This document shows, one piece after another, positions 1 to 64,000 of a stretch of DNA of 64,000 nt. The translations under genes and the position numbers were made by a program. The stretch is from NCBI RefSeq assembly GCF_022750545.1, contig NZ_PUIC01000013.1, forward strand, positions 1 through 64,000, in the 5' to 3' direction. The notes under the pieces are model-generated. The model worked only from the letters and a program-made list of their open reading frames with translations. It was not told the DNA's origin and did no database searches. How positions within the stretch are numbered: position 1 is the stretch's first letter; the number at the start of each line of letters is the position of its first letter. The DNA comes from Caulobacter sp. CCUG 60055 (GTDB lineage: Bacteria > Pseudomonadota > Alphaproteobacteria > Caulobacterales > Caulobacteraceae).

Positions 1-393
1 CGGTGAAGAGCGGCGTGTTTAAAAGCCGCTAAACCCTTTGTCAACCGGCTCTTTCGAGCTTTTTTCTCATCGTCGGCAGGGCCGTTTCAGAGACCAAAAA
101 CCACCCACGGGCCGCCGAGGGGCTTCCCTCACAAGTCCGGAGCGATTCAGTTGAGGCTGGGGAACCTAGTCTCGAACCCTTCCGAAATCAAGAGAGTTTT
201 TCGCTCTCCGTCGCCCGGCGGGCCCGCCGTTCCCCGGCGAGGGGCGGCTTGTAGGCGGCCCCTCCGGACGGCGCAAGCGCTCATTTCATCAAACCGTCGC
301 TTTTCCACAGGAGCGCGACCTGTCCACAGACCGCGGCGCCCTTGCCCCCTCGCCTTCCCCTCCCCTATTGGAATGCAGGGAGATCGAACGGAC
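1..393. other. Left margin with no recognised gene
   Basis: I see no convincing coding region here. The plus-strand frame of the downstream Rrf2 gene stays open back to position 151, but the extra sequence is arginine-rich GC shadow and has no ribosome-binding site. Positions 9-14 and 25-30 form a 6-bp inverted repeat, and a short terminator-like hairpin follows at 47-65. The rest is probably the leader and promoter region of the Rrf2 gene. Confidence 0.5.
47..65 (+). terminator. Weak intrinsic terminator candidate
   Basis: GGCTC (47-51), a TTTC loop and GAGCT (56-60) form a stem of four Watson-Crick pairs plus one G-U pair. Five T residues follow (61-65). It would end a plus-strand transcript entering from the left of the window. 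The stem is short, so this is tentative. Confidence 0.35.
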
Positions 394-840
394 ATGCTGT
401 CACACAAAGCCCGCTACGCGCTGCGCGCCCTGGTGGAACTAGCGCGCGAAGGCGAAGGCGCCCAGCTCACCTCCGGCGAGATCGCCCTGCGCGCCGACGC
501 GCCGCGCAAGTTCCTGGAGGCGATTCTGCTGGAGCTGGCCCGGCGCGGCCTCATCGTCAGCCGGCGGGGCAAGTTCGGCGGCTACGCCCTGGCGCGCGAC
601 GCCGGCGCGGTGAGCTTCGCCGAGGTGATCCGCATCATCGACGGCCCGCTGGCCCTGGCGCCCTGCGTCAGCAAGACCGCCTTCCGCAAGTGCGACGACT
701 GCCCGGACCTCGACACCTGCGCCCTGCGCGAGGCGCTGAGGCAGGCGCGTGACGCCACCGCCGACGTGCTGGAAGGCTACAGCCTGGCCGCCGCCGCCAG
801 CCTGGGCGGCGGAGTGGACGGCCCGCTCGAACCGGCCTGA
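394..840 (+). CDS. Rrf2 family transcriptional regulator
   Basis: This 148-residue protein is a DNA-binding regulator of the Rrf2/IscR family. It opens with MLSHKARYALRALVELA, the usual Rrf2 helix. A winged helix follows at about residues 25-65, ending in the RRGKFGGYALAR wing. Cysteines at 91, 100, 103 and 109 lie where IscR carries its Fe-S ligands, so an Fe-S or redox/NO sensing role is plausible but inferred. The start at 394 is preferred over the in-frame ATG at 373 because GGGAG (378-382) sits 11 bases upstream. Its target genes are not evident. The neighbouring CBS-domain gene converges on it with a 3-base gap. Confidence 0.88.
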   Translation: MLSHKARYALRALVELAREGEGAQLTSGEIALRADAPRKFLEAILLELARRGLIVSRRGKFGGYALARDAGAVSFAEVIRIIDGPLALAPCVSKTAFRKCDDCPDLDTCALREALRQARDATADVLEGYSLAAAASLGGGVDGPLEPA

Positions 841-843
841 GGT

Positions 844-1275
844 TCAGCCGGCGGCGATATAGGCCTTGAGGTGCTCGGCCTCGGCCTCGGTCTCGGCGAT
901 CTTGTTCTTAACCAGGTCGCCGATCGACACGATGCCGACCAGCCGCCCGTCGCGGACCACCGGCAGGTGGCGCACGCGACGGTCGGTCATGCGCGCCATC
1001 AGCGATTCGACCGTCTCGGTTGGTTTGGCGAACAGCACTTCGCGGGTCATGCAGGCGGAGATCGGCTGGCTCAGCCCGGCCGCCCCCTGTTCGGCGACCA
1101 CCCGGACGATATCCCGCTCGGAAAGGATGCCGACAACCACGTCGTCGCCTTCGATCACCACCATGGCCCCGACCCGCCGCGTGTGCAGGAGGGCGGCGGC
1201 GGCGGCCACCGTCTCGGCGGGCGAAGCGGTGAACACCAGATCGCCCTTCTCCTTCAGAATCTGGGAAACAAGCAT
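844..1275 (-). CDS. CBS domain-pair protein
   Basis: The 143-residue protein consists almost entirely of two CBS domains, at roughly residues 10-65 and 75-130. Repeated HTRRVGAMVVIEGD-like and RRVRHLPVVRDGRLVG-like strands and a GILSERDI motif mark them. Such stand-alone CBS pairs bind adenosyl ligands (AMP, ATP, SAM, NADH) and sense energy or redox state. No catalytic domain is attached. The start at 1275 is chosen because GAGGGAG lies eight bases upstream. A longer version from 1335 lacks such support and adds an arginine-rich tail typical of non-coding GC sequence. Confidence 0.87.
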   Translation of the reverse strand: MLVSQILKEKGDLVFTASPAETVAAAAALLHTRRVGAMVVIEGDDVVVGILSERDIVRVVAEQGAAGLSQPISACMTREVLFAKPTETVESLMARMTDRRVRHLPVVRDGRLVGIVSIGDLVKNKIAETEAEAEHLKAYIAAG

Positions 1276-1348
1276 ACGCGTACTCCCTCGCTCCTTTGGT
1301 CGAACAAGGGTCTCGCAAATCGCGTCCCGGATCAAATCCTAACGGCGG

Positions 1349-2050
1349 TCAGGCCCGGCGCAGCGCCCGGGCGAACGGGCCGACCAGCAGCAGGCCGGCG
1401 GCGTAGCCGGCCACGTGGGCCTCCCAGGCGATCGGCGCTCCGCCCGACCCCGGGGCCGAGCCGAACAGGCCGAAGGCGACATTGATCACCAGCCATGCCC
1501 CGGCCATGGCCAGCACGCCTCGGCTGGCGAAGGGCGCGAGGCCGCGAGCGCCGGGAGCGACGCGCGAGGCCGCCCCCAGGAAACCCGACACCGCTCCCGA
1601 CGCGCCGATCAGCGGCGCCAGGCCGTGCGGGTGCGCCAGGGCGTAGCCGAGGCCCGACAGCACTCCGCACACTATATAGAAGAGCAGGAACGCTCCGGCC
1701 TGGACGGCGCGGGGCCCGAAAAGCCGGGCCACCGGCGCGCCGAAAGCCAGCGCGCCCAGCGCGTTCATCCCGGCGTGAATCCAGCCGCCATGCAGGAAGA
1801 GCGAGGTCAACAGGGGCAGGACGCGCCCTTCGGACAGTTCGGCGGGGACCAGGCCGTAGCGGGCGATCAGGGCGTCGCCGCCGCCCAGGACCTGTCCGGC
1901 GTAGCTCGCCAGGATGGCCGCCACGACGACCAGCACCTGCCAGGGGGCGTTGAATGCGGGAGCCTGGTCGCGCTGTCGACGCTCGTCGTCCAATACCGCT
2001 TCTCCATCCTGCATCCGCAGGTCTAGGCCGCCCGGCGCCATGAAAGTCAT
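1349..2050 (-). CDS. Rhomboid family intramembrane serine protease
   Basis: This is a 233-residue polytopic membrane protein with about six hydrophobic segments. The rhomboid signature is complete. The nucleophile lies in GASG (Ser151), the partner histidine in AHVAGYAAG (His212), and the HGGWIHAGMN segment supplies the conserved His and Asn of TM2. It should cleave transmembrane substrates within the inner membrane. Substrates are unknown. Starts at 2050, 2041 and 2014 are all possible and none has a clear Shine-Dalgarno, so the first 12 residues are uncertain. It is transcribed towards the CBS gene and may share its transcript. Confidence 0.88.
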   Translation of the reverse strand: MTFMAPGGLDLRMQDGEAVLDDERRQRDQAPAFNAPWQVLVVVAAILASYAGQVLGGGDALIARYGLVPAELSEGRVLPLLTSLFLHGGWIHAGMNALGALAFGAPVARLFGPRAVQAGAFLLFYIVCGVLSGLGYALAHPHGLAPLIGASGAVSGFLGAASRVAPGARGLAPFASRGVLAMAGAWLVINVAFGLFGSAPGSGGAPIAWEAHVAGYAAGLLLVGPFARALRRA

Positions 2051-2251
2051 GCAGCATGCGGACGGTTCGCCCGCGCCTCATCCACGGGGGGCCTAGTTAC
2101 GGCAGCCGTCGCCCCATTTCGAGACTTTTCGTCTTTCGCGTGTCAAGCTTAACGAATTCGCGATATCTGCGGCCGTAAAGCAATCCCTGCAATTCTGTTC
2201 GCTGCGCCCGTCATGACGTCGGTTGCGGCCTGGCTGTGGGGGAAGGCCGAC

Positions 2252-2680
2252 ATGGCTGACATGCTCAAGATCGCCGCGCCACTGGCCCTGGGCGTCGTCG
2301 CCCTGGCGGCCGGCGCGGCCTCCGCCCAGACCATGACCACCAATTCGGCCTCCTATAACGCCGGCTACGGCCGCATCGCCGGCCAGGAGAACCGCGCCGT
2401 CGAGTTCAACACTCGCGACGCCAACGGCAACCGGGTGATCGTCGACGGGGTCATGCTGACCGGCGCGGACCAGAGCAACTTCTCGCGCACCAGCAGCGGG
2501 TCCCTGGACGCCATCAGCGGCGTCGGCGGCCTGGGCTCGTCCACCGCGATCGGCAACAACCTGAGCGTGATCACCCAGGGCAACTACAACACCGTCATCG
2601 TCAACTCGACGCAGACCAACAACGGCAACGTCAGCGCCGGGACGAACGTCTCCGGGGGCGTGGGGTCCAATGGCAAATAA
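2252..2680 (+). CDS. hfaA: Holdfast anchoring protein HfaA
   Basis: A 142-residue secreted protein with a signal peptide (MADMLKIAAPLALG onwards, cleavage near ASA-Q at residue 25). The rest is rich in Asn, Gly, Ser and Thr with short beta-type repeats such as GNNLSVITQGNYNTVIVN, resembling curlin. In Caulobacter, HfaA is a surface fibre-like protein that, with HfaB and HfaD, fixes the polysaccharide holdfast to the stalk tip. Start 2252 is supported by GGGGGAAGG (2238-2246), five bases upstream. The ATG at 2213 has no such site. hfaB begins inside the last codons of hfaA, so the two are translationally coupled. A TTAAC element occurs near 2150, but I do not call it a regulator site. Confidence 0.88.
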   Translation: MADMLKIAAPLALGVVALAAGAASAQTMTTNSASYNAGYGRIAGQENRAVEFNTRDANGNRVIVDGVMLTGADQSNFSRTSSGSLDAISGVGGLGSSTAIGNNLSVITQGNYNTVIVNSTQTNNGNVSAGTNVSGGVGSNGK

Positions 2681-3698
2681 GATGAACATGCGCCGGGCCG
2701 CGACGGCGGTCCTGATCGCGGCCGGCTCGATCGCCCTGGCCTCCTGCGGCACCGTGGCCGGGCCTGGCGGCAACTACGCCAGCCCGATCGGCAACGCCCC
2801 GGTCACCACCAATCCGACGCCCTATTCGCCGGCCCTGGTCTGCCTGGGCGACTACGCCCGCAAGTACAACATGAACTCGCCGCGGGTCGCGGTGGGCCGC
2901 ATCGCCGACTACACCGGCAAGGAAGAATCCGACGGCTCCGGCCGCAAGGTGACGCAAGGCGCCTCGCTGATGGCCATGACCGCCTTCGGCAAGGCCGGCG
3001 CGCGGCTGGTCGAGCGGTTCGACACCAGCGTGTCGGAACTGGAGCTGAAGTACGCCAACAACAAGCTGATCGCCGACGGCGACCCGCCGCCGCCCGGCGG
3101 CCCGGTCGATTACCGCAAGATCATGGCCGGCCAGGTGCCCGGCTCCGACTTCTATCTGGTCGGCGGCATCACCGAGCTGAACTTCAACATCCACTCGGCC
3201 GGCGCCACCGCCTATGTCGGCGCGGTCAAGGCCAAGGACCCGAAGGGCAACCTCGGCGCGCGGGTGTTCGTGATGAACATCGCCATGGACCTGCGCCTGG
3301 TCGACACCCGTTCGCTGGAGGTGGTCGACGTCATCTCCTACCAGAAGCAGATCGTCGCCCGCGAGGTCAGCGCCGGCTTCTTCGACATCCTCAACGGCAA
3401 CGTCTTCGACCTGTCGGCCGGATCGGGCGCGCTCGAACCGGTGCAGCTGGCCGTGCGCTCCCTGATCGAGCGGGCGGTCGTCGAGATGATGGCCAACCTC
3501 TACGGCATGCCGGGCCCGCAAAGCTGCCTGCAGACCGATCCCCTTGGCGCGGGCGCCCGCACCACCGGACTGACCGGCGCGTTCACCCCGGCCTACAACA
3601 ATGTGGCGACCAACAATGCGCAGACTCGCGAAGATCCTTCTCGCTGGAACGCTAATCGCGATTCCAATGTCTCCGCCGCTCTGCGCGGTCGCTACTAG
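2670..3698 (+). CDS. hfaB: Holdfast anchor secretion lipoprotein HfaB (CsgG family)
   Basis: A 342-residue lipoprotein of the CsgG/HfaB family. The signal peptide ends in a lipobox (LASC, Cys26). Strands such as SPRVAVGRIADYTGK, SDFYLVGGITELNFN and VFVMNIAMDLRLVDTRSLEVV are typical of the CsgG fold, which assembles into an outer-membrane secretion channel. In Caulobacter HfaB is needed to export or stabilise HfaA and HfaD. The ATG at 2670 overlaps the hfaA stop by 11 bases, and GGGG-rich sequence lies upstream. ATG 2682 is an alternative. The 3' end overlaps hfaD by 83 bases, so the three genes form one operon. Confidence 0.92.
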   Translation: MANKMNMRRAATAVLIAAGSIALASCGTVAGPGGNYASPIGNAPVTTNPTPYSPALVCLGDYARKYNMNSPRVAVGRIADYTGKEESDGSGRKVTQGASLMAMTAFGKAGARLVERFDTSVSELELKYANNKLIADGDPPPPGGPVDYRKIMAGQVPGSDFYLVGGITELNFNIHSAGATAYVGAVKAKDPKGNLGARVFVMNIAMDLRLVDTRSLEVVDVISYQKQIVAREVSAGFFDILNGNVFDLSAGSGALEPVQLAVRSLIERAVVEMMANLYGMPGPQSCLQTDPLGAGARTTGLTGAFTPAYNNVATNNAQTREDPSRWNANRDSNVSAALRGRY

Positions 3699-4866
3699 CC
3701 AGACCGTCTCGCCGCCGAGCAGCGTCCTGAACAACCAGGTGCAGCTCGGCGACGTGTTCGCCACCCAGACCCTGAACGTCGTCGACGTGTCGGGGACGAC
3801 GTCGGCCGTCACCACCGCCACCGGCAACAGCCTGTCGGGCGCCGTCCAGAGCGGCTCGGTCGACGTGCGCTCGACCCAGTCGCTGAGCGGCGCGGTCGAC
3901 GCCTCGACCCTGCTCAACGCCGGCGGCTGGACCGGCTCGCAGGTGACCATGGTCACCTCGGCCTCGGGCAACGCCGGCACCGCCGCTTCCTATGGCGGCG
4001 GGGCGCTGACCGGGACGTTCAGCCAGAACGCCGGCCCGACCACCGTGACCGCCACCAACCAGTTCGAGGGCCCCAACGCCCAGATGGGCGGCATCAACAA
4101 CGCCACCCAGGCCGTCGCCAACTCGCAGTCGATCGCCGTGGTCGGCGGTTCGGCCGACGTCGCCATCCGGCAGACCAGCCAGGCCCTGACCCAGGCCGAC
4201 GGCGGCGCGGTGTACAGCTGGACGCCCGGGACGGCCAGCTTCACCGCCTCGGCCATCTCCAACAACGTCAACGCCACCGGCCAGAGCGGTTCGACCCAGA
4301 ACCTCAACATCACCCAGAGCATGACCGGGGTGCGCACCCAGGCCTCGCACTTCATCACCGGCGGCAACAGCCAGACGGTGAGCGGCCAGACCACCGCGGC
4401 GGCCAACAACGTCGCCATCAGCAACGACACCGGCCCGCTGACCGTCGCCGTCAACCAGGACAATCAGAGCTATCTGCGCTCGCAGGCGGACGTCTCGTCG
4501 TTCCTGTTCGGCCTCGGCTCGGCCAACGCCTATGGCGTCGGCAATTCGGTGACGGCCGGCAATCTCGGGACCTCGACCTCGATCGACAACACCCAGAACA
4601 ATTCGGGCGGCGGCGTCGACGTGGTGTCGAACTACACCGGCAACACCGGCTACGACGCGTCCAGCTCGGCCACCGCCGTCGGCAACTCGGTCACGGCCTA
4701 CGCCTGCTCGACCTGCTCGGGCACGGTCAAGGCCAACAACAACCAGATCAACAGCGCCGACATCGGCGCCAGCAGCACCTTGACCATCAACGGCTCCAAC
4801 CGGTCGGTGGCCGGGGTGTCCACCGCCATCGGCAACACCGCCACCTTCTACGTCAGCCACCCCTGA
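3616..4866 (+). CDS. hfaD: Holdfast anchor protein HfaD
   Basis: A 416-residue secreted protein with a signal peptide (MRRLAKILLAGTLIAIPMS). The body is built of Asn/Ser/Thr/Gly-rich imperfect repeats in which motifs like TATGN, TAVGNSV and TAIGNTA recur, suggesting a beta-solenoid or fibrous fold. It matches HfaD, the large outer-membrane-associated holdfast anchor of Caulobacter, which depends on HfaB. The start lies inside hfaB in another frame; 3616 puts the signal peptide at the N terminus and ATG 3601 is the alternative. Its last 14 bases overlap the stop end of the convergent Nudix gene. No hfaC (ABC ATPase) follows. Confidence 0.87.
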   Translation: MRRLAKILLAGTLIAIPMSPPLCAVATSQTVSPPSSVLNNQVQLGDVFATQTLNVVDVSGTTSAVTTATGNSLSGAVQSGSVDVRSTQSLSGAVDASTLLNAGGWTGSQVTMVTSASGNAGTAASYGGGALTGTFSQNAGPTTVTATNQFEGPNAQMGGINNATQAVANSQSIAVVGGSADVAIRQTSQALTQADGGAVYSWTPGTASFTASAISNNVNATGQSGSTQNLNITQSMTGVRTQASHFITGGNSQTVSGQTTAAANNVAISNDTGPLTVAVNQDNQSYLRSQADVSSFLFGLGSANAYGVGNSVTAGNLGTSTSIDNTQNNSGGGVDVVSNYTGNTGYDASSSATAVGNSVTAYACSTCSGTVKANNNQINSADIGASSTLTINGSNRSVAGVSTAIGNTATFYVSHP

Positions 4867-5251
4867 GGCGCAGGGCCGGCAGGACCGCCAGCCGCAGCAG
4901 CGGCGCCAGGTCCGGGCCGTCCCCGCCGACGGGCCGCCAGACGACGTCCTCGATCTCGGCCCGGGCGCGCGCCTCCCCCGCAAAGGCGGTCACGAAGATC
5001 CGGCCGCTCACCTGACGGCCGGGCTCGTTGGCGGCGGGCGCCGAGAACTCGCCAAGTTCGTCCAGGTCGGCCGGCGCCAGGCGCACGCCGATCTCTTCCT
5101 CCACCTCGCGCACGGCGCAGTCGCGCGCCGATTCGCCCGGCGCATACTTGCCGCCGGGCAGCATGAACCGGCGCGAGCCGCGCTTGCGGACGAGCAGGAT
5201 GTCGCCGCCCCGGATCAGGGCGACCGCGGCGATGCGGATCGAAGCGGGCAT
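4853..5251 (-). CDS. NUDIX hydrolase
   Basis: A 132-residue Nudix protein that should hydrolyse a nucleoside diphosphate linked to another group. The complete box GX5EX7REUXEEXGU is present at residues 34-56 (GKYAPGE, then REVEEEIGV). The MutT-like LPGGKYAPGE context suggests a NUDIX pyrophosphatase of the 8-oxo-dGTP or ADP-ribose kind, but substrate cannot be told from sequence. Start 5251 has AGGA eight bases upstream. Longer upstream reading frames are GC shadow. The gene is convergent with hfaD, with a 14-base tail-to-tail overlap, and divergent from the M16 peptidase gene. Confidence 0.9.
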   Translation of the reverse strand: MPASIRIAAVALIRGGDILLVRKRGSRRFMLPGGKYAPGESARDCAVREVEEEIGVRLAPADLDELGEFSAPAANEPGRQVSGRIFVTAFAGEARARAEIEDVVWRPVGGDGPDLAPLLRLAVLPALRLRGG

Positions 5252-5381
5252 GCTCGCATCCTGTCCGGATTCGCCCAGGTCGCGCCGCCTTCGCGACAAC
5301 GACGCAAAATTCGGTCTTGCCGTGGTCATGTTCGCATGGCGATCTTCCGCCTTCGATCCCATGCCCAAGGCTCTCCCCTTC

Positions 5382-8279
5382 ATGAACCACACCTTCCGCC
5401 TGGCGCTGCTGGCCAGCGTCAGCCTCTCGCTCGTCGCCGGCGGCGCCGACGCCGCCGTGCGCCTGCCCCATTTCGGCAAGGACAAGGCGGCCGCCCCGGC
5501 CGCCGCCGCGCCGGCCCAGGCCGACGCCGGCAGGAGCGCCTGGCCGCAGGCGGCCTCGGACGTGGCGGCCGACCCCGCCATCCGCTTCGGCGTGCTGGCC
5601 AACGGCATGCGCTACGCGATCATGAAGAACGCCACGCCGACCGGCCAGGCGTCCATGCGCCTGCGCTTCGACGCCGGCTCGCTGATGGAGCGCGACGAGC
5701 AGCAGGGCCTGGCGCACTTCCTGGAGCACATGGCCTTCAAGGGCTCAGCCCACGTGCCGGCCGACGAAATGGTCAAGATTCTCGAGCGGCACGGCCTGGC
5801 CTTCGGCGCCGACACCAACGCCTCGACCTCCTGGGACGAGACCATCTACAAGCTCGACCTGCCCAAGGCCGACGACGAGACGGTCGACACCACCCTGATG
5901 CTGCTGCGCGAGGCCGCCGACCAGCTGACCCTGTCGCAGGACGCCATGAACGGCGAGCGCGGCGTCGTGCTGTCCGAGGAACGCGCCCGCGACACCCCGC
6001 CCCTGCGGGTGTTCATGGCCCGCATGGACTTTTTCCTGAAGGGCCAGCTCGCGCCCCGCCGCATGCCGATCGGCAAGGTCGACGTCCTCAAGAACGCTCC
6101 CGTCTCGCTGATCCGCGATTTCTACAGCCGCTACTACCGTCCGGACCGGGCGGTGCTGATCGCCGTCGGCGACTTCGACGTCGACGCCCTGGAAGCCAAG
6201 ATCAAGGCCAAGTTCGGCGACTGGAAGCCCGCCGGCCCCGCCGGACCCGAACCCGACCTCGGCGTGGTCGCCAAGCGTGGGACCGAGGCCAAGGTGTTCG
6301 TCGAGCCGGGCGCGCCGACCAGCGTCCAGGTCGCCTGGATCGCGCCGCCGGACCTGACCCCCGACAGCCAGGCCAAGCGTCGCCGCGACCTGGTCGAGAG
6401 CCTGGGCATGGCCGTCCTCAATCGGCGGCTGGAGCGGATCGCCCGCAGCGGCGAGCCGCCGTTCATCGGCGCCGGCGCCTTCCGCAGCAACCTCTTCCAC
6501 TCGGCCCGGGTGACGGCCCTGGCCGTCTCGGCCCAGAACGACCGCTGGAAGGAGGCGCTGACCGCCGCCGAGCAGGAACAGCGCCGCGTCGTCGAGTTCG
6601 GCGTGCGCCAGGACGAGCTGGACCGCGAGATCGACGAGCTGCGCGCCAAGCTCAAGGCGGCGGCCGACGGCCAGGCCACGCGCCGCACCCCGGCCCTGGC
6701 CAACGAGATCGTCGGCACCCTGGCCGACCGCGAGGTCCAAACCAATCCGGCCCAGGACCTCGCCCTGTTCGAACAGCAGGTCAAAGGCCTGACCGCCGCC
6801 GAGGTCTCCAAGGCGCTGAAGGGCGCCTTCCAGGGCCAGGGACCGTTGGTGTTCATGGCCGCGCCGACAGCGATCGACGGCGGCGACAAGGCCCTGGCCG
6901 ACGTGTTCGCGGCCGCCCAGAACGCCAAGCTGACCGCCGGCGAGGCCCAGGTGGCCAAGACCTGGCCCTATGAGACCTTCGGGGTTCCCGGCAAGGTCGT
7001 TGAGCGCAAGGAGGTCTCGGACCTCGACGCCGTGTTCGTGCGCTTCGCCAACGGCGTGCGCCTGACCGTCAAGCCGACCAAGTTCCGCGAGCAGCAGATC
7101 CTGGTCACGGCGCGGATCGGCGACGGCCGCCTGGGCATGCCCAAGGACCGGGTCACCGCCGCCTGGGCCGCCGGGTCGGCCTTCCCCGAGGGCGGCCTCG
7201 ACCAGCTGTCGGCCGAGGAGCTCGACGCGGTGCTCCGCTCCAAGATCGTCGGCGCGCGGTTCGCGCTGGAGGACGACGCCGTCGCCATGAGCGGCGGCAC
7301 GCGGCCCGACGACCTGCAGACCGAGCTGCAGCTGCTGGCCGCCTACGCCGTACACCCCGGCTGGCGCCCAGAGGCGTTCCAGCGAACCCGCACCTATGGC
7401 GAGACCCTGCACGACCAGCAGGACGCCACCGCCGCCGGGGTGATGGGCCGCGAACTGCCCGCCCTGATCCGTTCGGGCGACAAGCGTTGGGCCTTCCCGT
7501 CCCGGCAGGAGATCACCGCCAGCAAGCCCGAGGACCTCAAGGCGCTGCTGCAACCCCAGCTCGCCGGTCCCATCGAGGTGCTGGTGGTGGGCGACACCAC
7601 GGTCGAAAAGGCCATCGACGCCGTCGCCTCGACGTTCGGCGCCCTGCCCGCGCGGCCTGACGCCGCGCCGCCCGCCGCCGGCGCGACCGTGGCGTTCCCG
7701 GCCGCGAGCGCCGCCCCGTCGGTGCTGACCCACAAGGGCCGCGCCGACCAGACCATGGGCTTCATGGCCTGGCCGACCGAAGACTTCTTCAGCGACATGC
7801 AGAGGGCGCGCACCCTGCGCATCCTCGGCGACGTGCTGCAGCTGCGCCTGACCGACGCCCTGCGGATCAAGCTGGGGGCCACCTATTCGCCGTCGGTGAG
7901 CGCCTCGTCGTCGTCGATCTATCCGCGCTACGGCTTCATCGCCGCCAGCATGGAGACGCCGCCGGCCACCCTCGACGCCTTCTTCACCGAGACCGCCAGG
8001 ATCGCCGCCGACCTGCGCGCCAAGCCCGTCACCGACGACGAGCTGAAGCGCGCCAAGGCGCCGGCCATCGACTCGGTCGAAAAGCGCATGCAGACCAACG
8101 AGTACTGGCTGAACGGACTGGCCGGGGCCCAGACCGACGGCCGTCGCCTCGACGCCCTGCGCAGCGCCGTGCCGGCCCTGGAGCGGGTGAGCGCCGCCGA
8201 CGTGCAGAAGGCGGCCCAGACCTATCTGCGCGACGACAAGGCCTGGAAGCTGGAGGTCAAGCCCGCCGCCGGCCAATAG
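5382..8279 (+). CDS. M16 family zinc metallopeptidase, periplasmic
   Basis: A 965-residue M16 (pitrilysin/insulinase) protease with a signal peptide (MNHTFRLALLASVSLSLVAG). The N-terminal half carries the inverted zinc motif HFLEH (His112, Glu115, His116), with the third ligand expected in the ERGVVLSEER region. The second half is a non-catalytic M16_C pair, giving the four-domain clam-shell that degrades peptides. The size is normal for the alphaproteobacterial periplasmic M16 family. ATG 5361 is an alternative start that only lengthens the signal peptide. The gene ends 22 bases before a perfect 15-bp terminator stem. Confidence 0.92.
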   Translation: MNHTFRLALLASVSLSLVAGGADAAVRLPHFGKDKAAAPAAAAPAQADAGRSAWPQAASDVAADPAIRFGVLANGMRYAIMKNATPTGQASMRLRFDAGSLMERDEQQGLAHFLEHMAFKGSAHVPADEMVKILERHGLAFGADTNASTSWDETIYKLDLPKADDETVDTTLMLLREAADQLTLSQDAMNGERGVVLSEERARDTPPLRVFMARMDFFLKGQLAPRRMPIGKVDVLKNAPVSLIRDFYSRYYRPDRAVLIAVGDFDVDALEAKIKAKFGDWKPAGPAGPEPDLGVVAKRGTEAKVFVEPGAPTSVQVAWIAPPDLTPDSQAKRRRDLVESLGMAVLNRRLERIARSGEPPFIGAGAFRSNLFHSARVTALAVSAQNDRWKEALTAAEQEQRRVVEFGVRQDELDREIDELRAKLKAAADGQATRRTPALANEIVGTLADREVQTNPAQDLALFEQQVKGLTAAEVSKALKGAFQGQGPLVFMAAPTAIDGGDKALADVFAAAQNAKLTAGEAQVAKTWPYETFGVPGKVVERKEVSDLDAVFVRFANGVRLTVKPTKFREQQILVTARIGDGRLGMPKDRVTAAWAAGSAFPEGGLDQLSAEELDAVLRSKIVGARFALEDDAVAMSGGTRPDDLQTELQLLAAYAVHPGWRPEAFQRTRTYGETLHDQQDATAAGVMGRELPALIRSGDKRWAFPSRQEITASKPEDLKALLQPQLAGPIEVLVVGDTTVEKAIDAVASTFGALPARPDAAPPAAGATVAFPAASAAPSVLTHKGRADQTMGFMAWPTEDFFSDMQRARTLRILGDVLQLRLTDALRIKLGATYSPSVSASSSSIYPRYGFIAASMETPPATLDAFFTETARIAADLRAKPVTDDELKRAKAPAIDSVEKRMQTNEYWLNGLAGAQTDGRRLDALRSAVPALERVSAADVQKAAQTYLRDDKAWKLEVKPAAGQ

Positions 8280-8301
8280 GCCCTGGCGCAGGCATCGACA
8301 A

Positions 8302-8334
8302 AAAACCCCTCCCCGGTCGCCGGGGAGGGGTTTT
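8302..8334. terminator. Bidirectional intrinsic terminator
   Basis: A perfect 15-bp stem: left arm 8302-8316 (AAAACCCCTCCCCGG), loop TCG, right arm 8320-8334. Because of the A and T ends it works on both strands. It separates the M16 peptidase gene (plus) from the convergent Cys/Pro-rich protein gene (minus). Confidence 0.93.
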
Positions 8335-8362
8335 CGTTTTCAGGTCCGACGAGCGGCCGCGA

Positions 8363-9145
8363 TCAGTAGACCACCCCGCCGACGCCGCCGTCGAGGCTCA
8401 TGGACGACGCCGTCTGGGTCGTCTCCTCGCGATAGGCGGTGTAGGTCTCGGTGCGCACCACGGTCAGGATCTTCTCGCCGGCGCCGTAACGGCGCAGCAG
8501 GCTGCGCTCGTTGCAGTCGCGGGCCGGCTTCTGCTTGCGGCATTCCAGGCGGCCGCCGGGCGCGTGGTAGAGGGCGTCGCCCTTCTGACAGTCGTAGGTC
8601 TTGTCGCCCAGCACGTACTGCATCCGCGTGCCGGCGATGCAGCGATAGATCTCGCCGTCATAGGCGTCGGCGATCTCGCGGTCGGGGGTGACCTGGGAAG
8701 CGGGGTGCGGCACGACCTTGTCGTCCATGCAGACGGCGCGCAGGGTCAGGCGCTCGGTCTTGGTGCGGGTCGCCTCGTAGGACGAGCGGCCGCCGCCGCC
8801 GCCGAGCACCGAAAGGTTCTGGATGATCCCCGGCGCGCCGGGGCCGGCGTAGAACCGCCCGCCGCCGCCGCCCATGAAATAGACCGCCGAGTTGCTGGCG
8901 GCCGAGGCCGAGGACGTCGCCGACGCGCTGGCGCTGGCGTTGACGCTGATCGCTATGGGCGGCGCCACATAGACGTTGATGTTCGGCACGTTGATGACCG
9001 GCCCGCCGCAGCACGGCGGCGGCGGAGGCGGCGAGCAGTTGCACGGCGGCTGCGGCGGCGCGCAGCACGCTACCGCGGCGCCGGCCGCGGTCAGCGTCAC
9101 AAAGCCGACCACCGCGGCCAGGATGATGTTCAGACGCGCCAACAT
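8363..9145 (-). CDS. Secreted Cys/Pro-rich protein of unknown function
   Basis: A 260-residue exported protein that I do not recognise. A signal peptide (MLARLNIILAAVVGFVTLTA) is followed by a Cys/Pro-rich stretch (CCAPPQPPCNC, then a poly-Pro run) and an Ala/Ser repeat at about residues 68-87. A Gly-rich linker comes next, then a more ordinary C-terminal domain with pairs of Cys (AVCMDD, YRCIAG, YDCQKG, LECRKQ, RDCNER) that probably form disulfides. The layout suggests a cell-surface or envelope protein. GGGGGG about eight bases before the ATG supports the start. It shares a terminator with the M16 peptidase gene. Confidence 0.72.
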   Translation of the reverse strand: MLARLNIILAAVVGFVTLTAAGAAVACCAPPQPPCNCSPPPPPPCCGGPVINVPNINVYVAPPIAISVNASASASATSSASAASNSAVYFMGGGGGRFYAGPGAPGIIQNLSVLGGGGGRSSYEATRTKTERLTLRAVCMDDKVVPHPASQVTPDREIADAYDGEIYRCIAGTRMQYVLGDKTYDCQKGDALYHAPGGRLECRKQKPARDCNERSLLRRYGAGEKILTVVRTETYTAYREETTQTASSMSLDGGVGGVVY

Positions 9146-9316
9146 AGGACGGCCCCCCTACAATACGCCGCGAAACAAGCAAGAATCGCGCCGGAATCCC
9201 CGTCGCGCTTCTTCGCTCGCCCGTCCCATCCTGGGACGCTCCAGCCTGGCCCGGTCCTTCCTTGCAAACCGCATGCGGTCGAAAAGGCCGCGGAAGGGTC
9301 CGAAAGCAGGCTTTCG

Positions 9317-9865
9317 ATGTTCCATTTAAATACGGAACGGTTGATAGACTATTGGCAAAGCCGGAAAGGCGAGGCTCGGATTCCGCCGCGGAGTTCGATC
9401 GACCCCGGCGATTTCGTCGATCTTCTGCCGCAGATCTTCATCCTCGGCCGCACGACTCCCGGCGCCTATTCTTTCCGGCTCGTGGGCGGGCTCATCGCCG
9501 ACCTGCATCGCAGCGACCTGCGCCAGCGGGATTTCCTGTCGCTGTGGACGAGGCAGGACCGCTCGACCTTGCAGATGGCCATGGAGGCCACGCGCCGCAC
9601 CGCCGAGCCCATCGTCATAAGCTGCGAGGCGTCCAGCGCCGCCGGCCAGGCGCGGTTCGAGATGGCCCTGGCTCCCCTGGCCGCCTCGCCTGCGGGCGAG
9701 GCCAGCCGCTTCCTCGGCCTGCTGCAGCCGACCTCCAGCCTGACGCGGATGGCCGCCCGGCCGGTCGAGCGCCTGACGGTCCGCACCATCGCCACCAACG
9801 GCTCCGAGGCCGCCGTCCGCCCCTATCTGCGCCTAGCGGCGCTGGACGGCCGGCTGACCGCCTAG
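9317..9865 (+). CDS. PAS domain protein (PAS_5 / DUF1491-like group, Caulobacter type)
   Basis: A 182-residue soluble protein with one PAS-type fold. The RLIDYWQSRKGEARIPPRSSIDP start and the DLLPQIFILGRTTPGAYSFRLVG core are typical of the alphaproteobacterial PAS_5 family (PF07310), which includes small regulators linked to motility and cell-cycle signalling. No kinase, GGDEF or DNA-binding domain is attached, so it probably acts by protein contact or ligand sensing. AGCAGG six bases upstream of ATG 9317 fixes the start. Longer frames upstream are shadow of the divergent Cys-rich gene. It is convergent with the aldo/keto reductase gene. Confidence 0.8.
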   Translation: MFHLNTERLIDYWQSRKGEARIPPRSSIDPGDFVDLLPQIFILGRTTPGAYSFRLVGGLIADLHRSDLRQRDFLSLWTRQDRSTLQMAMEATRRTAEPIVISCEASSAAGQARFEMALAPLAASPAGEASRFLGLLQPTSSLTRMAARPVERLTVRTIATNGSEAAVRPYLRLAALDGRLTA

Positions 9866-9876
9866 AGTGGGATCGA

Positions 9877-10821
9877 TCAGGCCGCGCTGGCTTCGTCCAG
9901 AACGCCGCGGGCCTCGGCGCCGAGAACCAGCCGCGCCGCGCCGGCGATCTCCTTGAACTGCTCGACGCTGGTGGCGCTGGCGATCGGAGCCGTCACCCGG
10001 GTCATCAGCCAGGCCAGGGCGACCTGGGCCGGCGTCGCCCCAAGCTCGGCCGACACCTTGTCCAACGCCGCGAGAATGGCGAAACCCCGCGCGTCGAGGT
10101 AGCGTTTCACCCCGCCGCCCCTTGGGCTCTTCGACAGGTCCGCCTCGGACCGGTACTTGCCGGTCAGGAACCCCCGGGCCAGACCGAAATAGGGAATGAC
10201 GCCGATACCTGCTTCGCGGCAGGCGTCGGCCAGGCCGTCTTCGAAACCGGCGCGATCATAGAGATTGTAGTGCGGCTGCAGGGTCTCGTAGCGCGGCAGG
10301 CCGCGGCCGGCGCTGACCGCCAGCGCCTCCCTGAGCCGCGCGGCGTCGTAGTTCGACGCTCCGACGGCCCGCACCTTGCCGTCCTGGATCAGGCGGTCAT
10401 AGGCCTCCAGCGTCTCATCCAGGGGCGTGCCGGCGTCGTCCTCATGCGACTGGTAAAGGTCGATATGGTCCGTCCGCAGCCGCTTCAGCGACGCCTCGGC
10501 CGACTTGACGATGTGGGCGCGCGACAGACCCTTGCCGCCCTCGCCCATGTCCATGCCGACCTTGGTGGCGATCACCACGCGGTCGCGACCGCCGCGCGCC
10601 GCCAGCCACTTGCCGATCACCGCCTCGGATTCGCCGCCGACATGGCCGGGAATCCAGCGCGAATAGACGTCGGCGGTGTCGATCGCGTTGAAGCCCTCGC
10701 CGACAAAGGCGTCGAGCAAGGCGAAAGAGGTCGCCTCGTCCGCCGTCCAGCCGAACACGTTGCCGCCGAACATCAGCGGCGCGATCTCCAGGCCCGAGCC
10801 GCCCAGCTTGCGCTTTTCCAT
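9877..10821 (-). CDS. Aldo/keto reductase
   Basis: A 314-residue NADPH-dependent oxidoreductase of the aldo/keto reductase family with a TIM-barrel fold. The catalytic tetrad is visible: Asp48 and Tyr53 in DTADVYS, Lys in VVIATKVG and His in YQSHEDD. The NADP-binding end contains IASATSVEQ. It resembles the YajO/MocA-type AKRs that reduce small aldehydes or sugars, but the substrate is unknown. GAGGGA stands before the ATG. It lies 79 bases downstream of the GMC oxidoreductase gene on the same strand and may be cotranscribed with it. Confidence 0.92.
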   Translation of the reverse strand: MEKRKLGGSGLEIAPLMFGGNVFGWTADEATSFALLDAFVGEGFNAIDTADVYSRWIPGHVGGESEAVIGKWLAARGGRDRVVIATKVGMDMGEGGKGLSRAHIVKSAEASLKRLRTDHIDLYQSHEDDAGTPLDETLEAYDRLIQDGKVRAVGASNYDAARLREALAVSAGRGLPRYETLQPHYNLYDRAGFEDGLADACREAGIGVIPYFGLARGFLTGKYRSEADLSKSPRGGGVKRYLDARGFAILAALDKVSAELGATPAQVALAWLMTRVTAPIASATSVEQFKEIAGAARLVLGAEARGVLDEASAA

Positions 10822-10900
10822 GACCAGTCCCTCGTCGAAGCCCCTCGGCCCCGCATATAGGCGCGGCGGCGGCCCGGTTCGAGCCGCCGCCCCTGAGCGT

Positions 10901-12562
10901 TCAGGCCGCCCGGGCCGGCGCGCCCTCGAACACCGGCGCGTCGTCGGCGGGCAGGGCCGCCTTGCCCCGGATCATGTCGGAGGCCTTTTCGGCGATCATC
11001 ATCGTCGGGGCGTTGGTGTTGCCGCCGACCAGGGTGGGCATGACCGAGGCGTCGACGACGCGCAACCCCTCCAGGCCCTGGACCTTCAGGGCGCCGTCGA
11101 CCACGGCCAGGGGGTCGCCGGCCGCGCCCATGCGGCACGTGCCGACCGGGTGATAGATGGTCTCGGCCTTGGCGCGGATCCAGGCGTCGATCTCGGCGTC
11201 GCTCCGCACGGAAGGCCCCGGTGCGTATTCCGGCCCGCGGATCGACTTGAGCGCGGCCTGGTCGGCCACCTCCCGCATCATCTTGACCCCCTCGCGCAGG
11301 GCGCGGCGGTCCTCCTCGGTCGCCAGGTAGTTGGCGAAGATGGTCGGATCGTCGAACGGGTCGGCCGAGCGCAGACCGATCTCGCCGCGGCTTTCGGGGC
11401 GAAGCTGGCAGACGTGGACCGAGAAGCCGTCCTTCTCGACCGTGACCTTGCCGTGGTCCTGCATGATGGCCAGCACGCAGTGCAGCTGCAGGTCGGGGCG
11501 GTCGAGGTCCTGCCGCGACTTGAGGAAGGCGCCCGCCTCCAGGAAGTTCTGCCGCCCGAAGCCCTGGCCGAACAGCATGTAGTTCAGGCCGGTGATCAGC
11601 TTGTTGATCCCCTTGGAGTTGGAATAGGCGGTCTTGAGGTTCGGCGTCTCCCACGACAGCACTACGTCCAGGTGGTCCTGAAGGTTCTTGCCGACGCCCT
11701 TGAGGTCGTGCTGCGGCGCGACGCCGGCCTTCTTCAGGGCGTCGGCGTCGCCGATCCCCGACAGTTGCAGGATCTGCGGCGACTGCACCGCGCCCGAGGC
11801 CAGCAGCACCTCGGCGTCGGCGTAGGCCTTGCGGGTCTCGCCGTTCTGCATGAACTCGACCCCGACCGCCCGGCCCTTCTCCAGCAGGATGCGGGTGGTG
11901 CGGGCGCCGATCTCGCAGGTCAGGTTCGGCCGCTTGCCGAGGATCGGATGCAGATAGGCGGCGGCCGCGCTCCAACGCTTGCCGTCGCGGATGGTCAGTT
12001 GATAGGGGCCGAAACCCTCCTGCTGGTAGCCGTTGAAGTCCTTGGTGGTCAGGTGGCCGGCCTCGGCCCCGGCCTTGATGAAGCCCGAATAGATCGCGTG
12101 CGGCGACGAGGCCTTGGAGACGTGCAGAGGCCCGTCGCCGCCGTGCCAGGCGTCGCCGCCGCCTTCCAGGCTTTCCGAGCGCTTGAAATAGGGCAGCACG
12201 TCGGCGTAGCCCCAGCCGGTCAGGCCCGTCTGCCGCCACTGGTCGTAGTCCCGCGCATGGCCGCGAATGTAGATCATGCCGTTGATCGACGACGAGCCGC
12301 CCCAGCCCTTGCCGCGCGGCCACCACAGCTTGCGGCCGTCGAGATTGGGCTCGGCCTCGGTCCAGAAGCCCCAATTGTAGTCGCCCTTGGCCTTGATCAG
12401 TTCGCCGACGCCGGCGGGCATGCGCACCAGGATCGAGTTGTCCCTGCCGCCGGCTTCCAGCAGCAGGACCTTCGTTCCCGGGTCTTCGCTCAGGCGGTTG
12501 GCCAGCACGCAGCCGGCCGAGCCGGCGCCGATGATGATGTAGTCGTAGCGATCCAAAGCCAT
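10901..12562 (-). CDS. GMC family FAD-dependent oxidoreductase (choline dehydrogenase-like)
   Basis: A 553-residue flavoprotein. The N terminus has the Rossmann FAD motif IIIGAGSAGCVLANRL, then the GMC signature with GKGWGGSSSINGMIYIRG. The C terminus has the catalytic His in YHPVGTCRMG and the NTNAPTMMIAEK segment. It is close to BetA-type choline/alcohol dehydrogenases. The lack of other betaine genes nearby (betB, betI) argues against choline as the certain substrate. No signal peptide is present, so it should act in the cytoplasm or at the membrane face. No strong Shine-Dalgarno precedes ATG 12562. Confidence 0.92.
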   Translation of the reverse strand: MALDRYDYIIIGAGSAGCVLANRLSEDPGTKVLLLEAGGRDNSILVRMPAGVGELIKAKGDYNWGFWTEAEPNLDGRKLWWPRGKGWGGSSSINGMIYIRGHARDYDQWRQTGLTGWGYADVLPYFKRSESLEGGGDAWHGGDGPLHVSKASSPHAIYSGFIKAGAEAGHLTTKDFNGYQQEGFGPYQLTIRDGKRWSAAAAYLHPILGKRPNLTCEIGARTTRILLEKGRAVGVEFMQNGETRKAYADAEVLLASGAVQSPQILQLSGIGDADALKKAGVAPQHDLKGVGKNLQDHLDVVLSWETPNLKTAYSNSKGINKLITGLNYMLFGQGFGRQNFLEAGAFLKSRQDLDRPDLQLHCVLAIMQDHGKVTVEKDGFSVHVCQLRPESRGEIGLRSADPFDDPTIFANYLATEEDRRALREGVKMMREVADQAALKSIRGPEYAPGPSVRSDAEIDAWIRAKAETIYHPVGTCRMGAAGDPLAVVDGALKVQGLEGLRVVDASVMPTLVGGNTNAPTMMIAEKASDMIRGKAALPADDAPVFEGAPARAA

Positions 12563-12650
12563 GGTCCCGAACGCCGCTCCCGCTAGGTTATCGTTGTTTA
12601 CGGGAGAGACTGGCGCGGCCGGGGCGGCTCGGCAAGAGCGTTCCGCCGCC

Positions 12651-13307
12651 CTATTCGGCGGGAAGGGCTGCGGGTTCGGCGGCGGAGCCGCCGTCCGGCT
12701 CCCCGCGCGCCAGCCTGCGGTCGAACGCCCAGGCCGCCACGCCGATCCAGGCCATCAGCACGAAGGCGTAGGACCGCTCCCACCAGCCGACATTGTCCCA
12801 GTCGCACAGGTCGGGAAGAACGACGTGGCGGGTGATCGCGCCGATCACGCCCATCAGAACGAAGCTGCCGACCAGGAACAGCTTGAGCCCGAGGAAGTCG
12901 CGGCGCTTCGACAGGCCCCAGACCACCGCCAGGGGCGCGAACTGGATGGCCAGGCCCAGGTTGACCCATTGGTGCCGGGGGTCCGGCCAGGGGAATAGGC
13001 CCGAGACGATGATCGCCCCGCCGCCGACGGCGGCCAGGATCGCGGTCAGGCCGGCGGGGAACAGGCCGCCGCCGAGGGCGCGCAGGGCCAGGAAGAACCC
13101 TCGTCCGGCCAATACGCCGGCCGCCCCGCCCAGGCCGACGCCGAGGTTGAAGATGAACGGATGCGCCGCCTGCGGCCCGCCCAGCTCGCTGACATACTGC
13201 TTGGCGTGGCGCATCTCGGGATAGGCCAGGGACGCGGCCAGGAAGGCCCCGTAGCACAGCAGCGGCGCCGCCACCCCGGCCCACAGGAATAGGCGTCTCG
13301 CCTGCAT
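12651..13307 (-). CDS. DUF998 family membrane protein
   Basis: A 218-residue integral membrane protein with about six hydrophobic helices and the features of the DUF998 family: an N-terminal LFLWAGVAAPLLCYGAF helix, a YVSELGGPQAAHPFIFN loop, and a glycine-rich helix. The function of this family is not established. The start at 13307 gives a normal membrane-protein N terminus. Starting at 13358 would add an unlikely arginine-rich lead. GAGGTG lies 13 bases upstream. It is divergent from the 2OG oxygenase gene and shares no evident pathway with its neighbours. Confidence 0.75.
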   Translation of the reverse strand: MQARRLFLWAGVAAPLLCYGAFLAASLAYPEMRHAKQYVSELGGPQAAHPFIFNLGVGLGGAAGVLAGRGFFLALRALGGGLFPAGLTAILAAVGGGAIIVSGLFPWPDPRHQWVNLGLAIQFAPLAVVWGLSKRRDFLGLKLFLVGSFVLMGVIGAITRHVVLPDLCDWDNVGWWERSYAFVLMAWIGVAAWAFDRRLARGEPDGGSAAEPAALPAE

Positions 13308-13423
13308 CGTCCCAACACCTCGGCGGCTCAGGGCCGCGTCGGCGGAATTTCGCCGCAAAGCCGGCCGCGATCAAGCCGCCGTGATCGGGAGCCGCGACGA
13401 GGCCCGTCCTTTTCGCGCCGCCT

Positions 13424-13453
13424 TTGACAGCGTCGGCCCAAGCCGGCTAGTCG
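13424..13453 (+). promoter_or_regulatory. Predicted housekeeping promoter
   Basis: TTGACAG (13424-13430), a 15-base spacer and GCTAGTCG (13446-13453) resemble the Caulobacter housekeeping form TTGACGS, 10-14 bases, GCTANAWC. The transcription start would fall within a few bases of the ATG at 13459. That fits the absence of a Shine-Dalgarno for the 2OG oxygenase and suggests a leaderless mRNA. Confidence 0.5.
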
Positions 13454-13458
13454 GACCC

Positions 13459-14079
13459 ATGACCTTGCGCCCGCTGTTCGTCACCGAGATCTATGAGGCC
13501 AGCCTCGCCGCCGACCGGGGTTTCGAGGCGTTCAACGCCGAGCTCGAAGAGGCCTGCCGCATGCTGGCGGCCGAGGACCGCGCCGGCCGCGCCTGGTGCA
13601 AGGCCAACGGCTATGGCGGCTACACCTCCTACGCCTCGCTGGACGACCTGCCGTCGCGGGCCAGCGCCTTCGCCGACCTCAAGCGCAAGCTCGACCGGCA
13701 TGCGGCGGCCTACGCCGAGGCCCTCGGCCTCGATCTGGGCGCCGGCCGCCTGCGGCTCGACAGCCTGTGGGTCAACCTGCTCAAGCCCGGCGCCAGCCAC
13801 AGCGGCCACATCCACCCCCACAGCGTGCTGTCGGGCACGGTCTATGTCGTCGTGCCGCCCGGGGCCAGCGCGCTGAAGCTCGAAGACCCGCGGCTGCCGC
13901 TGATGATGGCCGCCCCGCCGCGCCGGGCGGACGCGCCCGAGACGGCGCGCAGCTTCGTCTATCTGCAGCCGCAGCCGGGGACGGTGCTGATGTGGGAGAG
14001 CTGGCTGCGCCACGAGGTGCCGGCCAACGCCGCCCGCGCCGACCGGGTGAGCGTCAGTTTCAACTATAGCTGGCGATAG
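13459..14079 (+). CDS. Putative 2OG-Fe(II) oxygenase, TIGR02466 family
   Basis: A 206-residue protein matching the TIGR02466 group of putative 2-oxoglutarate/Fe(II) oxygenases. The double-stranded beta-helix core is visible in SHSGHIHPHSVLSGTVYVV, which supplies candidate iron ligands, and in TVLMWESWLRHEVPAN, where a distal His and a following Arg would bind iron and 2-oxoglutarate. The substrate is unknown. Members occur next to tetratricopeptide or methyltransferase genes; here the next gene is a broken methyltransferase. No Shine-Dalgarno precedes the ATG, but a promoter lies close upstream, consistent with leaderless translation. Confidence 0.8.
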   Translation: MTLRPLFVTEIYEASLAADRGFEAFNAELEEACRMLAAEDRAGRAWCKANGYGGYTSYASLDDLPSRASAFADLKRKLDRHAAAYAEALGLDLGAGRLRLDSLWVNLLKPGASHSGHIHPHSVLSGTVYVVVPPGASALKLEDPRLPLMMAAPPRRADAPETARSFVYLQPQPGTVLMWESWLRHEVPANAARADRVSVSFNYSWR

Positions 14080-14201
14080 CGGCGATTACTCTGTAAGCAG
14101 CGACGCGTTCGCCGCCCCTCCATTCCTGAGGCATGCGCGGCGCGCGCCACGAATACGCCTGAGACTCCCTTTCCTGAACCCGCTCGAACGGATAGGTCGC
14201 G

Positions 14202-14630
14202 GTGCCCCGGCGTCTCGCGCGCCGGTCCACGGAGGCCCGGTTCCCCTGTGAGGACCGGTCGATCACCCTGGCCTTCGCCACCTCCGTCTACACCCACCTG
14301 ATGCCGGGCGCGATGCGGCGCTATCTGGAAGAGACCCGTCGCGTCCTGGCGCCGGGGGGCCGGGCGGTCATCACCGCCTTCCTGCTCGACGAGGACGTCG
14401 AGCGATGGATGGGCGAAAGCAAGACGGTGCTGAAGTTCCCCCACGCTCTCGACGGCGTGAAGGTTCTGGACGCGCGCTGGCCGGAGAACGGCGTCGCCAT
14501 AGACCGCGACAAGCTGAAGACGATGATCGCCGAGGCCGGCCTCACCCTTCGCGGCATGCACGCCGGCCATTGGCGGCCCGAGGCGAGCTACGCCGGCGGC
14601 CAGGATCTGGTCGTGGTCTCCAGGGACTGA
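14202..14630 (+). pseudogene. 5'-truncated SAM-dependent methyltransferase remnant
   Basis: The frame encodes only the C-terminal half of a class I methyltransferase. After a short GC-rich lead come FATSVYTHLMPGAMRRYLEE and TRRVLAPGGRAVITAFLLD, which are motif III and the strands after it, then a YAGGQDLVVVSRD tail. The SAM-binding motif I (E/DxGxGxG) is missing. A TAG at 14193-14195 closes the frame just upstream, and the only starts are a GTG at 14202 and later codons. I therefore read it as a decayed gene whose first half is lost. Confidence 0.6.
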
Positions 14631-14745
14631 CCTGGTTCAAGCCGGGCCGAGCCGGGCGGCTTCAGCATAGATTTCGCCGTTCACTACGTTTCGAAGCGCG
14701 CCCTTAAGCCTGACCGACCTACGCTCTCCCGCATAGGAGAGCCCC

Positions 14746-14976
14746 ATGCTGGCCACACCCATCGCCACCGCGGCAAGCGGCATGATGAGCGCCGTCAACA
14801 AGCTGGACGTCAGCGCCCAACGGGTCGCCCAATGGGGCACGCCGCTGGGCAAGGACGTCGACCTCGTCCAGGAGACGGTCGCCCAGATCCAGGCCAAGAC
14901 CGAGTTCAAGGCCTCGGCCAAGGTGCTGAAGACCGCCGACGAGATGCTGGGAACCCTGCTCGACATCAAGGCCTGA
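14746..14976 (+). CDS. Minimal flagellar rod/hook-like protein
   Basis: A 76-residue protein that looks like the two ends of a flagellar axial protein joined together. Residues 1-30 (SGMMSAVNKLDVSAQRVAQW) match the Flg_bb_rod N-terminal helix motif SGMxAxxxxLDvxAxNvAN. Residues 38-76 (VDLVQETVAQIQAKTEFKAS, then KVLKTADEMLGTLLDIKA) match the Flg_bbr_C terminal helix of FlgG/FlgE. The whole central domain is absent. AGGAG (14735-14739) precedes the ATG, so it is expressed as a unit. It could be a minor rod component, a regulator of rod assembly, or a relic. No other flagellar gene is near. Confidence 0.7.
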   Translation: MLATPIATAASGMMSAVNKLDVSAQRVAQWGTPLGKDVDLVQETVAQIQAKTEFKASAKVLKTADEMLGTLLDIKA

Positions 14977-15002
14977 CGCCGTCAAGGCGGCCCGAAACGA
15001 AA

Positions 15003-15027
15003 AGGGGCGGCCCGACGGACCGCCCCT
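15003..15027. terminator. Hairpin between convergent genes
   Basis: AGGGGCGG (15003-15010) pairs with CCGCCCCT (15020-15027) around a 9-base loop. It lies between the flagellar-like gene and the end of rpoD. There is no T tract on the plus side, so it may slow transcription rather than end it cleanly. Confidence 0.45.
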
Positions 15028-15074
15028 CTCGTCATTCCTGATGCTTGTCCGGGCCCCACGCGGGGCGCGGCCTT

Positions 15075-17030
<1,956 letters not shown>

Positions 17031-17106
17031 CTAGCTCTCCGAACCGGCGGCGGCGTCCGCGCATCCGGCTTAAAATGCATGCAAGCGGCCGGCAGGCCCC
17101 TTTAAT

Positions 17107-18987
17107 TTAAGACCCGCCGTCCGTCCAAATCGTTCCCGTCTTGACCGCCCGCTTGAGACCGTCGCGCTCGGCTTTCATACGCTCGATCGCCGCCATGCCC
17201 TCCCGTCCGGCAAGATCGCTCTTGGCGGCTTGGATGGCGCTCTCGAGCGCAGCCATTCGCGTCATAACCTCGAAGGCGTGCGACCATTGGGACCTGGCTG
17301 TTGCGAGCGAAGCATCCGGGATCAGGAATGGCGCGCCCGATTTCGCGGCGGCCTTGTCGATTTCGCTCAGCAACGGGCCGAATCCTCTTCCCGCCAAATG
17401 GCGTTGCAATCCTTCGCTGTCAAGCACGTCGGCGTCCAGACGCAGGCGAATGATTTCCCTCGCCAAATCGATGAGCCCCGGATCGCCGAAGCCATGACGC
17501 TGCAGCGTCTCCAGATGATCGTCCAGCCGATGGGGGTCGGCGAGGGCCGCCTGGGCCAGCGCTGCGGCGGTATGCTCGATCGACGGCCCGCCCCGCGTGG
17601 CCTTGGTTTCCGGAAAGGGACCGGCCAGTTCGCGCGCCCCGCGCCAGCCGCCGCGTCCGGCCGGGCCGCCGCGTCCGGGCCTTGCGAAACCGCCGTCCCG
17701 CTCGGGCCGGACCGAGGGGAACAGCCCGTCGTAACGGCCGAGCAGGTCGTCGCGATAAGCCTGGGCCAGGTCCTTGTCCTGGATGGCGGCGGCGGCGGCG
17801 CGCAGGCGCGCCTTCAGCCCCGCGCGCCGCTCGGGCGTGTCCAGCGGCTCCAGGTCGCGCTCGCGCACGAACAGCGCCTCGACGAAGGGCGTGGTCTGGG
17901 CGAGCTGGGCCTTGAGCGCGGCGGGCCCCTGCTCGCGCAGGACGTCGTCGGGGTCCTTGCCGCCGGAGACGATGGCGAACTTGAAGCTGCGGCCGGCCTT
18001 GAGCAGGGGCAGGGCCCGGTCGATGGCGCGGCTGGCGGCCCGGCGGCCGGCGTTGTCGCCGTCGAAGCACAGGGTCGGCTCGGCGTGCGAGCGCCACAGC
18101 AGCTCCATCTGCTCCTCGGTCAGGGCGGTGCCCATCGGGGCCACCGCCGCCACGCCGGCCCGCTGGCAGGCGATGACGTCCATGTAGCCCTCGACCACCA
18201 CGAACGGCGCGCCGACGTCGCCGGCCGAAGCCAGCTTGCGCGCCTCGGCCAGGCCGTAGACCAGCCGCCCCTTGTGGAAGACGCCGGTCTCCGGGCCGTT
18301 GAGGTATTTGGCGCGGGCCTGCGGGTCCATGGCCCGGCCGCCGAACGAGACCACCCGCCCCCGCGCGTCGGCGATGGGGAAGATCACCCGGTCGCGGAAG
18401 CGGTCATAGGGTGCGCCGCCGTCCTCGGGCGCGATCAGCAGGCCGGCCTCGACCAGGGCCGCCGGCTGGGCGCCCTTGGCGACCAGATAGTCCTTCAGAG
18501 CGGTGCGCCCCTGCGGCGAAAAGCCCATGCGGAAACGGGCCCATTCGCTTTCGGGCAGGCCGCGCCGCTCCAGATAGGCCCGCGCCTCGCGCCCGGCCGG
18601 GCGGCGCAGTTCGGCCTCGAACCACTTGGCGGCCATTTCCAGCCAGTCGCCGAGCGAGGCGCGCTTGCGGTCTTCCTCGGCCGACCGCGAATCCTGGGCC
18701 GGCATCGGCACCCCGGCCTCGGCGGCGAGGCGCTCGACCGCCTCGGGAAAGCTCAGCCGCTCGGTCTCCTGCAGGAACGAGATCAGGTCGCCGTGCTTGC
18801 CGCTGGAGAAGCAGTGATAGAAACCCTTGTCGTCATTGACGAAGAACGACGGCGACTTCTCCTTGGTGAAGGGGGACAGGCCGGCGTACTCGCGCCCCTG
18901 CCGCCGCAGCTTCACCGTCCGGCCGATGACGTCGGACAGGCGGAGGCGGGACTTGATCTCGTCGAGGAAGTTGTCGTCGAAGCGCAC
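17107..18987 (-). CDS. dnaG: DNA primase DnaG
   Basis: A 626-residue primase that lays RNA primers for replication. The order is a CHC2-type N-terminal region, the catalytic core with Toprim (VVVEGYMDVIACQ; CFDGDNAGRRA), and a C-terminal helicase-binding region. The zinc finger is degenerate: the four ligand positions read Ser38, Thr41, Cys59 and Ser62, so only one Cys survives (LSPFTKEKSPSF, YHCFSSGKHGD). This pattern is known from alphaproteobacterial primases, so it need not mean loss of function. The start is a GTG at 18987. It is cotranscribed with rpoD. Confidence 0.97.
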   Translation of the reverse strand: MRFDDNFLDEIKSRLRLSDVIGRTVKLRRQGREYAGLSPFTKEKSPSFFVNDDKGFYHCFSSGKHGDLISFLQETERLSFPEAVERLAAEAGVPMPAQDSRSAEEDRKRASLGDWLEMAAKWFEAELRRPAGREARAYLERRGLPESEWARFRMGFSPQGRTALKDYLVAKGAQPAALVEAGLLIAPEDGGAPYDRFRDRVIFPIADARGRVVSFGGRAMDPQARAKYLNGPETGVFHKGRLVYGLAEARKLASAGDVGAPFVVVEGYMDVIACQRAGVAAVAPMGTALTEEQMELLWRSHAEPTLCFDGDNAGRRAASRAIDRALPLLKAGRSFKFAIVSGGKDPDDVLREQGPAALKAQLAQTTPFVEALFVRERDLEPLDTPERRAGLKARLRAAAAAIQDKDLAQAYRDDLLGRYDGLFPSVRPERDGGFARPGRGGPAGRGGWRGARELAGPFPETKATRGGPSIEHTAAALAQAALADPHRLDDHLETLQRHGFGDPGLIDLAREIIRLRLDADVLDSEGLQRHLAGRGFGPLLSEIDKAAAKSGAPFLIPDASLATARSQWSHAFEVMTRMAALESAIQAAKSDLAGREGMAAIERMKAERDGLKRAVKTGTIWTDGGS

Positions 18988-19193
18988 GTCGCATCTTTAC
19001 GCGCCGGGCCGCGGGCCGTCACGCCTGGAAGTCCGCCGTCCCGCCCGCGCCGACCGCGCGGTTTCAGCGCCGAAACACTTCAACTTGACGTGAGGTCGGC
19101 CGATCCCGCAGTGAGGCGGACGCATCGAAGCGGAACCGCCCCTTGTCCCAGACGCGCCGGTCGCCGGCCCTCCTCAAGCCCGAGTCCCAGGAC

Positions 19194-20282
19194 ATGCTGC
19201 GCCTGGACGCGCTGCGCCTGATCGCCGCGCTCGGCGTCGTGGTGTTCCACTTCAACCGCTACCTCGACCTCGACGGGCGCTGGGACGCGGTCAACCACAC
19301 GGTGCGGGCCTTCAACCTGTTCGTCGACCTGTTCTTCGTGGTCTCGGGCTATGTGATCTCGTCGGTCTATGCGACGCGGATCACCTCGCTCGGCGCCTAT
19401 GGCGACTTCCTGCTCAAGCGCGTCGCCCGGCTCGGCCCGCTGCACTGGGCGACCCTGGCCTTCTACGTGGTCCTGGCGGTCCTGGCCTACGCCGGCGACC
19501 CGCGCTTCCACGACCCCGCCCGCTACGACTTCGCCTGCCTCGCCCCCAACCTGCTGCTGGTCCACGCCTGGGGAGCCTGCAACCACCAGACCTTCAACTT
19601 CGTCAGCTGGTCGATCAGCGCCGAGTGGGGACTCTACCTGCTGTTTCCCGCGCTGCTCCTGCTCGTCCGGCGCGGCCCCGTGCTGACGGCCGCCGTCGCG
19701 GCTGCGTGGCTGGCCCTGCTGTTCGCGGCCTCGCTGCTCCCCGGCGCGCGCCATCCCTTCTATGAATGGACGGCCGATTTCGGCCTGCTGCGCGCCGTGC
19801 CCGGCTTCCTGATCGGGATGCTGGCCTTCCGCCTGCGCGCGCGGCTGGCGGCCCTGCCCGCCGCCGGCCCGGTCGGCTGGACCCTGCTGGCGCTGTTCTT
19901 CGTCGGCGCCGCGCTGGGCGCGCACAAGGGGGCGCTGCTGGTCAACCTTTACGCCGCCGCCGTGTTCATCGCCGCCGGGGACGCCTCGGGCCGCCGGCCG
20001 AGCGCGGCGACGCGGGCCCTGGCCCCGTTCGGCCAGCTCACCTATTCGCTCTACATGCTGCATCCGCTGATGCTGTCGATCGGCCTCAACCTGATCGGCG
20101 GCGGGATGCTGCGCCTGACCGGCGACGCCATGCGGCTGTGGGTTCTGGGCTGCATGGTCGTGCTGTTCCCGCTGTCCTACCTGTCGCTGATGCTGTTCGA
20201 GCGCCCGGCGCGCCGCTGGATCTCGACCCTGCGCTGGCGGCCGGCGCCGGGCGCTGCGGCCCCCGCGGCCGGCGAGCCCTAG
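19194..20282 (+). CDS. Membrane acyltransferase, OafA/YrhL (Acyl_transf_3) family
   Basis: A 362-residue membrane enzyme of the acyltransferase-3 family, which O-acylates surface sugars or lipids. About ten hydrophobic helices are visible. Family motifs are LDALRLIAALGVVVFHFNRY at the N terminus (the conserved H in VVFHF), LFFVVSGYVIS, RLGPLHW and the SWSISAEWGLYLLFP segment. ATG 19194 begins directly at the conserved N terminus; a TTG at 19143 in the same frame would add 17 residues. It is divergent from dnaG, and its stop overlaps by four bases the stop of the convergent ACT-domain gene. Confidence 0.88.
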   Translation: MLRLDALRLIAALGVVVFHFNRYLDLDGRWDAVNHTVRAFNLFVDLFFVVSGYVISSVYATRITSLGAYGDFLLKRVARLGPLHWATLAFYVVLAVLAYAGDPRFHDPARYDFACLAPNLLLVHAWGACNHQTFNFVSWSISAEWGLYLLFPALLLLVRRGPVLTAAVAAAWLALLFAASLLPGARHPFYEWTADFGLLRAVPGFLIGMLAFRLRARLAALPAAGPVGWTLLALFFVGAALGAHKGALLVNLYAAAVFIAAGDASGRRPSAATRALAPFGQLTYSLYMLHPLMLSIGLNLIGGGMLRLTGDAMRLWVLGCMVVLFPLSYLSLMLFERPARRWISTLRWRPAPGAAAPAAGEP

Positions 20283-20638
20283 GTCGACGCGGGGCCGCTC
20301 CAGTCGCGCCAGCCCAGGCCGACGCCGCGCACCACCGGCATCCCTTCGAGCAAGCGGGCCAGCCGGTCGGCCAGGGCCGGAGCCACCGCCTCGACCTCGA
20401 TCTGGATGCACACCACCTCGCCCTGGCGGTCGAGGGTGACCCCGCTCAGCCGCACCTGGCGGACCGTGAACGGGCCGAGCACCCGCATCAGGGCGTCCGG
20501 CTCGTCGTGGACGTAGAGGATGAACCAGTAACGGCGTACGGCCGCGCCCGCCTCGTCCGCCGCCGCTCCCTGCGCCGCCCCGACATGCCCCGCCCCCGCG
20601 CCTTGCGCCGCCTGCGCGGCCCCGCTCCCGTCAGCCAC
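20279..20638 (-). CDS. ACT-domain protein, resembling acetolactate synthase small-subunit domain
   Basis: A 119-residue protein. After an Ala/Gly-rich N terminus of about 35 residues comes one ACT-like domain: RYWFILYVHDEPDALMRVLG, VRLSGVTLDRQGEVVCIQIE and LARLLEGMPVVRGVGLGW. The spacing and the hydrophobic pattern resemble IlvN/IlvM regulatory subunits, which bind branched-chain amino acids. No acetolactate synthase large subunit is present nearby. It starts with GTG at 20638 inside the end of the upstream gene (8-base overlap, AAAGGG eight bases upstream), so the two are translationally coupled. Role inferred, substrate unknown. Confidence 0.7.
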   Translation of the reverse strand: MADGSGAAQAAQGAGAGHVGAAQGAAADEAGAAVRRYWFILYVHDEPDALMRVLGPFTVRQVRLSGVTLDRQGEVVCIQIEVEAVAPALADRLARLLEGMPVVRGVGLGWRDWSGPAST

Positions 20639-21008
20639 GACGAAGCCCTTTCACCAGTTCGTGGTCGTCGCGCACCAGCCCGTCGGCGCCGGCGAAATAG
20701 GTCCGGCGCAGCAGCACCCGGCCGTCGCTGTCGAAGGCGCTCAGCCTGAGCACGTCGATGGCGGCCTCGCCGTCCTCGGTGGCCCAGACCAGCTCGCGCT
20801 GCGGCCGCGCCTCGGTCTCGGACGACCAGGCCGCGTCGAGCGCCGCCTCGACGGTGAACAGCTGCTCCAGCGAGCCGCCGGCGAACAGCGTCGCCTCCAG
20901 CCGGGCGGTGTGCTGCATCAGGGATTCGTTGCTCAGCACGCGCGCGAAGCGGCGCGCGGCCACCGCTGGCGCGGGCTGATCGGCGTCTGATCGAGAGGGG
21001 GCGTTCAT
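20631..21008 (-). CDS. Small protein of unknown function behind an attenuator
   Basis: A 125-residue protein that I do not recognise. A polar, Ala-rich first 20 residues are followed by a helix (ARRFARVLSNESLMQHTARL) and a probable alpha/beta domain (ELVWATEDGEAAIDVLRLS, DGRVLLRRTYFAGADG). No signal peptide or membrane segment is present. AAGGA lies ten bases before the ATG. It is the first full gene after a leader peptide and terminator on the same strand, and it overlaps the ACT-domain gene by eight bases. The pair should be made together under attenuation control. Confidence 0.72.
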   Translation of the reverse strand: MNAPSRSDADQPAPAVAARRFARVLSNESLMQHTARLEATLFAGGSLEQLFTVEAALDAAWSSETEARPQRELVWATEDGEAAIDVLRLSAFDSDGRVLLRRTYFAGADGLVRDDHELVKGLRRG

Positions 21009-21056
21009 GGCTTGTGGTCCTTGGCTGGTGAGGGCTGGGACCGGCGAGCGCGCAAC

Positions 21057-21089
21057 AAAAAACCCCGCTGCCTTATCGGGAGCGGGGTT
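21057..21089 (-). terminator. Attenuator (intrinsic terminator in a leader)
   Basis: On the minus strand AACCCCGCT (21089-21081) pairs with AGCGGGGTT (21069-21061), followed by TTTT (21060-21057). It sits 49 bases before the ATG at 21008 and 27 bases after the leader-peptide stop. CGGGG inside the end of the leader-peptide frame (about 21138-21134) could pair with CCCCG of the first terminator arm as an antiterminator. This is the geometry of ribosome-mediated attenuation as in ilvGMEDA and ilvBN of enteric bacteria. Confidence 0.8.
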
Positions 21090-21115
21090 GCTGATCTTGC
21101 GATCGCCGGCGTTTT

Positions 21116-21262
21116 TTAGTGCGCGCGCGGTCGCCCCGTTCCCATGTGGCAGGGGGTAATAATTACGGTTTTGGCGAGCATGAGCGCAGCGCAGGCGGGA
21201 GCGCCACGCGAACCGGCGAGGGTCACGTCGAGGCGGCTGACGAAGGCGAAACGCGATTGCAT
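21116..21262 (-). CDS. Putative attenuator leader peptide rich in Thr/Val/Ile
   Basis: A short frame ends at TAA 21118-21116, just before the attenuator. Its end reads MLAKTVIITPCHMGTGRPRA plus His: a Thr-Val-Ile-Ile-Thr cluster followed by Pro-Cys, then a basic Gly/Arg tail. That resembles the end of the ilvGMEDA leader, which has Val/Ile codons then Pro-Pro-Cys and Gly/Arg. The minimal peptide starts at ATG 21181 (21 residues) but has no Shine-Dalgarno. An in-frame ATG at 21262 (48 residues) has GGGAG about 12 bases upstream. Which start is used is open; the control codons are the same. Confidence 0.55.
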   Translation of the reverse strand: MQSRFAFVSRLDVTLAGSRGAPACAALMLAKTVIITPCHMGTGRPRAH

Positions 21263-21342
21263 TTCGACGCTGTTCTCCCTGAACTGCGGCCCCTCCTATA
21301 CGCAAGGCGAGGGCGCGGCGCAACGCCTGGTTGGAGGCGTGT

Positions 21343-22215
21343 TCAGACGCCGATATGCCCCAGCTTGTCGGGGTTGCGCACGATGTAGACGCCGCACACA
21401 CGGCCGGCCGCGTCGAGGTCGAAGGCGATGGTCTGCGGCCCGTCCGGATCGGTCATCACCAGGCCGGGCAGGCCGTTGACCCTGGCCGGATGGTACTGGG
21501 CGGTGCGGTAGTAGGCGTACTTGCGCGAGATCCCCGTCAGGAAGCGGATGATCTTGGCCGCGCCGAAGATCGGGTTCAGGGCCGCCGACCGCTTGCCGCC
21601 GCCGTCGGAGATCAGCACGGCGTCGTCGGCCAGCATGGCGGCGAGCTGGCTGGGATCGCCGTCGCGGGCCGCCTGCATGAAGGCCGCCACCATGCGGTCG
21701 GCGTTGGCGCGCTCGACCTCGAAGCGCGGCCGCGCTTCGCGGACATGGGCCTTGGCGCGGGCGGCGAGCTGCCGGCAGGCCGCCTCGCTGCGATCCAGGG
21801 CGGCGGCGATCCGGCCGTAGTCCTGGTCGAAGACCTCGCGCAGCAAAAACACCGCCCGCTCCAGCGGCGACAGCCGCTCCAGCGCGAGCAGGAAGGCCAC
21901 CGACACGTCCTCGGCCCGCTCGTCGGCGCTCTCGGCCGGCGCGGCGCCCGCCGCCTCGACCAGCGGCTCGGGCAGCCAGGCCCCGACATAGACCTCGCGC
22001 CGCGCCCTGGCCGATTTGAGCCGGTCCAGGCACAGCCGCGTCGCCGTGCGCACCAGCCAGGCGGCCGGGTCGGTGATCTGGGCCTGGTCGGTACGCCGCC
22101 AGCGCAGCCAAGCGTCCTGGACCACGTCCTCGGCCTCGGCCACCGAGCCGAGCATGCGGTAGGCCAGGCGGCGCAGCCGCCCGCGCTGGGCCTCGAACGT
22201 CTCGACGTCGTTCAT
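21343..22215 (-). CDS. ECF41-type sigma factor with SnoaL-like C-terminal domain (SigJ-like)
   Basis: A 290-residue extracytoplasmic-function sigma factor. Sigma region 2 (RRLAYRMLGSVAEAEDVVQD) and region 4 (LSPLERAVFLLREVFDQDYG) occupy residues 1-165. A SnoaL-like domain follows, with the ECF41 hallmarks DGGGK (in ISDGGGKRSAALNP) and NPDKL near the C terminus. In ECF41 proteins this extension replaces an anti-sigma factor and modulates core binding. GAGGGAGA precedes the ATG. It lies 35 bases behind a small membrane-protein gene, and a matching ECF41 promoter precedes that gene, so the pair is probably autoregulated. Confidence 0.9.
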   Translation of the reverse strand: MNDVETFEAQRGRLRRLAYRMLGSVAEAEDVVQDAWLRWRRTDQAQITDPAAWLVRTATRLCLDRLKSARARREVYVGAWLPEPLVEAAGAAPAESADERAEDVSVAFLLALERLSPLERAVFLLREVFDQDYGRIAAALDRSEAACRQLAARAKAHVREARPRFEVERANADRMVAAFMQAARDGDPSQLAAMLADDAVLISDGGGKRSAALNPIFGAAKIIRFLTGISRKYAYYRTAQYHPARVNGLPGLVMTDPDGPQTIAFDLDAAGRVCGVYIVRNPDKLGHIGV

Positions 22216-22250
22216 GCGGCGATCTCCCTCGGCGACCATCAAGGACCCTA

Positions 22251-22649
22251 TCAGGCTTCCCGTCCGTTCCGCCTCGGCGGCGCGGCCAGCCAGAGGCTGA
22301 GCAGGGCGGGCAGGAAGACGCCGGGCAGGTCGCGCATCAGGTCGTGCAGGCCGTGATGATGGGCGGCGGCGACCAGATGGATCGCCGCGTGCAGGACCAG
22401 GAAGGCGCTGGCCGCGACCAGGGCCGGCCAGGCCGGGCCGCCCTTCCAGGCGAACCAGGCCAGGCCCAGGGCCGTGACCAGATAGGCCGCGCCGATGTCC
22501 TGGACGAAGTGGGGATTGAACGGCCCGGTCTCGGTCACGCCCGGCACGGCGCCGTACCACCACAGGGACGCAAAAAGCTGGGCCAGGGCGTTGACGCCCA
22601 GCAGCAGGGCCAAAAGGCCGGCGATCGCGCGCTTCAAATCCGCCTCCAT
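22251..22649 (-). CDS. Small four-helix membrane protein, partner of the ECF41 sigma gene
   Basis: A 132-residue integral membrane protein with four hydrophobic segments (about residues 8-30, 50-68, 74-95 and 108-125) and a His-rich loop (AAHHHGLHD). I do not recognise its function. ATG 22649 has AAGGA four bases upstream. A GTG at 22661 would add four residues, but it lies about where transcription should begin from the predicted promoter at 22668-22694. The gene leads a two-gene operon with the ECF41 sigma factor and is the likely output, or a sensor input, of that circuit. Confidence 0.72.
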   Translation of the reverse strand: MEADLKRAIAGLLALLLGVNALAQLFASLWWYGAVPGVTETGPFNPHFVQDIGAAYLVTALGLAWFAWKGGPAWPALVAASAFLVLHAAIHLVAAAHHHGLHDLMRDLPGVFLPALLSLWLAAPPRRNGREA

Positions 22650-22667
22650 GTCTTCCTTCACGCCAAG

Positions 22668-22694
22668 GACGAGACGGCGGGGCGGACTGTGACA
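22668..22694 (-). promoter_or_regulatory. Predicted ECF41-dependent promoter
   Basis: On the minus strand TGTCACA (22694-22688), exactly 16 bases and CGTC (22671-22668) match the ECF41 target consensus TGTCACA-N16-CGTC as I know it for this sigma group. The expected transcription start is near 22660, eleven bases before ATG 22649. It should drive the membrane-protein gene and the sigma factor's own gene. Confidence 0.8.
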
Positions 22695-22758
22695 TCGACG
22701 CCGCCTGGGCGCCGACGAACGCGGCGCGCCTTCCGGGACGACGCGCGCAGGAAACGGG

Positions 22759-23457
22759 CTAGCCGTTCAGCCCGTCCACCCAGGCCGGCAGGTCGGCGAT
22801 CGACGCCAGCTCGGCGAAACGCGGATCGCCCGTAGGGGCGTCGGCCGCCTCGTGCGCCCAGATCAAGGGATAGGGAACCAGGGCGGCGTAGGCCCCCGCC
22901 GCCAGCGCCGGCAGGATATCGGACCGCATGGAGTTGCCGGCCATCGCCGCCTGCTCGGGGCCGGAGCCGTGGCGGTTGAACACCCGCACATAGGTGTCGG
23001 CGTCCTTCTCGCTGACGATCTCGACCGCCTGGAAGAGGTCGCCCAGACCCGAGGCGGCCAGCTTCTGCTCCTGGTGGAGCAGGTCGCCCTTGGTGATCAG
23101 CACCAGGCGATAGCGTTTGGACAGGGCGTGCAGCGCGCCCTCGACGCCGGGCAGCGGCTCGACCGGCTCGCTCAGCATCTCGCGGCCGACGGCGAGGATC
23201 TCGCGGATGACCCTGGTCGAGACGGCGCCGTCGGTCAGCTCCATGGCGGTCTCGACCATCGACAGGGTGAAGCCCTTCACGCCGTAGCCGTAGAGCCGCA
23301 GGTTGCGCTTCTCGACCTCGGCGAGGCGAGCCTCCAGCGTGGTCTCGTCGGCGAAGTCGCTCAGCAGCTCGACGAAGCGTTTGTGGGTCAGACGGAAGAT
23401 CGTCTCGTTGTGCCAAAGCGTGTCGTCGGCGTCCAAGCCGACAGTCGTAATCGTCAC
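22759..23457 (-). CDS. HAD family hydrolase
   Basis: A 232-residue phosphatase-type protein of the haloacid dehalogenase superfamily. Motif I is GLDADDTLWHNE (nucleophile Asp and the second Asp), motif II is in LVLITKGD, and the motif IV region has AGNSMRSDILPALAAG. The cap sits between motifs I and II at about residues 20-95, which is a C1 helical cap. The family hydrolyses small phosphorylated metabolites; the substrate is unknown. No neighbour points to a pathway. The ATG at 23457 begins directly with the first beta strand, as usual. Confidence 0.9.
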   Translation of the reverse strand: MTITTVGLDADDTLWHNETIFRLTHKRFVELLSDFADETTLEARLAEVEKRNLRLYGYGVKGFTLSMVETAMELTDGAVSTRVIREILAVGREMLSEPVEPLPGVEGALHALSKRYRLVLITKGDLLHQEQKLAASGLGDLFQAVEIVSEKDADTYVRVFNRHGSGPEQAAMAGNSMRSDILPALAAGAYAALVPYPLIWAHEAADAPTGDPRFAELASIADLPAWVDGLNG

Positions 23458-23546
23458 CTAAACACCTCTTGCGCGCCGCGCGCTCGTCTGGCCTTCCCCT
23501 TATAGGGCGCGCGCGCCGGCGTCGACCGGCCCCAGGCCGCCGGCGC

Positions 23547-23801
23547 CTAGCGGTCGTCGCCGTTGCGCCAGCGCCAGGGGCCGTCGCTCTTGCGCCAGGA
23601 GATGAACACGACAAGCGCCGTCAACCCGATGACCGCCGCGAAGTAGCGCCAGGGATGCTGCTCGGCGTAGCTGGAGCCGAACAGGGTCACGGTCAGGGCC
23701 ATGGCGGCCACGTAGAGCGCCACGACCACCCAGCCTTCCCAGCTGCAGGGCAGGCCCGCGCCGAAACCGTACCGCTTCACCCGAAACCACGGCTTGCCCA
23801 T
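23547..23801 (-). CDS. Small membrane protein of unknown function
   Basis: An 84-residue protein with two hydrophobic helices (about residues 23-42 and 52-69) separated by a short SSYAEQHPW loop, and a basic/aromatic tail (RKSDGPWRWRNGDD). The N terminus (MGKPWFRVKRYGFGAGLPCS) is basic, consistent with an N-in topology. I do not recognise a functional family. It lies alone between the HAD hydrolase gene, transcribed in the same direction, and the divergent PLD-like gene. Confidence 0.6.
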   Translation of the reverse strand: MGKPWFRVKRYGFGAGLPCSWEGWVVVALYVAAMALTVTLFGSSYAEQHPWRYFAAVIGLTALVVFISWRKSDGPWRWRNGDDR

Positions 23802-23872
23802 GATCGCGCCTTTCGCTCGCCCTCAAAAGTAGGCGCCTCGCCCGCGAACGTGAAGTGCGTCCGCCGTCCGAG

Positions 23873-23902
23873 GCGGCCAGACCACATGCGGCCAGACCAC
23901 AT
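23873..23902. repeat. Tandem 15-bp direct repeat
   Basis: GCGGCCAGACCACAT occurs twice back to back (23873-23887 and 23888-23902). It lies 80 bases upstream of the PLD-like gene and 70 bases from the start of the divergent membrane protein gene. It could be a regulator-binding site or a replication-slippage duplication; the sequence alone does not decide. Confidence 0.85.
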
Positions 23903-23982
23903 AATGTCGCACCCACTCCGGCGTGCATATATTCGTCACACGCGTCGCGATATAGGTAACGCCGTTATCCGGAGAGCGGGCG

Positions 23983-25707
23983 ATGACGATATTCGAGAAC
24001 CGCCAGACGCAGGACGGCTTGACCCTGAAGCTGCGGCGCGGCGAGCGCATGTGCCTGCTGGGCATGGATGTCGACGCGCCCGAACCCGACTTCGTCGGCT
24101 TCGCCATCGACGTGAAGTCGCCCGGCGGCGACTACGTCCCCTTGCGCAACCGCATCGCCTTCGACTACGCGGCGGCGGCCCAGCCGGGACCGAACGGCTA
24201 TCGCAACTACGACTCGCACGCCGCGCCGTTCCAGACCTTCCGCTGGATCCATTTCCCCTATTTGCCGCAGCCCGGAACCTACGGCTACCGCGTCACCAAG
24301 CGGCACATGAAGCCGGACGGCTCGCTGGTCGACGGGGCCCAGGTCGCCCTCGACATCCCGCTCGACCCGGTCTGCTATCCCGATTTCCTCGACATCGGCT
24401 TCACCCGCAACTTCGCCTCGTCCCAGGCCTTCGACGAGCGCTATCCCGACCCGGCCCTGCGCGCGCAGATCCTGCCCCAGAGCGGCGCCGACCGGCTGGC
24501 GCTCGACAAGTCCAAGGTGCTGGGGCCGGACGGACAGCCCAGCGACGTATTCCAGTGGCTGGGCTTCGAGGCCTATCAGCTGCTGTTCGACTTCCTCGAC
24601 CAGGCCGTCGCCGACCCGACCGTCACCGTCGACGCCCTGGCCTTCGACCTCGACGAGGCCGACGTGGTGCGGCGCCTGGAGGCGCTTGGCCCGCGGCTGC
24701 GCATCGTCATCGACAATTCCGCCAGCCACCTGCCGGCCAGCAAGGCCGAAAGCCTGGCGGCGGCGCGGCTGGCGGCGTCGGCCGGGGCGGACCACGTGAC
24801 GCGCCATCACTTCCAGCGGCTGCAGCACAACAAGGTGCTGATCGCCCGCCGGGGCGGCCAGCCGTTCAAGGTGCTGTGCGGATCGACCAACTTCTCGTAC
24901 CGCGGCCTCTATATCCAGGCCAACAACATGCTGGTGTTCAGCAACGCCGACGTCGCCGGCCTGTTCGGCCGCATGTTCGACCTGGCGTTCCAGGGCCCCG
25001 ACGCCCTGGGCAAGGACCCGCTGAGCAAGGCCTGGCAGGTGGTCAGCCCGGACAACGGCCCGCCCGTGCACCTGTGCTTCTCGCCGCACGCGGACGCGGC
25101 CCTGTCGCTGGGCCCGGTGGCCGGGGCCATCGACCAGGCCGCGTCGTCGGTGCTCTATTCCGTCGCCTTCCTGTCGCTCGATAAGACCGGCCTGGTGCGC
25201 AAGGCGCTCGACCGGCTGATGGGCCGCCCGCTGTTCAGCTACGGCGTCGTCAACCAGGCGACGGGGCTGCAGGTCACCAAGCCGGACGGCTCCACCGCCC
25301 TGGTCGACTTCGCCTATCTGGCCGCCCATGCCCCCCCGCCGTTCTCGGCGGAATGGAGCGGCGGCGCGGGCATCCACATCCACCACAAGTTCATCGTCAC
25401 CGACTTCAACCTGCCCAGCGCCAAGCTGTTCACCGGCTCGTCGAACCTGGCGGTGGGCGGCGAGCAGTCGAACGGCGACCACCTGATCCAGATCTCGGAC
25501 CCGCTGATCGCCTCGGCCTACGCCATCGAGGCCCTGCGCATGTTCGACCACCTGCACTTCCGCACCAAGATGCAGGCGGCGGGCGCGGCGGCGACCGGGC
25601 CGATCACCCTGGCCAAGCCGCCGGCCGCCGGCCAGCCGGCCTGGTGGGCGCCGTTCTATGTCGACGGCTCGCAGAAGGCCCGCGACCGGACGATGTTCTC
25701 CAGCTGA
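23983..25707 (+). CDS. Phospholipase D-like (two-HKD) protein
   Basis: A 574-residue protein with two PLD catalytic motifs: HNKVLIARRGGQPFKVLCGS followed by TNFS, and HHKFIVTDFNLPSAKLFTGS followed by SN. Each has the His-x-Lys and the distal Ser/Asn expected for phosphodiester cleavage or transfer. The first 200 residues form a separate beta-rich domain that I do not recognise. No signal peptide is visible, so it probably acts in the cytoplasm or leaves by another route. GGAG precedes the ATG. Substrate could be phospholipid or nucleic acid. Confidence 0.85.
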   Translation: MTIFENRQTQDGLTLKLRRGERMCLLGMDVDAPEPDFVGFAIDVKSPGGDYVPLRNRIAFDYAAAAQPGPNGYRNYDSHAAPFQTFRWIHFPYLPQPGTYGYRVTKRHMKPDGSLVDGAQVALDIPLDPVCYPDFLDIGFTRNFASSQAFDERYPDPALRAQILPQSGADRLALDKSKVLGPDGQPSDVFQWLGFEAYQLLFDFLDQAVADPTVTVDALAFDLDEADVVRRLEALGPRLRIVIDNSASHLPASKAESLAAARLAASAGADHVTRHHFQRLQHNKVLIARRGGQPFKVLCGSTNFSYRGLYIQANNMLVFSNADVAGLFGRMFDLAFQGPDALGKDPLSKAWQVVSPDNGPPVHLCFSPHADAALSLGPVAGAIDQAASSVLYSVAFLSLDKTGLVRKALDRLMGRPLFSYGVVNQATGLQVTKPDGSTALVDFAYLAAHAPPPFSAEWSGGAGIHIHHKFIVTDFNLPSAKLFTGSSNLAVGGEQSNGDHLIQISDPLIASAYAIEALRMFDHLHFRTKMQAAGAAATGPITLAKPPAAGQPAWWAPFYVDGSQKARDRTMFSS

Positions 25708-25714
25708 CGGCGGC

Positions 25715-25963
25715 TCAGGCCGCCGCGCAGGCGGAATGGGGCTTCAGCACGCGGACCGTCGAGGCCGGATAGCGCGCCAGCAAGGCCGCCGGGCGGACCG
25801 GGCGGGCCGCGAAGCCGCCGCCGCAGTTGGGGCAGGCCCCGCCCAGCCGCGTATCGACGCAGTCGGCGCAGAAGGTGCATTCGAAGGTGCAGATGCGGGC
25901 CTGGTCGCTGTCGGGCGGCAGGTCGCGGTCGCAGCATTCGCAGTTGGGGCGCAGCTCCAGCAT
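25715..25963 (-). CDS. DUF1272 zinc-ribbon protein
   Basis: An 82-residue protein whose first 55 residues match DUF1272 (PF06906): MLELRPNCECCDRDLPPDS, CTFECTFCADCVD, CPNCGGGF and RPVRP. Nine cysteines are arranged in pairs that should hold two zinc ions. The C-terminal 28 residues are a variable tail. The function is not known. It lies 17 bases downstream of the amidohydrolase gene on the same strand and ends eight bases from the end of the convergent PLD-like gene. Confidence 0.88.
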   Translation of the reverse strand: MLELRPNCECCDRDLPPDSDQARICTFECTFCADCVDTRLGGACPNCGGGFAARPVRPAALLARYPASTVRVLKPHSACAAA

Positions 25964-25980
25964 CGTCTTCGTCTCCCTCG

Positions 25981-27717
25981 CTATTTGGCCCAGGCCCAGT
26001 CCGACGCCTTGGCGCGGCAGCCGCCGCCGGGCGCGCCGGTCCAGGCCCGCCCACGCACGAAGCGGCCGGTCGCCGCGCCGGTGGGCTCGCCGTCCTTCAA
26101 GGCCACGCCGCCGTTGACCAGCACATAGGACATGCCGGTCGAGAACTGGTGCGGTTTCTCGTAGGTGGCGTGATCCTGCACCTTGGCCGGGTCGAACACC
26201 ACCACGTCGGCGAAATAGCCGGTCTTGAGCAGGCCGCGATCCTTGAGCGACAGGTTGGCGGCCGGCAAGGCCGACAGCTTGCGCACCGCCTCCTGCAGGC
26301 TCAGGGCCTTGTCCTCGCGCACGTACTTGGCCAGCACCTTGTCGAAATTGCCGTAGGCGCGCGGGTGGGCGTTGGATTTCAGGAACACGCCCTCGGGCGC
26401 CGGCGCGCCCTCGTCCGAGCCGAAGCTGACCCAGGGCAGCGCCGTCTGGCGGCGGACATTGTCCTCGGACATCAGGAAGTAGGCGACCCCGATGCGGGTG
26501 CCGTCCTCGATGACCAGGTCGATGGCGGCGTCCTCGGGGCTCTGGCCGCGCATCTTGGCGACTTCGGCCAGGGTCTTGCCGGTCAGCGGCTTGAGCTTGT
26601 CGGTCTTGAAGGCCAGCAGCAGCGTGCCCTCGGCCCCGGCGTGGACATAGAGGTTCTCGTAGCCGGCGTCAGGGTCGCGCATCTCCTTGATCACGCGGGC
26701 GCGCACGGCCGGGTCCTTCAGCCGCTCGATCCAGGCCTCGCGCCCGCCCGCCTGCACCCAGGGCGGCATGGCGGCGTCGAGGCCGGTGGCCCCGGCGGTG
26801 TAGGTGTACATGTCGGCGGTGATGCGGGTCCCGTCCGCCCGCGCCTTCTCGACCATGCCGATCACCTGGTCGAGCTTGCCCCAGTTGGCGCGGCCGGCGA
26901 CCTTGAGATGGTAGATCTCGGCCGGGCCGCCCGAGCCCTTGGCGATGTCGATGGTCTCCTGCACCGCCTCGGTCAGGCGATTACCCTCGCTGCGCATGTG
27001 GCTGATGTACATGCCGCCGCAACGGGCGCTCTCGGAGGCCAGGGCGACCAGCTCGGGCGTCTTGGCGTAGGCAGCCGGCGCATAGATCAGCGACGAACCC
27101 AGCCCCAGGGCGCCCTCCTCCATCGACTGGCGCACGAGGCTGCGCATCTGGTCGAGCTGGGCCGGCGTCGGCTGCACGTCGCCCTCGCCCAGCACGTAGC
27201 CGCGCACGGTGGTCGCCCCGACGAACGAGGCGACGTTGGGCGAAATCCCGCGCTTCTCCAGCTTCTCGAAATACTGGCCGAAGGTGTCCCAATCGACGTC
27301 GTACTTGATGTCGCTCTGCCGTTCCTTGGCCAGGCGCTTCATGTCGGCGCTGAGCGGGCCCATCGACTCGCCCTCGCCCATCACCTCCAGGGTCACGCCC
27401 TGGCGCAGGTCGCTCTGGCCGCGGCCGTCGACCAGCAGGGTCTCGTTGGCCCAGCTCAGCATGTTGATGAAGCCGGGCGAGACCGCCTTGCCCTTGGCGT
27501 CGATCTCCTGGGCCCCGCGCCCCGGCGCGTGCGGGCCGACATAGGCGATGCGGTCGCCCTTGACCGCCACGTCGCCGACGAACGGGGCGCCGCCCGAGCC
27601 GTCATAGACGGTTCCGCCGCGGATCACCGCGTCGTAGTCCGGCCGGGCCGGCGAGGCCCCCATGCCGAACACCACGGCCGAGGCCGCGACCGACGCGGCG
27701 ACCAACTTCCTATGCAT
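25981..27717 (-). CDS. N-acyl-D-amino-acid deacylase family amidohydrolase, altered metal site
   Basis: A 578-residue exported amidohydrolase (signal peptide [20 protein letters not shown]). It follows the D-aminoacylase fold: a small beta-sandwich ([17 protein letters not shown]) then a TIM barrel with YISHMRSEG, a YHLKVAG segment and [12 protein letters not shown]. However, the usual HxH after GFID is replaced ([13 protein letters not shown]), and the bridging Cys in the VGNCG motif is replaced by Glu ([11 protein letters not shown]). I believe this is a recognised subgroup, but its metal site must differ from D-aminoacylase. GGTGAGG before ATG 27717 fixes the start. Confidence 0.82.
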
Positions 27718-27799
27718 GTCCTCACCCTTCATTCTCGTTTGGCGCGAGCCTAAGGCGAGCGCGCCGTTCGTGTCGAGTTCCGTCGCGCCCCAGGCGGGG

Positions 27800-27828
27800 T
27801 TGACCCTGTCCCCCGCGCCCCCTAAACA
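27800..27828 (+). promoter_or_regulatory. Possible carA promoter
   Basis: TTGACC (27800-27805), a 15-base gap and CCTAAACA (27821-27828) loosely fit the Caulobacter housekeeping form. The predicted transcription start near 27835 would place the following hairpin at the very 5' end of the car transcript. The -10 matches only about five of eight positions. Confidence 0.35.
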
Positions 27829-27842
27829 CGCGGCCGTTTATC

Positions 27843-27876
27843 CGGCGGGCGGGGGTTTGCCTCCGCCCGCCGTTTT
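27843..27876 (+). terminator. Terminator-like hairpin in the carA leader
   Basis: CGGCGGGCGG (27843-27852) pairs perfectly with CCGCCCGCCG (27863-27872), followed by TTTT (27873-27876). It lies 41 bases before the carA ATG and after the candidate promoter. It may be an attenuator or pause site acting on carA, or the end of some unseen short transcript. Confidence 0.55.
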
Positions 27877-27916
27877 GCGACTATCGCCCCGCCCGCCGCA
27901 ATTGGAGACTCCGCCC

Positions 27917-29083
27917 ATGACAAAGACGCTCATGCCTGGAGTCACCGGAGTTCTGGTCCTGGCCGACGGGACGGTCCTGCAAGGGATCGGCGTCGGCGCG
28001 GTCGGAGACGCCGTCGGCGAGGTCTGCTTCAACACCGCCATGACCGGATACCAGGAGATCCTGACCGATCCGTCCTACATGGCCCAGATCGTCGCCTTCA
28101 CCTTCCCGCACGTCGGCAATGTCGGCGTCAACGTCGAGGACATCGAGCAGTTCGGGGACGGCGCGGCGACCGCCGCCGTCGGCGCGATCTTCCGCGACGT
28201 CCCGACCGCGCCGGCCAACTGGCGCGCCGACGGCGACCTCGACGCCTGGCTGAAGCGCCGGGGCGTGGTGGCGCTGGCCGGCGTCGACACCCGCTCGCTG
28301 ACCAAGGCCATCCGCGAGAAGGGCATGCCGCACGGCGTCATCGCCCACGATCCGGAAGGCGAGTTCGACCTCGACGCCCTGGTCGCCAAGGCCAAGGCCT
28401 GGAACGGCCTGGAAGGCCTCGACCTGGCCAAGGACGCCTCCTGCACCCAGTCGTTCGTGTTCGACGAGGGCCTGTGGCGCTGGCCGGAGGGCTACGCCAA
28501 GGCGGGCCAGCCCAAGTACGAGGTCGTGGTCGTCGACTACGGCGTCAAGCGCAACATCCTGCGCGCCCTGACCAGCGTCGGCGCCCGCGCCACCGTGGTG
28601 CCGGCGAACACCACCGCCGAGGAGATCCTGGCCCGCAATCCGGACGGCGTGCTGTTGTCCAACGGCCCCGGCGACCCGGCCGCCACCGGCGAGTATGCGG
28701 TCCCCGAGATCAAGAAGCTGATCGACAGCGGCAAGCCGGTGTTCGGCATCTGCCTCGGACACCAGATGCTGGCCCTCGCCGTCGGCGCCAAGACGGTGAA
28801 GATGGAGCAGGGCCACCACGGGGCCAACCACCCGGTCAAGGACCTGACCACCGGCAAGGTCGAGATCGTGTCGATGAACCACGGCTTCACCGTCGACCGC
28901 GACAGCCTGCCCGCCCCGGTGCAGGAGACGCACGTGTCGCTGTTCGACGGCACCAACGCCGGCATCGCCCTGGCCGACAAGCCGGTGTTCAGCGTCCAGC
29001 ACCACCCCGAAGCCTCGCCCGGTCCCACGGACAGTCTTTATCTGTTCGAACGCTTCGCCGGCCTGATGGACGGCCAGCGCTAG
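27917..29083 (+). CDS. carA: Carbamoyl-phosphate synthase small subunit
   Basis: The 388-residue glutaminase subunit of carbamoyl-phosphate synthase. It hydrolyses glutamine and passes ammonia to CarB for arginine and pyrimidine synthesis. The N-terminal CPSase_sm domain ([20 protein letters not shown]) is followed by a class I glutamine amidotransferase. The nucleophile is Cys279 in GICLGHQ, and the catalytic His-x-Glu is in [16 protein letters not shown] precedes the ATG. It is separated from carB by a patatin-like lipoprotein gene, so carA and carB do not abut as they do in many bacteria. Confidence 0.97.
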
Positions 29084-29117
29084 ACAATTCGTCACCAACG
29101 CCGTTCAAACTGCGCGC

Positions 29118-30281
29118 ATGTGGCGATCGGCGTTCAAGATGGCGAGGTGGTTGGCGGCGGCGACGGCGGCGCTGGCCCTGACGGCCTGCGGGTCGCTGCC
29201 GCGCGAGACCTACACGGCTCACGAACTGACGCGGGCGGCGCCGGAAGGCTTTTCCGACGTCCGCTTCAACGCCGACGACCGTGAAGCCACCCTGGCCTTC
29301 GCGAAGACGGCCGGCGAGGAGTTGCAGGCGCACGCGTTCAAGAACATGGACGTCCTGGCCCTTTCCGGCGGGGGCGCCAACGGGGCTTACGGCGCGGGCG
29401 TCATCGTCGGCTGGACCGCCACCGGCCATCGTCCTGACTTCGCCATCGTCACCGGGGTCAGCACCGGCGCGCTGACCGCGCCGTTCGCTTTCCTGGGGCC
29501 GGCCTGGGACCCGCGCCTCAAGCACGCCTACACCAGCGGGGCCGCCAACAACCTGCTGCAGTCGAAATGGCTCAGCGCCCTCTATACGCCCGGCATCTTC
29601 AGCCCCCGCCCGCTGGAGACCCTGGTCAACGCCTATGTCGACAGGCCCCTGCTGCGCGCCATCGCCGCCGAACACGCCAAGGGCCGGCGGCTGCTGATCG
29701 CCACCACCAACCTGGACAGCCAGAAGGCGGTGATCTGGGACATGGGCGCCATCGCCAGCCGCGGCGACGACAAGGCCCTGCAGCTGTTCCGCAAGGTGCT
29801 GGTGGCCTCGGCCAGCATTCCCGGCGTGTTCCCGCCGGCCATGATCGAACTGGACGGCGCCGACCGCCGGCGCTTCCGCGAGATGCACGTCGACGGCGGG
29901 GCGACCGCGCCGTTCGTCTCGGTGCCGGAATCGATGCTGCTGTGGACCGGCGAACAGGATGACCCGACGCACGGCGATTTCTACATCCTGGTCAACGGCA
30001 AGCTGCAGGCCAGTTTCGGCATCACCCGGCGCAACACCCTCGCCATACTGTCGCGCAGCTACGACACCATGTCGAAGTCGACCACGCGGGTCTTCATCGC
30101 CGCCAACAGGGCCTGGGCCCAGCGCAACGGCATGAAGCTCTACACCACCGCCATCCCCGACGACGTCACCGCCGAAGGCTTCAATTTCGATTCCCGCAGC
30201 ATGACGGAGCTGTTCAATATCGGCTTCGAACGGGCCAGGAACGGCACCGCCTGGACCAGTCCGCAGCCGGACGCGCCATGA
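29118..30281 (+). CDS. Patatin-like phospholipase lipoprotein
   Basis: A 387-residue lipoprotein (lipobox LTAC, Cys24) with a patatin domain. The oxyanion hole is in ALSGGGANGAYGAGV, the nucleophile elbow is GVSTG, and the catalytic Asp lies in HVDGGATAPF. It should hydrolyse acyl esters of lipids at the cell envelope. ATG 29118 has no Shine-Dalgarno; ATG 29139 in the same frame still keeps the lipobox. It sits 34 bases after carA and 144 before carB, so it is probably cotranscribed with the car genes although it has no known part in their pathway. Confidence 0.9.
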   Translation: MWRSAFKMARWLAAATAALALTACGSLPRETYTAHELTRAAPEGFSDVRFNADDREATLAFAKTAGEELQAHAFKNMDVLALSGGGANGAYGAGVIVGWTATGHRPDFAIVTGVSTGALTAPFAFLGPAWDPRLKHAYTSGAANNLLQSKWLSALYTPGIFSPRPLETLVNAYVDRPLLRAIAAEHAKGRRLLIATTNLDSQKAVIWDMGAIASRGDDKALQLFRKVLVASASIPGVFPPAMIELDGADRRRFREMHVDGGATAPFVSVPESMLLWTGEQDDPTHGDFYILVNGKLQASFGITRRNTLAILSRSYDTMSKSTTRVFIAANRAWAQRNGMKLYTTAIPDDVTAEGFNFDSRSMTELFNIGFERARNGTAWTSPQPDAP

Positions 30282-30425
30282 AAGCGCATGGCTAAGCCCC
30301 TTTAACGGCCTTTAAGAATTGAACTTGCGCGCCACGCGCTCTAAACGACCGCCTTAACCTGAAACCTATCCGAGGGCGGGCGCGCGGCGGCGCGCGACCG
30401 ACCTTTCGCGCGCGACGAGACCGGC

Positions 30426-33713
<3,288 letters not shown>

Positions 33714-33722
33714 TCGGAACGC

Positions 33723-33747
33723 CGGGGCGGCGCAGGCCGCCGCCCCG
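33723..33747. terminator. GC hairpin after carB
   Basis: CGGGGCGGCG (33723-33732) pairs with CGCCGCCCCG (33738-33747) around a 5-base loop, starting ten bases after the carB stop. No T tract follows on either strand. It lies between carB and the convergent SEC-C gene and could act with Rho or as a 3'-end stabiliser. Confidence 0.5.
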
Positions 33748-33763
33748 TATTCCCTGTGAGTAG

Positions 33764-34012
33764 CTAGTCCCTGAAAGTAATAGGCGCGGTTCGCGCCGTC
33801 ATGCCGCCCGCTCTTGAGGCAGCACCGCTTGAAACGACCGTCCTGAGCCGCAAGGGCACAGGTCGTTTCGCCCGAGCTTTTCGATCAGTTCCTTGTCGCC
33901 GTGGACCACCCGGTCGCCGCGCTTGACGCGCGTTTCGGACGGGTAGGATTTGCGACGCTTAGAGGTGACCTCGAAAGCAGTCGAGGTCCTGGAAATCGCG
34001 TGGCTTGCGCAT
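33764..34012 (-). CDS. SEC-C zinc-binding small protein, readable only with three +1 shifts at TTT-C
   Basis: A very strong Shine-Dalgarno (AGGAGG, 34023-34018, five bases before ATG 34012) starts a frame [12 protein letters not shown]. After TGC the next codon is TTT followed by C, and this frame stops at TAA about five codons later. Skipping one T gives TTC and continues as [20 protein letters not shown], then [21 protein letters not shown] second in-frame TTT-C (near 33835) and a third (near 33775) behave the same way, yielding [20 protein letters not shown], then YFRD and a TAG stop at 33766-33764. The result is a normal 81-residue SEC-C protein (CPCGSG, RCC). It is either a recoded gene, a pseudogene, or a sequence with three errors. 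Confidence 0.68.
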
Positions 34013-34122
34013 GTCGGCCTCCTCTGGCTGGTGCGGGCCGCGCCAATAACCCTAGGGGGTTCGGGTTGTATAGACGGGACGCCCGCCCATCTTCGTGAAG
34101 ACCTCGCAGGGAGACGGACCGC

Positions 34123-34509
34123 ATGCCCAGCCGTGAACGCGTCCAGGACTTCATCGCCACCGTCGAATCCGGCCGGCATGTCGAGGCCATCGAGCAATTC
34201 TACGCCGAGGACGCCTCGATGCAGGAGAACCAGGCCCCGCCCCGGCGCGGCCGGCGCAACCTGATGGACGGCGAGCAGAAGGTGATGGAATCGTTCGAGG
34301 CCATCCACACCCGCCCGGCCGAGATCGTGCTGATCGACGGCGACCGCGTGGTGATCAACTGGGTGTTCGACTTCATCCTGGCCGACGGACGCCGGTTCAC
34401 CTTCGACGAGCTGGCCCTGCAGCTCTGGAGCGGCGACCGCATCGTCGAGGAGCGGTTCTATTACGATCCCGGACAGCGCCGCCCCGCCGCGCCGGCCCCC
34501 GGCGGCTGA
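34123..34509 (+). CDS. Nuclear transport factor 2 / SnoaL-like protein
   Basis: A 128-residue single-domain protein of the NTF2/SnoaL cone fold. The order is an N-terminal helix ([20 protein letters not shown]), the [14 protein letters not shown] strand entry, and beta strands [30 protein letters not shown] and [10 protein letters not shown]. Such proteins are small-molecule isomerases, hydrolases or binding proteins, and the active-site residues here do not fix the function. AGGGAGA precedes the ATG. It is divergent from the SEC-C gene and convergent with the TonB receptor gene. Confidence 0.85.
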
Positions 34510-34545
34510 CGCCGGAGGCCGCCTCGAAGAACCCTGCGGGCCCGC

Positions 34546-37263
34546 CTAGCGGCCGCTCTTCGGGCCGAAACGGTAGTCGAGCTGCAGCCAGGTCTGGCGG
34601 CCGTACTCGTCGTACCAGCCGACCGGATAGTACGGCCAGCCGCCGCTCTTATCGACCGGATAGCGGTCCGCGATGTTGTTGACGATGAGGCTCACGGCCG
34701 CGCGGTCGGTCAGCCGGTAGCGGACGCTGCCGTTGAACACCGCATAGCCCGACCACGATCCCGAAGCGTCGTTGCGCGGGATCGCGCCATAGCGGACGCC
34801 GTAGAGCGTCGCGGTCCAGCGGCCGATGTCCCAGGTCAGGCTGGCCGTGGCGCGGTCGCTCCAGTCGGCCTGATGGGCGGGGTCGCGGACATAGTCGACC
34901 TTCGGGTCGCCGCTGAACTGCTGGTAGGTGTGTTCGAACACCTTGGTGTAGGTCAGGTTCACCAGCACCGCGCCATACTGGTCGAAACGCCAGCGCAGAT
35001 TGGCGCTGGCGTCGAGGCCCCGCGTCCGCTCGCTGGAGGCGTTGATCGGGTTGACCGTGATGTTGTTGACCTGGTTGGGATTGACCGCCGCGTCGCCCGG
35101 AGTGCGGTCCACCCGCGCGACATAGTCGCGGCAGATGGCCGAGTTCGGATCGACCGCCGCGCCGCTGACCGAGCGGCCCAGCCGGCAATCGGCCTCGGTC
35201 TTGAGGATCAGCTCCTGGTTCAGGGAAGTGACCTCGTTGCTGATCTCGATGTCGTAATAGTCGAGCTGGAGATCGAAGTGGCGGTTGGGCGACCAGACCC
35301 CGCCGACGGTGAACGAACGCCCTTCCTCCGGTTTCAGCGCCGCGCTGCCGGTGCGCAGGAAGTTCATGTTGTACTGGATGTTGCAGCTCGAATAGGCCTG
35401 CCCGGCCAGCCGGCACTGATAGTAGTCGGTGACGCCCGGATAGTAACCCCGGGTCTGGGTCTCGAAGACGTAGCTCATGTCGGGCGCGCGGAAGCTGGTC
35501 GAGTAGCTGCCGCGCAGCAGGAGCGTGCTGGTCGGCCGGTATTCCAGGCCGATGCTGTGCGTCTCGGCCCCGACGCTCTGGCCGCCGTAGCTGTAGTTGT
35601 CATAGCGTTCGGCCAGGGTCGCGGTCAGCTGGGCGAAGATCGGCGCGCGCAGCTCCACGCCGACGGCCTGGCGGTTGCGGTGGCCGCTGGAGCGCGTGGT
35701 CTGGCCGGTGTTCCAGGCCGCGCCCTGGTTGATGCGCGGGTCCGGATTGTTCTCGAACCCCTGGTCGCCGGCCTCCAGCACCAGGGCCGCCTGCAACGGC
35801 CCCGCCGGCAGGGCGAACAGCGGCCCGTTGGCGCTCAGGCTGAAGTCCTGGAGGTACGACCGGTCCTGCTCGACGAAATTGGCCGACAGCGCCCCGAACT
35901 CGGCGGGGGTCAGCGGCGTGTACAGCCGGCCCGGCGCGGGGGTGAAGGCGGCGTAAGCGCCGCCGAAGGCCGAATGGGTCCCCTGCTGCGGGCCGCGGAA
36001 GAAGTCGTCGATCCCGGCGAGCAGGCGCACGCGGCCCTGGTCGCTGGAATATTCCGAGCGGTTATAGGCCAGCTCGTAGCGCCAGTCCTCGCCGATGCGC
36101 CCGCGCACGCCGGCGGCGGCGTTCCACGAATCCTCGGCGTAGCGGCTGCCCGCGCCGAACTCGCCGCCCATCTCCTCGGGCGTGAACACCCGGTTCCAGG
36201 TCTCCAGCCGGCCGCTGGCGTTGTTCCAGAACGTCCGGCTCCAGCTCAGCGAGCGCACGACGTTCTTGACGTCGGCATGGCCGTAGAAGAGATCGCCGAA
36301 CACCTCGGTCCGGTCGTCGACATGATAGGTCAGGCCGACATGGCCGGCGGCGACGTCGCGCTCCGTCTGGATGGTGCGGTAGTTGTAGTAGCCGTCGCTG
36401 CTGCAGTACGAGCCGCCGCTGACGGCGGGGTATTGGGTCATCGTGCCGCCCTGCAGCCCGGCGAGGGCGGCGCAGGCCCCGGCCGGCGGGTCGTAATAGA
36501 CCTTGGTCGCCGGGTTGCGGTTCGAGAACATCGCCGGCGGAACCACGCCCGGCTTGGCGTAGCGGGTGTAGGCGTTGGACAGGTCGCGCTGGCGCCACCA
36601 GATCGGGTCGCGGCCGCTGAACTCCGCCTCGGCCGTCACGTCCAGCTTGCCGAACGACCGCCCGCCGATCGCCTGGACGCGCCAGTTCTCGCCGCCGCCC
36701 TGCTCGGTCCCGCCGTAGCGGACGCTGAGGTCGAGGCCGTCGGCCTGCCGGCGGGTCTTGAGGTTGACGACGCCGGCGATGGCGTCGGAGCCATAGACCG
36801 CTCCGGCCCCGCCGGTGAGGATCTCGATCTGGCTGATCGCCGCCGAGGGGATGTTGGCGAGGTTCACCGCATTGACCGAGCCGTCATAGGCCACGGGATA
36901 GTCCGCCATCCGCCGCCCGTTGAGCAGCACCAGGGTATGGTTGGGGCCGAGCCCCCGCAGGTTGATGACGTTGGCGGCCGGCGTGAAGGTGCTGCCGAAG
37001 TCCTCGCCCTGCACCGAGCCGGTGTTCTGGGTGGCCTGGGTCAGGGCGTCGAACACGCTGCGGAACGCCTTGGAGTCGATATCCTGCGCGGTGATCACCG
37101 TCACCGGCGCGGCGCCTTCCAGCTTGGTCCGCGGAATGCGCGAGCCGGTGATCACCACCTCGTCCACGGCGGCGGGCGCCTGATCCGGCGCCGTCTGGGC
37201 GTAAGCCGGCGCCGCCGTCGCCAAGGTCAGGGCGGTCAACGCCAGCAGGCGTCGTTTGGTCAT
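34546..37263 (-). CDS. TonB-dependent outer-membrane receptor
   Basis: A 905-residue receptor. Signal peptide (MTKRRLLALTALTLATAAPA) is followed by a TonB-box-like EVVITGSRIPR, a plug domain (PVTVITAQDIDSKAFRSVFD; NLRGLGPNHTLVLLNGRRM; GAVYGSDAIAGVVNLKTRR), and a 22-strand barrel. It ends in a C-terminal signature reading WLQLDYRFGPKSGR. It resembles the large Caulobacter/Sphingomonas receptors for carbohydrate or other bulky nutrients rather than a defined siderophore receptor. A perfect dyad at 37317-37343 lies in the promoter region. ATG 37263 is chosen; a GTG at 37272 is possible. Confidence 0.95.
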   Translation of the reverse strand: MTKRRLLALTALTLATAAPAYAQTAPDQAPAAVDEVVITGSRIPRTKLEGAAPVTVITAQDIDSKAFRSVFDALTQATQNTGSVQGEDFGSTFTPAANVINLRGLGPNHTLVLLNGRRMADYPVAYDGSVNAVNLANIPSAAISQIEILTGGAGAVYGSDAIAGVVNLKTRRQADGLDLSVRYGGTEQGGGENWRVQAIGGRSFGKLDVTAEAEFSGRDPIWWRQRDLSNAYTRYAKPGVVPPAMFSNRNPATKVYYDPPAGACAALAGLQGGTMTQYPAVSGGSYCSSDGYYNYRTIQTERDVAAGHVGLTYHVDDRTEVFGDLFYGHADVKNVVRSLSWSRTFWNNASGRLETWNRVFTPEEMGGEFGAGSRYAEDSWNAAAGVRGRIGEDWRYELAYNRSEYSSDQGRVRLLAGIDDFFRGPQQGTHSAFGGAYAAFTPAPGRLYTPLTPAEFGALSANFVEQDRSYLQDFSLSANGPLFALPAGPLQAALVLEAGDQGFENNPDPRINQGAAWNTGQTTRSSGHRNRQAVGVELRAPIFAQLTATLAERYDNYSYGGQSVGAETHSIGLEYRPTSTLLLRGSYSTSFRAPDMSYVFETQTRGYYPGVTDYYQCRLAGQAYSSCNIQYNMNFLRTGSAALKPEEGRSFTVGGVWSPNRHFDLQLDYYDIEISNEVTSLNQELILKTEADCRLGRSVSGAAVDPNSAICRDYVARVDRTPGDAAVNPNQVNNITVNPINASSERTRGLDASANLRWRFDQYGAVLVNLTYTKVFEHTYQQFSGDPKVDYVRDPAHQADWSDRATASLTWDIGRWTATLYGVRYGAIPRNDASGSWSGYAVFNGSVRYRLTDRAAVSLIVNNIADRYPVDKSGGWPYYPVGWYDEYGRQTWLQLDYRFGPKSGR

Positions 37264-37316
37264 GCAGGTCACAGGTCAGTCCCCAAGGTCCCGTCGGGGC
37301 GCGCCGCGCCGCCGAC

Positions 37317-37343
37317 TTATTCCTACCGATCAAATAGGAATAA
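37317..37343. promoter_or_regulatory. Perfect 9-9-9 dyad upstream of the TonB receptor
   Basis: TTATTCCTA (37317-37325), nine bases and TAGGAATAA (37335-37343) form a perfect inverted repeat in an AT-rich patch of a GC-rich genome. It ends 54 bases from the receptor ATG, where a promoter would lie. It is most likely an operator for a dimeric regulator of the receptor gene. Confidence 0.7.
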
Positions 37344-37433
37344 ACACCGCGGACAGCGCCCAAGAAAATCTGCCCCAGGGCGCAGAGTTCTTCGGATTGA
37401 CGGACGGGCCTCGCCTTCCCTAGCGGAAACCGC

Positions 37434-38270
37434 TCACCCGGCGGCGAGCAGGACCGCCGCGCCGGCGCCGATGGCCAGCACCCCGGCGATCCGCTGGGGC
37501 GTGACGCGCTCTTTCAGGACGAAGACGGCGATGACCAGGGCGAACAGGATCGAGGTCTCGCGCAGGGCGGCGAGACGGGGAATCTCGCTCAGCCGATAGG
37601 CCCACAGCGCTAGGCCGTAGGTGACGATCGACAGCGCCCCGGCGATCAGGCCCGGCCGCCATTCGCCCCGCGCCGCCACCAGGAAGGCCGGCCCGCGCCA
37701 GATGGCGAACAGCCCGCCGACGCCGGCCCCCAGCGTCAGATAGACCCAGGCGATGTAGCTGGGCGCCGACGGCGCGGCGCGCACCCCCTTGGCGTCGAGC
37801 ACGGTGTAGAGCGCGATGCAGACGCCGGTGGCCAGGGCCCAGCCCAGGGCCCGCCGATCGACATGGCGGCCAAGGCCGACCGTCATCACCCCGCCCGACA
37901 CCAGCACGATCCCCAGGATCACCGGCCAGGTGATCGGCTCGCCCAGGGCCGCCACCGACACCGCGGCGGCCAGGACCGGTGCCACCCCCCGCGCGATCGG
38001 ATAGGCGACCGTCATGTCGGCCCGTTCGAACGCCTTGATCAGGCAGATCAGGTAGACGAGGTGCGTCGCCCACGAGCCGGCCAGCCAGATCCAGGCCCCG
38101 TGCGGCGGCGGCAGCAGCAGGACCGCCGGCAGGACCAGCAGCGCCGAGAAGCCGTCGATCAGCGCCCGGCTCGACATCTTGTCGCGGCCGGACTTCAGTA
38201 TGGCGTTGACGACGGCGTGCGCCGCGCCGGAGACCACGATCATCAGGGAGGCGGCTTGGGCGGTGTTCAT
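37434..38270 (-). CDS. EamA/DMT family transporter
   Basis: A 278-residue inner-membrane protein with ten hydrophobic helices in two EamA repeats (residues about 5-135 and 145-278). Typical DMT features are the repeated GEPITWPVILGIVLVSGGV and KERVTPQRIAGVLAIGAGAA helices that close each half. Substrates of such transporters include amino acids and small metabolites; nothing here specifies one. Start 38270 with GGGG upstream is preferred over 38315, which adds a Cys/Arg-rich lead. The gene is divergent from greA. Confidence 0.88.
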   Translation of the reverse strand: MNTAQAASLMIVVSGAAHAVVNAILKSGRDKMSSRALIDGFSALLVLPAVLLLPPPHGAWIWLAGSWATHLVYLICLIKAFERADMTVAYPIARGVAPVLAAAVSVAALGEPITWPVILGIVLVSGGVMTVGLGRHVDRRALGWALATGVCIALYTVLDAKGVRAAPSAPSYIAWVYLTLGAGVGGLFAIWRGPAFLVAARGEWRPGLIAGALSIVTYGLALWAYRLSEIPRLAALRETSILFALVIAVFVLKERVTPQRIAGVLAIGAGAAVLLAAG

Positions 38271-38427
38271 GCCCCGGCAACAGAGCCGGAGTCGGCGTTC
38301 TTCGCCAAGCCGCACGGGGAAGGCGAACCGGAACCTCTTGAACTTCGCGGGAGCGCCCCCTATCCTCGCAGCCCCCGGACGCCAGCGCCCGCGGCCGGAC
38401 CACTACCTCCCCAAAGGGCCAAGCCGA

Positions 38428-38435
38428 GCTAAAAT
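38428..38435 (+). promoter_or_regulatory. Candidate -10 element for a leaderless greA
   Basis: GCTAAAAT (38428-38435) matches GCTANAWC at seven of eight positions and ends five bases before the greA ATG. Transcription would start at or next to the ATG, which fits the missing Shine-Dalgarno. No clear -35 is visible, so this is tentative. Confidence 0.35.
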
Positions 38436-38440
38436 CCGCA

Positions 38441-38914
38441 ATGGAAAAAGTGCCGATGACCGGCGAGGGTTACCAGACCCTCGACGAAGAACTGAAGCGT
38501 TTGAAGACCCAGGAGCGTCCGGCGGTGATCGCCGCGATCTCCGAGGCGCGCTCGCATGGCGATCTGTCGGAAAACGCCGAGTACCACGCCGCCAAGGAGC
38601 GGCAGGGCTGGATCGAAGGCCGCATCGCCGAGATCGAGGACAAGCTGGCCCGCGCCCAGGTCATCGACGTGTCGAAACTGTCGGGCGGCCAGGTGAAGTT
38701 CGGCGCGACCGTCAGCGTCGTCGACGAGGACACCGAAGAGGAAGCCCGCTACCAGATCGTCGGCGACCACGAGGCCGACGTGAAGCTGGGCAAGATCTCG
38801 CTGTCCTCGCCGCTCTCGCGCGCGATGATCGGCAAGGAAGTCGGCGACGTGGTCGAGGTCAACACGCCCGGCGGCGTGAAGGCCTATGCGATCCTCAAGG
38901 TCGAGTGGATCTAG
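38441..38914 (+). CDS. greA: Transcription elongation factor GreA
   Basis: A 157-residue GreA that rescues backtracked RNA polymerase by stimulating cleavage of the transcript. The N-terminal coiled coil contains the signature [20 protein letters not shown], with acidic tip residues. The C-terminal FKBP-like domain includes [12 protein letters not shown] and [18 protein letters not shown]. Length is normal. No Shine-Dalgarno is present; a -10-like element directly upstream suggests leaderless translation. It is followed 84 bases later by the ELM1-type gene, an order I associate with Caulobacteraceae. Confidence 0.98.
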
Positions 38915-38998
38915 GCGGCTCCGGCCGCCTGCCGCCATTGCATCGACGCCACGGCGCGGGGACCTCTCCGCGCCGTCGGCCGTTCAGGATCACGGTCG

Positions 38999-39988
38999 AT
39001 GACCGAGGCCGCTAAGCCGCTGCAGATCTGGGCCGTCTCGGACGGCCGCGCCGGCATCCAGGCCCAGGCCGTCGGCCTCGCCGAGGCCGTCGCCCGGCGG
39101 ACCCGCGCCCAGGTCACGCTGAAGACGGTCGCCTGGAAGGGCCGCGTCGGCCGCCTGCCCTCGCTCCTCAACATCCTGCCCAGGCGCTGGATCGCCCCGG
39201 AAAGCGGCATGGCCCCGCCGTGGCCGGACCTGTGGATCGCCGCCGGCCGGGCCACCCTGCCCCTGTCCATCCGCATGCGGCGCTGGTCGCGCGGCGCGAC
39301 CTTCGTGGTGCAGGTCCAGGACCCGCGCCTGCCCTCGCACCTGTTCGACCTGATCGTGCCGCCCCGGCACGACCGCGTGCACGGCGACAACGTCGTCGCG
39401 ATCACCGGCTCGCCGCATCGGGTGACGCCCGAGCGCCTCGAAGCCGAACTGGCCGCCTTCCGCGAACAGATCGAGGCCCTGCCGCGCCCGCGGGTGGCCG
39501 TGCTGGTCGGCGGCAAGTCCAAGTCTTTCGACCTGTCGGCCAAGCGCGCCGCCGAGATCGCCAACTCGATCCACCTGCCGGTCGCCCAGGAGGGCGGCGC
39601 GATCCTGCTGACCTTTTCGCGGCGCACGCCCGATCAGGCCAAGGCGATCATCGCCTCCCGGCTGCGCGGCCTGCCGGGGATCGTCTGGGACGGAACCGGC
39701 CCCAATCCCTATTTCGCCTTCCTGGCGGCGGCCGATTTCATCCTGGTCACCGAGGACTCGACCAACATGGCCACCGAGGCGGCCTCGACCGGCAAGCCGG
39801 TGTTCATCCTCAAGATGGACGGCCACAGCCTGAAGTTCCGGCGGCTGCACGAGGAACTGGAGCGGCACGGCGCGGCGCGGCCGTTCGGCGGCGCCTTCCA
39901 CGGCTGGCGCTACGAACCGCTGGCCGAGACCGACCGGGCGGCCGGCGAGATTCTCCGCCGGATGGCCGAACGGCGCGCGGACGGCTAA
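38999..39988 (+). CDS. Mitochondrial fission ELM1 family protein (putative glycosyltransferase-like)
   Basis: A 329-residue soluble protein of the ELM1 family (PF06258). Characteristic segments are QIWAVSDGRAGIQAQAVGLA at the N terminus, PDLWIAAGRATLP, VQVQDPRLP, VPPRHDRVHGDNVVAITGSP, and the C-terminal VTEDSTNMATEAASTGKPVF. The two Rossmann-like halves resemble GT-B glycosyltransferases, and a role in lipid or envelope sugar transfer has been proposed for bacterial members. In bacteria it has no proven function. The start has only weak AGGAT upstream. Confidence 0.85.
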   Translation: MTEAAKPLQIWAVSDGRAGIQAQAVGLAEAVARRTRAQVTLKTVAWKGRVGRLPSLLNILPRRWIAPESGMAPPWPDLWIAAGRATLPLSIRMRRWSRGATFVVQVQDPRLPSHLFDLIVPPRHDRVHGDNVVAITGSPHRVTPERLEAELAAFREQIEALPRPRVAVLVGGKSKSFDLSAKRAAEIANSIHLPVAQEGGAILLTFSRRTPDQAKAIIASRLRGLPGIVWDGTGPNPYFAFLAAADFILVTEDSTNMATEAASTGKPVFILKMDGHSLKFRRLHEELERHGAARPFGGAFHGWRYEPLAETDRAAGEILRRMAERRADG

Positions 39989-40015
39989 ACCGGGGCCGCG
40001 CTCGCTGGGGGTATC

Positions 40016-40549
40016 ATGGCGTCGATTCCGCAATCCTTGATCCGCACGGCGGCCGCGCTTTCCGCGCTGGCCGCGCTGGCCGCCTGCAAGCCGGCCGAAC
40101 GCTCCCTGGCTTCCGTGGGCGTCCGCACGTTGCAGCCGGTCTCGACCACAGCCAAGGCCGTCACCGGCGAACTCGCCCTGTCCAAACGGGCGTTGTCCTT
40201 CGCCGACGACCTCACCTACCAGACGGGGGCGGTCCACGTGGTCCCCGCCTCGGAAGACTACGGCAAGGGCGGCGGGACCTGGGCGGCGCTGCTCAAGACG
40301 CCGCCGTCGGCGAAGGTCGAGATCCGCGCCGTCACCTCCGAGACGGTGGGCGCCCAGGCGGAAGGCGAAGGCCTGTGCGGCAAGAACAAGACCACCCACC
40401 TGGCCCTGGTCGAAGGCCGCTCGCCCCGCGGCGCGCCGGCCCTGCACGTGATCGCCTTCAAGGGCTGGGGATCGCCCGGCCCCTATGACGATCCCGACAG
40501 CCTGTGCGGGGTGTTCACCTACGCCGCCCAGGCCGAGCCGGACGACTAG
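40016..40549 (+). CDS. Lipoprotein of unknown function
   Basis: A 177-residue lipoprotein with a clear signal peptide and lipobox (MASIPQSLIRTAAALSALAA, then LAACKP; Cys24). The mature part is a beta-rich domain with two further Cys (GLCGKN and SLCGVF), probably a disulfide. I do not recognise the family. GGGGG lies just before the ATG. It follows the ELM1-type gene by 27 bases and may be cotranscribed with it. Its stop overlaps by four bases the stop of the convergent JmjC-like gene. Confidence 0.72.
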   Translation: MASIPQSLIRTAAALSALAALAACKPAERSLASVGVRTLQPVSTTAKAVTGELALSKRALSFADDLTYQTGAVHVVPASEDYGKGGGTWAALLKTPPSAKVEIRAVTSETVGAQAEGEGLCGKNKTTHLALVEGRSPRGAPALHVIAFKGWGSPGPYDDPDSLCGVFTYAAQAEPDD

Positions 40550-41460
40550 GCCGGCAGCAGCACCCCCGGCCGCGTCGCGTCCAGGGTGAAGGAGGTCGGC
40601 AGCTTGCGCTCGAAGGTCTTCTGCAGGCCGGCCGCCTTCCACGCCCGGGCCAGCCCGACCTTGGCCATCGCCGCCGGGCCGAAGCCGTCCTGGACCTTGG
40701 GCCGCATGCCGGCTTTGCGCCTGAGCACTCCGTTGGCGTAGATGACGTTGGCGCGCATCACCGCCGCCGGCGTCAGGTATTCGATCGACAGCGAGACGTT
40801 GAGCATCGGGCCGTTCTCGATCCGGTGCGGGGCGTTCTGCCGCCAGGTGGCCATCTTGCCCGGCGTCAGGTCGAAGACCTCGGCCGCCGCGTCCCAGGCC
40901 GGATCGAAGGCGAACTGCTCGGCGGTCTCGCGCAGGACGATGCGCTCCAGCTGCTCGTCGCCGATATAGGGCTCGCCCACCGGATAGACCCAGACGCGCT
41001 TTTGGCCGCGCACCTGCCACAGCGACACCAGCGCCACGTCGAGATGGTAGAACACCTGGGCGCTGGCCGACGAGATCAGCAGGCCGAGGTCGCGCTTGAA
41101 GGTGTGCAGGCCGCGCACGTGGCGCTCCTTGTCGGCGAAGATCTCGTCGCACAGCGCCGCATACTCGGGCAGGTAGCGGTTGGCCGCGCGCAGGTTCAGC
41201 CAGATGCGCCCGGCCTTGGCCGCCTCCAGCAGCGCCTCGCCGCCCAGGTCGCCGGCCGCCCCGCGCCGCCAGCTTTCCCAGTCGACCGGGTCGTCGCCCA
41301 TGGTGAAGACCCCGAGCTTGTCGCGCGGATAGCGGTCGAGCACCGCGATCAGGCCGGCGTCGTCGAACATCGGCCGCTCATGCAGCGCGTGCTCGAAGCC
41401 CAGGCTGCGTTCGCCGAAGGCCGCCGCCTTGTCCGCCGTCCAGTCCCGTATCACGCTCAT
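40546..41460 (-). CDS. Cupin-like / JmjC-type 2OG-Fe(II) oxygenase
   Basis: A 304-residue protein with a JmjC/cupin-8-like core. The iron-binding HxD is in FYHLDVALVSLWQVRGQKRV and the distal His in NAPHRIENGPMLNVSLSIEY. The N terminus (ERPMFDDAGLIAVLDRYPRD) is typical of bacterial members found beside surface-polysaccharide genes. It could hydroxylate a protein or sugar, which is not determinable here. Its ATG overlaps the stop of the glycosyltransferase gene as ATGA, making it the third gene of an overlapping GNAT-glycosyltransferase-JmjC operon. Confidence 0.78.
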   Translation of the reverse strand: MSVIRDWTADKAAAFGERSLGFEHALHERPMFDDAGLIAVLDRYPRDKLGVFTMGDDPVDWESWRRGAAGDLGGEALLEAAKAGRIWLNLRAANRYLPEYAALCDEIFADKERHVRGLHTFKRDLGLLISSASAQVFYHLDVALVSLWQVRGQKRVWVYPVGEPYIGDEQLERIVLRETAEQFAFDPAWDAAAEVFDLTPGKMATWRQNAPHRIENGPMLNVSLSIEYLTPAAVMRANVIYANGVLRRKAGMRPKVQDGFGPAAMAKVGLARAWKAAGLQKTFERKLPTSFTLDATRPGVLLPA

Positions 41461-42398
41461 GTCGTACTCTCCGGCGCACGCAGTCCGTAAAAATGAATCT
41501 TGAAAGGCCCCCACCACAGGGTCTTGCCCAGGCCGCGCGCGGCCCGGTCCAGGGTGAAGGCGCGGTTGGGCGCGCGCAGCAGCCACTTGGCCGCCGCCAG
41601 CACGCCGTAGCCTGTCGCCTGGATCACGCCCACCGCCATCCACCGCGCCACGCCCAGCCGGTCGGGCGGGTCGGCCGCCGCGCAGTTCGACGACGGTCCC
41701 TGCCCGTAGGCGAAGGCACGGCGGATCGTATAGTCGAGGCTCAGCCGCTCGGGCGCGGGGTCCTCCCAAACCCAGGCGTCGGGGGCCCAGCCGAAGCGGC
41801 GGCCGGCGGCCCGCATCTGGCCGAACAGCATGTCGTCCTCGCCGCCGATATGGTTGCGCAGCGGCGAGAACGGCCGCAGCGGATCGGGCAGGCTGGCGCG
41901 GACCAGCAGGCTGTCGCCGCAGCCGTAATAGTGATCCACCACCCCTTCCTCGGCCGGTCCCTTGCGCGAGAAGAAGTCCTCCAGATAGGCGCGGTGCACG
42001 CCGGTCTCGGCCGGCGCGCGGGCGCGCACCGGGCCGAACACCGCGTCCGCCCCCAGCCGGGCCTGGGCGGCGATCAGGGCCGCGAGCCAGCCGGGCGGCG
42101 CCTCCTCGTCGTCGTCGAGGAAGGCGATCATCGCGCCCTTGGCGACGGCCAGGGCGGCGTTGCGGGCGTTGGCGACGCCGGGCTCGGGCTCGTGCACGTA
42201 GACGACGGGAAACGGCGCCTCGGCCGCCAGGGCGGCGACGCCCGCCGCCGCCGACGGAACCTGGTCGTTGTCGACCACCACCAGCTCCAGCGTACGCGGA
42301 TCGAGGCCTTCCTGGCGGATGATCGAACGGACGGCTGTCGCGAGCGGGCCCGGCCGGCGCTGGGTCGGGATGACGACCGAAACGCGCGCCGCGCTCAT
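41457..42398 (-). CDS. Family 2 glycosyltransferase
   Basis: A 313-residue GT2-fold enzyme. It opens with VSVVIPTQRRPGPLATAVRS and carries VVVDNDQVPS, FLDDDEEAPPGWLAALIAAQ (the DxD motif) and GGEDDMLFGQMRAAG, a typical acceptor-side ED motif. There is a C-terminal hydrophobic, amphipathic segment that may rest on the membrane. It should transfer a sugar from a nucleotide donor to a cell-surface glycan. It overlaps both neighbours by four bases (ATGA), so expression is tightly coupled to the GNAT and JmjC-like genes. No other polysaccharide gene is adjacent. Confidence 0.92.
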   Translation of the reverse strand: MSAARVSVVIPTQRRPGPLATAVRSIIRQEGLDPRTLELVVVDNDQVPSAAAGVAALAAEAPFPVVYVHEPEPGVANARNAALAVAKGAMIAFLDDDEEAPPGWLAALIAAQARLGADAVFGPVRARAPAETGVHRAYLEDFFSRKGPAEEGVVDHYYGCGDSLLVRASLPDPLRPFSPLRNHIGGEDDMLFGQMRAAGRRFGWAPDAWVWEDPAPERLSLDYTIRRAFAYGQGPSSNCAAADPPDRLGVARWMAVGVIQATGYGVLAAAKWLLRAPNRAFTLDRAARGLGKTLWWGPFKIHFYGLRAPESTT

Positions 42399-43549
42399 GG
42401 CGCCTCCGGATCGCGGCGGCTGGCCTCGCGCCGGCCATGGCCGGCGATGGCGTCGAACACGCCGCGCACGCGCCCGCCCAGGGTCAGCTCCAGGGTGGCG
42501 ATCTGCTCCAGCCGGCGCCGGACCCGTCCGACGATGGGCTTGCGGTCGGCTCCGGCCAGGGCCCACGCCCCCTCGATCGAGCCGGCGACGCGGCCGGCCG
42601 AACCGGCCGCCAGGATCTGCCCTTCGGCCAGCGCGGTCCGCTCGCGGCCGTAATGGCGCTTATAGTGGTCGTGCCCGGGGCCCATGTCGTAGATGCGCAG
42701 GCCCAGGGCCGGCATCACCCGGATGACCCGCGACAGGAAGATCTGCCCCGGCGACCAGGGCGCGAAGGCCGGATCGGTCGAGGCGATCCACGGATGGTAC
42801 CAGTCGCCCAGCCGCACGCCGAAATGGCCGGCGATCAGGGTGTCGCCGGCGTGGAGGGTGATCATCAGCCCCTGGAAGTCGCCGTCGCGATCCTCGAACA
42901 GGCTGCGCATCAGGCCGTCGGTCCATTCGGGCCGCAGGAAGTCGTGGGCCCCGGTGCGGTGAAGCTGCTCGCGCTTCCAGGTCAGCAATTGCTCGAACGC
43001 CGCCGAAGAGACGTCGGGCGCCTCCAGCCGGATCTCGCCATGCTCGCGCTCGAGCTTGTGCTCCAGTCGCCGCCAGTTCTTGAACCGCTTGGCGCTGGCG
43101 GCGCGCAGGTCCTCGAAATAGGCGTCGGGATCGCCGTCGAGCACGATGGAGAAGGCTTCGGATTCTCCCGCGCCGCCCAGGTCGAACACCCCATGCGGAT
43201 CGAGCAGGCCCGAGAATCTGAAGGCGCTGAAGCCGGCGGCGGCCAGGGCTTCGCCGCCGCGCACGGGCGCGTCCGGCGCGGTGATCAGGGCGTGATAGTC
43301 GGAGAACGGCGCGCCGATGGGCCGGGCCAGGCCGCCCGGCCGCCGATGCAGCGGCAGCAGGCCGACCAGCTTGCCCGCCAGGCGGAACAGGGCGACGCGG
43401 GCGTCGTCCCGCACCCCGCCCACCGCGCAGGCGAAATCCGGCCCCAGCAAGGGGTTCCCGAACGCAGGCGTCCGCGCCTGCCAGTCCCGCCACGCCGCCA
43501 CGTCCTCGGCGGCGAGCTCCGATGGATGAAGCACGTTTGCTTCGATCAT
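42395..43549 (-). CDS. GNAT acetyltransferase, CelD/BcsL (Acetyltransf_6) type
   Basis: A 384-residue protein of the FemAB/CelD-like acetyltransferase family (PF13480), usually found in polysaccharide clusters. Visible features are RFSGLLDPHGVFDLGG, AASAKRFKNWRRLEHKLERE and the acetyl-CoA-side LIAGHFGVRLGDWYHPWIAS, then YDMGPGHDHYKRHYG. The Caulobacter holdfast N-acetyltransferase HfsK belongs to the same family, so modification of a surface sugar is plausible, but identity with HfsK is not shown. The start is ATG 43549; a GTG at 43573 is possible. It heads the overlapping operon. Confidence 0.85.
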   Translation of the reverse strand: MIEANVLHPSELAAEDVAAWRDWQARTPAFGNPLLGPDFACAVGGVRDDARVALFRLAGKLVGLLPLHRRPGGLARPIGAPFSDYHALITAPDAPVRGGEALAAAGFSAFRFSGLLDPHGVFDLGGAGESEAFSIVLDGDPDAYFEDLRAASAKRFKNWRRLEHKLEREHGEIRLEAPDVSSAAFEQLLTWKREQLHRTGAHDFLRPEWTDGLMRSLFEDRDGDFQGLMITLHAGDTLIAGHFGVRLGDWYHPWIASTDPAFAPWSPGQIFLSRVIRVMPALGLRIYDMGPGHDHYKRHYGRERTALAEGQILAAGSAGRVAGSIEGAWALAGADRKPIVGRVRRRLEQIATLELTLGGRVRGVFDAIAGHGRREASRRDPEAP

Positions 43550-43671
43550 CCTGCTCTCGCTTCTCGACGCCACCGATCATAGTACAAGCGGGTTCGCGGA
43601 ACACTTAACGTGTCCCTATCTGGCCCGCCCCATCGCTGGCGCAGCGCCTCCAGCAAGCGACGGGCCAGAAA

Positions 43672-44169
43672 TCAGCCGCCGAAGGTTTCGGCCAGGATTC
43701 GCTCGATGCCGGCCTGATCCACCGCGTCGAAGGCGGCCGGGCGGTCGGAATCGACGTCGAAGACCGCGATCAGCCGCCCCTGGCCGTCCAGGACCGGGAC
43801 GACGATCTCGCTCTGCGAGCGGCCGTCGCAGGCGATGTGTCCCGGAAAGGCATGGACGTCCTCGACGAGCTGGGTCCGGCGCGTGGCCGCCGCCGTCCCG
43901 CAGACGCCCCGGCCGAACGCGATGCGCAGGCAGCCGAGCGTGCCCTGATAGGGACCGACCACCAGTTCGTCGCCCTTGGCCGGGTCGACGACATAGAAGC
44001 CGGTCCAGAAATAGTGCTCGAAGCTGTTGGCCAGCATCGAGGCCACCGTGGCCATCCGGGCCGTCAGGTCGGGCTCGCCGTCGAGGACCGAGGCGACCTC
44101 GGCCGACAGCTCCGCATAGCGCGCCGCCTTGTCGGCCGAGAGGGTGAGGTCGTTGAATGCTTCCGCCAT
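43672..44169 (-). CDS. msrC: Free methionine-(R)-sulfoxide reductase (GAF domain)
   Basis: A 165-residue single-GAF-domain enzyme that reduces free Met-R-sulfoxide with thioredoxin. The fRMsr signature is complete: TGFYVVDPAKGDELVVGPYQ, then GTLGCLRIAFGRGVCGTAAA, and HAFPGHIACDGRSQSEIVVP. The three redox cysteines are at residues 80, 90 and 114, the family positions. It lies 14 bases downstream of the UPF0016 gene on the same strand, so it may be cotranscribed with that manganese-responsive gene. The start ATG opens directly on the N-terminal helix. Confidence 0.92.
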   Translation of the reverse strand: MAEAFNDLTLSADKAARYAELSAEVASVLDGEPDLTARMATVASMLANSFEHYFWTGFYVVDPAKGDELVVGPYQGTLGCLRIAFGRGVCGTAAATRRTQLVEDVHAFPGHIACDGRSQSEIVVPVLDGQGRLIAVFDVDSDRPAAFDAVDQAGIERILAETFGG

Positions 44170-44183
44170 GTCCCAGAGATAGC

Positions 44184-44750
44184 CTACCCTTTCAGCGCTT
44201 CAATGAGGGTCCAGAGGCCGAGGCCCGCGAAAATCACCGCCGCGCCCATGCGCACGTACTTCAGCGGCACGATCTTGGTCGCCGCCTCGCCCAGATAGAC
44301 CGCCGGCACGTTGGCCAGCATCATGCCGATCGTGGTGCCCGCCGCCACCCAGGCGATGCTGTGGAACCGCGCGCCCAGGGCGACGGTGGCGATCTGGGTC
44401 TTGTCGCCCATCTCGACCAGGAAGAAGGCGACGGTGGTGGCCACATAGACCCCCATCTTGGCGGCGTCGCCCTTGATGTCCTCTTCCTTGTCGGGGATCA
44501 GCGCCCACAGCGCCATGGCTATGAACGACACCGCGACCAGGATGCGGAACCACCGGCCCTGCAGGATGTCGGACACCAAGTAGCCGACCGTGGCGGCCAG
44601 GGCGTGGTTGGCCAGGGTGGCGGTCAGGATGCCGGCGATGATCGGCAGGGGCTTCTTGAATTTCGAGGCCAGGACGATGGCCAGGAGTTGGGTCTTGTCG
44701 CCGATCTCGGCGAGGGCGACGACGAAGGTCGAGACCAGGAGGGCTTCCAT
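44184..44750 (-). CDS. UPF0016/GDT1 (TMEM165-like) manganese exporter
   Basis: A 188-residue membrane protein of the UPF0016 family with six hydrophobic helices in two repeats. Each repeat has the cation motif E-x-G-D-K-T: ALAEIGDKTQLL (Glu15 to Thr20) and VEMGDKTQIATV. Members export Mn2+ (or exchange Mn2+/Ca2+ for protons). A yybP-ykoY type Mn2+ riboswitch and a promoter precede it, so it should be switched on by excess manganese. Start 44750 is the first ATG after the riboswitch. The fRMsr gene follows 14 bases downstream. Confidence 0.92.
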   Translation of the reverse strand: MEALLVSTFVVALAEIGDKTQLLAIVLASKFKKPLPIIAGILTATLANHALAATVGYLVSDILQGRWFRILVAVSFIAMALWALIPDKEEDIKGDAAKMGVYVATTVAFFLVEMGDKTQIATVALGARFHSIAWVAAGTTIGMMLANVPAVYLGEAATKIVPLKYVRMGAAVIFAGLGLWTLIEALKG

Positions 44751-44779
44751 CGGGTTTGATCCGGGCCGGGCGCGTTCCG

Positions 44780-44939
44780 CCAATGGCGCCCGCACCCCTT
44801 CGCCCGGCCGGCCGGAAGGGGGGAACGCCATTGGTCTCGCCAAGCCGGGCCTGATCGGCCTCGCCCGCCTGCGCCATGGCCGAAGCCAAGTGTGTTGACG
44901 CAGACTCCGCTGAACGCGCGGACGGCTACTCCCCAAGGG
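44780..44939 (-). promoter_or_regulatory. yybP-ykoY (Mn2+) riboswitch with alternative pairing
   Basis: The aptamer runs minus-strand 44939 to 44828. It has the conserved 5' block GGGGAGTAGC (starting near 44934) and the 3' block GGCGAGACC (near 44841-44833), joined by a P1 stem in which TTGG pairs with CCAA. Downstream CGCCATTGG (44788-44780) can instead pair with the P1 3' strand and next bases CCAATGGCG (44834-44826), with CCCCTTC/GAAGGGG as an inner stem. This gives two exclusive states for ligand control of the UPF0016 gene. Confidence 0.85.
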
Positions 44940-44946
44940 ACGGGGC

Positions 44947-44975
44947 GCTGTAGCCCGGCCCGCCGGCCGGCGCAA
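44947..44975 (-). promoter_or_regulatory. Predicted promoter of the riboswitch transcript
   Basis: On the minus strand TTGCGCC (44975-44969), exactly 14 bases and GCTACAGC (44954-44947) match the Caulobacter housekeeping form well. The transcription start would be near 44940, right at the first base of the riboswitch aptamer. Confidence 0.65.
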
Positions 44976-45091
44976 GCCCGCCGTGCGCCCCCAGCCGGCG
45001 CGCGCCCATGGCGGCCGATGCGACAAAGAGGCTTTTCGCGGCGCGCGCGACGCCGCAAGCTGGCGGCTTCGAAAAGGGGGAACACCGTCCA

Positions 45092-46390
45092 ATGAAGCAA
45101 GCCGCCGCACTCGCCGTCGCAGCCGTCGCGGGCCTCGCCGCCGCCGGCGCGGCCAGGGCCGAGACCGTCTACCTGACCGCTGCGCGGATGATCGATCCCG
45201 TCGCCGGCAAGACGGTCGAACGGCCGGCGGTGGTCATCGAGAACGACAGGGTCAAGGCGGTCGGCACGACGGCCAGCCTGCCGGCCCCGGCCGGGGCCAG
45301 GCTGGTCGACCTCGGCGCGCAGACCATCCTGCCCGGCCTGATCGACATGCACGTGCACATGACCGCCCGCGCCGACCAGGGCGGCTACAACTCGGTCAGC
45401 GTGATCCCGGTCAACGAGGCGATCAGCGGCGTGGCCAACGCCTGGAAGACTTTGCAGGCCGGCTTCACCACCGTGCGCAACGTCGGCGCCGGCGGCTTCT
45501 CGGACGTGGCCCTGCGCGATTCGATCAACGCCGGCGAGACCATCGGCCCGCGCATGTTCGTCGCCGGACCGGCCCTGGGCGCCACCGGCGGCCACTGCGA
45601 CGACAACCTTCTGCCCTATGGCGTCTACCACAAGGTCGAAAGCGTCGCCGACGGCCCCTGGGAGTTCCGCGCCAAGGTGCGGCAGGTGCGCAAGTTCGGC
45701 GCCGACCTGATCAAGATCTGCGCCTCGGGCGGGGTGCTGTCCAAGGGCGATTCCGTCGGCGCCCAGCAGATCAGCCTCGAGGAGATGACCGCCATCGTCA
45801 CCGAGGCCCACGCCCTGGGGATGAAGGTCGCCGCCCACGCCCACGGGACCGAGGCGATCAAGGACGCCATCCGCGCCGGGGTCGACACCATCGAGCACGC
45901 CTCCCTGGCCGACGAAGAGGCGTTCAAGCTGGCCAAGGCCAAGGGCGCGGCCTTCGACATGGACATCTACAACGACGACTTCATCCTGAACGAAGGGGCC
46001 AAGAACGGCATCCTGCCCGAGAGCCTGGAGAAGGAGCGGATGATCGGCCTCAAGCAGCGCCAGACCTTCCAGGCGGCGCAACGGGCCGGCGTGACCATGA
46101 CCTTCGGCACCGACGCCGGCGTCTATCCGCACGGCGACAACGGCCGGCAGTTCGCCAAGGAAGTGCAGTGGGGCATGACCCCGATGCAGGCCATCCAGTC
46201 GGCCACCGTCACGGCCGCGCAGCGCCTGGGCGACCTGGGCAAGGGCCTGGGCGAGATCGCCCCCGGCGCCTACGCCGACATCATCGCCGTCGACGGCGAC
46301 CCGCTGGCCGACGTCTCCCGCCTGGAGCACGTCGCCTTCGTCATGAAGGGCGGCGTCGTCTACAAGGGACCGGGCGCGATCAGCCGGTGA
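45092..46390 (+). CDS. Exported metal-dependent amidohydrolase (dipeptidase-like)
   Basis: A 432-residue amidohydrolase with a signal peptide (MKQAAALAVAAVAGLAAAGA). Metal ligands are visible in order: LPGLIDMHVHMT (HxH), LIKICASGGVLS (candidate carboxylated Lys), AAHAHGTEA, TIEHASLAD and FGTDAGVYPHG (final Asp). This pattern matches the Caulobacter Xaa-Pro/Xaa-Arg dipeptidase-type subgroup (prolidase-like amidohydrolases), so periplasmic dipeptide hydrolysis is the best guess. GGGGG lies about 12 bases upstream of the ATG. The GNAT gene after it overlaps its stop if the GTG at 46387 is used. Confidence 0.9.
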   Translation: MKQAAALAVAAVAGLAAAGAARAETVYLTAARMIDPVAGKTVERPAVVIENDRVKAVGTTASLPAPAGARLVDLGAQTILPGLIDMHVHMTARADQGGYNSVSVIPVNEAISGVANAWKTLQAGFTTVRNVGAGGFSDVALRDSINAGETIGPRMFVAGPALGATGGHCDDNLLPYGVYHKVESVADGPWEFRAKVRQVRKFGADLIKICASGGVLSKGDSVGAQQISLEEMTAIVTEAHALGMKVAAHAHGTEAIKDAIRAGVDTIEHASLADEEAFKLAKAKGAAFDMDIYNDDFILNEGAKNGILPESLEKERMIGLKQRQTFQAAQRAGVTMTFGTDAGVYPHGDNGRQFAKEVQWGMTPMQAIQSATVTAAQRLGDLGKGLGEIAPGAYADIIAVDGDPLADVSRLEHVAFVMKGGVVYKGPGAISR

Positions 46391-46410
46391 GCGCCTCGCC
46401 GGTCCAGATC

Positions 46411-46920
46411 ATGTCCGACGCCTTCTCCATCCGCCCGATGCGCGAAGCCGATCTCGACGCGGTGCTGGCGGTGCAGGCCCAAGGCTATCCGCCAGCCCTC
46501 CGGGACGGCCGCGAGGCCTTCGCCAGCCGCATCACACTGGCGCCGAGCGCCAACCTCGTGGTCGACGGGCCCGACGGCTGCGCCGGCTATCTGGTCAGCC
46601 ATCCCTGGCTCAGCCGCTCGCCGCCGCCCGTCGACACGGTGCTGGACGGACCGCCGCCGCGGCCCGAATGCTGGTTCATCCACGACCTGTCCGTCGCGCC
46701 GGCGGCCCAGGGCGCGGGCCTGGCGCGGCGGTTGTTCCTGGCCGGCGCGGCGGCGGCCGAGACGCTGGGCCTGCGCCGGTCCGAGCTGATCGCCGTCGAG
46801 GGCGCGGCGCCGTTCTGGCTGCGGCTGGGCTACCTGCCCGTCGCCGAGGTCGGCGACGCCCTGGCCGACAAGGTGGCGGGCTACGGCGCCGCCGCCCGCT
46901 ACATGGCCCGCGAGGCCTGA
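46411..46920 (+). CDS. GNAT family N-acetyltransferase
   Basis: A 169-residue acetyltransferase of the GNAT fold. The N terminus (FSIRPMREADLDAVLAVQAQ) is typical. The acetyl-CoA-binding motif is in LSVAPAAQGAGLARRLFLAG and the C-terminal strand is in GAAPFWLRLGYLPV. The target is unknown. ATG 46411 lacks a strong Shine-Dalgarno. The in-frame GTG at 46387 overlaps the previous stop as GTGA and would give coupled translation with eight more residues, so either start is possible. It is probably in one operon with the amidohydrolase. Confidence 0.85.
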   Translation: MSDAFSIRPMREADLDAVLAVQAQGYPPALRDGREAFASRITLAPSANLVVDGPDGCAGYLVSHPWLSRSPPPVDTVLDGPPPRPECWFIHDLSVAPAAQGAGLARRLFLAGAAAAETLGLRRSELIAVEGAAPFWLRLGYLPVAEVGDALADKVAGYGAAARYMAREA

Positions 46921-47028
46921 CCGCCCGCCGGCGAGCGCGGCTTCCAGGGGCGATGTGCGCCGGCTCGCGACGCGCCGCCCCGCGCCCGCGATTTGACCGC
47001 CGGCGCCGGAGCCTGCCCGAAGGCCGGG

Positions 47029-47856
47029 TTACGTCGCGTCGGTGGCCAGCGAGACATCCTTCCAGGCCGCGACCTCGACCTGGCGCGAGGCGAGCTGTTC
47101 CTCGACGAAGCGAAGGGCGTCGCTGCCGAGCAGGAGATGCGCCGGCGGATCGTCCGACATCGCGACCTTCAGCATCGCCTGGGCGGCCTTGGCCGGGTCG
47201 CCGACCTGCCGGCCGCTGAACTCGATGCGGCGCTTGCGGATCGGATCGAAAACCGCGTCGTAGTCCGCGATCGACCGCTCCGCCCGCACCATCGAGCGTC
47301 CCGCCCAGTCGGTGCGGAAACCGCCCGGCTCGATCGCGGTCACCTTGACGCCGAGGTCTTTGACCTCCTTGCCGAGCGTCTCCGAAATGCCCTCCAGGGC
47401 GAACTTGCTGCCATGGTAGTAGCTGAGCCCGGGGAAGGTGACGACGCCGCCCATCGAGGTGATGTTGAGGATATGCCCGCTGCGCCGTTTGCGCATGGCG
47501 GGCAGCACCGCCTGGATCATCGCCACGGCGCCGAACACATTGACCTCGAACTGGCGCCGCAGGTCGTCGATCGACGATTCCTCCAGAACGCCCTCATGGC
47601 CATAGCCGGCGTTGTTGACGAGCACGTCGATCGCGCCGACGCGGGCCTCGATCGCGGCCACCGCCGGCGCGATCCGCACGGTGTCGGTGACGTCGAGGAT
47701 CACCGCATGCGCGTTCGGGCCGAGCGCTTCGAACGCCTCGACGTCGCCTGCCTTGCGCACGGTCCCGACGACGACATGGCCGTCCTCCAGGGCCGCTTGC
47801 GCCAGCGCGCGGCCGAATCCGGACGAAACGCCGGTGATGAGAAATGTTTTCGCCAT
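47029..47856 (-). CDS. Short-chain dehydrogenase/reductase (SDR)
   Basis: A 275-residue classical SDR. The NAD(P)-binding motif is TFLITGVSSGFGRALAQAAL, the stabilising motif NNAGYG, and the active site has the catalytic Ser (NITSMGG) and YxxxK (YYHGSKFALEG). Following TVRKAGD, Arg/Lys after the second strand suggests NADP. The substrate is unknown. AAGGGG precedes the ATG. It is divergently transcribed from an adjacent LysR gene with a dyad between them, so it is probably that regulator's target. Confidence 0.93.
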   Translation of the reverse strand: MAKTFLITGVSSGFGRALAQAALEDGHVVVGTVRKAGDVEAFEALGPNAHAVILDVTDTVRIAPAVAAIEARVGAIDVLVNNAGYGHEGVLEESSIDDLRRQFEVNVFGAVAMIQAVLPAMRKRRSGHILNITSMGGVVTFPGLSYYHGSKFALEGISETLGKEVKDLGVKVTAIEPGGFRTDWAGRSMVRAERSIADYDAVFDPIRKRRIEFSGRQVGDPAKAAQAMLKVAMSDDPPAHLLLGSDALRFVEEQLASRQVEVAAWKDVSLATDAT

Positions 47857-47897
47857 GGCGGACCCCTTTTCAATCGGTTGCCGGCCTCAAGATAGGG

Positions 47898-47919
47898 CGA
47901 TTGATTGATGCGACAATCG
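47898..47919. promoter_or_regulatory. LysR-type operator candidate
   Basis: CGATTG (47898-47903) and CAATCG (47914-47919) form an inverted repeat with a 10-base spacer, giving the T-N11-A geometry of LysR sites. It lies in the 100-base AT-richer gap between the divergent SDR and LysR genes. Confidence 0.6.
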
Positions 47920-47956
47920 GCATAAAATGAGATGATCCAATGAAGGATGCAGCACA

Positions 47957-48859
47957 ATGCTGGAGACCGGCCTGTTCGAGCTGAACGCCGTGGGCGCGAT
48001 CTCCGCGCATCGGAGCTTTCGCGCCGCCGCGGTCGAACTTGGCGTTTCGCCTTCGGCGCTGAGCCATGCGATCGCGGGACTGGAAGCGCGGCTCGGCGTC
48101 CGCCTCATCAACCGCACCACGCGCAGCGTCGCCTTGTCTGAAGCCGGAGAGCGGTTCCTGGCGCGCGTCAATCCGGCGTTGCAGGAGATCGCCCGCGCCG
48201 TCGAGGACGTCAACGCGTTCCGGGACACCCCGACGGGAACGCTGCGCATCAACCTGAAGGAGCGCGCGGCGCACCAGATCCTGCGGCCGGTGGTCGCGAC
48301 CTATCTCAGACGCTATCCCGACATGAACGTCGAACTGGTGATCGAGGGCCGCCCCGTCGACATCGTCGCGGAGGGATACGACGCCGGCGTCCGCCTCGCC
48401 GAGGCGGTGCCGCAGGACATGGTCGCGGTTCCCTGCGGCCCGGATTCGCGCTTCGTCGTGGTCGGCGCCCCGGCCTATCTTGAAAGCGCGCCGGCGCTGC
48501 GGTCGCCCGCGGACCTGCTCGCCCATTCCTGCATTCGCCGGCGGCTGTCCGGCGGCAAGCTGTACCGGTGGGAGTTCGAGAAGCGGGGCGAGGAGATGTC
48601 CCTGGACGTGCCGGGCCAGCTGACGCTGGACAACGACCTTCTGATGGTCGAGGCCGCGATCGAGGGGCTTGGCCTCGCCTTCCTGAGCGACTTCTGGGTG
48701 ACCGGGCATCTCGCCGCCGGAACGCTGAAGGCGGTGCTGCAAGACTGGACGCCGCCCTTCCCCGGACTGCGGCTCTACTATCCCCCTCATCGGCATATGA
48801 CCGCCGGACTTCGGGCGTTCATCGACCTGCTGCGCGAGGAGACGAGATCGGCGCCCTAG
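47957..48859 (+). CDS. LysR family transcriptional regulator
   Basis: A 300-residue LysR regulator. The winged helix-turn-helix is at residues 8-65 ([40 protein letters not shown]). The effector domain follows ([20 protein letters not shown] to the C terminus). AAGGA lies about nine bases before the ATG. The closest relatives by style are the DNA-binding regulators that control a neighbouring SDR gene. The effector is unknown. It should bind the dyad in the shared promoter region and activate the SDR gene while repressing itself. Confidence 0.93.
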
Positions 48860-48982
48860 GGACGGACAGCGACGCGGTCTGCGGGCCCCAGGAGCCGCCT
48901 CGCCGTTGCTTCCCCTGGCCCCGGAAAGCCCCTGCGGGCCTCCGGGACGCCATTGAGATCGTCAACCCGGCCGGTCCCGCCC

Positions 48983-49446
48983 CTAGGCGGCGACCCGCGT
49001 GTCGACCGGCAGCAGGTTGGCCACCACCAGCCGGCTGAGCAGGCCGCCCTCCCTGGGCAGGATGGCGTCGACGAAGGTCTCGCCGGTGCTCGATTCGACC
49101 GCTGGCGGCGGCTGCATCAGCGCCTCGTCGACGACGAAGGTGTCCTGCACGGCGTCGACCAGCAGGCCGGCGATGCGCTCGCCGTCCTGCACCACCATGA
49201 TGACATGGCGGCTGGACGCCTCGGTGTGGCCGAGGTCGAGCCGGTCGCGCAGGTCCAGCACCGGCATGATCGCCCCGCGCAGATTGATGACGCCGAGGAT
49301 GTAGCGCGGCGTGTGCGGCAGCGGCGTCGCCGCCGTCCATCCGCGAATCTCGCGCACCGCCCGGATGTCGATGCAGAATTCCTGGCCGGCGATCTCGAAC
49401 GAGATCAGCTCCAGCGTGCCGCCCCCGGCGGTCTCGTTCTCCTGCA

Positions 49447-49447
<1 letters not shown>
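48983..49447 (-). CDS. cheW: Chemotaxis coupling protein CheW
   Basis: A 154-residue CheW that links receptors to CheA. The SH3-like double barrel is visible: LELISFEIAGQEFCIDIRAV, the invariant RPxI-like turn (TPRYILGVINLRGAIMPVLD) and LLVDAVQDTFVVDEAL. GGAGGA lies six bases before ATG 49447, which shares one base with the stop of the upstream receptor gene (TGATG). The two are therefore translationally coupled and form a receptor-adapter module. No cheA, cheY or cheR lies in the window, so the rest of the pathway is elsewhere. Confidence 0.92.
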
Positions 49448-51463
<2,016 letters not shown>

Positions 51464-52069
51464 TCAGTTCAACGTCACCCGCGCATAGCGGCCGTCGAAG
51501 GCGCATTGGAAGCTGTAGGTCACCGCGCGCGGCCCGGCCTGGGCGGTGACGTAGCCGTCGACGGTGTAGCCGCCGCGATAGTCGGGCCGCGTCGAGGTGA
51601 TGCGGTCGATCCGGGGCGAGCGGCCGTAGCGCGCGGCCTGGCTCATCGCCTCGTTCGAGCAGGCGTCGGTGGCCGCGCCGGAATCGCCGGACGGCGACGG
51701 CTTGGAGGACTTGTCGTCGCCCTGGCTGGCCAGGGCGCCCAGGATCAGCCCGCCGATCAGCAGGCCGCCGACCAGGGCCGCGGTGTTGTCCTTGCCGCCC
51801 TTGCGCTCGGCGACGCGGAAACGGGCGCGGCAACCGCGATCGACCCAGACGCCGCGGTCGTCCCACCCCCAGGTCCGCCCCTCCTCGCACTGGCCGTCGC
51901 CATAGCTGTACTGCCGGTCCAGCCACACCCCGCCGCGCGTATCCGCCCGGCAGTAGTTGCGGCCGTAGTTGTAGGACGAACAGTCGATGTACGAATCGGC
52001 CCGGGCGCGGGCCGGCGGCGGGCCGAAGGTCGCGAGCAGCGTGGCGGCGATCATCAACTGGGCGCGCAT
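51464..52069 (-). CDS. DUF3011 domain protein with signal peptide and membrane segment
   Basis: A 201-residue exported protein (signal peptide MRAQLMIAATLLATFGPPPA). Residues about 28-85 match DUF3011: YIDCSSYNYGRNYCRADTRG, then a WLDRQYSYGD and TWGWDDRGVWVDRGCRARF repeat with paired Cys. A glycine-rich hydrophobic helix (AALVGGLLIGGLILGALASQ) follows and could anchor it. The C-terminal third (YRGGYTVDGYVTAQ) is beta-rich. The family's function is unknown. GAGAGG precedes the ATG. It is divergent from the solute-binding protein gene. Confidence 0.82.
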   Translation of the reverse strand: MRAQLMIAATLLATFGPPPARARADSYIDCSSYNYGRNYCRADTRGGVWLDRQYSYGDGQCEEGRTWGWDDRGVWVDRGCRARFRVAERKGGKDNTAALVGGLLIGGLILGALASQGDDKSSKPSPSGDSGAATDACSNEAMSQAARYGRSPRIDRITSTRPDYRGGYTVDGYVTAQAGPRAVTYSFQCAFDGRYARVTLN

Positions 52070-52189
52070 GGCGGACCTCTCGTCTGGATGACGGCCAAGC
52101 CTAACCCCGCCAACCGCGAGTTGAGAATAGACCTTGTCTTGGCTGGACAAAGATATTCAAGATCAACCTGTCAATTCAGCGAGGCGCCC

Positions 52190-52999
52190 ATGCGCGGACC
52201 GGGTCCCATCCTTGTCGCCCTGTGCCTGAGTTCCATCTCGCTCGCGGCCCGGCCAGCCTTCGCCGACGCCCTCGACGCGGCGGCCAAGCGCGGGGCGCTG
52301 CGGGTGTGCATCGCCGACTTCGCCCCCTACGCCGCCAAGACCCCGAAGGGAAACTGGATCGGCCGCGAGGTCGACATCGCCGACCGCCTTGCCGCCGACC
52401 TGGAGCTGAAGCTCGACCTCGTCGCGACGCCGTTCGGCGACCTGATTCCCGCTCTGGACCGGGGCGACTGCGACCTGGTCGCCGCGTCGCTGTCGATCAC
52501 GCCCGAGCGCCTGCGCAAGGTTTGGTTCAGCCGCCCCTACGGCGAATCGGGCGTGCGGCTGGTGATACGCAAGGGCGGCGCGGCCGCCCTGCCCGACCTC
52601 GACAAGCCGGACGCCGCCATCGCGGTGGTCCGCGGCCGGGTCGCCGAGACGGCGGTCCGCGCCGCCCTACCGCAGGCCGCGATCCAGGCCTACCCGACCC
52701 TGGCCGCCGCCCAGGCCGCCCTGGCCGAGGGCAAGGCCGACGCCCTGGCCGAATCCTCGCCGACGCCCGACCTGTTGGCGGCCGACGCCCCCGACCGCTT
52801 CGCCCTGATCGGCGGCGAGCCGCTGACCCGCGACGCCGAGGCCTTCGCCGTGCGCAAGGGCGAGGCCGACCTGCTCAACTATCTGAACGGCTGGGTCGAG
52901 ATCCGCCGCCGCGACGGCTTCCTGGCCCGCACCGACGCCTACTGGCTGACCGGCCTCGACTGGGCGGGACGGCTGAAGGCCGGCCCCGCCAAACCCTAG
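52190..52999 (+). CDS. Periplasmic solute-binding protein (SBP_bac_3 type)
   Basis: A 269-residue binding protein with a signal peptide (MRGPGPILVALCLSSISLAA). The core follows the amino-acid-binding family 3 layout: LRVCIADFAPYAAKTPKGNW, REVDIADRLAADLELKLDLV, DLIPALDRGDCDLVAASLSI and VWFSRPYGESGVRLVIRKGG. It should bind a small polar solute, most likely an amino acid. No permease or ATPase gene lies beside it, so it may serve a transporter elsewhere or act as a sensor. GAGG lies about six bases before the ATG. Confidence 0.87.
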   Translation: MRGPGPILVALCLSSISLAARPAFADALDAAAKRGALRVCIADFAPYAAKTPKGNWIGREVDIADRLAADLELKLDLVATPFGDLIPALDRGDCDLVAASLSITPERLRKVWFSRPYGESGVRLVIRKGGAAALPDLDKPDAAIAVVRGRVAETAVRAALPQAAIQAYPTLAAAQAALAEGKADALAESSPTPDLLAADAPDRFALIGGEPLTRDAEAFAVRKGEADLLNYLNGWVEIRRRDGFLARTDAYWLTGLDWAGRLKAGPAKP

Positions 53000-53036
53000 C
53001 AGCACCGGCCTCGCCCGACGGTCGACCGCCGCAGCG

Positions 53037-53156
53037 TCAGGCTCCGGCCACGCCGGAAGCGGCGCAGCCGCTTCCGGCGGCTCCAGCCCTGACGAAGTAC
53101 TGCTTCAGGCCGGCCGCGCAAGCGCCCGCAAGGGCGCGAGGCTTGAGATTGGACAT
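53037..53156 (-). CDS. Candidate 39-residue small protein
   Basis: A short frame (MSNLKPRALAGACAAGLKQY then FVRAGAAGSGCAASGVAGA) with AGGGG about 11 bases before the ATG. It carries two Cys and ends in an Ala/Gly-rich tail that coincides with a perfect 13-bp inverted repeat. I do not recognise it. It may be a genuine small secreted or regulatory peptide, or a chance frame in GC-rich DNA. It is the only coding candidate in the gap 53000-53349. Confidence 0.35.
   Translation of the reverse strand: MSNLKPRALAGACAAGLKQYFVRAGAAGSGCAASGVAGA
53051..53079. repeat. Perfect 13-bp inverted repeat
   Basis: CGCCGGAAGCGGC (53051-53063), GCA and GCCGCTTCCGGCG (53067-53079) form a perfect hairpin in the gap after the solute-binding protein gene. 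No T tract follows on either strand. It could be a Rho-assisted terminator or a stable end structure of the solute-binding transcript. Confidence 0.85.
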
Positions 53157-53349
53157 CTGATCGCGCCCCTTCGGCGGGTGTTGGCGAATATCGCGATCAG
53201 TCAATTCGGGACGAGCGCCCCAGACCCGAAACATTCGCCTTACCGAGCGCAGCCAGAAGCGTTCTCACGGAGAAAATTCACGCAAGAATCGACATGCAAG
53301 CCGCAGACCGTTCAGGCGCCTGACTTCAGTGGAATGTTCGCAATCCCGG

Positions 53350-53422
53350 TAGGCCCGGCAGGACTCGAACCTGCAACCAGACCGTTATGAGCGGTCGGCT
53401 CTAACCATTGAGCTACGGGCCC
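53350..53422 (-). tRNA. tRNA-Ile (anticodon CAT, lysidine type)
   Basis: A complete 73-nt cloverleaf on the minus strand: acceptor GGGCCCG (53422-53416) pairs with CGGGCCT, the D arm is GCTCAATGGTTAGAGC, the anticodon loop is CTCATAA within CGACCGCTCATAACGGTC, and the T arm is GCAGGTTCGAGTCCTGC. The anticodon is CAT. The pattern (TAGCTC..TGGTTAGAGC, and a TGGTT variable region) is closer to tRNA-Ile2, which TilS modifies to lysidine to read AUA, than to Met tRNAs. CCA is not encoded (ACCG follows). Confidence 0.88.
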
Positions 53423-53609
53423 CCCGGATCGGGCGGGGTGGCCGCCGCACGCGAGGAAGCGACGGGTTAGCACGGGCTGTCAGCGGCTTAAAGCTCCGGT
53501 TCATGTGCGCCTCTCTATGGAACGGAGCGTTGAACGTGATCGCGCGCCCCGCGTTATCGCCACGACCGCAACGTCCGGGCGCATCCCGCGCCCGTTCTGG
53601 AGACAAGAC

Positions 53610-54356
53610 ATGAAGACCCTGACCCGCGCCGTCGCTCCCCTGTTCCTCGGCGCCGTCCTGGCGACGAGCGCCCTGGCGAGCGCGCCGGCGCTGGCCGCGC
53701 CAACCGGAGCCGACGCCGTGTTCCAAGCCACCACCGTCAACCTGTCCGCCTACGGAGAGACCCGAATCGCCCCCGACATGGCGACCATCAATCTGGGCGT
53801 GAACACCCAGGCCCTGACGGCGGCCGACGCCATGCGCGCCAACGCCGACAAGATGACCCAGGTGATCGCCGCCCTGAAGAAGCAGGGCATCGCCGAGAAG
53901 GACATCCAGACCTCGAACATCGACCTGAACCCGCAATACGCCTACGAGCAGAACAAGCCGCCGCGCCTGACCGGCTACCAGGCGGTCAATCAGGTGGCGA
54001 TCCGCGTCGTCGACCTGAAGAAGCTGGGCGGCGCGCTGGACGCGGTGGTCGGCGCCGGCGCCAACCAGATCAACGGCGTCAGCTTCGGCCTGCAAAACCC
54101 CGAGGCCGCCGAGAACGCCGCCCGCCGCGAGGCGGTCAAGGCGCTGGCCGCCAAGGCCGACCTCTACGCCCAGGCGGCGGGCTATCGCGTCGGCCGCCTG
54201 GTCAACCTGTCGGAAGGCGGCGGCTATTCGCCCCAGCCGCCGATGCCGATGGCGCGGATGATGATGGCCAAGGCCGACGCGGCCCCCACCCCGGTGCAGG
54301 GCGGCGAGCTGAGCGTGCGCATCGAGGTCAACGGCTTCTACGAACTGACCAAGTAG
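53610..54356 (+). CDS. SIMPL (DUF541) domain protein, exported
   Basis: A 248-residue periplasmic protein: a signal peptide (MKTLTRAVAPLFLGAVLATS) then one SIMPL domain. Typical strands are VNLSAYGETRIAPDMATINL, QKDIQTS-type IAEKDIQTSNIDLNPQYAYE, and the C-terminal GGELSVRIEVNGFYELTK. SIMPL proteins are linked to outer-membrane and oxidative-stress phenotypes, but no enzyme activity is established. GGAGA precedes the ATG. A second SIMPL protein lies 1.5 kb away, beyond panD, with little sequence similarity beyond the fold. Confidence 0.9.
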   Translation: MKTLTRAVAPLFLGAVLATSALASAPALAAPTGADAVFQATTVNLSAYGETRIAPDMATINLGVNTQALTAADAMRANADKMTQVIAALKKQGIAEKDIQTSNIDLNPQYAYEQNKPPRLTGYQAVNQVAIRVVDLKKLGGALDAVVGAGANQINGVSFGLQNPEAAENAARREAVKALAAKADLYAQAAGYRVGRLVNLSEGGGYSPQPPMPMARMMMAKADAAPTPVQGGELSVRIEVNGFYELTK

Positions 54357-54408
54357 GCATGGCCCGCGACCGTCGGCGCCGTCCCTGGCGGGCGGCGTCG
54401 GCGGCGCG

Positions 54409-55308
54409 TCAGCCGCCGGCGTCCTTCGGCCACAGCCCGGCCTGGGCGAAGGCGTCCTTCAGCCGCGACTGCACCACCAGGCCCGGCGGGGCGTTGGCGC
54501 CCTCGACCGATGCGGCGAACACCAGGTCGCGGGACGGCGTCTTCAGCCGCCCGACCCACCAGCCGACCCCGCGCGAATTGTCCGCCTGGGTCGGACAGCT
54601 TCCAGTCTTGCCGCTGATCGCGTAGTCGCCGGTCTGGTCCTTGCGGATCTCGTCGACCATCAGCCCCTGCACGAACGCCGCCGCCCCGGGCTTGACCGGC
54701 AGCCGGCCGGCGTAGAGCCGGGCCAGGAACGCCGCCTGCTCCTTGGTCGACACCAGAAGGCCGCCGCCCACCGACGGCCCCATCCAGAACGAGCCGATCG
54801 GCCCGGCCGGATCGTGGTTGCCGTAGTCGAAGCTGCGGAACCGCTGGACATAGGCATCGCGGCCGACCTGCTCGGCGACCTTCTGATGCCACCACTGGAT
54901 CGATTTCTTGAAGGCGGCCGCCGCGTCGGCGTCGGCCTCCCACGACTTGATCGGCTGGGGCGTCCCGTCCCACTTCATCGCGCCCGTCGGGGCGACCACG
55001 CCGGCGTCCAGGCCGATCAGGGCGTTGGCGATCTCGAAGGTGGCGCAGGGCGGCAGGCGCCGCATGCAGACGCTGGTCGAGCCGTAGGTGAACAGCTCGT
55101 CGCCCGACCGGGCGTCGGCGACGACGATGCAGGTGTCGGCGGCCCCGCCGAACGCGCCGTCGACCGCCGCGTCGAGGGCGTCGCGGTCCAGCCCGGCGCG
55201 GAACAGCGGCTTGCCGGCCTTGCCCCCGGCCTGGGGCGAGCAGGCCGCGACCAGGGCGGCCCCGAGCAGCGGCGCGAGACGGATCAGCCCCTTGAGGGCC
55301 GCGCTCAT
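54409..55308 (-). CDS. Class D beta-lactamase-like lipoprotein with inactive active site
   Basis: A 299-residue lipoprotein (lipobox LVAAC, Cys23) with the OXA fold. YGN (162-164, SFDYGNHD) and KTG (234-236, SGKTGSC) are intact, and [15 protein letters not shown] matches the helix after the nucleophile. However, the STFK box reads ATFE (Ala89, Glu92), so both the catalytic Ser and the carboxylated Lys are missing. The SxV motif is also changed (SIQ). It cannot be a normal serine beta-lactamase and may be a peptidoglycan- or drug-binding protein. Its ATG overlaps the panD stop as ATGA. Confidence 0.8.
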
Positions 55309-55661
55309 GCCGCCGTCTTGATGACGTTGCCCTCGTCGAGCAGGACGACGGCGGGCGAATAGTTGCGCGCCTGCTCGGCGTCGATCTGGCAGTAGGTGAC
55401 GATGATCACCTTATCGTTCTTCTGCACCAAGCGGGCGGCGGCGCCGTTGACGCCGATGACCTTGGAGCCGCGCGGCGCCTCGATGGCGTAGGTGGTGAAG
55501 CGCGCGCCGGTGGTGATGTTCAGCACGTCGACCTGCTCGTGCGGGAATATCCCGGCGGCGTCGAGCATGTCGCGGTCGATGGCGATCGAGCCTTCATAGT
55601 CCATATCGGCCTGCGTCACCGTCGCGCGGTGCAGCTTGGCCTTCATCATCGTCACCAGCAT
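55305..55661 (-). CDS. panD: Aspartate 1-decarboxylase
   Basis: A 118-residue pyruvoyl enzyme that makes beta-alanine from aspartate for pantothenate and CoA. The proenzyme self-cleaves at Gly24-Ser25 in DYEGSIAID to form the pyruvoyl group. Other family segments are [20 protein letters not shown] and [10 protein letters not shown]. The start is ATG 55661 (AGGGA 12 bases upstream), with ATG 55649 and 55646 as shorter options that also fit the family. It overlaps the OXA-like gene by four bases, so the two are translationally coupled; no other pan gene is nearby. Confidence 0.95.
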
Positions 55662-55870
55662 GGGCGGCTGAAATCCCTGTCGCTCATGGCGCGGCCTAAC
55701 CCACGGCCGCGAAAAATAGGGCGAAGGGCATATACCCATTTTGCCCCCGCCGTTCAATTGCGGCCCCGTGTCGCCGGCCCGCCGCGCCGGCCGGCGGTCG
55801 GGAGCGCCGACGGCTTTACGCGCGCCGCTTAGGTTGCGACCCTGGCGCGACGACAATCCGGAGTTCCCCC

Positions 55871-56734
55871 ATGCGTCTCGCCGTCCTCGCCATGATCGCC
55901 GCCGCCTCCCCCGCCCTGGCGCAGACGCCGCCGGCCGACCTCGCCCGCTACGACAAGGCGCCCTGGTGGATGGACAAGCCGGTGATCGCCTCGACCGGTT
56001 TCGTCGAGAGCGAGATCGCGCCGAACCGGGCGACATTCGCCGGGCGCTTCCAATCGGTCGCCCGTGACGCCGCGGGCGCGACCAAGGCCGCCGCCGACAA
56101 GGCCCGCATCCTCGGTCGGGTGCTCGCCGCCTACGGCCCCGAGACGGTGAGAGTGGAAACCAGCTTCAGCATGGTTCCACTCTACGAACAGTACCGCGAC
56201 AAAAACGGGACCATGGTCGACAACGAACGGGCCGACAAGATCGACCGCTACCAGGTCTCAGCCAATGTTTCCGTCGAGGTGCGCGACGTGCGTCTGGTCG
56301 AGAAGGTCTATGCGACAGTGTTGTCGGCCGCACCGACCGACGTCTCGCAGGTGCGCTTCACCCTGGAGCCCGACAACGAAACCAAGACCCAGATGTTCAA
56401 GCTGGCGGTCGGCGACGCGACCCGCCGGGCCCGGCTGGCCGCCGAAGTCGCCGGGGCGCGGCTCGGCCCGGTCAAGCTGATCGATCCGACCGGCCGGGCT
56501 TGCCAGACCGACGTGCTGGTGGCCGGCGCCGGGCGCAGCTACGGCGGCGGCTTCGCCGAACGGGCGCCGCCCCCGGCCCCGCTCGCCGCCCGGCCGTCTG
56601 TCGACGAAATCATCGTCACCGGCCAGAAGCGGGCGGCCGAGGCCGGCCTGAAACCCGAGGACATGCAGCTGCCGCTGCAACCGCCGCTGCAGACGTTGAA
56701 CGCCAGCGCCTGCGTGGTGTTCTCCCTGAACTGA
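55871..56734 (+). CDS. SIMPL (DUF541) domain protein, exported (second copy)
   Basis: A 287-residue exported protein (signal peptide [17 protein letters not shown], then [20 protein letters not shown]). The SIMPL core is visible in [40 protein letters not shown] and [21 protein letters not shown] Gly/Pro-rich linker and a [16 protein letters not shown] segment follow; this resembles a TonB-box-like motif and is unusual for the family. Its function is unknown. It faces the crotonase gene with six bases between stops and is divergent from panD. Confidence 0.82.
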
Positions 56735-56740
56735 GGCCGC

Positions 56741-57523
56741 TCACCGCCCCTTCCAGACCGGCGCGCGCTTTTCGGCGAAGGCGCGCGGCCCTTCCTTGAG
56801 GTCTTCCGAGCGGAACAGCGCCGCGACGGCGGGATAGCGGCCCTGGCCCTTGATCGCCGCCTCCAGGCTCGGCTCGTCCAGGCCCCTGAGGACCGCCTCC
56901 TTGGAGGCGCGGATCGACATGGGCGAGCATTCGCAGATCAGCGTCGCCCACCGGCGGGCGGCGGCCATCAAGTCGGCCGGGGCGACCACCTCGTTGACGA
57001 AGCCCAGCGCCGCGCCCTCGGCGGCAGGGACGCGGCGCCCGGTCAGGATCATGCCCATGGCCGCCTTCAGGCCGATCTGGCGCGGCAGGCGGTGCAGCCC
57101 GCCGGCCAGGGCCGCCAGGCCGACCCTCGGCTCGGGCAGGGCGAACACCGCCGTCTCGGCGGCGACGATGACGTCGCAGGCCAGGGCGATCTCGAAGCCG
57201 CCGCCCATGGCCACGCCGTTGACCGCCGCGATCAGCGGCTTGTTCAGGTCGAACCGGGAGGTCAGCCCGGCGAAGCCCGAGGGCGGCGTGCTCATGTCGC
57301 CGCCGGCGGCGGTGTTCTTGAGGTCGTTGCCGGCCGAGAACGCCCGCTCGCCGGCGCCGGTGACGATGGCCGCCCACTGGTCGGGATCGGCGGCGAAGGC
57401 GTCGAACGCCTCGTGCAGCTCGAAATGCATCGGCGAGTGCAGGGCGTTCATCACCTCCGGCCGGTTCAGGGTGATGACGGTGACCGGCCCGTCGCGCTCG
57501 ACCTTGATGAACTGATAGGGCAT
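56741..57523 (-). CDS. Enoyl-CoA hydratase/isomerase (crotonase) family protein
   Basis: A 260-residue crotonase-fold enzyme acting on acyl-CoA. The CoA-binding and oxyanion residues lie in RAFSAGNDLKN and the family signature in LIAAVNGVAMGGGFEIALAC. The usual paired catalytic Glu residues are not both obvious (the second is in the PEPRVGLAALAGGLHRL region), so hydratase and isomerase roles are both open. Start 57523 has GGGGAGAAAG upstream. It follows the gamma-carbonic anhydrase-like gene on the same strand, 48 bases away, and may be cotranscribed. Confidence 0.9.
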   Translation of the reverse strand: MPYQFIKVERDGPVTVITLNRPEVMNALHSPMHFELHEAFDAFAADPDQWAAIVTGAGERAFSAGNDLKNTAAGGDMSTPPSGFAGLTSRFDLNKPLIAAVNGVAMGGGFEIALACDVIVAAETAVFALPEPRVGLAALAGGLHRLPRQIGLKAAMGMILTGRRVPAAEGAALGFVNEVVAPADLMAAARRWATLICECSPMSIRASKEAVLRGLDEPSLEAAIKGQGRYPAVAALFRSEDLKEGPRAFAEKRAPVWKGR

Positions 57524-57571
57524 CGGCTTTCTCCCCGCTTTCGCCAGCGTCGGCGGGGAGCACAGCACGCC

Positions 57572-58102
57572 TTACCCGAGGGCATGCAATTGCCGGCGAT
57601 AGCGCCGCCAGTTCTCGACATAGTGCAGGGCCGAGGCGGTCAGCCGCTGCGCCTGGTCGGCGGTGAGTTCGCGCACCACCTTGCCCGGCGCGCCCATCAC
57701 CATCGAATTGTCCGGGATCTCCTTGCCTTCGGTGATCAAGGTGTTGGCGCCGATCAGGCAGTTGCGCCCGATTTTCGCGCCGTTGAGGATGATCGAGCCG
57801 ATGCCGATCAGGGAATTGTCGCCAACGGCGCAGCCATGCAGCATCACCATATGGCCGACGGTGACGTTGGCCCCGATGGTCAGCGGGCTGCCCATGTCGG
57901 TGTGCAGGACGGCGCCGTCCTGAATATTGCTGTTTTCGCCGATGACGATGGGCTCGTTGTCGCCGCGCAAGGTCGCGCCGAACCATATGCTTGCGTTTTT
58001 CTTCAGGATGACGTCGCCGATCACGGTCGCGTTCGGCGCTATCCAGTATTCGTCTTCGTCCGGCAGATTAGGGACGGCTCCGCCCAAGCTATAAACATTC
58101 AT
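57572..58102 (-). CDS. Gamma-carbonic anhydrase-like hexapeptide-repeat protein
   Basis: A 176-residue left-handed beta-helix protein of the gamma-carbonic anhydrase family. The hexapeptide turns are visible throughout ([44 protein letters not shown]). Three zinc-binding histidines stand at residues 67, 84 and 89 (VLHTD and GHMVMLHG), as in Cam/YrdA proteins. The C-terminal helix is normal. Carbonic anhydrase activity is not guaranteed for this subgroup. It is divergent from phoH and probably in one operon with the crotonase gene. Confidence 0.93.
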
Positions 58103-58159
58103 CCGAACACCCCGTAATTTGGAATCGACGGTTGATTAACCCTATCGAAAGATGTGTAG

Positions 58160-58393
58160 CATCATTCTAGTGGTGCGATTCGAGGGGTGCGCCTCTCCAG
58201 AGTTTTCGGCTGCGGCCCTCACCGGCGGCGGCCCTCCAGGGCGGAGAACAGGGTGTCGCGTTTTTCGGTTCGGCGGTCGGAAGGACCGCCCCCGCATCAG
58301 AGCGCAGCGGAGCCGCCCGGCTCCGCGTCCCCGATCTCTCCCGACATTTCCCAGTTTCCTCAAGGGCGGTCCATTGCGGACGCGCCCTTTTTT
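58160..58393 (+). ncRNA. Structured leader or small RNA candidate upstream of phoH
   Basis: The 312-base gap before phoH has no coding frame of note but contains three strong hairpins in order: GGCGGTC/GACCGCC (58272-58278, 58284-58290), GCGGAGCC/GGCTCCGC (58307-58314, 58319-58326) and the terminator at 58362-58393. A transcript starting near 58150-58200 would end at that terminator as a free RNA of about 200 bases, or read through into phoH. I do not recognise it as 6S, SRP or tmRNA. Confidence 0.35.
58362..58393 (+). terminator. Intrinsic terminator just before phoH
   Basis: AAGGGCGGTCC (58362-58372), loop ATTGC, then GGAC, a bulged G and CGCCCTT (58378-58389), followed by TTTT (58390-58393). 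It stands 21 bases before the phoH ATG and directly before the phoH Shine-Dalgarno, so it can either end an upstream RNA or attenuate phoH. Confidence 0.85.
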
Positions 58394-58414
58394 CTTGGTC
58401 CAACGGAGGGCTCC

Positions 58415-59179
58415 ATGACCAAGCGTGCTCTGAAGCGGATGGTGCGCGAAGGCGCGTTCGACGCCGGGCAGTTCGAGGACGCCAAAGTACGCCGCCTCCC
58501 GGTCGAACGCGGCTGGTCTCCGCTAGGGCATGGCGACAACGACGAGCGCGACCAGGCCTATCTGAAGACCATAAAACCCAAATCGCCCGGCCAGGCCGAA
58601 CTGCTGGACGCCATCGACACCCGCAACCTCGTGGTCGCCCTGGGTCCGGCCGGCACCGGCAAGACCTATCTGGCGGTGGCCAAGGCGGTCGAGGCGCTGG
58701 AGGCCGGCAAGGTCGGCCGCATCGTGCTGTCGCGGCCGGCGGTCGAGGCGGGCGAGTCGATCGGCTTCCTGCCCGGCGACATGGAGGACAAGCTGGCTCC
58801 CTATCTGCGGCCGCTCTACGACGCCCTGTCGGACCGGCTGTCGATGAAGCGGGTGCGGGCGCTGATGCAGGAAGGTGCCATCGAGATCGCCCCGGTGGGC
58901 TACATGCGCGGGCGCACGCTGAACAACGCCTTCATCGTCATCGACGAGGCGCAGAACTGCACCTACGTCCAGCTCAAGATGCTGCTGACGCGGCTGGGCT
59001 GGCACTCGACCATGGTGGTCACGGGCGACCCGAACCAGTCGGACCTGCTGCCCGGGGTCTCGGGCCTGAAGGACGTGGCCGACCGCCTGGAGCAGGTGAA
59101 CGACATCAGCGTCGTCCGCCTGGTCGAGCGCGACATCGTCCGCCACCCGCTGGTGGCCAGCATGCTCGGCGTGCTCTGA
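58415..59179 (+). CDS. PhoH family ATPase
   Basis: A 254-residue PhoH-type P-loop ATPase. After an N-terminal region of about 55 residues come Walker A in ALGPAGTGKTYLAVAKAVEA (77-84), a sensor region (IVLSRPAVEAGESIGFLPGD), Walker B in AFIVIDEAQNCTYVQLKMLL, and the sensor II-like VTGDPNQSDLLPG. This small PhoH form lacks the PIN or KH domain of other family members. It is linked to RNA metabolism in several bacteria. CGGAGGG precedes the ATG. A terminator hairpin lies directly upstream. Confidence 0.93.
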   Translation: MTKRALKRMVREGAFDAGQFEDAKVRRLPVERGWSPLGHGDNDERDQAYLKTIKPKSPGQAELLDAIDTRNLVVALGPAGTGKTYLAVAKAVEALEAGKVGRIVLSRPAVEAGESIGFLPGDMEDKLAPYLRPLYDALSDRLSMKRVRALMQEGAIEIAPVGYMRGRTLNNAFIVIDEAQNCTYVQLKMLLTRLGWHSTMVVTGDPNQSDLLPGVSGLKDVADRLEQVNDISVVRLVERDIVRHPLVASMLGVL

Positions 59180-59187
59180 GAACCGGC

Positions 59188-59207
59188 GAAGGCGGCTGGC
59201 CGCCTTC
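59188..59207. terminator. Hairpin between phoH and the serine hydrolase
   Basis: GAAGGCGGC (59188-59196) pairs with GCCGCCTTC (59199-59207), with a second strong hairpin GGGCCGGCCGC/GCGGCCGGCCC at 59225-59249. Neither is followed by a T run. They separate two convergent genes and may serve as a bidirectional Rho-assisted end. Confidence 0.4.
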
Positions 59208-59248
59208 GTCCCCGCCTTGACGAGGGGCCGGCCGCGACGCGGCCGGCC

Positions 59249-60658
59249 CTAGCTCTTCGGAGCCTGCGGCAGGCGTGGAAGGGCCTGGGCCGGCCCCTCG
59301 CCCCGGGCGAAGAAATCCAGGCGGACCACCGCGCCCGCGCCGTCGCGCACCGGCGCGAAATAGGACAGCTCGTCGGGCTCGAAATAGAGCCGGCCGTCGG
59401 CCCCGGCCTGGATCGGCGACGGCGTGCGGCTTCCGCGCTGGGCGAACAGGCGGCCGTCCTTGACCGAGAAGGTCCAGGCGGTGGTCTCGTCCAGGCGATA
59501 GCTTCCGGCCAGGGCCGCCAGGTCCGACGCCGACGGACGGCCGGGGACCACCTGGCCATAGGGACGGCCCAGGGCCGCCGCCGCCAGCCGCCGCCCCAGG
59601 GTCTGGGCGTCGAACTCGTCGTCATTGGCCAGCACCACGACGGTGACGTCCTGGCGCGGCAGATAGGCGATCATCGAGGCGAACCCGTCGATCTGGCCGG
59701 TATGGCCGACCATCGGCTCGCCGCGCACATGCCAGAGGAAGAGCCCGAAACCATAGCCGTAGGCGGCATTGAACCCGGGCAGACCCGCCGGCGGCGGCGC
59801 GGTCATCGCCTGGAACGAGGCCGGCGTCACGATCCGCCCCCGGGCCAGGGCCCGCATCCACAGCCGCAGGTCGTCGGCGGTCGACACCAGCCCGCCCGCC
59901 GCCGCCGGGATGGAGGCGCTGATATAGGCGGCGTTGCGCACCGCATGGGTCTGCGGATCGGTGGTGTAGCCGGCGACGCGGCCAGGGATGATCGGCGCGG
60001 CGGCGCCGTAGGCCGTATGCTTCAGGCCGAGCGGGTCGACCACCGTCGCCTTGACCGCCTCGTACCAGGGCCGGCCGGTGACCTTCTCGATCACCGCGCC
60101 CAGCAGCACGTAGCCGTCGTTGGAATAGGCGTACCGGCTTCCGGGCGCGAAGGTCGGCGACTTCTGGCGGAACTCGGCCAGCAGGGTGGCCGTGTCCACG
60201 TCGCGGCGCATGAACCCCGGCGGGGCGGCGTGCGGCTGCGTGGCGACGCCGGAGGTGTGGCTGAGCAGGTGGCGCAAGGTCACGCCCTCGGCCCCGGCGA
60301 TGTCGGGCAGATATTTGGGCAGCGGATCGTCGAGCGACAGCCGCCCGTCCTCGGCCAGCTTGACCACGGTGGCGGCGGTGAACGTCTTGGTCACCGAGGC
60401 GATGCGGAACACCTGGTCCGTCGCCAGCGGGACCGGCAGCTCCAGGTCGGCGCGGCCGAGCGCCTCGCGATAGACGACGTCGTCGCCCCTGGCGATCAGC
60501 ACCACCGCCCCGGGGCCGGCGGCGCTGGCCGTCCGGGCCAGGGCGTCATGGACGGCGGCGGCCATGGCCGGGTCGAGCCCCGGCGCGGCGCGGGCGACGG
60601 ACCACGGCTGGCCGGCCAGGGCCAGGACCGCCGCGAAAGCAAGGACGCGCCCGCGCAT
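59249..60658 (-). CDS. Class C beta-lactamase-like serine hydrolase
   Basis: A 469-residue exported hydrolase (signal peptide MRGRVLAFAAVLALAGQPWS). The serine-hydrolase triad is intact: SVTK (Ser88, Lys91), YSN in RYAYSNDGYVLLGAVIEKV, and HTG in VGHTGQIDGFASM. A C-terminal domain of about 110 residues follows (GSYRLDETTAWTFSV, PDELSYFAPVRDG), as in the Pab87/EstB-type DUF3471 peptidases. It could be a D-aminopeptidase or esterase. GGAGA seven bases before ATG 60658 fixes the start. It is the only active-site-complete beta-lactamase-like gene here. Confidence 0.93.
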   Translation of the reverse strand: MRGRVLAFAAVLALAGQPWSVARAAPGLDPAMAAAVHDALARTASAAGPGAVVLIARGDDVVYREALGRADLELPVPLATDQVFRIASVTKTFTAATVVKLAEDGRLSLDDPLPKYLPDIAGAEGVTLRHLLSHTSGVATQPHAAPPGFMRRDVDTATLLAEFRQKSPTFAPGSRYAYSNDGYVLLGAVIEKVTGRPWYEAVKATVVDPLGLKHTAYGAAAPIIPGRVAGYTTDPQTHAVRNAAYISASIPAAAGGLVSTADDLRLWMRALARGRIVTPASFQAMTAPPPAGLPGFNAAYGYGFGLFLWHVRGEPMVGHTGQIDGFASMIAYLPRQDVTVVVLANDDEFDAQTLGRRLAAAALGRPYGQVVPGRPSASDLAALAGSYRLDETTAWTFSVKDGRLFAQRGSRTPSPIQAGADGRLYFEPDELSYFAPVRDGAGAVVRLDFFARGEGPAQALPRLPQAPKS

Positions 60659-60907
60659 GTGCAAGTCTCCGCAGCGGCTGAGGATCGCGCGGATGCTCCT
60701 ATGAAACCGCCGACGCCTCCAGCCGTCCGACGGCGTGGGCGAGATTAAATATCCGACAGGATCGGGCGGCGGCGGCCGTCAAGGCCCCGCCGCGTTGGGG
60801 AAAAGGTGAAAAATCGCCGAAACGGCGACGATCGCCGCAACGTTGACGCTCAGGGAGCCCGCAACTAGGGTTCGCCGCCCCGGAACCTCTCGCATAGACG
60901 GCTCACC

Positions 60908-61390
60908 GTGGCCCTGGACGCCCCACAACCGGCGACGATCAACCGCGACGGCGTGCCCGTCGGGCGGGACGATTTCGACGCCCTGCGCGCGCTGATGCAA
61001 CGGTCGGTGCAGGCCTGGGGCGCTGGCGACGCCGAGGCCTACGCCGCCTGCTTCACCGAGGACGCCGACTACGTGGTGTTCGACGGCGCCCGGCTGCACG
61101 GCCGGGCCATCAACGCCGTCATGCATCACCGCGCCTTCGAGGGTCCGTTGAAGGGCTCGCGCCTGGAGGCGCAGCTGGAGAGCGTGCGCTTCCTGTCGCC
61201 GGAGGTGGCGCTGGTGCACAGCCGGGCCCAGTTGGTCCGCCGCGGCCGGCGGCGATCCGGGCAGATGTTCCGCCAGACCCTGGTCGCGGTATGTCGCGAC
61301 GGCGAGTGGGCCTACGCCGCCTTCCAGAACACCCGCATCATCGACCGGCCGATGTGGAAGGCGTGGCTGGCCTGGGCGCTCAATCTCTGA
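60908..61390 (+). CDS. SgcJ/EcaC-like SnoaL-fold protein
   Basis: A 160-residue NTF2/SnoaL-like protein of the SgcJ/EcaC type. The conserved helix and turn are in LMQRSVQAWGAGDAEAYAAC, FTEDADYVVFDGARLHGRAI and LVAVCRDGEWAYAAFQNTRI. The function is unknown; such proteins may bind or oxidise small molecules. The start is a GTG at 60908 with no Shine-Dalgarno, and TTGACGC (60843-60849) with a weak -10 lies upstream, consistent with near-leaderless translation. Its last 11 bases overlap the stop end of the convergent TetR gene. Confidence 0.8.
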   Translation: MALDAPQPATINRDGVPVGRDDFDALRALMQRSVQAWGAGDAEAYAACFTEDADYVVFDGARLHGRAINAVMHHRAFEGPLKGSRLEAQLESVRFLSPEVALVHSRAQLVRRGRRRSGQMFRQTLVAVCRDGEWAYAAFQNTRIIDRPMWKAWLAWALNL

Positions 61391-61997
61391 CCCGGACCGG
61401 ATCGACATAGGCGTCGATCAGCAGCGCCGCCTGCGCGGCGACGCCGCCGGCCGGACCGCCCGGCCCGAACAGCTGGCTCGACACATAGACGCCCTCGAGC
61501 AGCAGCAGCAGCCCGTCGGCCAGGGCGTCGGGCCGCGCAGCGCCCATCGCCCGCGCCATGTCGGCGAGCCGCGCGCGCAGCGCCTGCTTGTGCTCGGCCG
61601 AGACCTGGCGGGCGGGATGGTCGGCGCGGGGATACTCCACCGCCGCGTTGGTCAGGCCGCAGCCGCGATAGCCAGGTCGTTGCGACCGCTCGCCCAGCCC
61701 CTCGAAATAGGCCAGGACCTGGGCGCGGGGATCGCCCGGATGCGCCTCGCACACAGCGTCGAACAGGCCCCAGAAGTGCTCTTCCTCCTGCCGCAGATAG
61801 GCGACCGCCAGATCGTCCTTGGAGGCGAAGCTGCGATAGAGGCTCGGCTTGGTGACGCCGGCCCGGGTGACGATCTCGTCCACCCCCACGGCGCGGATGC
61901 CGTCGCGATAGAACAGGTCGCAGGCGGTGTCGAAGATCCGCTCGGCGGCGCGAGGCGGCCTGGCGACGGATTCCGGGTCCTTGTGATCGGCGGACAT
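61380..61997 (-). CDS. TetR family transcriptional regulator
   Basis: A 205-residue TetR regulator. The N-terminal helix-turn-helix is clear (AAERIFDTACDLFYRDGIRA; VDEIVTRAGVTKPSLYRSFA), followed by a ligand-binding domain with LSxF-type helices (EEEHFWGLFDAVCEAHPGDP; NAAVEYPRADHPAR). It is divergent from the MFS transporter gene with 69 bases between them, and the shared region holds an ACCGATCGGT dyad within a promoter, so it most likely represses the transporter and itself until a ligand binds. Confidence 0.92.
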   Translation of the reverse strand: MSADHKDPESVARPPRAAERIFDTACDLFYRDGIRAVGVDEIVTRAGVTKPSLYRSFASKDDLAVAYLRQEEEHFWGLFDAVCEAHPGDPRAQVLAYFEGLGERSQRPGYRGCGLTNAAVEYPRADHPARQVSAEHKQALRARLADMARAMGAARPDALADGLLLLLEGVYVSSQLFGPGGPAGGVAAQAALLIDAYVDPVRVRD

Positions 61998-62006
61998 GAT
62001 TGGCCC

Positions 62007-62036
62007 TTGACGATGTAACCGATCGGTACGTAGATC
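62007..62036 (+). promoter_or_regulatory. MFS promoter with TetR operator in the spacer
   Basis: TTGACG (62007-62012) and CGTAGATC (62029-62036) fit the Caulobacter housekeeping form with a 16-base gap. Between them lies a perfect palindrome, ACCGATCGGT (62018-62027), and a related ACCGGT occurs downstream at 62054-62059. Binding there would block polymerase. Confidence 0.6.
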
Positions 62037-62066
62037 GGGCGGAACGGGGACGTACCGGTTAGTCAC

Positions 62067-63341
62067 ATGATCATAGCGCTGCGCAGGGCCCTTGGCCAGA
62101 ACTACGCCTTCCTGGCGGCCGGCGCGGCCTTCCTCGCGCTGCTGGCCTCGGCGGCGGTCCGCTCGGCGCCCGGCGTGCTGATGCTGCCGCTGGAGCACGC
62201 CTTCGGCTGGGACCGGGGAACCATCTCGTTCGCGGCGGCGACCGGCATCCTGCTCTATGGCCTGACCGGCCCGTTCGCGGCGGCGCTGATGCAGTCGTTC
62301 GGCGTGCGGCGCACGGTGGCCCTGGCGCTGGGCCTGATGTCGCTGTCGGCGGCCCTCAGCGCCTTCATGACCCAACCCTGGCAGCTGGTCGCCACCTGGG
62401 GGGTGATGTCGGGCCTGGGCACTGGAGCGGTGGCGATGGTGTTCGCCGCCACCCTGGTCAACCGCTGGTTCGTCGCCCGGCGCGGCCTGATGAGCGGATT
62501 GCTGGCGGCCAGCACCGCGACCGGCACCCTGGTGTTCCTGCCGGTCCTGGCCGCCATCGCCCAGAACGGCGGCTGGCGGCCGGTGGTGTTGATCATCGCC
62601 GTCGCCGCCGGCGTCCTGGCGCCGCTGGTCGCCCTGCTGATCCCCGACAGCCCGGCCGAGATCGGCCTGCGCCCCTACGGCGCCGAGGCGGACGCGCCGC
62701 CCCCGCCGCCGGCCTCGGCCCGCAACGCCCTGGCCCTGGCCTTCGGGGCCCTGGGCCGCGCCCTGCCCTCGCCGACCTTCTGGATCCTGTTCGGCACCTT
62801 CTTCGTCTGCGGCCTGACCACCAACGGCCTGATCGGCGCGCACATGATCGCCTTCTGCTCCGACCACGGCCTGCCCGAGGTCAAGGCCGCCGGGGTGCTG
62901 GCGATGATGGGGCTGTTCGACCTCGTCGGCACCACCCTGTCGGGCTGGCTGACCGACCGCTACGACCCCAGGAAGCTGCTGTTCGTCTATTACCTGCTGC
63001 GGGGCCTGTCGCTGATCTGGCTGCCGTTCACCGACTTCTCGCTGCTGACCCTGACCATCTTCGCGGTGTTCTACGGCCTCGACTGGATCGCCACCGTCCC
63101 GCCGACCCTGCGCCTGACCACCGAGGCCTTCGGCGAGCGCGACGCCCCGGTGGTGTTCGGCTGGATCGCCGCGGGCCACCAGATCGGCGCTGCCACGGCG
63201 GCCATGACCGCCGGCCTGCTGCGGGTGGCGCAGGGACGCTACCTCGAGGCCTTCGTCATCGCCGGCGCCACCGGGATCGCCGCCGCCGCCGCCGCCCTGC
63301 TCGTCCGCCGCCGGGCCGCCGAAACGTTCCAGAGGGCTTGA
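62067..63341 (+). CDS. MFS transporter (monocarboxylate porter-like)
   Basis: A 424-residue major-facilitator protein with twelve hydrophobic helices and a Pro-rich central loop (about residues 211-217). Features include FGWDRGTISFAAATGILLYG and the loop motif DRYDPRKLLFVYYLLRGLSL, which suggest the monocarboxylate/oxalate-formate type. The substrate cannot be told from sequence. It is divergent from its presumed repressor, the TetR gene, and lies 72 bases before the OPT transporter gene, so the two may form one operon. Confidence 0.9.
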   Translation: MIIALRRALGQNYAFLAAGAAFLALLASAAVRSAPGVLMLPLEHAFGWDRGTISFAAATGILLYGLTGPFAAALMQSFGVRRTVALALGLMSLSAALSAFMTQPWQLVATWGVMSGLGTGAVAMVFAATLVNRWFVARRGLMSGLLAASTATGTLVFLPVLAAIAQNGGWRPVVLIIAVAAGVLAPLVALLIPDSPAEIGLRPYGAEADAPPPPPASARNALALAFGALGRALPSPTFWILFGTFFVCGLTTNGLIGAHMIAFCSDHGLPEVKAAGVLAMMGLFDLVGTTLSGWLTDRYDPRKLLFVYYLLRGLSLIWLPFTDFSLLTLTIFAVFYGLDWIATVPPTLRLTTEAFGERDAPVVFGWIAAGHQIGAATAAMTAGLLRVAQGRYLEAFVIAGATGIAAAAAALLVRRRAAETFQRA

Positions 63342-63413
63342 GCCGAAAGCTTAAAACTGGTCAGTGTCGGCGCCACGACGCCGCACGAGCGGCCCACCCC
63401 ATATGAGGCCGCC

Positions 63414-64000
63414 TTGACAGCGACTGCACTTCCCACCGCCGGCCGCGGGGTCGAACTGACTCTGCGCGGCCTGATCCTCGGCGCCCTGATCACGGTCCTG
63501 TTCACCGCCGCCAACGTCTATCTGGGCCTGAAGGTCGGCCTGACCTTCGCCTCCTCGATCCCCGCCGCCGTCATCTCGATGGCCGTCCTGCGCCTGTTCC
63601 GCAACGCGACCATCTACGAGAACAACATCGTCCAGACCGTCGCCTCAGCGGCGGGCACGCTGTCGTCGGTGATCTTCGTCCTGCCCGGCCTGGTGATGAT
63701 CGGCTGGTGGACAGGGTTTCCGTTCTGGCTGACGGCCGGGATCTGCGCCATCGGCGGGGTCCTGGGCGTCATGTACACCATCCCGCTGCGCCGGGCGCTG
63801 GTCACCAACTCCGACCTGCCCTATCCGGAAGGCGTCGCCGCCGCCGAGGTGCTCAAGGTCGGCGCCGGCTCGCGGGCCGACGCCGCCGAGGCCGCGGCCG
63901 ACGGCAAGGCCGGCCTGGCCGCCATCGTCATGGGCTCGCTGGCTTCGGCCGGCGTCGCCCTGCTGACCGCCTTCAAGGCGTTCGCCGGCGAGGTCACCGC
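63414..64000 (+). CDS. OPT family oligopeptide transporter (partial, cut by window end)
   Basis: The frame opens at a TTG start (63414) with GAGG six bases upstream and runs 195 codons to the end of the window without a stop. The first ATG upstream (63403) hits a stop four codons later. The encoded N terminus (TLRGLILGALITVLFTAANV, then YLGLKVGLTFASSIPAAVIS) and the segments ENNIVQTVASAAGTLSSVIF and LVTNSDLPYPEGVAAAEVLK are hallmarks of OPT oligopeptide/metal-siderophore transporters. The C-terminal two-thirds lie outside the window. Confidence 0.88.
   Translation, partial: MTATALPTAGRGVELTLRGLILGALITVLFTAANVYLGLKVGLTFASSIPAAVISMAVLRLFRNATIYENNIVQTVASAAGTLSSVIFVLPGLVMIGWWTGFPFWLTAGICAIGGVLGVMYTIPLRRALVTNSDLPYPEGVAAAEVLKVGAGSRADAAEAAADGKAGLAAIVMGSLASAGVALLTAFKAFAGEVT

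Follow-up and report, generated by a model that had tools for sequence, protein, structure and literature searches.

An ilv/thr-type attenuator of Caulobacterales probably controls two genes for stand-alone regulatory domains

Introduction

What does an amino-acid attenuator regulate when no biosynthetic enzyme lies behind it? This question is raised by a minus-strand locus in the window, by which we mean the whole 64,000-nucleotide stretch of DNA that was analyzed. A preliminary description, made from the letters alone, reported a leader frame with a Thr-Val-Ile-Ile-Thr cluster, a perfect 9-bp terminator with a T run, and two overlapping small genes of 125 and 119 residues, with no ilv or thr enzyme at the locus. 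Using related genomes, RNA folding, profile comparisons and predicted structures, we arrive at the reading that an ilv/thr-type attenuator of Caulobacterales probably runs a unit of two genes that encode stand-alone regulatory domains.

Anatomy and conservation of the locus

The leader with its cluster, the terminator and the two small genes, which overlap by 8 nt, were all confirmed (Table 1). The leader stop codon is separated from the hairpin by 26 nt, and the CGGGG that had been offered as an antiterminator partner falls exactly at 21138-21134. No ilv or thr enzyme was found downstream of gene 2 in the transcription unit. In the window the next gene, encoding an acyltransferase, is convergent with gene 2, so the unit contains no enzyme; elsewhere the neighbors are variable.

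Table 1. Features of the locus and its immediate surroundings in the window.
Feature	Coordinates	Strand	Description
ECF-type sigma factor-like gene	21343-22300	-	SnoaL-like C-terminal part; ends 80 nt upstream of the leader start
Leader ORF	21116-21262	-	48 codons plus TAA; ATG at 21262, TAA at 21118-21116; MQSRFAFVSRLDVTLAGSRGAPACAALMLAKTVIITPCHMGTGRPRAH
Control codons	21155-21172	-	Inside the leader ORF; AAA ACC GTA ATT ATT ACC, Lys-Thr-Val-Ile-Ile-Thr (KTVIIT)
Region 2, antiterminator 5' arm	21134-21143	-	GGGAACGGGG; within the 3' part of the leader; 9/10 positions pair with 21087-21078
GATC-GCAA-GATC mini-hairpin	21093-21104	-	Between leader stop and terminator; 4 pairs, each kept in 32-34 of 34 sequences; almost invariant between genera
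Region 3, antiterminator 3' arm	21078-21087	-	CCCCGCTCCC; shares bases with the terminator 5' arm
Intrinsic terminator	21057-21089	-	Perfect 9-bp stem, AACCCCGCT (21089-21081) / AGCGGGGTT (21069-21061), and T6 (21062-21057); predicted dG -19.2 kcal/mol; kept at all loci
Gene 1	20631-21008	-	125 aa; stand-alone ASB-like domain, relative of the L-serine dehydratase beta domain
Gene 2	20279-20638	-	119 aa; ACT-fold protein by predicted structure and Foldseek
Acyltransferase gene	19143-20282	+	Convergent with gene 2

Relatives of gene 2 were present in 52 of the 199 sampled genomes of the family. The conservation set comprised 50 homologous loci from about 50 genomes and at least 6 genera; the main relatives are Caulobacter, C. 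vibrioides included, and the sample contains one genome only of the window's genus. At each of the 50 loci, all of them fully read, a leader ORF 39-50 codons long is accompanied by a GC-rich terminator and a pair of small genes that overlap, and the block occurs in the laboratory species C. vibrioides itself. Several Caulobacter genomes carry it with pheT on one side and msrA on the other. Both the leader codons and the terminator are kept at 50/50 loci, so the lack of conservation that the preliminary description had named as grounds for rejection was not observed. The flanking genes, which from their sequences we take to include MATE efflux, MsrA and MFS genes, together with the acyltransferase gene, differ from locus to locus, while the leader remains joined to genes 1 and 2. 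The lack of an enzyme is thus itself conserved, and the block is a conserved unit, not a chance arrangement.

The leader as a decoded sequence

By several measures the leader appears to behave as a coding sequence. Its start and stop positions match between the 50 loci, and the leaders align end to end. Differences between close pairs of leaders number 264, 249 and 492 at codon positions 1, 2 and 3, respectively, the third being the most variable in these non-independent pairs. Isoleucine is encoded by ATT and ATC in a ratio of 97:11 in the leaders versus 22:187 in genes 1 and 2 (Fisher P = 2e-46, a value that overstates independence because the loci have common ancestry). The genes of the window, at 5:83, have the opposite preference to the leaders. 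We infer that the leader is translated and that ribosomes stall on it in vivo.

The last third of the leaders, which holds the control region, consists of 15% Met, 15% Thr, 13.5% Ile and 8% Lys, compared with 2.5%, 5%, 4.2% and 5% in the four window genes that served as baseline. Typical leader tails in relatives are SKTTMMIIITPTIGTGRTRAL and TIMMWNQIKTVPVRTGQRRAR; that of the window is KTVIIT. The set sensed in relatives would be Thr, Ile and Met (with Lys) more than Val. Of the originally suggested Ile, Val and Thr, then, Thr and Ile hold in relatives, Met (Lys) has to be added, and Val belongs to this genome and to paralogous copies. The leader tail had also been likened to that of enteric ilvGMEDA, a resemblance for which the RNA offers the best explanation, since region 2 (ACGGGGC) sits in the stretch coding for Gly and Arg.

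The antiterminator/terminator switch

Computational folding of the leaders predicted the antiterminator at 48/50 loci, the prediction being weak in L030 and L079. The probability of pairing between regions 2 and 3 is 0.82 in the window, versus 0.13 in dinucleotide shuffles. With region 1 masked, its mean is 0.81, again versus 0.13 in shuffles; including region 1 lowers the mean from 0.81 to 0.78, so that a protector 1:2 hairpin competes little. In the alignment of 34 sequences, 84% of the cells in region 2:3 are paired; after sliding, the value drops to 31-60% and is lower at any offset. Covariation in this pairing is modest because the pairing core is invariant.

The classical 1:2 protector hairpin is, by these predictions, weak or absent. 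Some basal read-through without translation is therefore expected, and termination would depend on the ribosome arriving at the leader stop. From the GGGG of region 2 to this stop the distance is about 15 nt in the window versus about 24 nt in some Caulobacter leaders, and in the latter a ribosome that has reached the stop is therefore less certain to occlude region 2. We regard ribosome-mediated attenuation at this locus as very probable, with a response to starvation as its prediction, and the attenuator reading of the preliminary description is supported.

The same scaffold before ilv and thr operons

A covariance model, R1, was made solely from 34 leaders, and its E-values are rough. Across the whole order it matched 81 of 298 genomes and 14 of 48 genera. 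Each of the 20 R1 loci inspected beyond the family is an attenuator, and wherever the leader was resolved its codons match. Behind the scaffold in these other families lie ilvD-ilvC-AHAS at 13/20 loci (leader example LGLLLLVLVLIIPTITG), aspartokinase-thrB-thrC at 4/20 (leader LGTTTMIITTTSW), an ASB gene alone at 2/20 (leader SIIVSIILPTQ) and ilvC-AHAS-ACT at 1/20. Here thrB and thrC were called by motif; aspartokinase, ilvD, ilvC, AHAS and ilvE were named on representatives. The other-family ilvD-ilvC-AHAS and aspartokinase-thrB-thrC loci that share one scaffold fall within L228-L247.

R1 also finds second copies of the scaffold inside the family. Some precede a single ASB-like gene (L155 and L156, leader LLLTVLIT; L157, L161 and L162, by R1 match); in some Caulobacter, an ASB-like gene lies between a Val/Ile attenuator and ilvE (L158-L160, leader AVVIIP). 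Two ACT genes follow at L163 (R1 match), ilvD at L167 and ilvD-ilvC-AHAS at L169-L171 and L174, the ilv leaders being rich in Ile, Leu and Val where found. At L172, aspartokinase-like and homoserine-kinase-like genes stand behind the leader MTTTTP. The ASB-like gene of L157 has an Ile/Leu/Met/Thr leader upstream and an enoyl-CoA hydratase-like gene next to it. The weak R1 matches L165, L166, L168 and L173 resemble ordinary terminators at gene ends and were left out of the count.

The control codons thus track the downstream genes and therefore constitute the strongest support for control based on decoding. Judged by its sequence, the window attenuator is homologous to those of ilv and thr operons and appears to be re-used for an enzyme-less pair. 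More tentatively, a single re-coded scaffold in Caulobacterales may let starvation induce enzymes as well as free-standing modules (ASB-ACT, ACT-ACT and ASB alone) that act in trans.

Domain identity of gene 1 and gene 2

Gene 1 had been described as a protein of unknown family, a label that no longer applies. Its Pfam match, SDH_beta (PF03315), scores 23 bits, below the cut-off of 26 (E = 1e-4), and this family matches at all in 2 of 18 gene 1 members. Foldseek with the AlphaFold2 model (pLDDT 80) returned the L-serine dehydratase beta domain of L. pneumophila, 2iqq, as the best match (7.7e-6), along with 2iaf and 4rqo, and next the ASB domain of M. tuberculosis PHGDH. The gene 1-family profile also picks up the N-terminal domain of true SdaA in Caulobacter genomes, and hhalign of the gene 1 profile with SdaA gave an E-value of 4e-11 and a probability of 97%. 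The HPN motif and substrate loop(s) of SdaA are absent. Scores from sequence and structure, which range from weak to moderate, point to a stand-alone ASB domain. In Caulobacter relatives an ACT-like protein occupies the place of gene 1, with the leader and gene 2 kept; hhalign matched this replacement protein to gene 2 with a probability of 97.4%.

Gene 2 had been taken for an ACT protein resembling acetolactate synthase small subunits. The ACT part of this assignment held: the AlphaFold2 model has a beta-alpha-beta-beta-alpha-beta fold with a core pLDDT of about 97, and its nearest Foldseek matches are the ACT domains of homoserine dehydrogenase, PHGDH and IlvN (5ypp), consistent with membership of the ACT superfamily by fold. 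The likeness to the small subunits is weaker. ACT_5 (PF13710) is the nearest Pfam family, at 16.8 bits under a cut-off of 27, and weak similarity to it was observed in 10 of 28 gene 2 members. No AHAS large subunit adjoins gene 2 at the window locus or at the relatives' loci checked. The ligand loop of gene 2 reads DEPDAL, placing an Asp where ligand-binding ACT domains (NEPGVL) have the Gly of the ligand site, and amino-acid binding is therefore doubtful. Class-wide, relatives of gene 2 occur in 41 of 387 genomes, mostly as stand-alone small ACT genes without a clear leader. Among them, L204-L222 are stand-alone ACT proteins of about 90-120 aa with the motif EPxxLxRVLExFAxRG, scattered in Alphaproteobacteria and again lacking a clear leader.

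Alternative explanations

The pair, an IlvM/IlvN-like ACT protein and a helper, might instead serve as the regulatory subunit of an acetolactate synthase (AHAS) that is encoded elsewhere and unlinked to it. Attenuators of the same scaffold do stand before AHAS operons, and the gene 2 profile aligned with this genome's IlvN (hhalign E 1e-5, probability 81%), in addition to the 5ypp and ACT_5 matches given above. However, ilvBN is present in this genome as a complete operon and has a short attenuator of its own (leader VRTFLIVLRKRPSAA; L068:950-1060), IlvN has no ASB partner, and the Met and Thr codons of most leaders suit the aspartate family better than Val/Leu. Gene 2 is also unlike the small ACT protein that adjoins AHAS in a relative (hhalign probability 5%), and its descent from such a protein, which we considered, was unsupported. 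On balance, a role as an acetolactate synthase subunit is rather unlikely.

A different target would be the synthesis of serine or the dehydration of serine or threonine, through L-serine dehydratase, PHGDH or threonine deaminase, with the pair tying serine to isoleucine supply. Type-1 L-serine dehydratase beta subunits combine an ASB with an ACT domain, as do some PHGDH enzymes. The homology of gene 1 to the L-serine dehydratase ASB domain agrees with this, as do the presence of PHGDH 3dc2 in the Foldseek lists of both gene 1 and gene 2 and the ACT gene before ilvA in a relative. Yet the ACT-like gene 1 of Caulobacter indicates that ASB is not essential to the unit, gene 1 lacks the HPN motif and substrate loops of SdaA, and the leader cluster contains no serine codons. 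A serine-specific leader signal was also considered, and dropped because the leaders lack serine runs. We judge regulation of serine metabolism to be quite improbable.

It is very unlikely that genes 1 and 2 are decaying leftovers, retained solely by drift, of an ilv operon or a serine dehydratase operon. Both are strongly diverged, and neither scores above Pfam cut-offs, but both are open in 50/50 loci, their overlap and residues are conserved, and the swap of the gene 1 partner with gene 2 and the leader retained argues for selection. The strong conservation of the GATC-GCAA-GATC mini-hairpin would fit its being part of an aptamer, in a T-box or a riboswitch that binds a ligand. An Rfam covariance-model search of the element gave no match up to E = 1, though, and the interval between leader and terminator is variable in length and too short for a T-box. 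The control codons shift with the downstream gene, which indicates decoding, and we give a riboswitch or T-box very little credence. Least credible of all, the terminator could simply close the transcript of the sigma factor-like gene, which lies upstream on the same strand and ends at 21343, with the leader ORF a chance frame; this is contradicted by the upstream genes varying between loci while the leader frame, ATT bias, antiterminator and terminator persist, and by the scaffold standing before ilv and thr operons as well.

Discussion

Anatomy, conservation, codon bias, alternative pairing, scaffold homology and domain identities can all be read from the DNA, and they are consistent with the following course of events for an attenuator in front of two regulatory-domain genes. 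With charged Thr, Ile and Val tRNAs (Met, Ile, Thr and Lys in relatives), the ribosome would reach the leader stop and cover region 2, and the 3:4 terminator would then end transcription. With these tRNAs uncharged, the ribosome would stall on AAA-ACC-GTA-ATT-ATT-ACC, region 2 (GGGAACGGGG) would pair with region 3 (CCCCGCTCCC), no terminator would form, and genes 1 and 2 would be expressed. The ASB and ACT products could then form a regulatory complex that tunes an aspartate-family or branched-chain enzyme encoded elsewhere; such an allosteric role in trans is possible, though we propose it with reserve. A lost ACT domain for the pair to replace was sought in this genome's IlvN, IlvA, Hom and LysC, all of which keep their own. 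The pair is therefore not a substitute for a lost domain, and there is no obvious enzyme without a regulator, which weighs against action in trans.

A search for attenuators before the threonine deaminase and ilvE genes of this genome found none. In a relative belonging to another family (L116:1447-3205), an ACT gene lies directly before a long biosynthetic ilvA, with the leader MRMLCVDRISLATIITVPRDGNNAR (ATIITV). No canonical T-run terminator was found at this ACT-ilvA locus, which may be controlled by a different route. The same genome also carries a stand-alone ACT gene behind the leader IASIIIVPAGR (L113). From the relatives that combine ACT with ilvA and ASB with ilvE, we infer a link to isoleucine supply. 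If the proposal is true, allosteric domains would be supplied on demand during aspartate-family and branched-chain amino-acid starvation, which suggests that bacteria can induce allosteric control itself upon amino-acid shortage. The natural series formed by ilv, thr, ilvE, ASB-only, ASB-ACT and ACT-ACT loci lets the evolution of attenuator re-coding be studied.

Both attenuation and the induction of small regulators by tRNA uncharging are already known. Attenuation of Caulobacter ilvBN has been described (Tarleton et al. 1994, as cited in PMC4117421); a description of a leader-ASB-ACT unit was not found in the literature searched, which is not proof of absence. The E. coli thr and ilvGMEDA attenuators have the same leader peptide with runs of sensed codons, the same antiterminator/terminator switch and the same amino acids, whereas the genes behind the window switch encode just two small proteins with regulatory domains and no biosynthetic enzyme, and the 1:2 hairpin of the switch is weak. 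Gene 1 corresponds to the L-serine dehydratase beta (ASB) domain of PF03315, 2iqq, 2iaf and 4rqo by fold and sequence profile, but it is free-standing, without the HPN motif and substrate loops, and has no iron-sulfur alpha domain attached. Gene 2 resembles the AHAS small subunits IlvN and IlvM (ACT_5) in its ACT fold and weak ACT_5 similarity; unlike them, it is not beside AHAS, falls under the family cut-off, has Asp at the ligand-site Gly, and is partnered by an ASB or a second ACT-like protein. In Bacillus subtilis, anti-TRAP (rtpA) is an enzyme-less small regulator made only when a tRNA is uncharged (PMC11255114, PMC4027176). The likeness lies in a small regulatory protein without an enzyme, under the control of tRNA uncharging; in contrast to the window pair, anti-TRAP is governed by a T-box that senses Trp, and, being a zinc protein, it has no relation to ASB or ACT domains and no homology to the pair. 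Attenuation is the textbook control of pathway enzymes, and here a homologous, re-coded switch would drive nothing but regulatory domains similar to portions of enzymes.

Follow-up and report, generated by a model that had tools for sequence, protein, structure and literature searches.

An 81-residue SEC-C protein is divided among three reading frames in the window, the 64,000-nt stretch of Caulobacter sp. DNA analyzed here. Sequence comparisons indicate, with a probability that we put at about 0.87, that its gene is intact and belongs to a widespread family, not named before, of small SEC-C genes expressed via repeated programmed +1 frameshifting. Because relatives keep the need for shifts though the positions of the sites differ, the arrangement looks like deliberate, unusually stacked translational control and not like a broken gene.

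Results

The gene occupies 33764..34012 on the minus strand, between carB (30426..33713, plus strand) and a small ORF (34123..34509, plus strand), and three +1 shifts connect its ATG at 34012 to the TAG (33764..33766) that ends the composite frame. The Shine-Dalgarno (SD) sequence AGGAGG, which the initial annotation had placed 5 nt before this ATG, is read directly on the minus strand at 34023..34018, and the start codon of the homologues is likewise preceded by an SD sequence in the same position. The annotated division of the SEC-C protein into three pieces in three frames was also reproduced from the sequence: without a shift at the first site, translation ends after 17 residues at a frame-0 TAA (33959..33961, minus strand), and frames +1 and +2 hold the rest of the protein. 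All three proposed TTT-C break sites are present, but the second begins at 33834, not 33835. On the minus strand, the sites are TGC-TTT-CGA (site 1, Phe13, 33973..33976), TCG-TTT-CAA (site 2, Phe60, 33831..33834), without whose shift the ribosome reaches a TGA at 33799..33801, and TAC-TTT-CAG (site 3, Phe79, 33773..33776), where the unshifted product gains a long tail. When each of the three TTTC is read as one Phe, the 81-residue protein MRKPRD...YYFRD results.

The 19-residue SEC-C metal-binding motif (33813..33870, minus strand) spans site 2. It matches PF02810 at residues 48–65 with an E-value of 2.4e-9 and 37.3 bits against a cut-off of 20.4; outside this motif, no named Pfam or NCBIfam family and no PDB chain matched. 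The family protein is basic, about 81 residues long, with a conserved core SKRR...PSET.VKRG...EKLGR.D.CPCGS...FK.CC; homologues are 59–86% identical to the window protein, and the four cysteines are invariant or nearly so. Third codon positions change most in the composite frame, accounting for 57%, 48%, and 51% of the changes in residues 14–59, 61–69, and 71–78, respectively. Since this bias holds in every segment, the composite frame behaves as translated sequence.

Elsewhere in the window, TTT is rare. Among 30 GC-rich ORFs it makes up 19 of the 495 Phe codons (3.8%), and in-frame TTT-Y occurs 17 times in 13,912 codons, as compared to three times in the 81 codons of the frameshifted gene. 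None of the TTT in these ORFs is followed by CGA, CAA, CAG, or a stop codon. All 17 TTT-Y are read without a shift, which does not fit a genome-wide alteration of decoding; the in-frame TTT-CCC in an acyltransferase ORF, pointed out in the initial annotation as needing no shift, is real. The sole tRNA gene in the window encodes tRNA-Met (CAT; 53348..53422, minus strand), and a special local tRNA was thus discarded as the cause of the shifts.

A translated search of relatives returned matches with the same split from further genera and families within the order; their DNA carries TTTC at the same two core positions, and one has an extra TCC-TTT-CCC site. Loci were collected from a scan of genome contigs, from genome searches in the class, the order, a planctomycete class, and the acidobacterial phylum, and from viral contigs. 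Of 112 distinct homologous loci that passed a frameshift-aware alignment, seven were excluded because they are decayed, truncated, or unclear (L031, L033, L066, L076, L110, L218, and L229). The other 105 genes form the usable set; owing to kinship among the sequences, counts over this set do not represent 105 independent events. The loci come from Alpha-, Beta-, and Gammaproteobacteria, Planctomycetota, Acidobacteriota, Verrucomicrobiota, Gemmatimonadota, and a thermoleophilian bin, and many belong to cultured isolates, including C. vibrioides OR37, Rhizobium pisi DSM 30132, Methylobacterium brachythecii DSM 24105, and Marinicella marina. Distribution is patchy, with matches (E <= 1e-10) in 7 of 386 genomes sampled from the class, one of them weak, and in 74 of 199 planctomycete genomes, where the match is clearly longer in about two thirds.

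Adjacency to carB was seen in the window, in G008, and in C. vibrioides OR37 (L001, L006, and L038) but at no other locus, and the OR37 orthologue (L038), a comparison that the initial annotation had proposed, keeps all three TTTC sites. No Pfam family was found in more than two of 64 neighbors and orientation varies, arguing against an operon or a partner. The small ORF that diverges from the gene in the window (34123..34509, plus strand) resembles SnoaL/NTF2-like proteins by eye and is absent beside the frameshifted gene at other loci.

Every gene in the usable set requires more than one shift: three in 91 genes, two in 13, and four in one. Starting from the SD-preceded start codon, no gene (0/105) reads through without a decoding rule, and no intact, shift-free version was found. 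The placement of the breaks does not depend on a preference for TTT; our first alignment applied a uniform penalty to any +1 step, and it already set the breaks at, or a few codons from, the same Phe residues. The single rule that an in-frame TTTY is read as one Phe opens 76 of 105 genes, as compared to five for the best other codon-plus-wobble word and none for −1 words. In nearly all 105 genes the best SD-preceded start is out of frame with the conserved core; the exceptions are members in which Phe13 is replaced, and for one of these, L070, the in-frame start is the one listed as alternative. Where Phe13 is replaced (L070, L117, and L129), the shift at 13 is absent. The frame break is kept in place and direction among orthologues, as in programmed +1 frameshifting, and at nearly all sites the P-site codon is able to re-pair in the +1 frame, UUU to UUY, with CCT, TCT, and a few others as exceptions.

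The causes for which 29 genes are not opened by the TTTY rule include a planctomycete clade, unshifted TTT-CCN at residue 23, and T7C runs. In the planctomycete clade (L221–L227), a +1 step at residue 24/25 on CCT-GAG, CCT-CAG, CCC-CAG, or TCT-GAG replaces the Phe site; since CUG allows only poor re-pairing, a different mechanism may operate in this clade, possibly involving out-of-frame binding in the A site. TTT-CCN is shifted in some cases and unshifted in others, several genes being unshifted at residue 23. At site 1, T7C runs (CCA TTT TTT TCG AGA and similar; L167, L169, L170, L172, L173, L182, L210–L212, and L215) need two +1 steps, one +2 step, or one −1 step. A few genes use CTT-C, CTT-TGA (L172), or TCT-TGA (L146), and single odd breaks outside the UUU-Y rule occur in L030, L079, and L163.

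After the 270 shifted TTT sites, the old frame continues with UGA at 74, CGA at 69, CAA at 45, UAG at 37, CAG at 12, and UAA at 2; thus, a stop codon, CGA, CAA, or CAG follows 239 of them. Stop codons account for 113 and follow none of the three sites in the window gene. Another 21 sites are listed with TTT next, mostly double-Phe runs in which the shift could equally be placed at the second TTT. Unshifted in-frame TTT-Y within family genes is followed by CCN or TTY only. In part, the A site holds a stop codon, CGA, CAA, or CAG because the residues after Phe are Glu, Asp, Lys, and Arg. A ribosome that does not slip at sites 13, 60, 70, and 79 stops after a median of 4, 10, 0, and 0 codons, respectively. 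The UUU-C slip motif of the initial annotation is too narrow: the base after UUU is C or U (UUU-Y), a stop codon often comes next, and positions vary by lineage.

Some sites also carry an SD-like element. Residue 60 is preceded by an SD-like tetramer in 27 of the 45 genes that shift there (41 of them at TTT-CAA) vs. 3 of 60 that do not, with about 10% at control positions; in the window gene, AGGA (33841..33844, minus strand) upstream of site 2 is a possible stimulator. The tetramer precedes site 70 in 22/69 cases against a general control of about 10%, and at this control level there is no enrichment at sites 13 (4/87) and 79 (5/66). A search for a stimulatory RNA structure in the window gene gave none that was significant (z = −0.9).

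Along the gene tree, shift sites are gained and lost at positions 13, 23/25, 60, 70, and 79 while their count stays near three. Site 1 is present in 101 of 105 genes, and the common triplets are 13+70+79 (41 genes), 13+60+79 (23), 13+60+70 (10), and 13+25+70 (9). Placed on a nucleotide tree, the pattern at sites 60, 70, and 79 requires a minimum of 5, 10, and 11 changes, respectively; therefore, the sites moved while their number stayed near three. We rejected the idea that three shifts are favored because they amount to a full codon and leave a net-zero frame, which is broken by the T7C and two-site members.

Discussion

Conservation across phyla strongly supports the proposal that the interrupted reading frame is a genuine gene whose translation depends on +1 shifts at TTT-C Phe codons, and the recurrence of the same interruptions in homologues of other genera and phyla bears out the view that they are unlike random decay. 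We looked in relatives for TTC at these sites and for general decay, the two findings that would have spoken for an assembly error or a pseudogene, and found neither. If three random indels had destroyed an old SEC-C gene, a naive reading would give short ORFs only, as it does, and some copies have in fact decayed (L110 has an in-frame stop and lost cysteines; 7/112 loci were set aside for such reasons). However, homologues from several phyla have +1 insertions in common at matching Phe codons, which refutes this explanation for the family; identities of 59–86% to the window protein, the nearly always conserved cysteines, the third-position-biased change, and the lack of any intact shift-free version further make it extremely improbable. 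An error of sequencing or assembly would be suggested by extra T residues located in short T runs, yet runs of three are not of an error-prone length and the same sites appear in independent isolates as well as in metagenome bins, originating from many projects; we give this explanation practically no weight. The frame could instead be restored in the RNA, by transcriptional slippage or deletion of a U, and planctomycete members do carry longer T runs (T6-T7C). Slippage is typically selected against at nine-base runs (PMC1088944), far above the three T of each window site, and the tie to a frame-0 UUU codon and to SD-like stretches fits ribosomes better, so that restoration in the RNA is very unlikely.

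A subtler alternative accepts the shifts as real and denies them a regulatory role: slippage at UUU-Y would be so efficient that an extra T has no selective effect, the situation proposed for Euplotes, in which frameshift sites are reported to build up neutrally (PMC10235951). Turnover of sites within the family is consistent with this idea. On the other hand, single-base deletions would restore the frame, yet 0/105 genes have fewer than two shifts and 91 keep three, and other window genes use in-frame TTT-Y without shifting. We consider neutrality unlikely and favor programmed frameshifting with a presumed regulatory role.

P-site slippage by tRNA-Phe is the best-supported mechanism because the precedents from Salmonella, influenza virus, and prfB match the codons at the sites. 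In Salmonella short of Gln-tRNA, protein sequencing established that wild-type tRNA-Phe undergoes a +1 slip from the P site at UUU-CAA (Bjork and colleagues; PMC3617221); tRNA-Pro slips at CCC-CAA, and P-site slippage is likewise induced when A37 of tRNA-Phe lacks its ms2 or ms2io6 groups (reviewed in PMC3617221). In influenza PA-X, a +1 shift of about 1% occurs at UCC_UUU_CGU, where tRNA-Phe presumably exchanges its pairing with UUU for UUC (PMC3498833), and prfB shifts at CUU-UGA with an SD-like element at about 53% in B. subtilis (PMC12421855). By analogy, UUU would occupy the P site while the next codon (CGA, CAA, CAG, or stop) is filled slowly; peptidyl-tRNA-Phe (anticodon GAA) would then move ahead by one base to pair with UUC or UUU, and translation would resume in the +1 frame. 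At site 2, the internal SD-like stretch probably aids the slip, as in prfB. The yield of full-length protein should scale with the product of about three slip efficiencies; therefore, we would expect a low basal level and a steep response to slippage-promoting states such as A-site starvation, low release factor, or under-modified tRNA-Phe. As a counterpoint, a PA-X-like 1% at each of three sites would yield almost no protein unless efficiency here is much higher.

We find no support for the suggested sensitivity of the gene to the supply of Phe-tRNA: at such sites, the P site is already occupied by tRNA-Phe. For this reason, A-site occupancy (Gln/Arg tRNA, release factors) or modification of tRNA-Phe is the likelier variable, and a Phe-tRNA-supply sensor ranks below the A-site and tRNA-modification models.

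The function of the protein can be approached by analogy with other SEC-C proteins (the SecA tail, YecA, and YchJ), with which it shares the CxC-x8-CC metal-binding motif in basic surroundings; in contrast to these, the 81-residue window protein stands alone. The SecA tail, which carries the same motif, binds 70S ribosomes, and its proposed ligand is iron (PMC6620043). The family protein may likewise bind ribosomes, and feedback on translation is plausible; we can reasonably infer, rather than report as a result, that it is a metalloprotein associated with ribosomes and that stacked slippage gates its synthesis. A tentative extension, which we think has less than an even chance of being correct, is a multi-site recoding sensor whose output would follow roughly the cube of the slippage rate: the metalloprotein would be made when P-site tRNA-Phe is slippery or A sites are empty, e.g. 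upon iron limitation that leaves tRNA-Phe ms2-deficient or a shortage of Gln/Arg tRNA or release factor, and would then restore frame fidelity or protect stalled ribosomes, in a feedback loop analogous to that of RF2.

Programmed +1 frameshifting itself is already known, and each precedent differs from the SEC-C family. Like the family, prfB employs +1 P-site slippage on YUU, often before a stop codon, with an SD-like stimulator as at residue 60 (27/45), and L172 even uses CTT-TGA; however, prfB contains a single site (CUU-UGA-C, accompanied by an AGGGGG element), whereas the family has two to four UUU sites, often with a sense codon (CGA, CAA, CAG) in the A site, and its sites 13 and 79 lack SD enrichment. 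Site 1 reads UCC UUU CGA in many members, resembling PA-X down to the UUU to UUC re-pairing of tRNA-Phe, but PA-X belongs to a eukaryotic virus in which a single, optional shift of ~1% adds an alternative tail, while the SEC-C family needs all of its shifts. The Salmonella UUU-CAA pair is identical to site 2 and the planctomycete CCC-CAG resembles CCC-CAA; those slips were observed with an artificial reporter in tRNA-Gln mutants, whereas the sites described here are natural and conserved. Euplotes shares several +1 shifts within one gene, yet its shifts occur at stop codons genome-wide and involve altered termination; here, a single family shifts in hosts that otherwise read UUU-Y normally.

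We know of no cellular gene described as obligately needing several independent +1 shifts within fewer than 90 codons and kept across phyla. The literature searched, with preprints and most subscription journals outside its scope, yielded no paper pairing 'SEC-C motif' with 'frameshift' and no report of obligate serial +1 shifts in one small bacterial gene at positions that change across phyla; the family is not mentioned in the examined text of the main GeneTack survey. UUU-Y would thus be able to serve as a recurrent bacterial +1 site, and the family links a natural gene to the UUU-CAA slip, which until now was observed with artificial reporters. Genes of this kind would escape ordinary gene finders. 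Dozens of natural variants lend themselves to dissecting what makes a P-site tRNA slip, and a site number held near three makes cooperative recoding directly testable.

In plasmid and phage collections, apart from other matches to the SEC-C motif, copies were present only on two Candidatus Manganitrophus plasmids (L110 and L111, 4850–5250), where the gene is decayed, with an in-frame stop, lost cysteines, and no annotated CDS; it lies between an integrase gene and a SIR2 family/ATP-binding pair resembling a SIR2-HerA defence system. Three IMG/VR contigs classed as viral (L127, L128, and L129; 66, 24, and 533 kb) carry intact-looking copies with two or three shifts.
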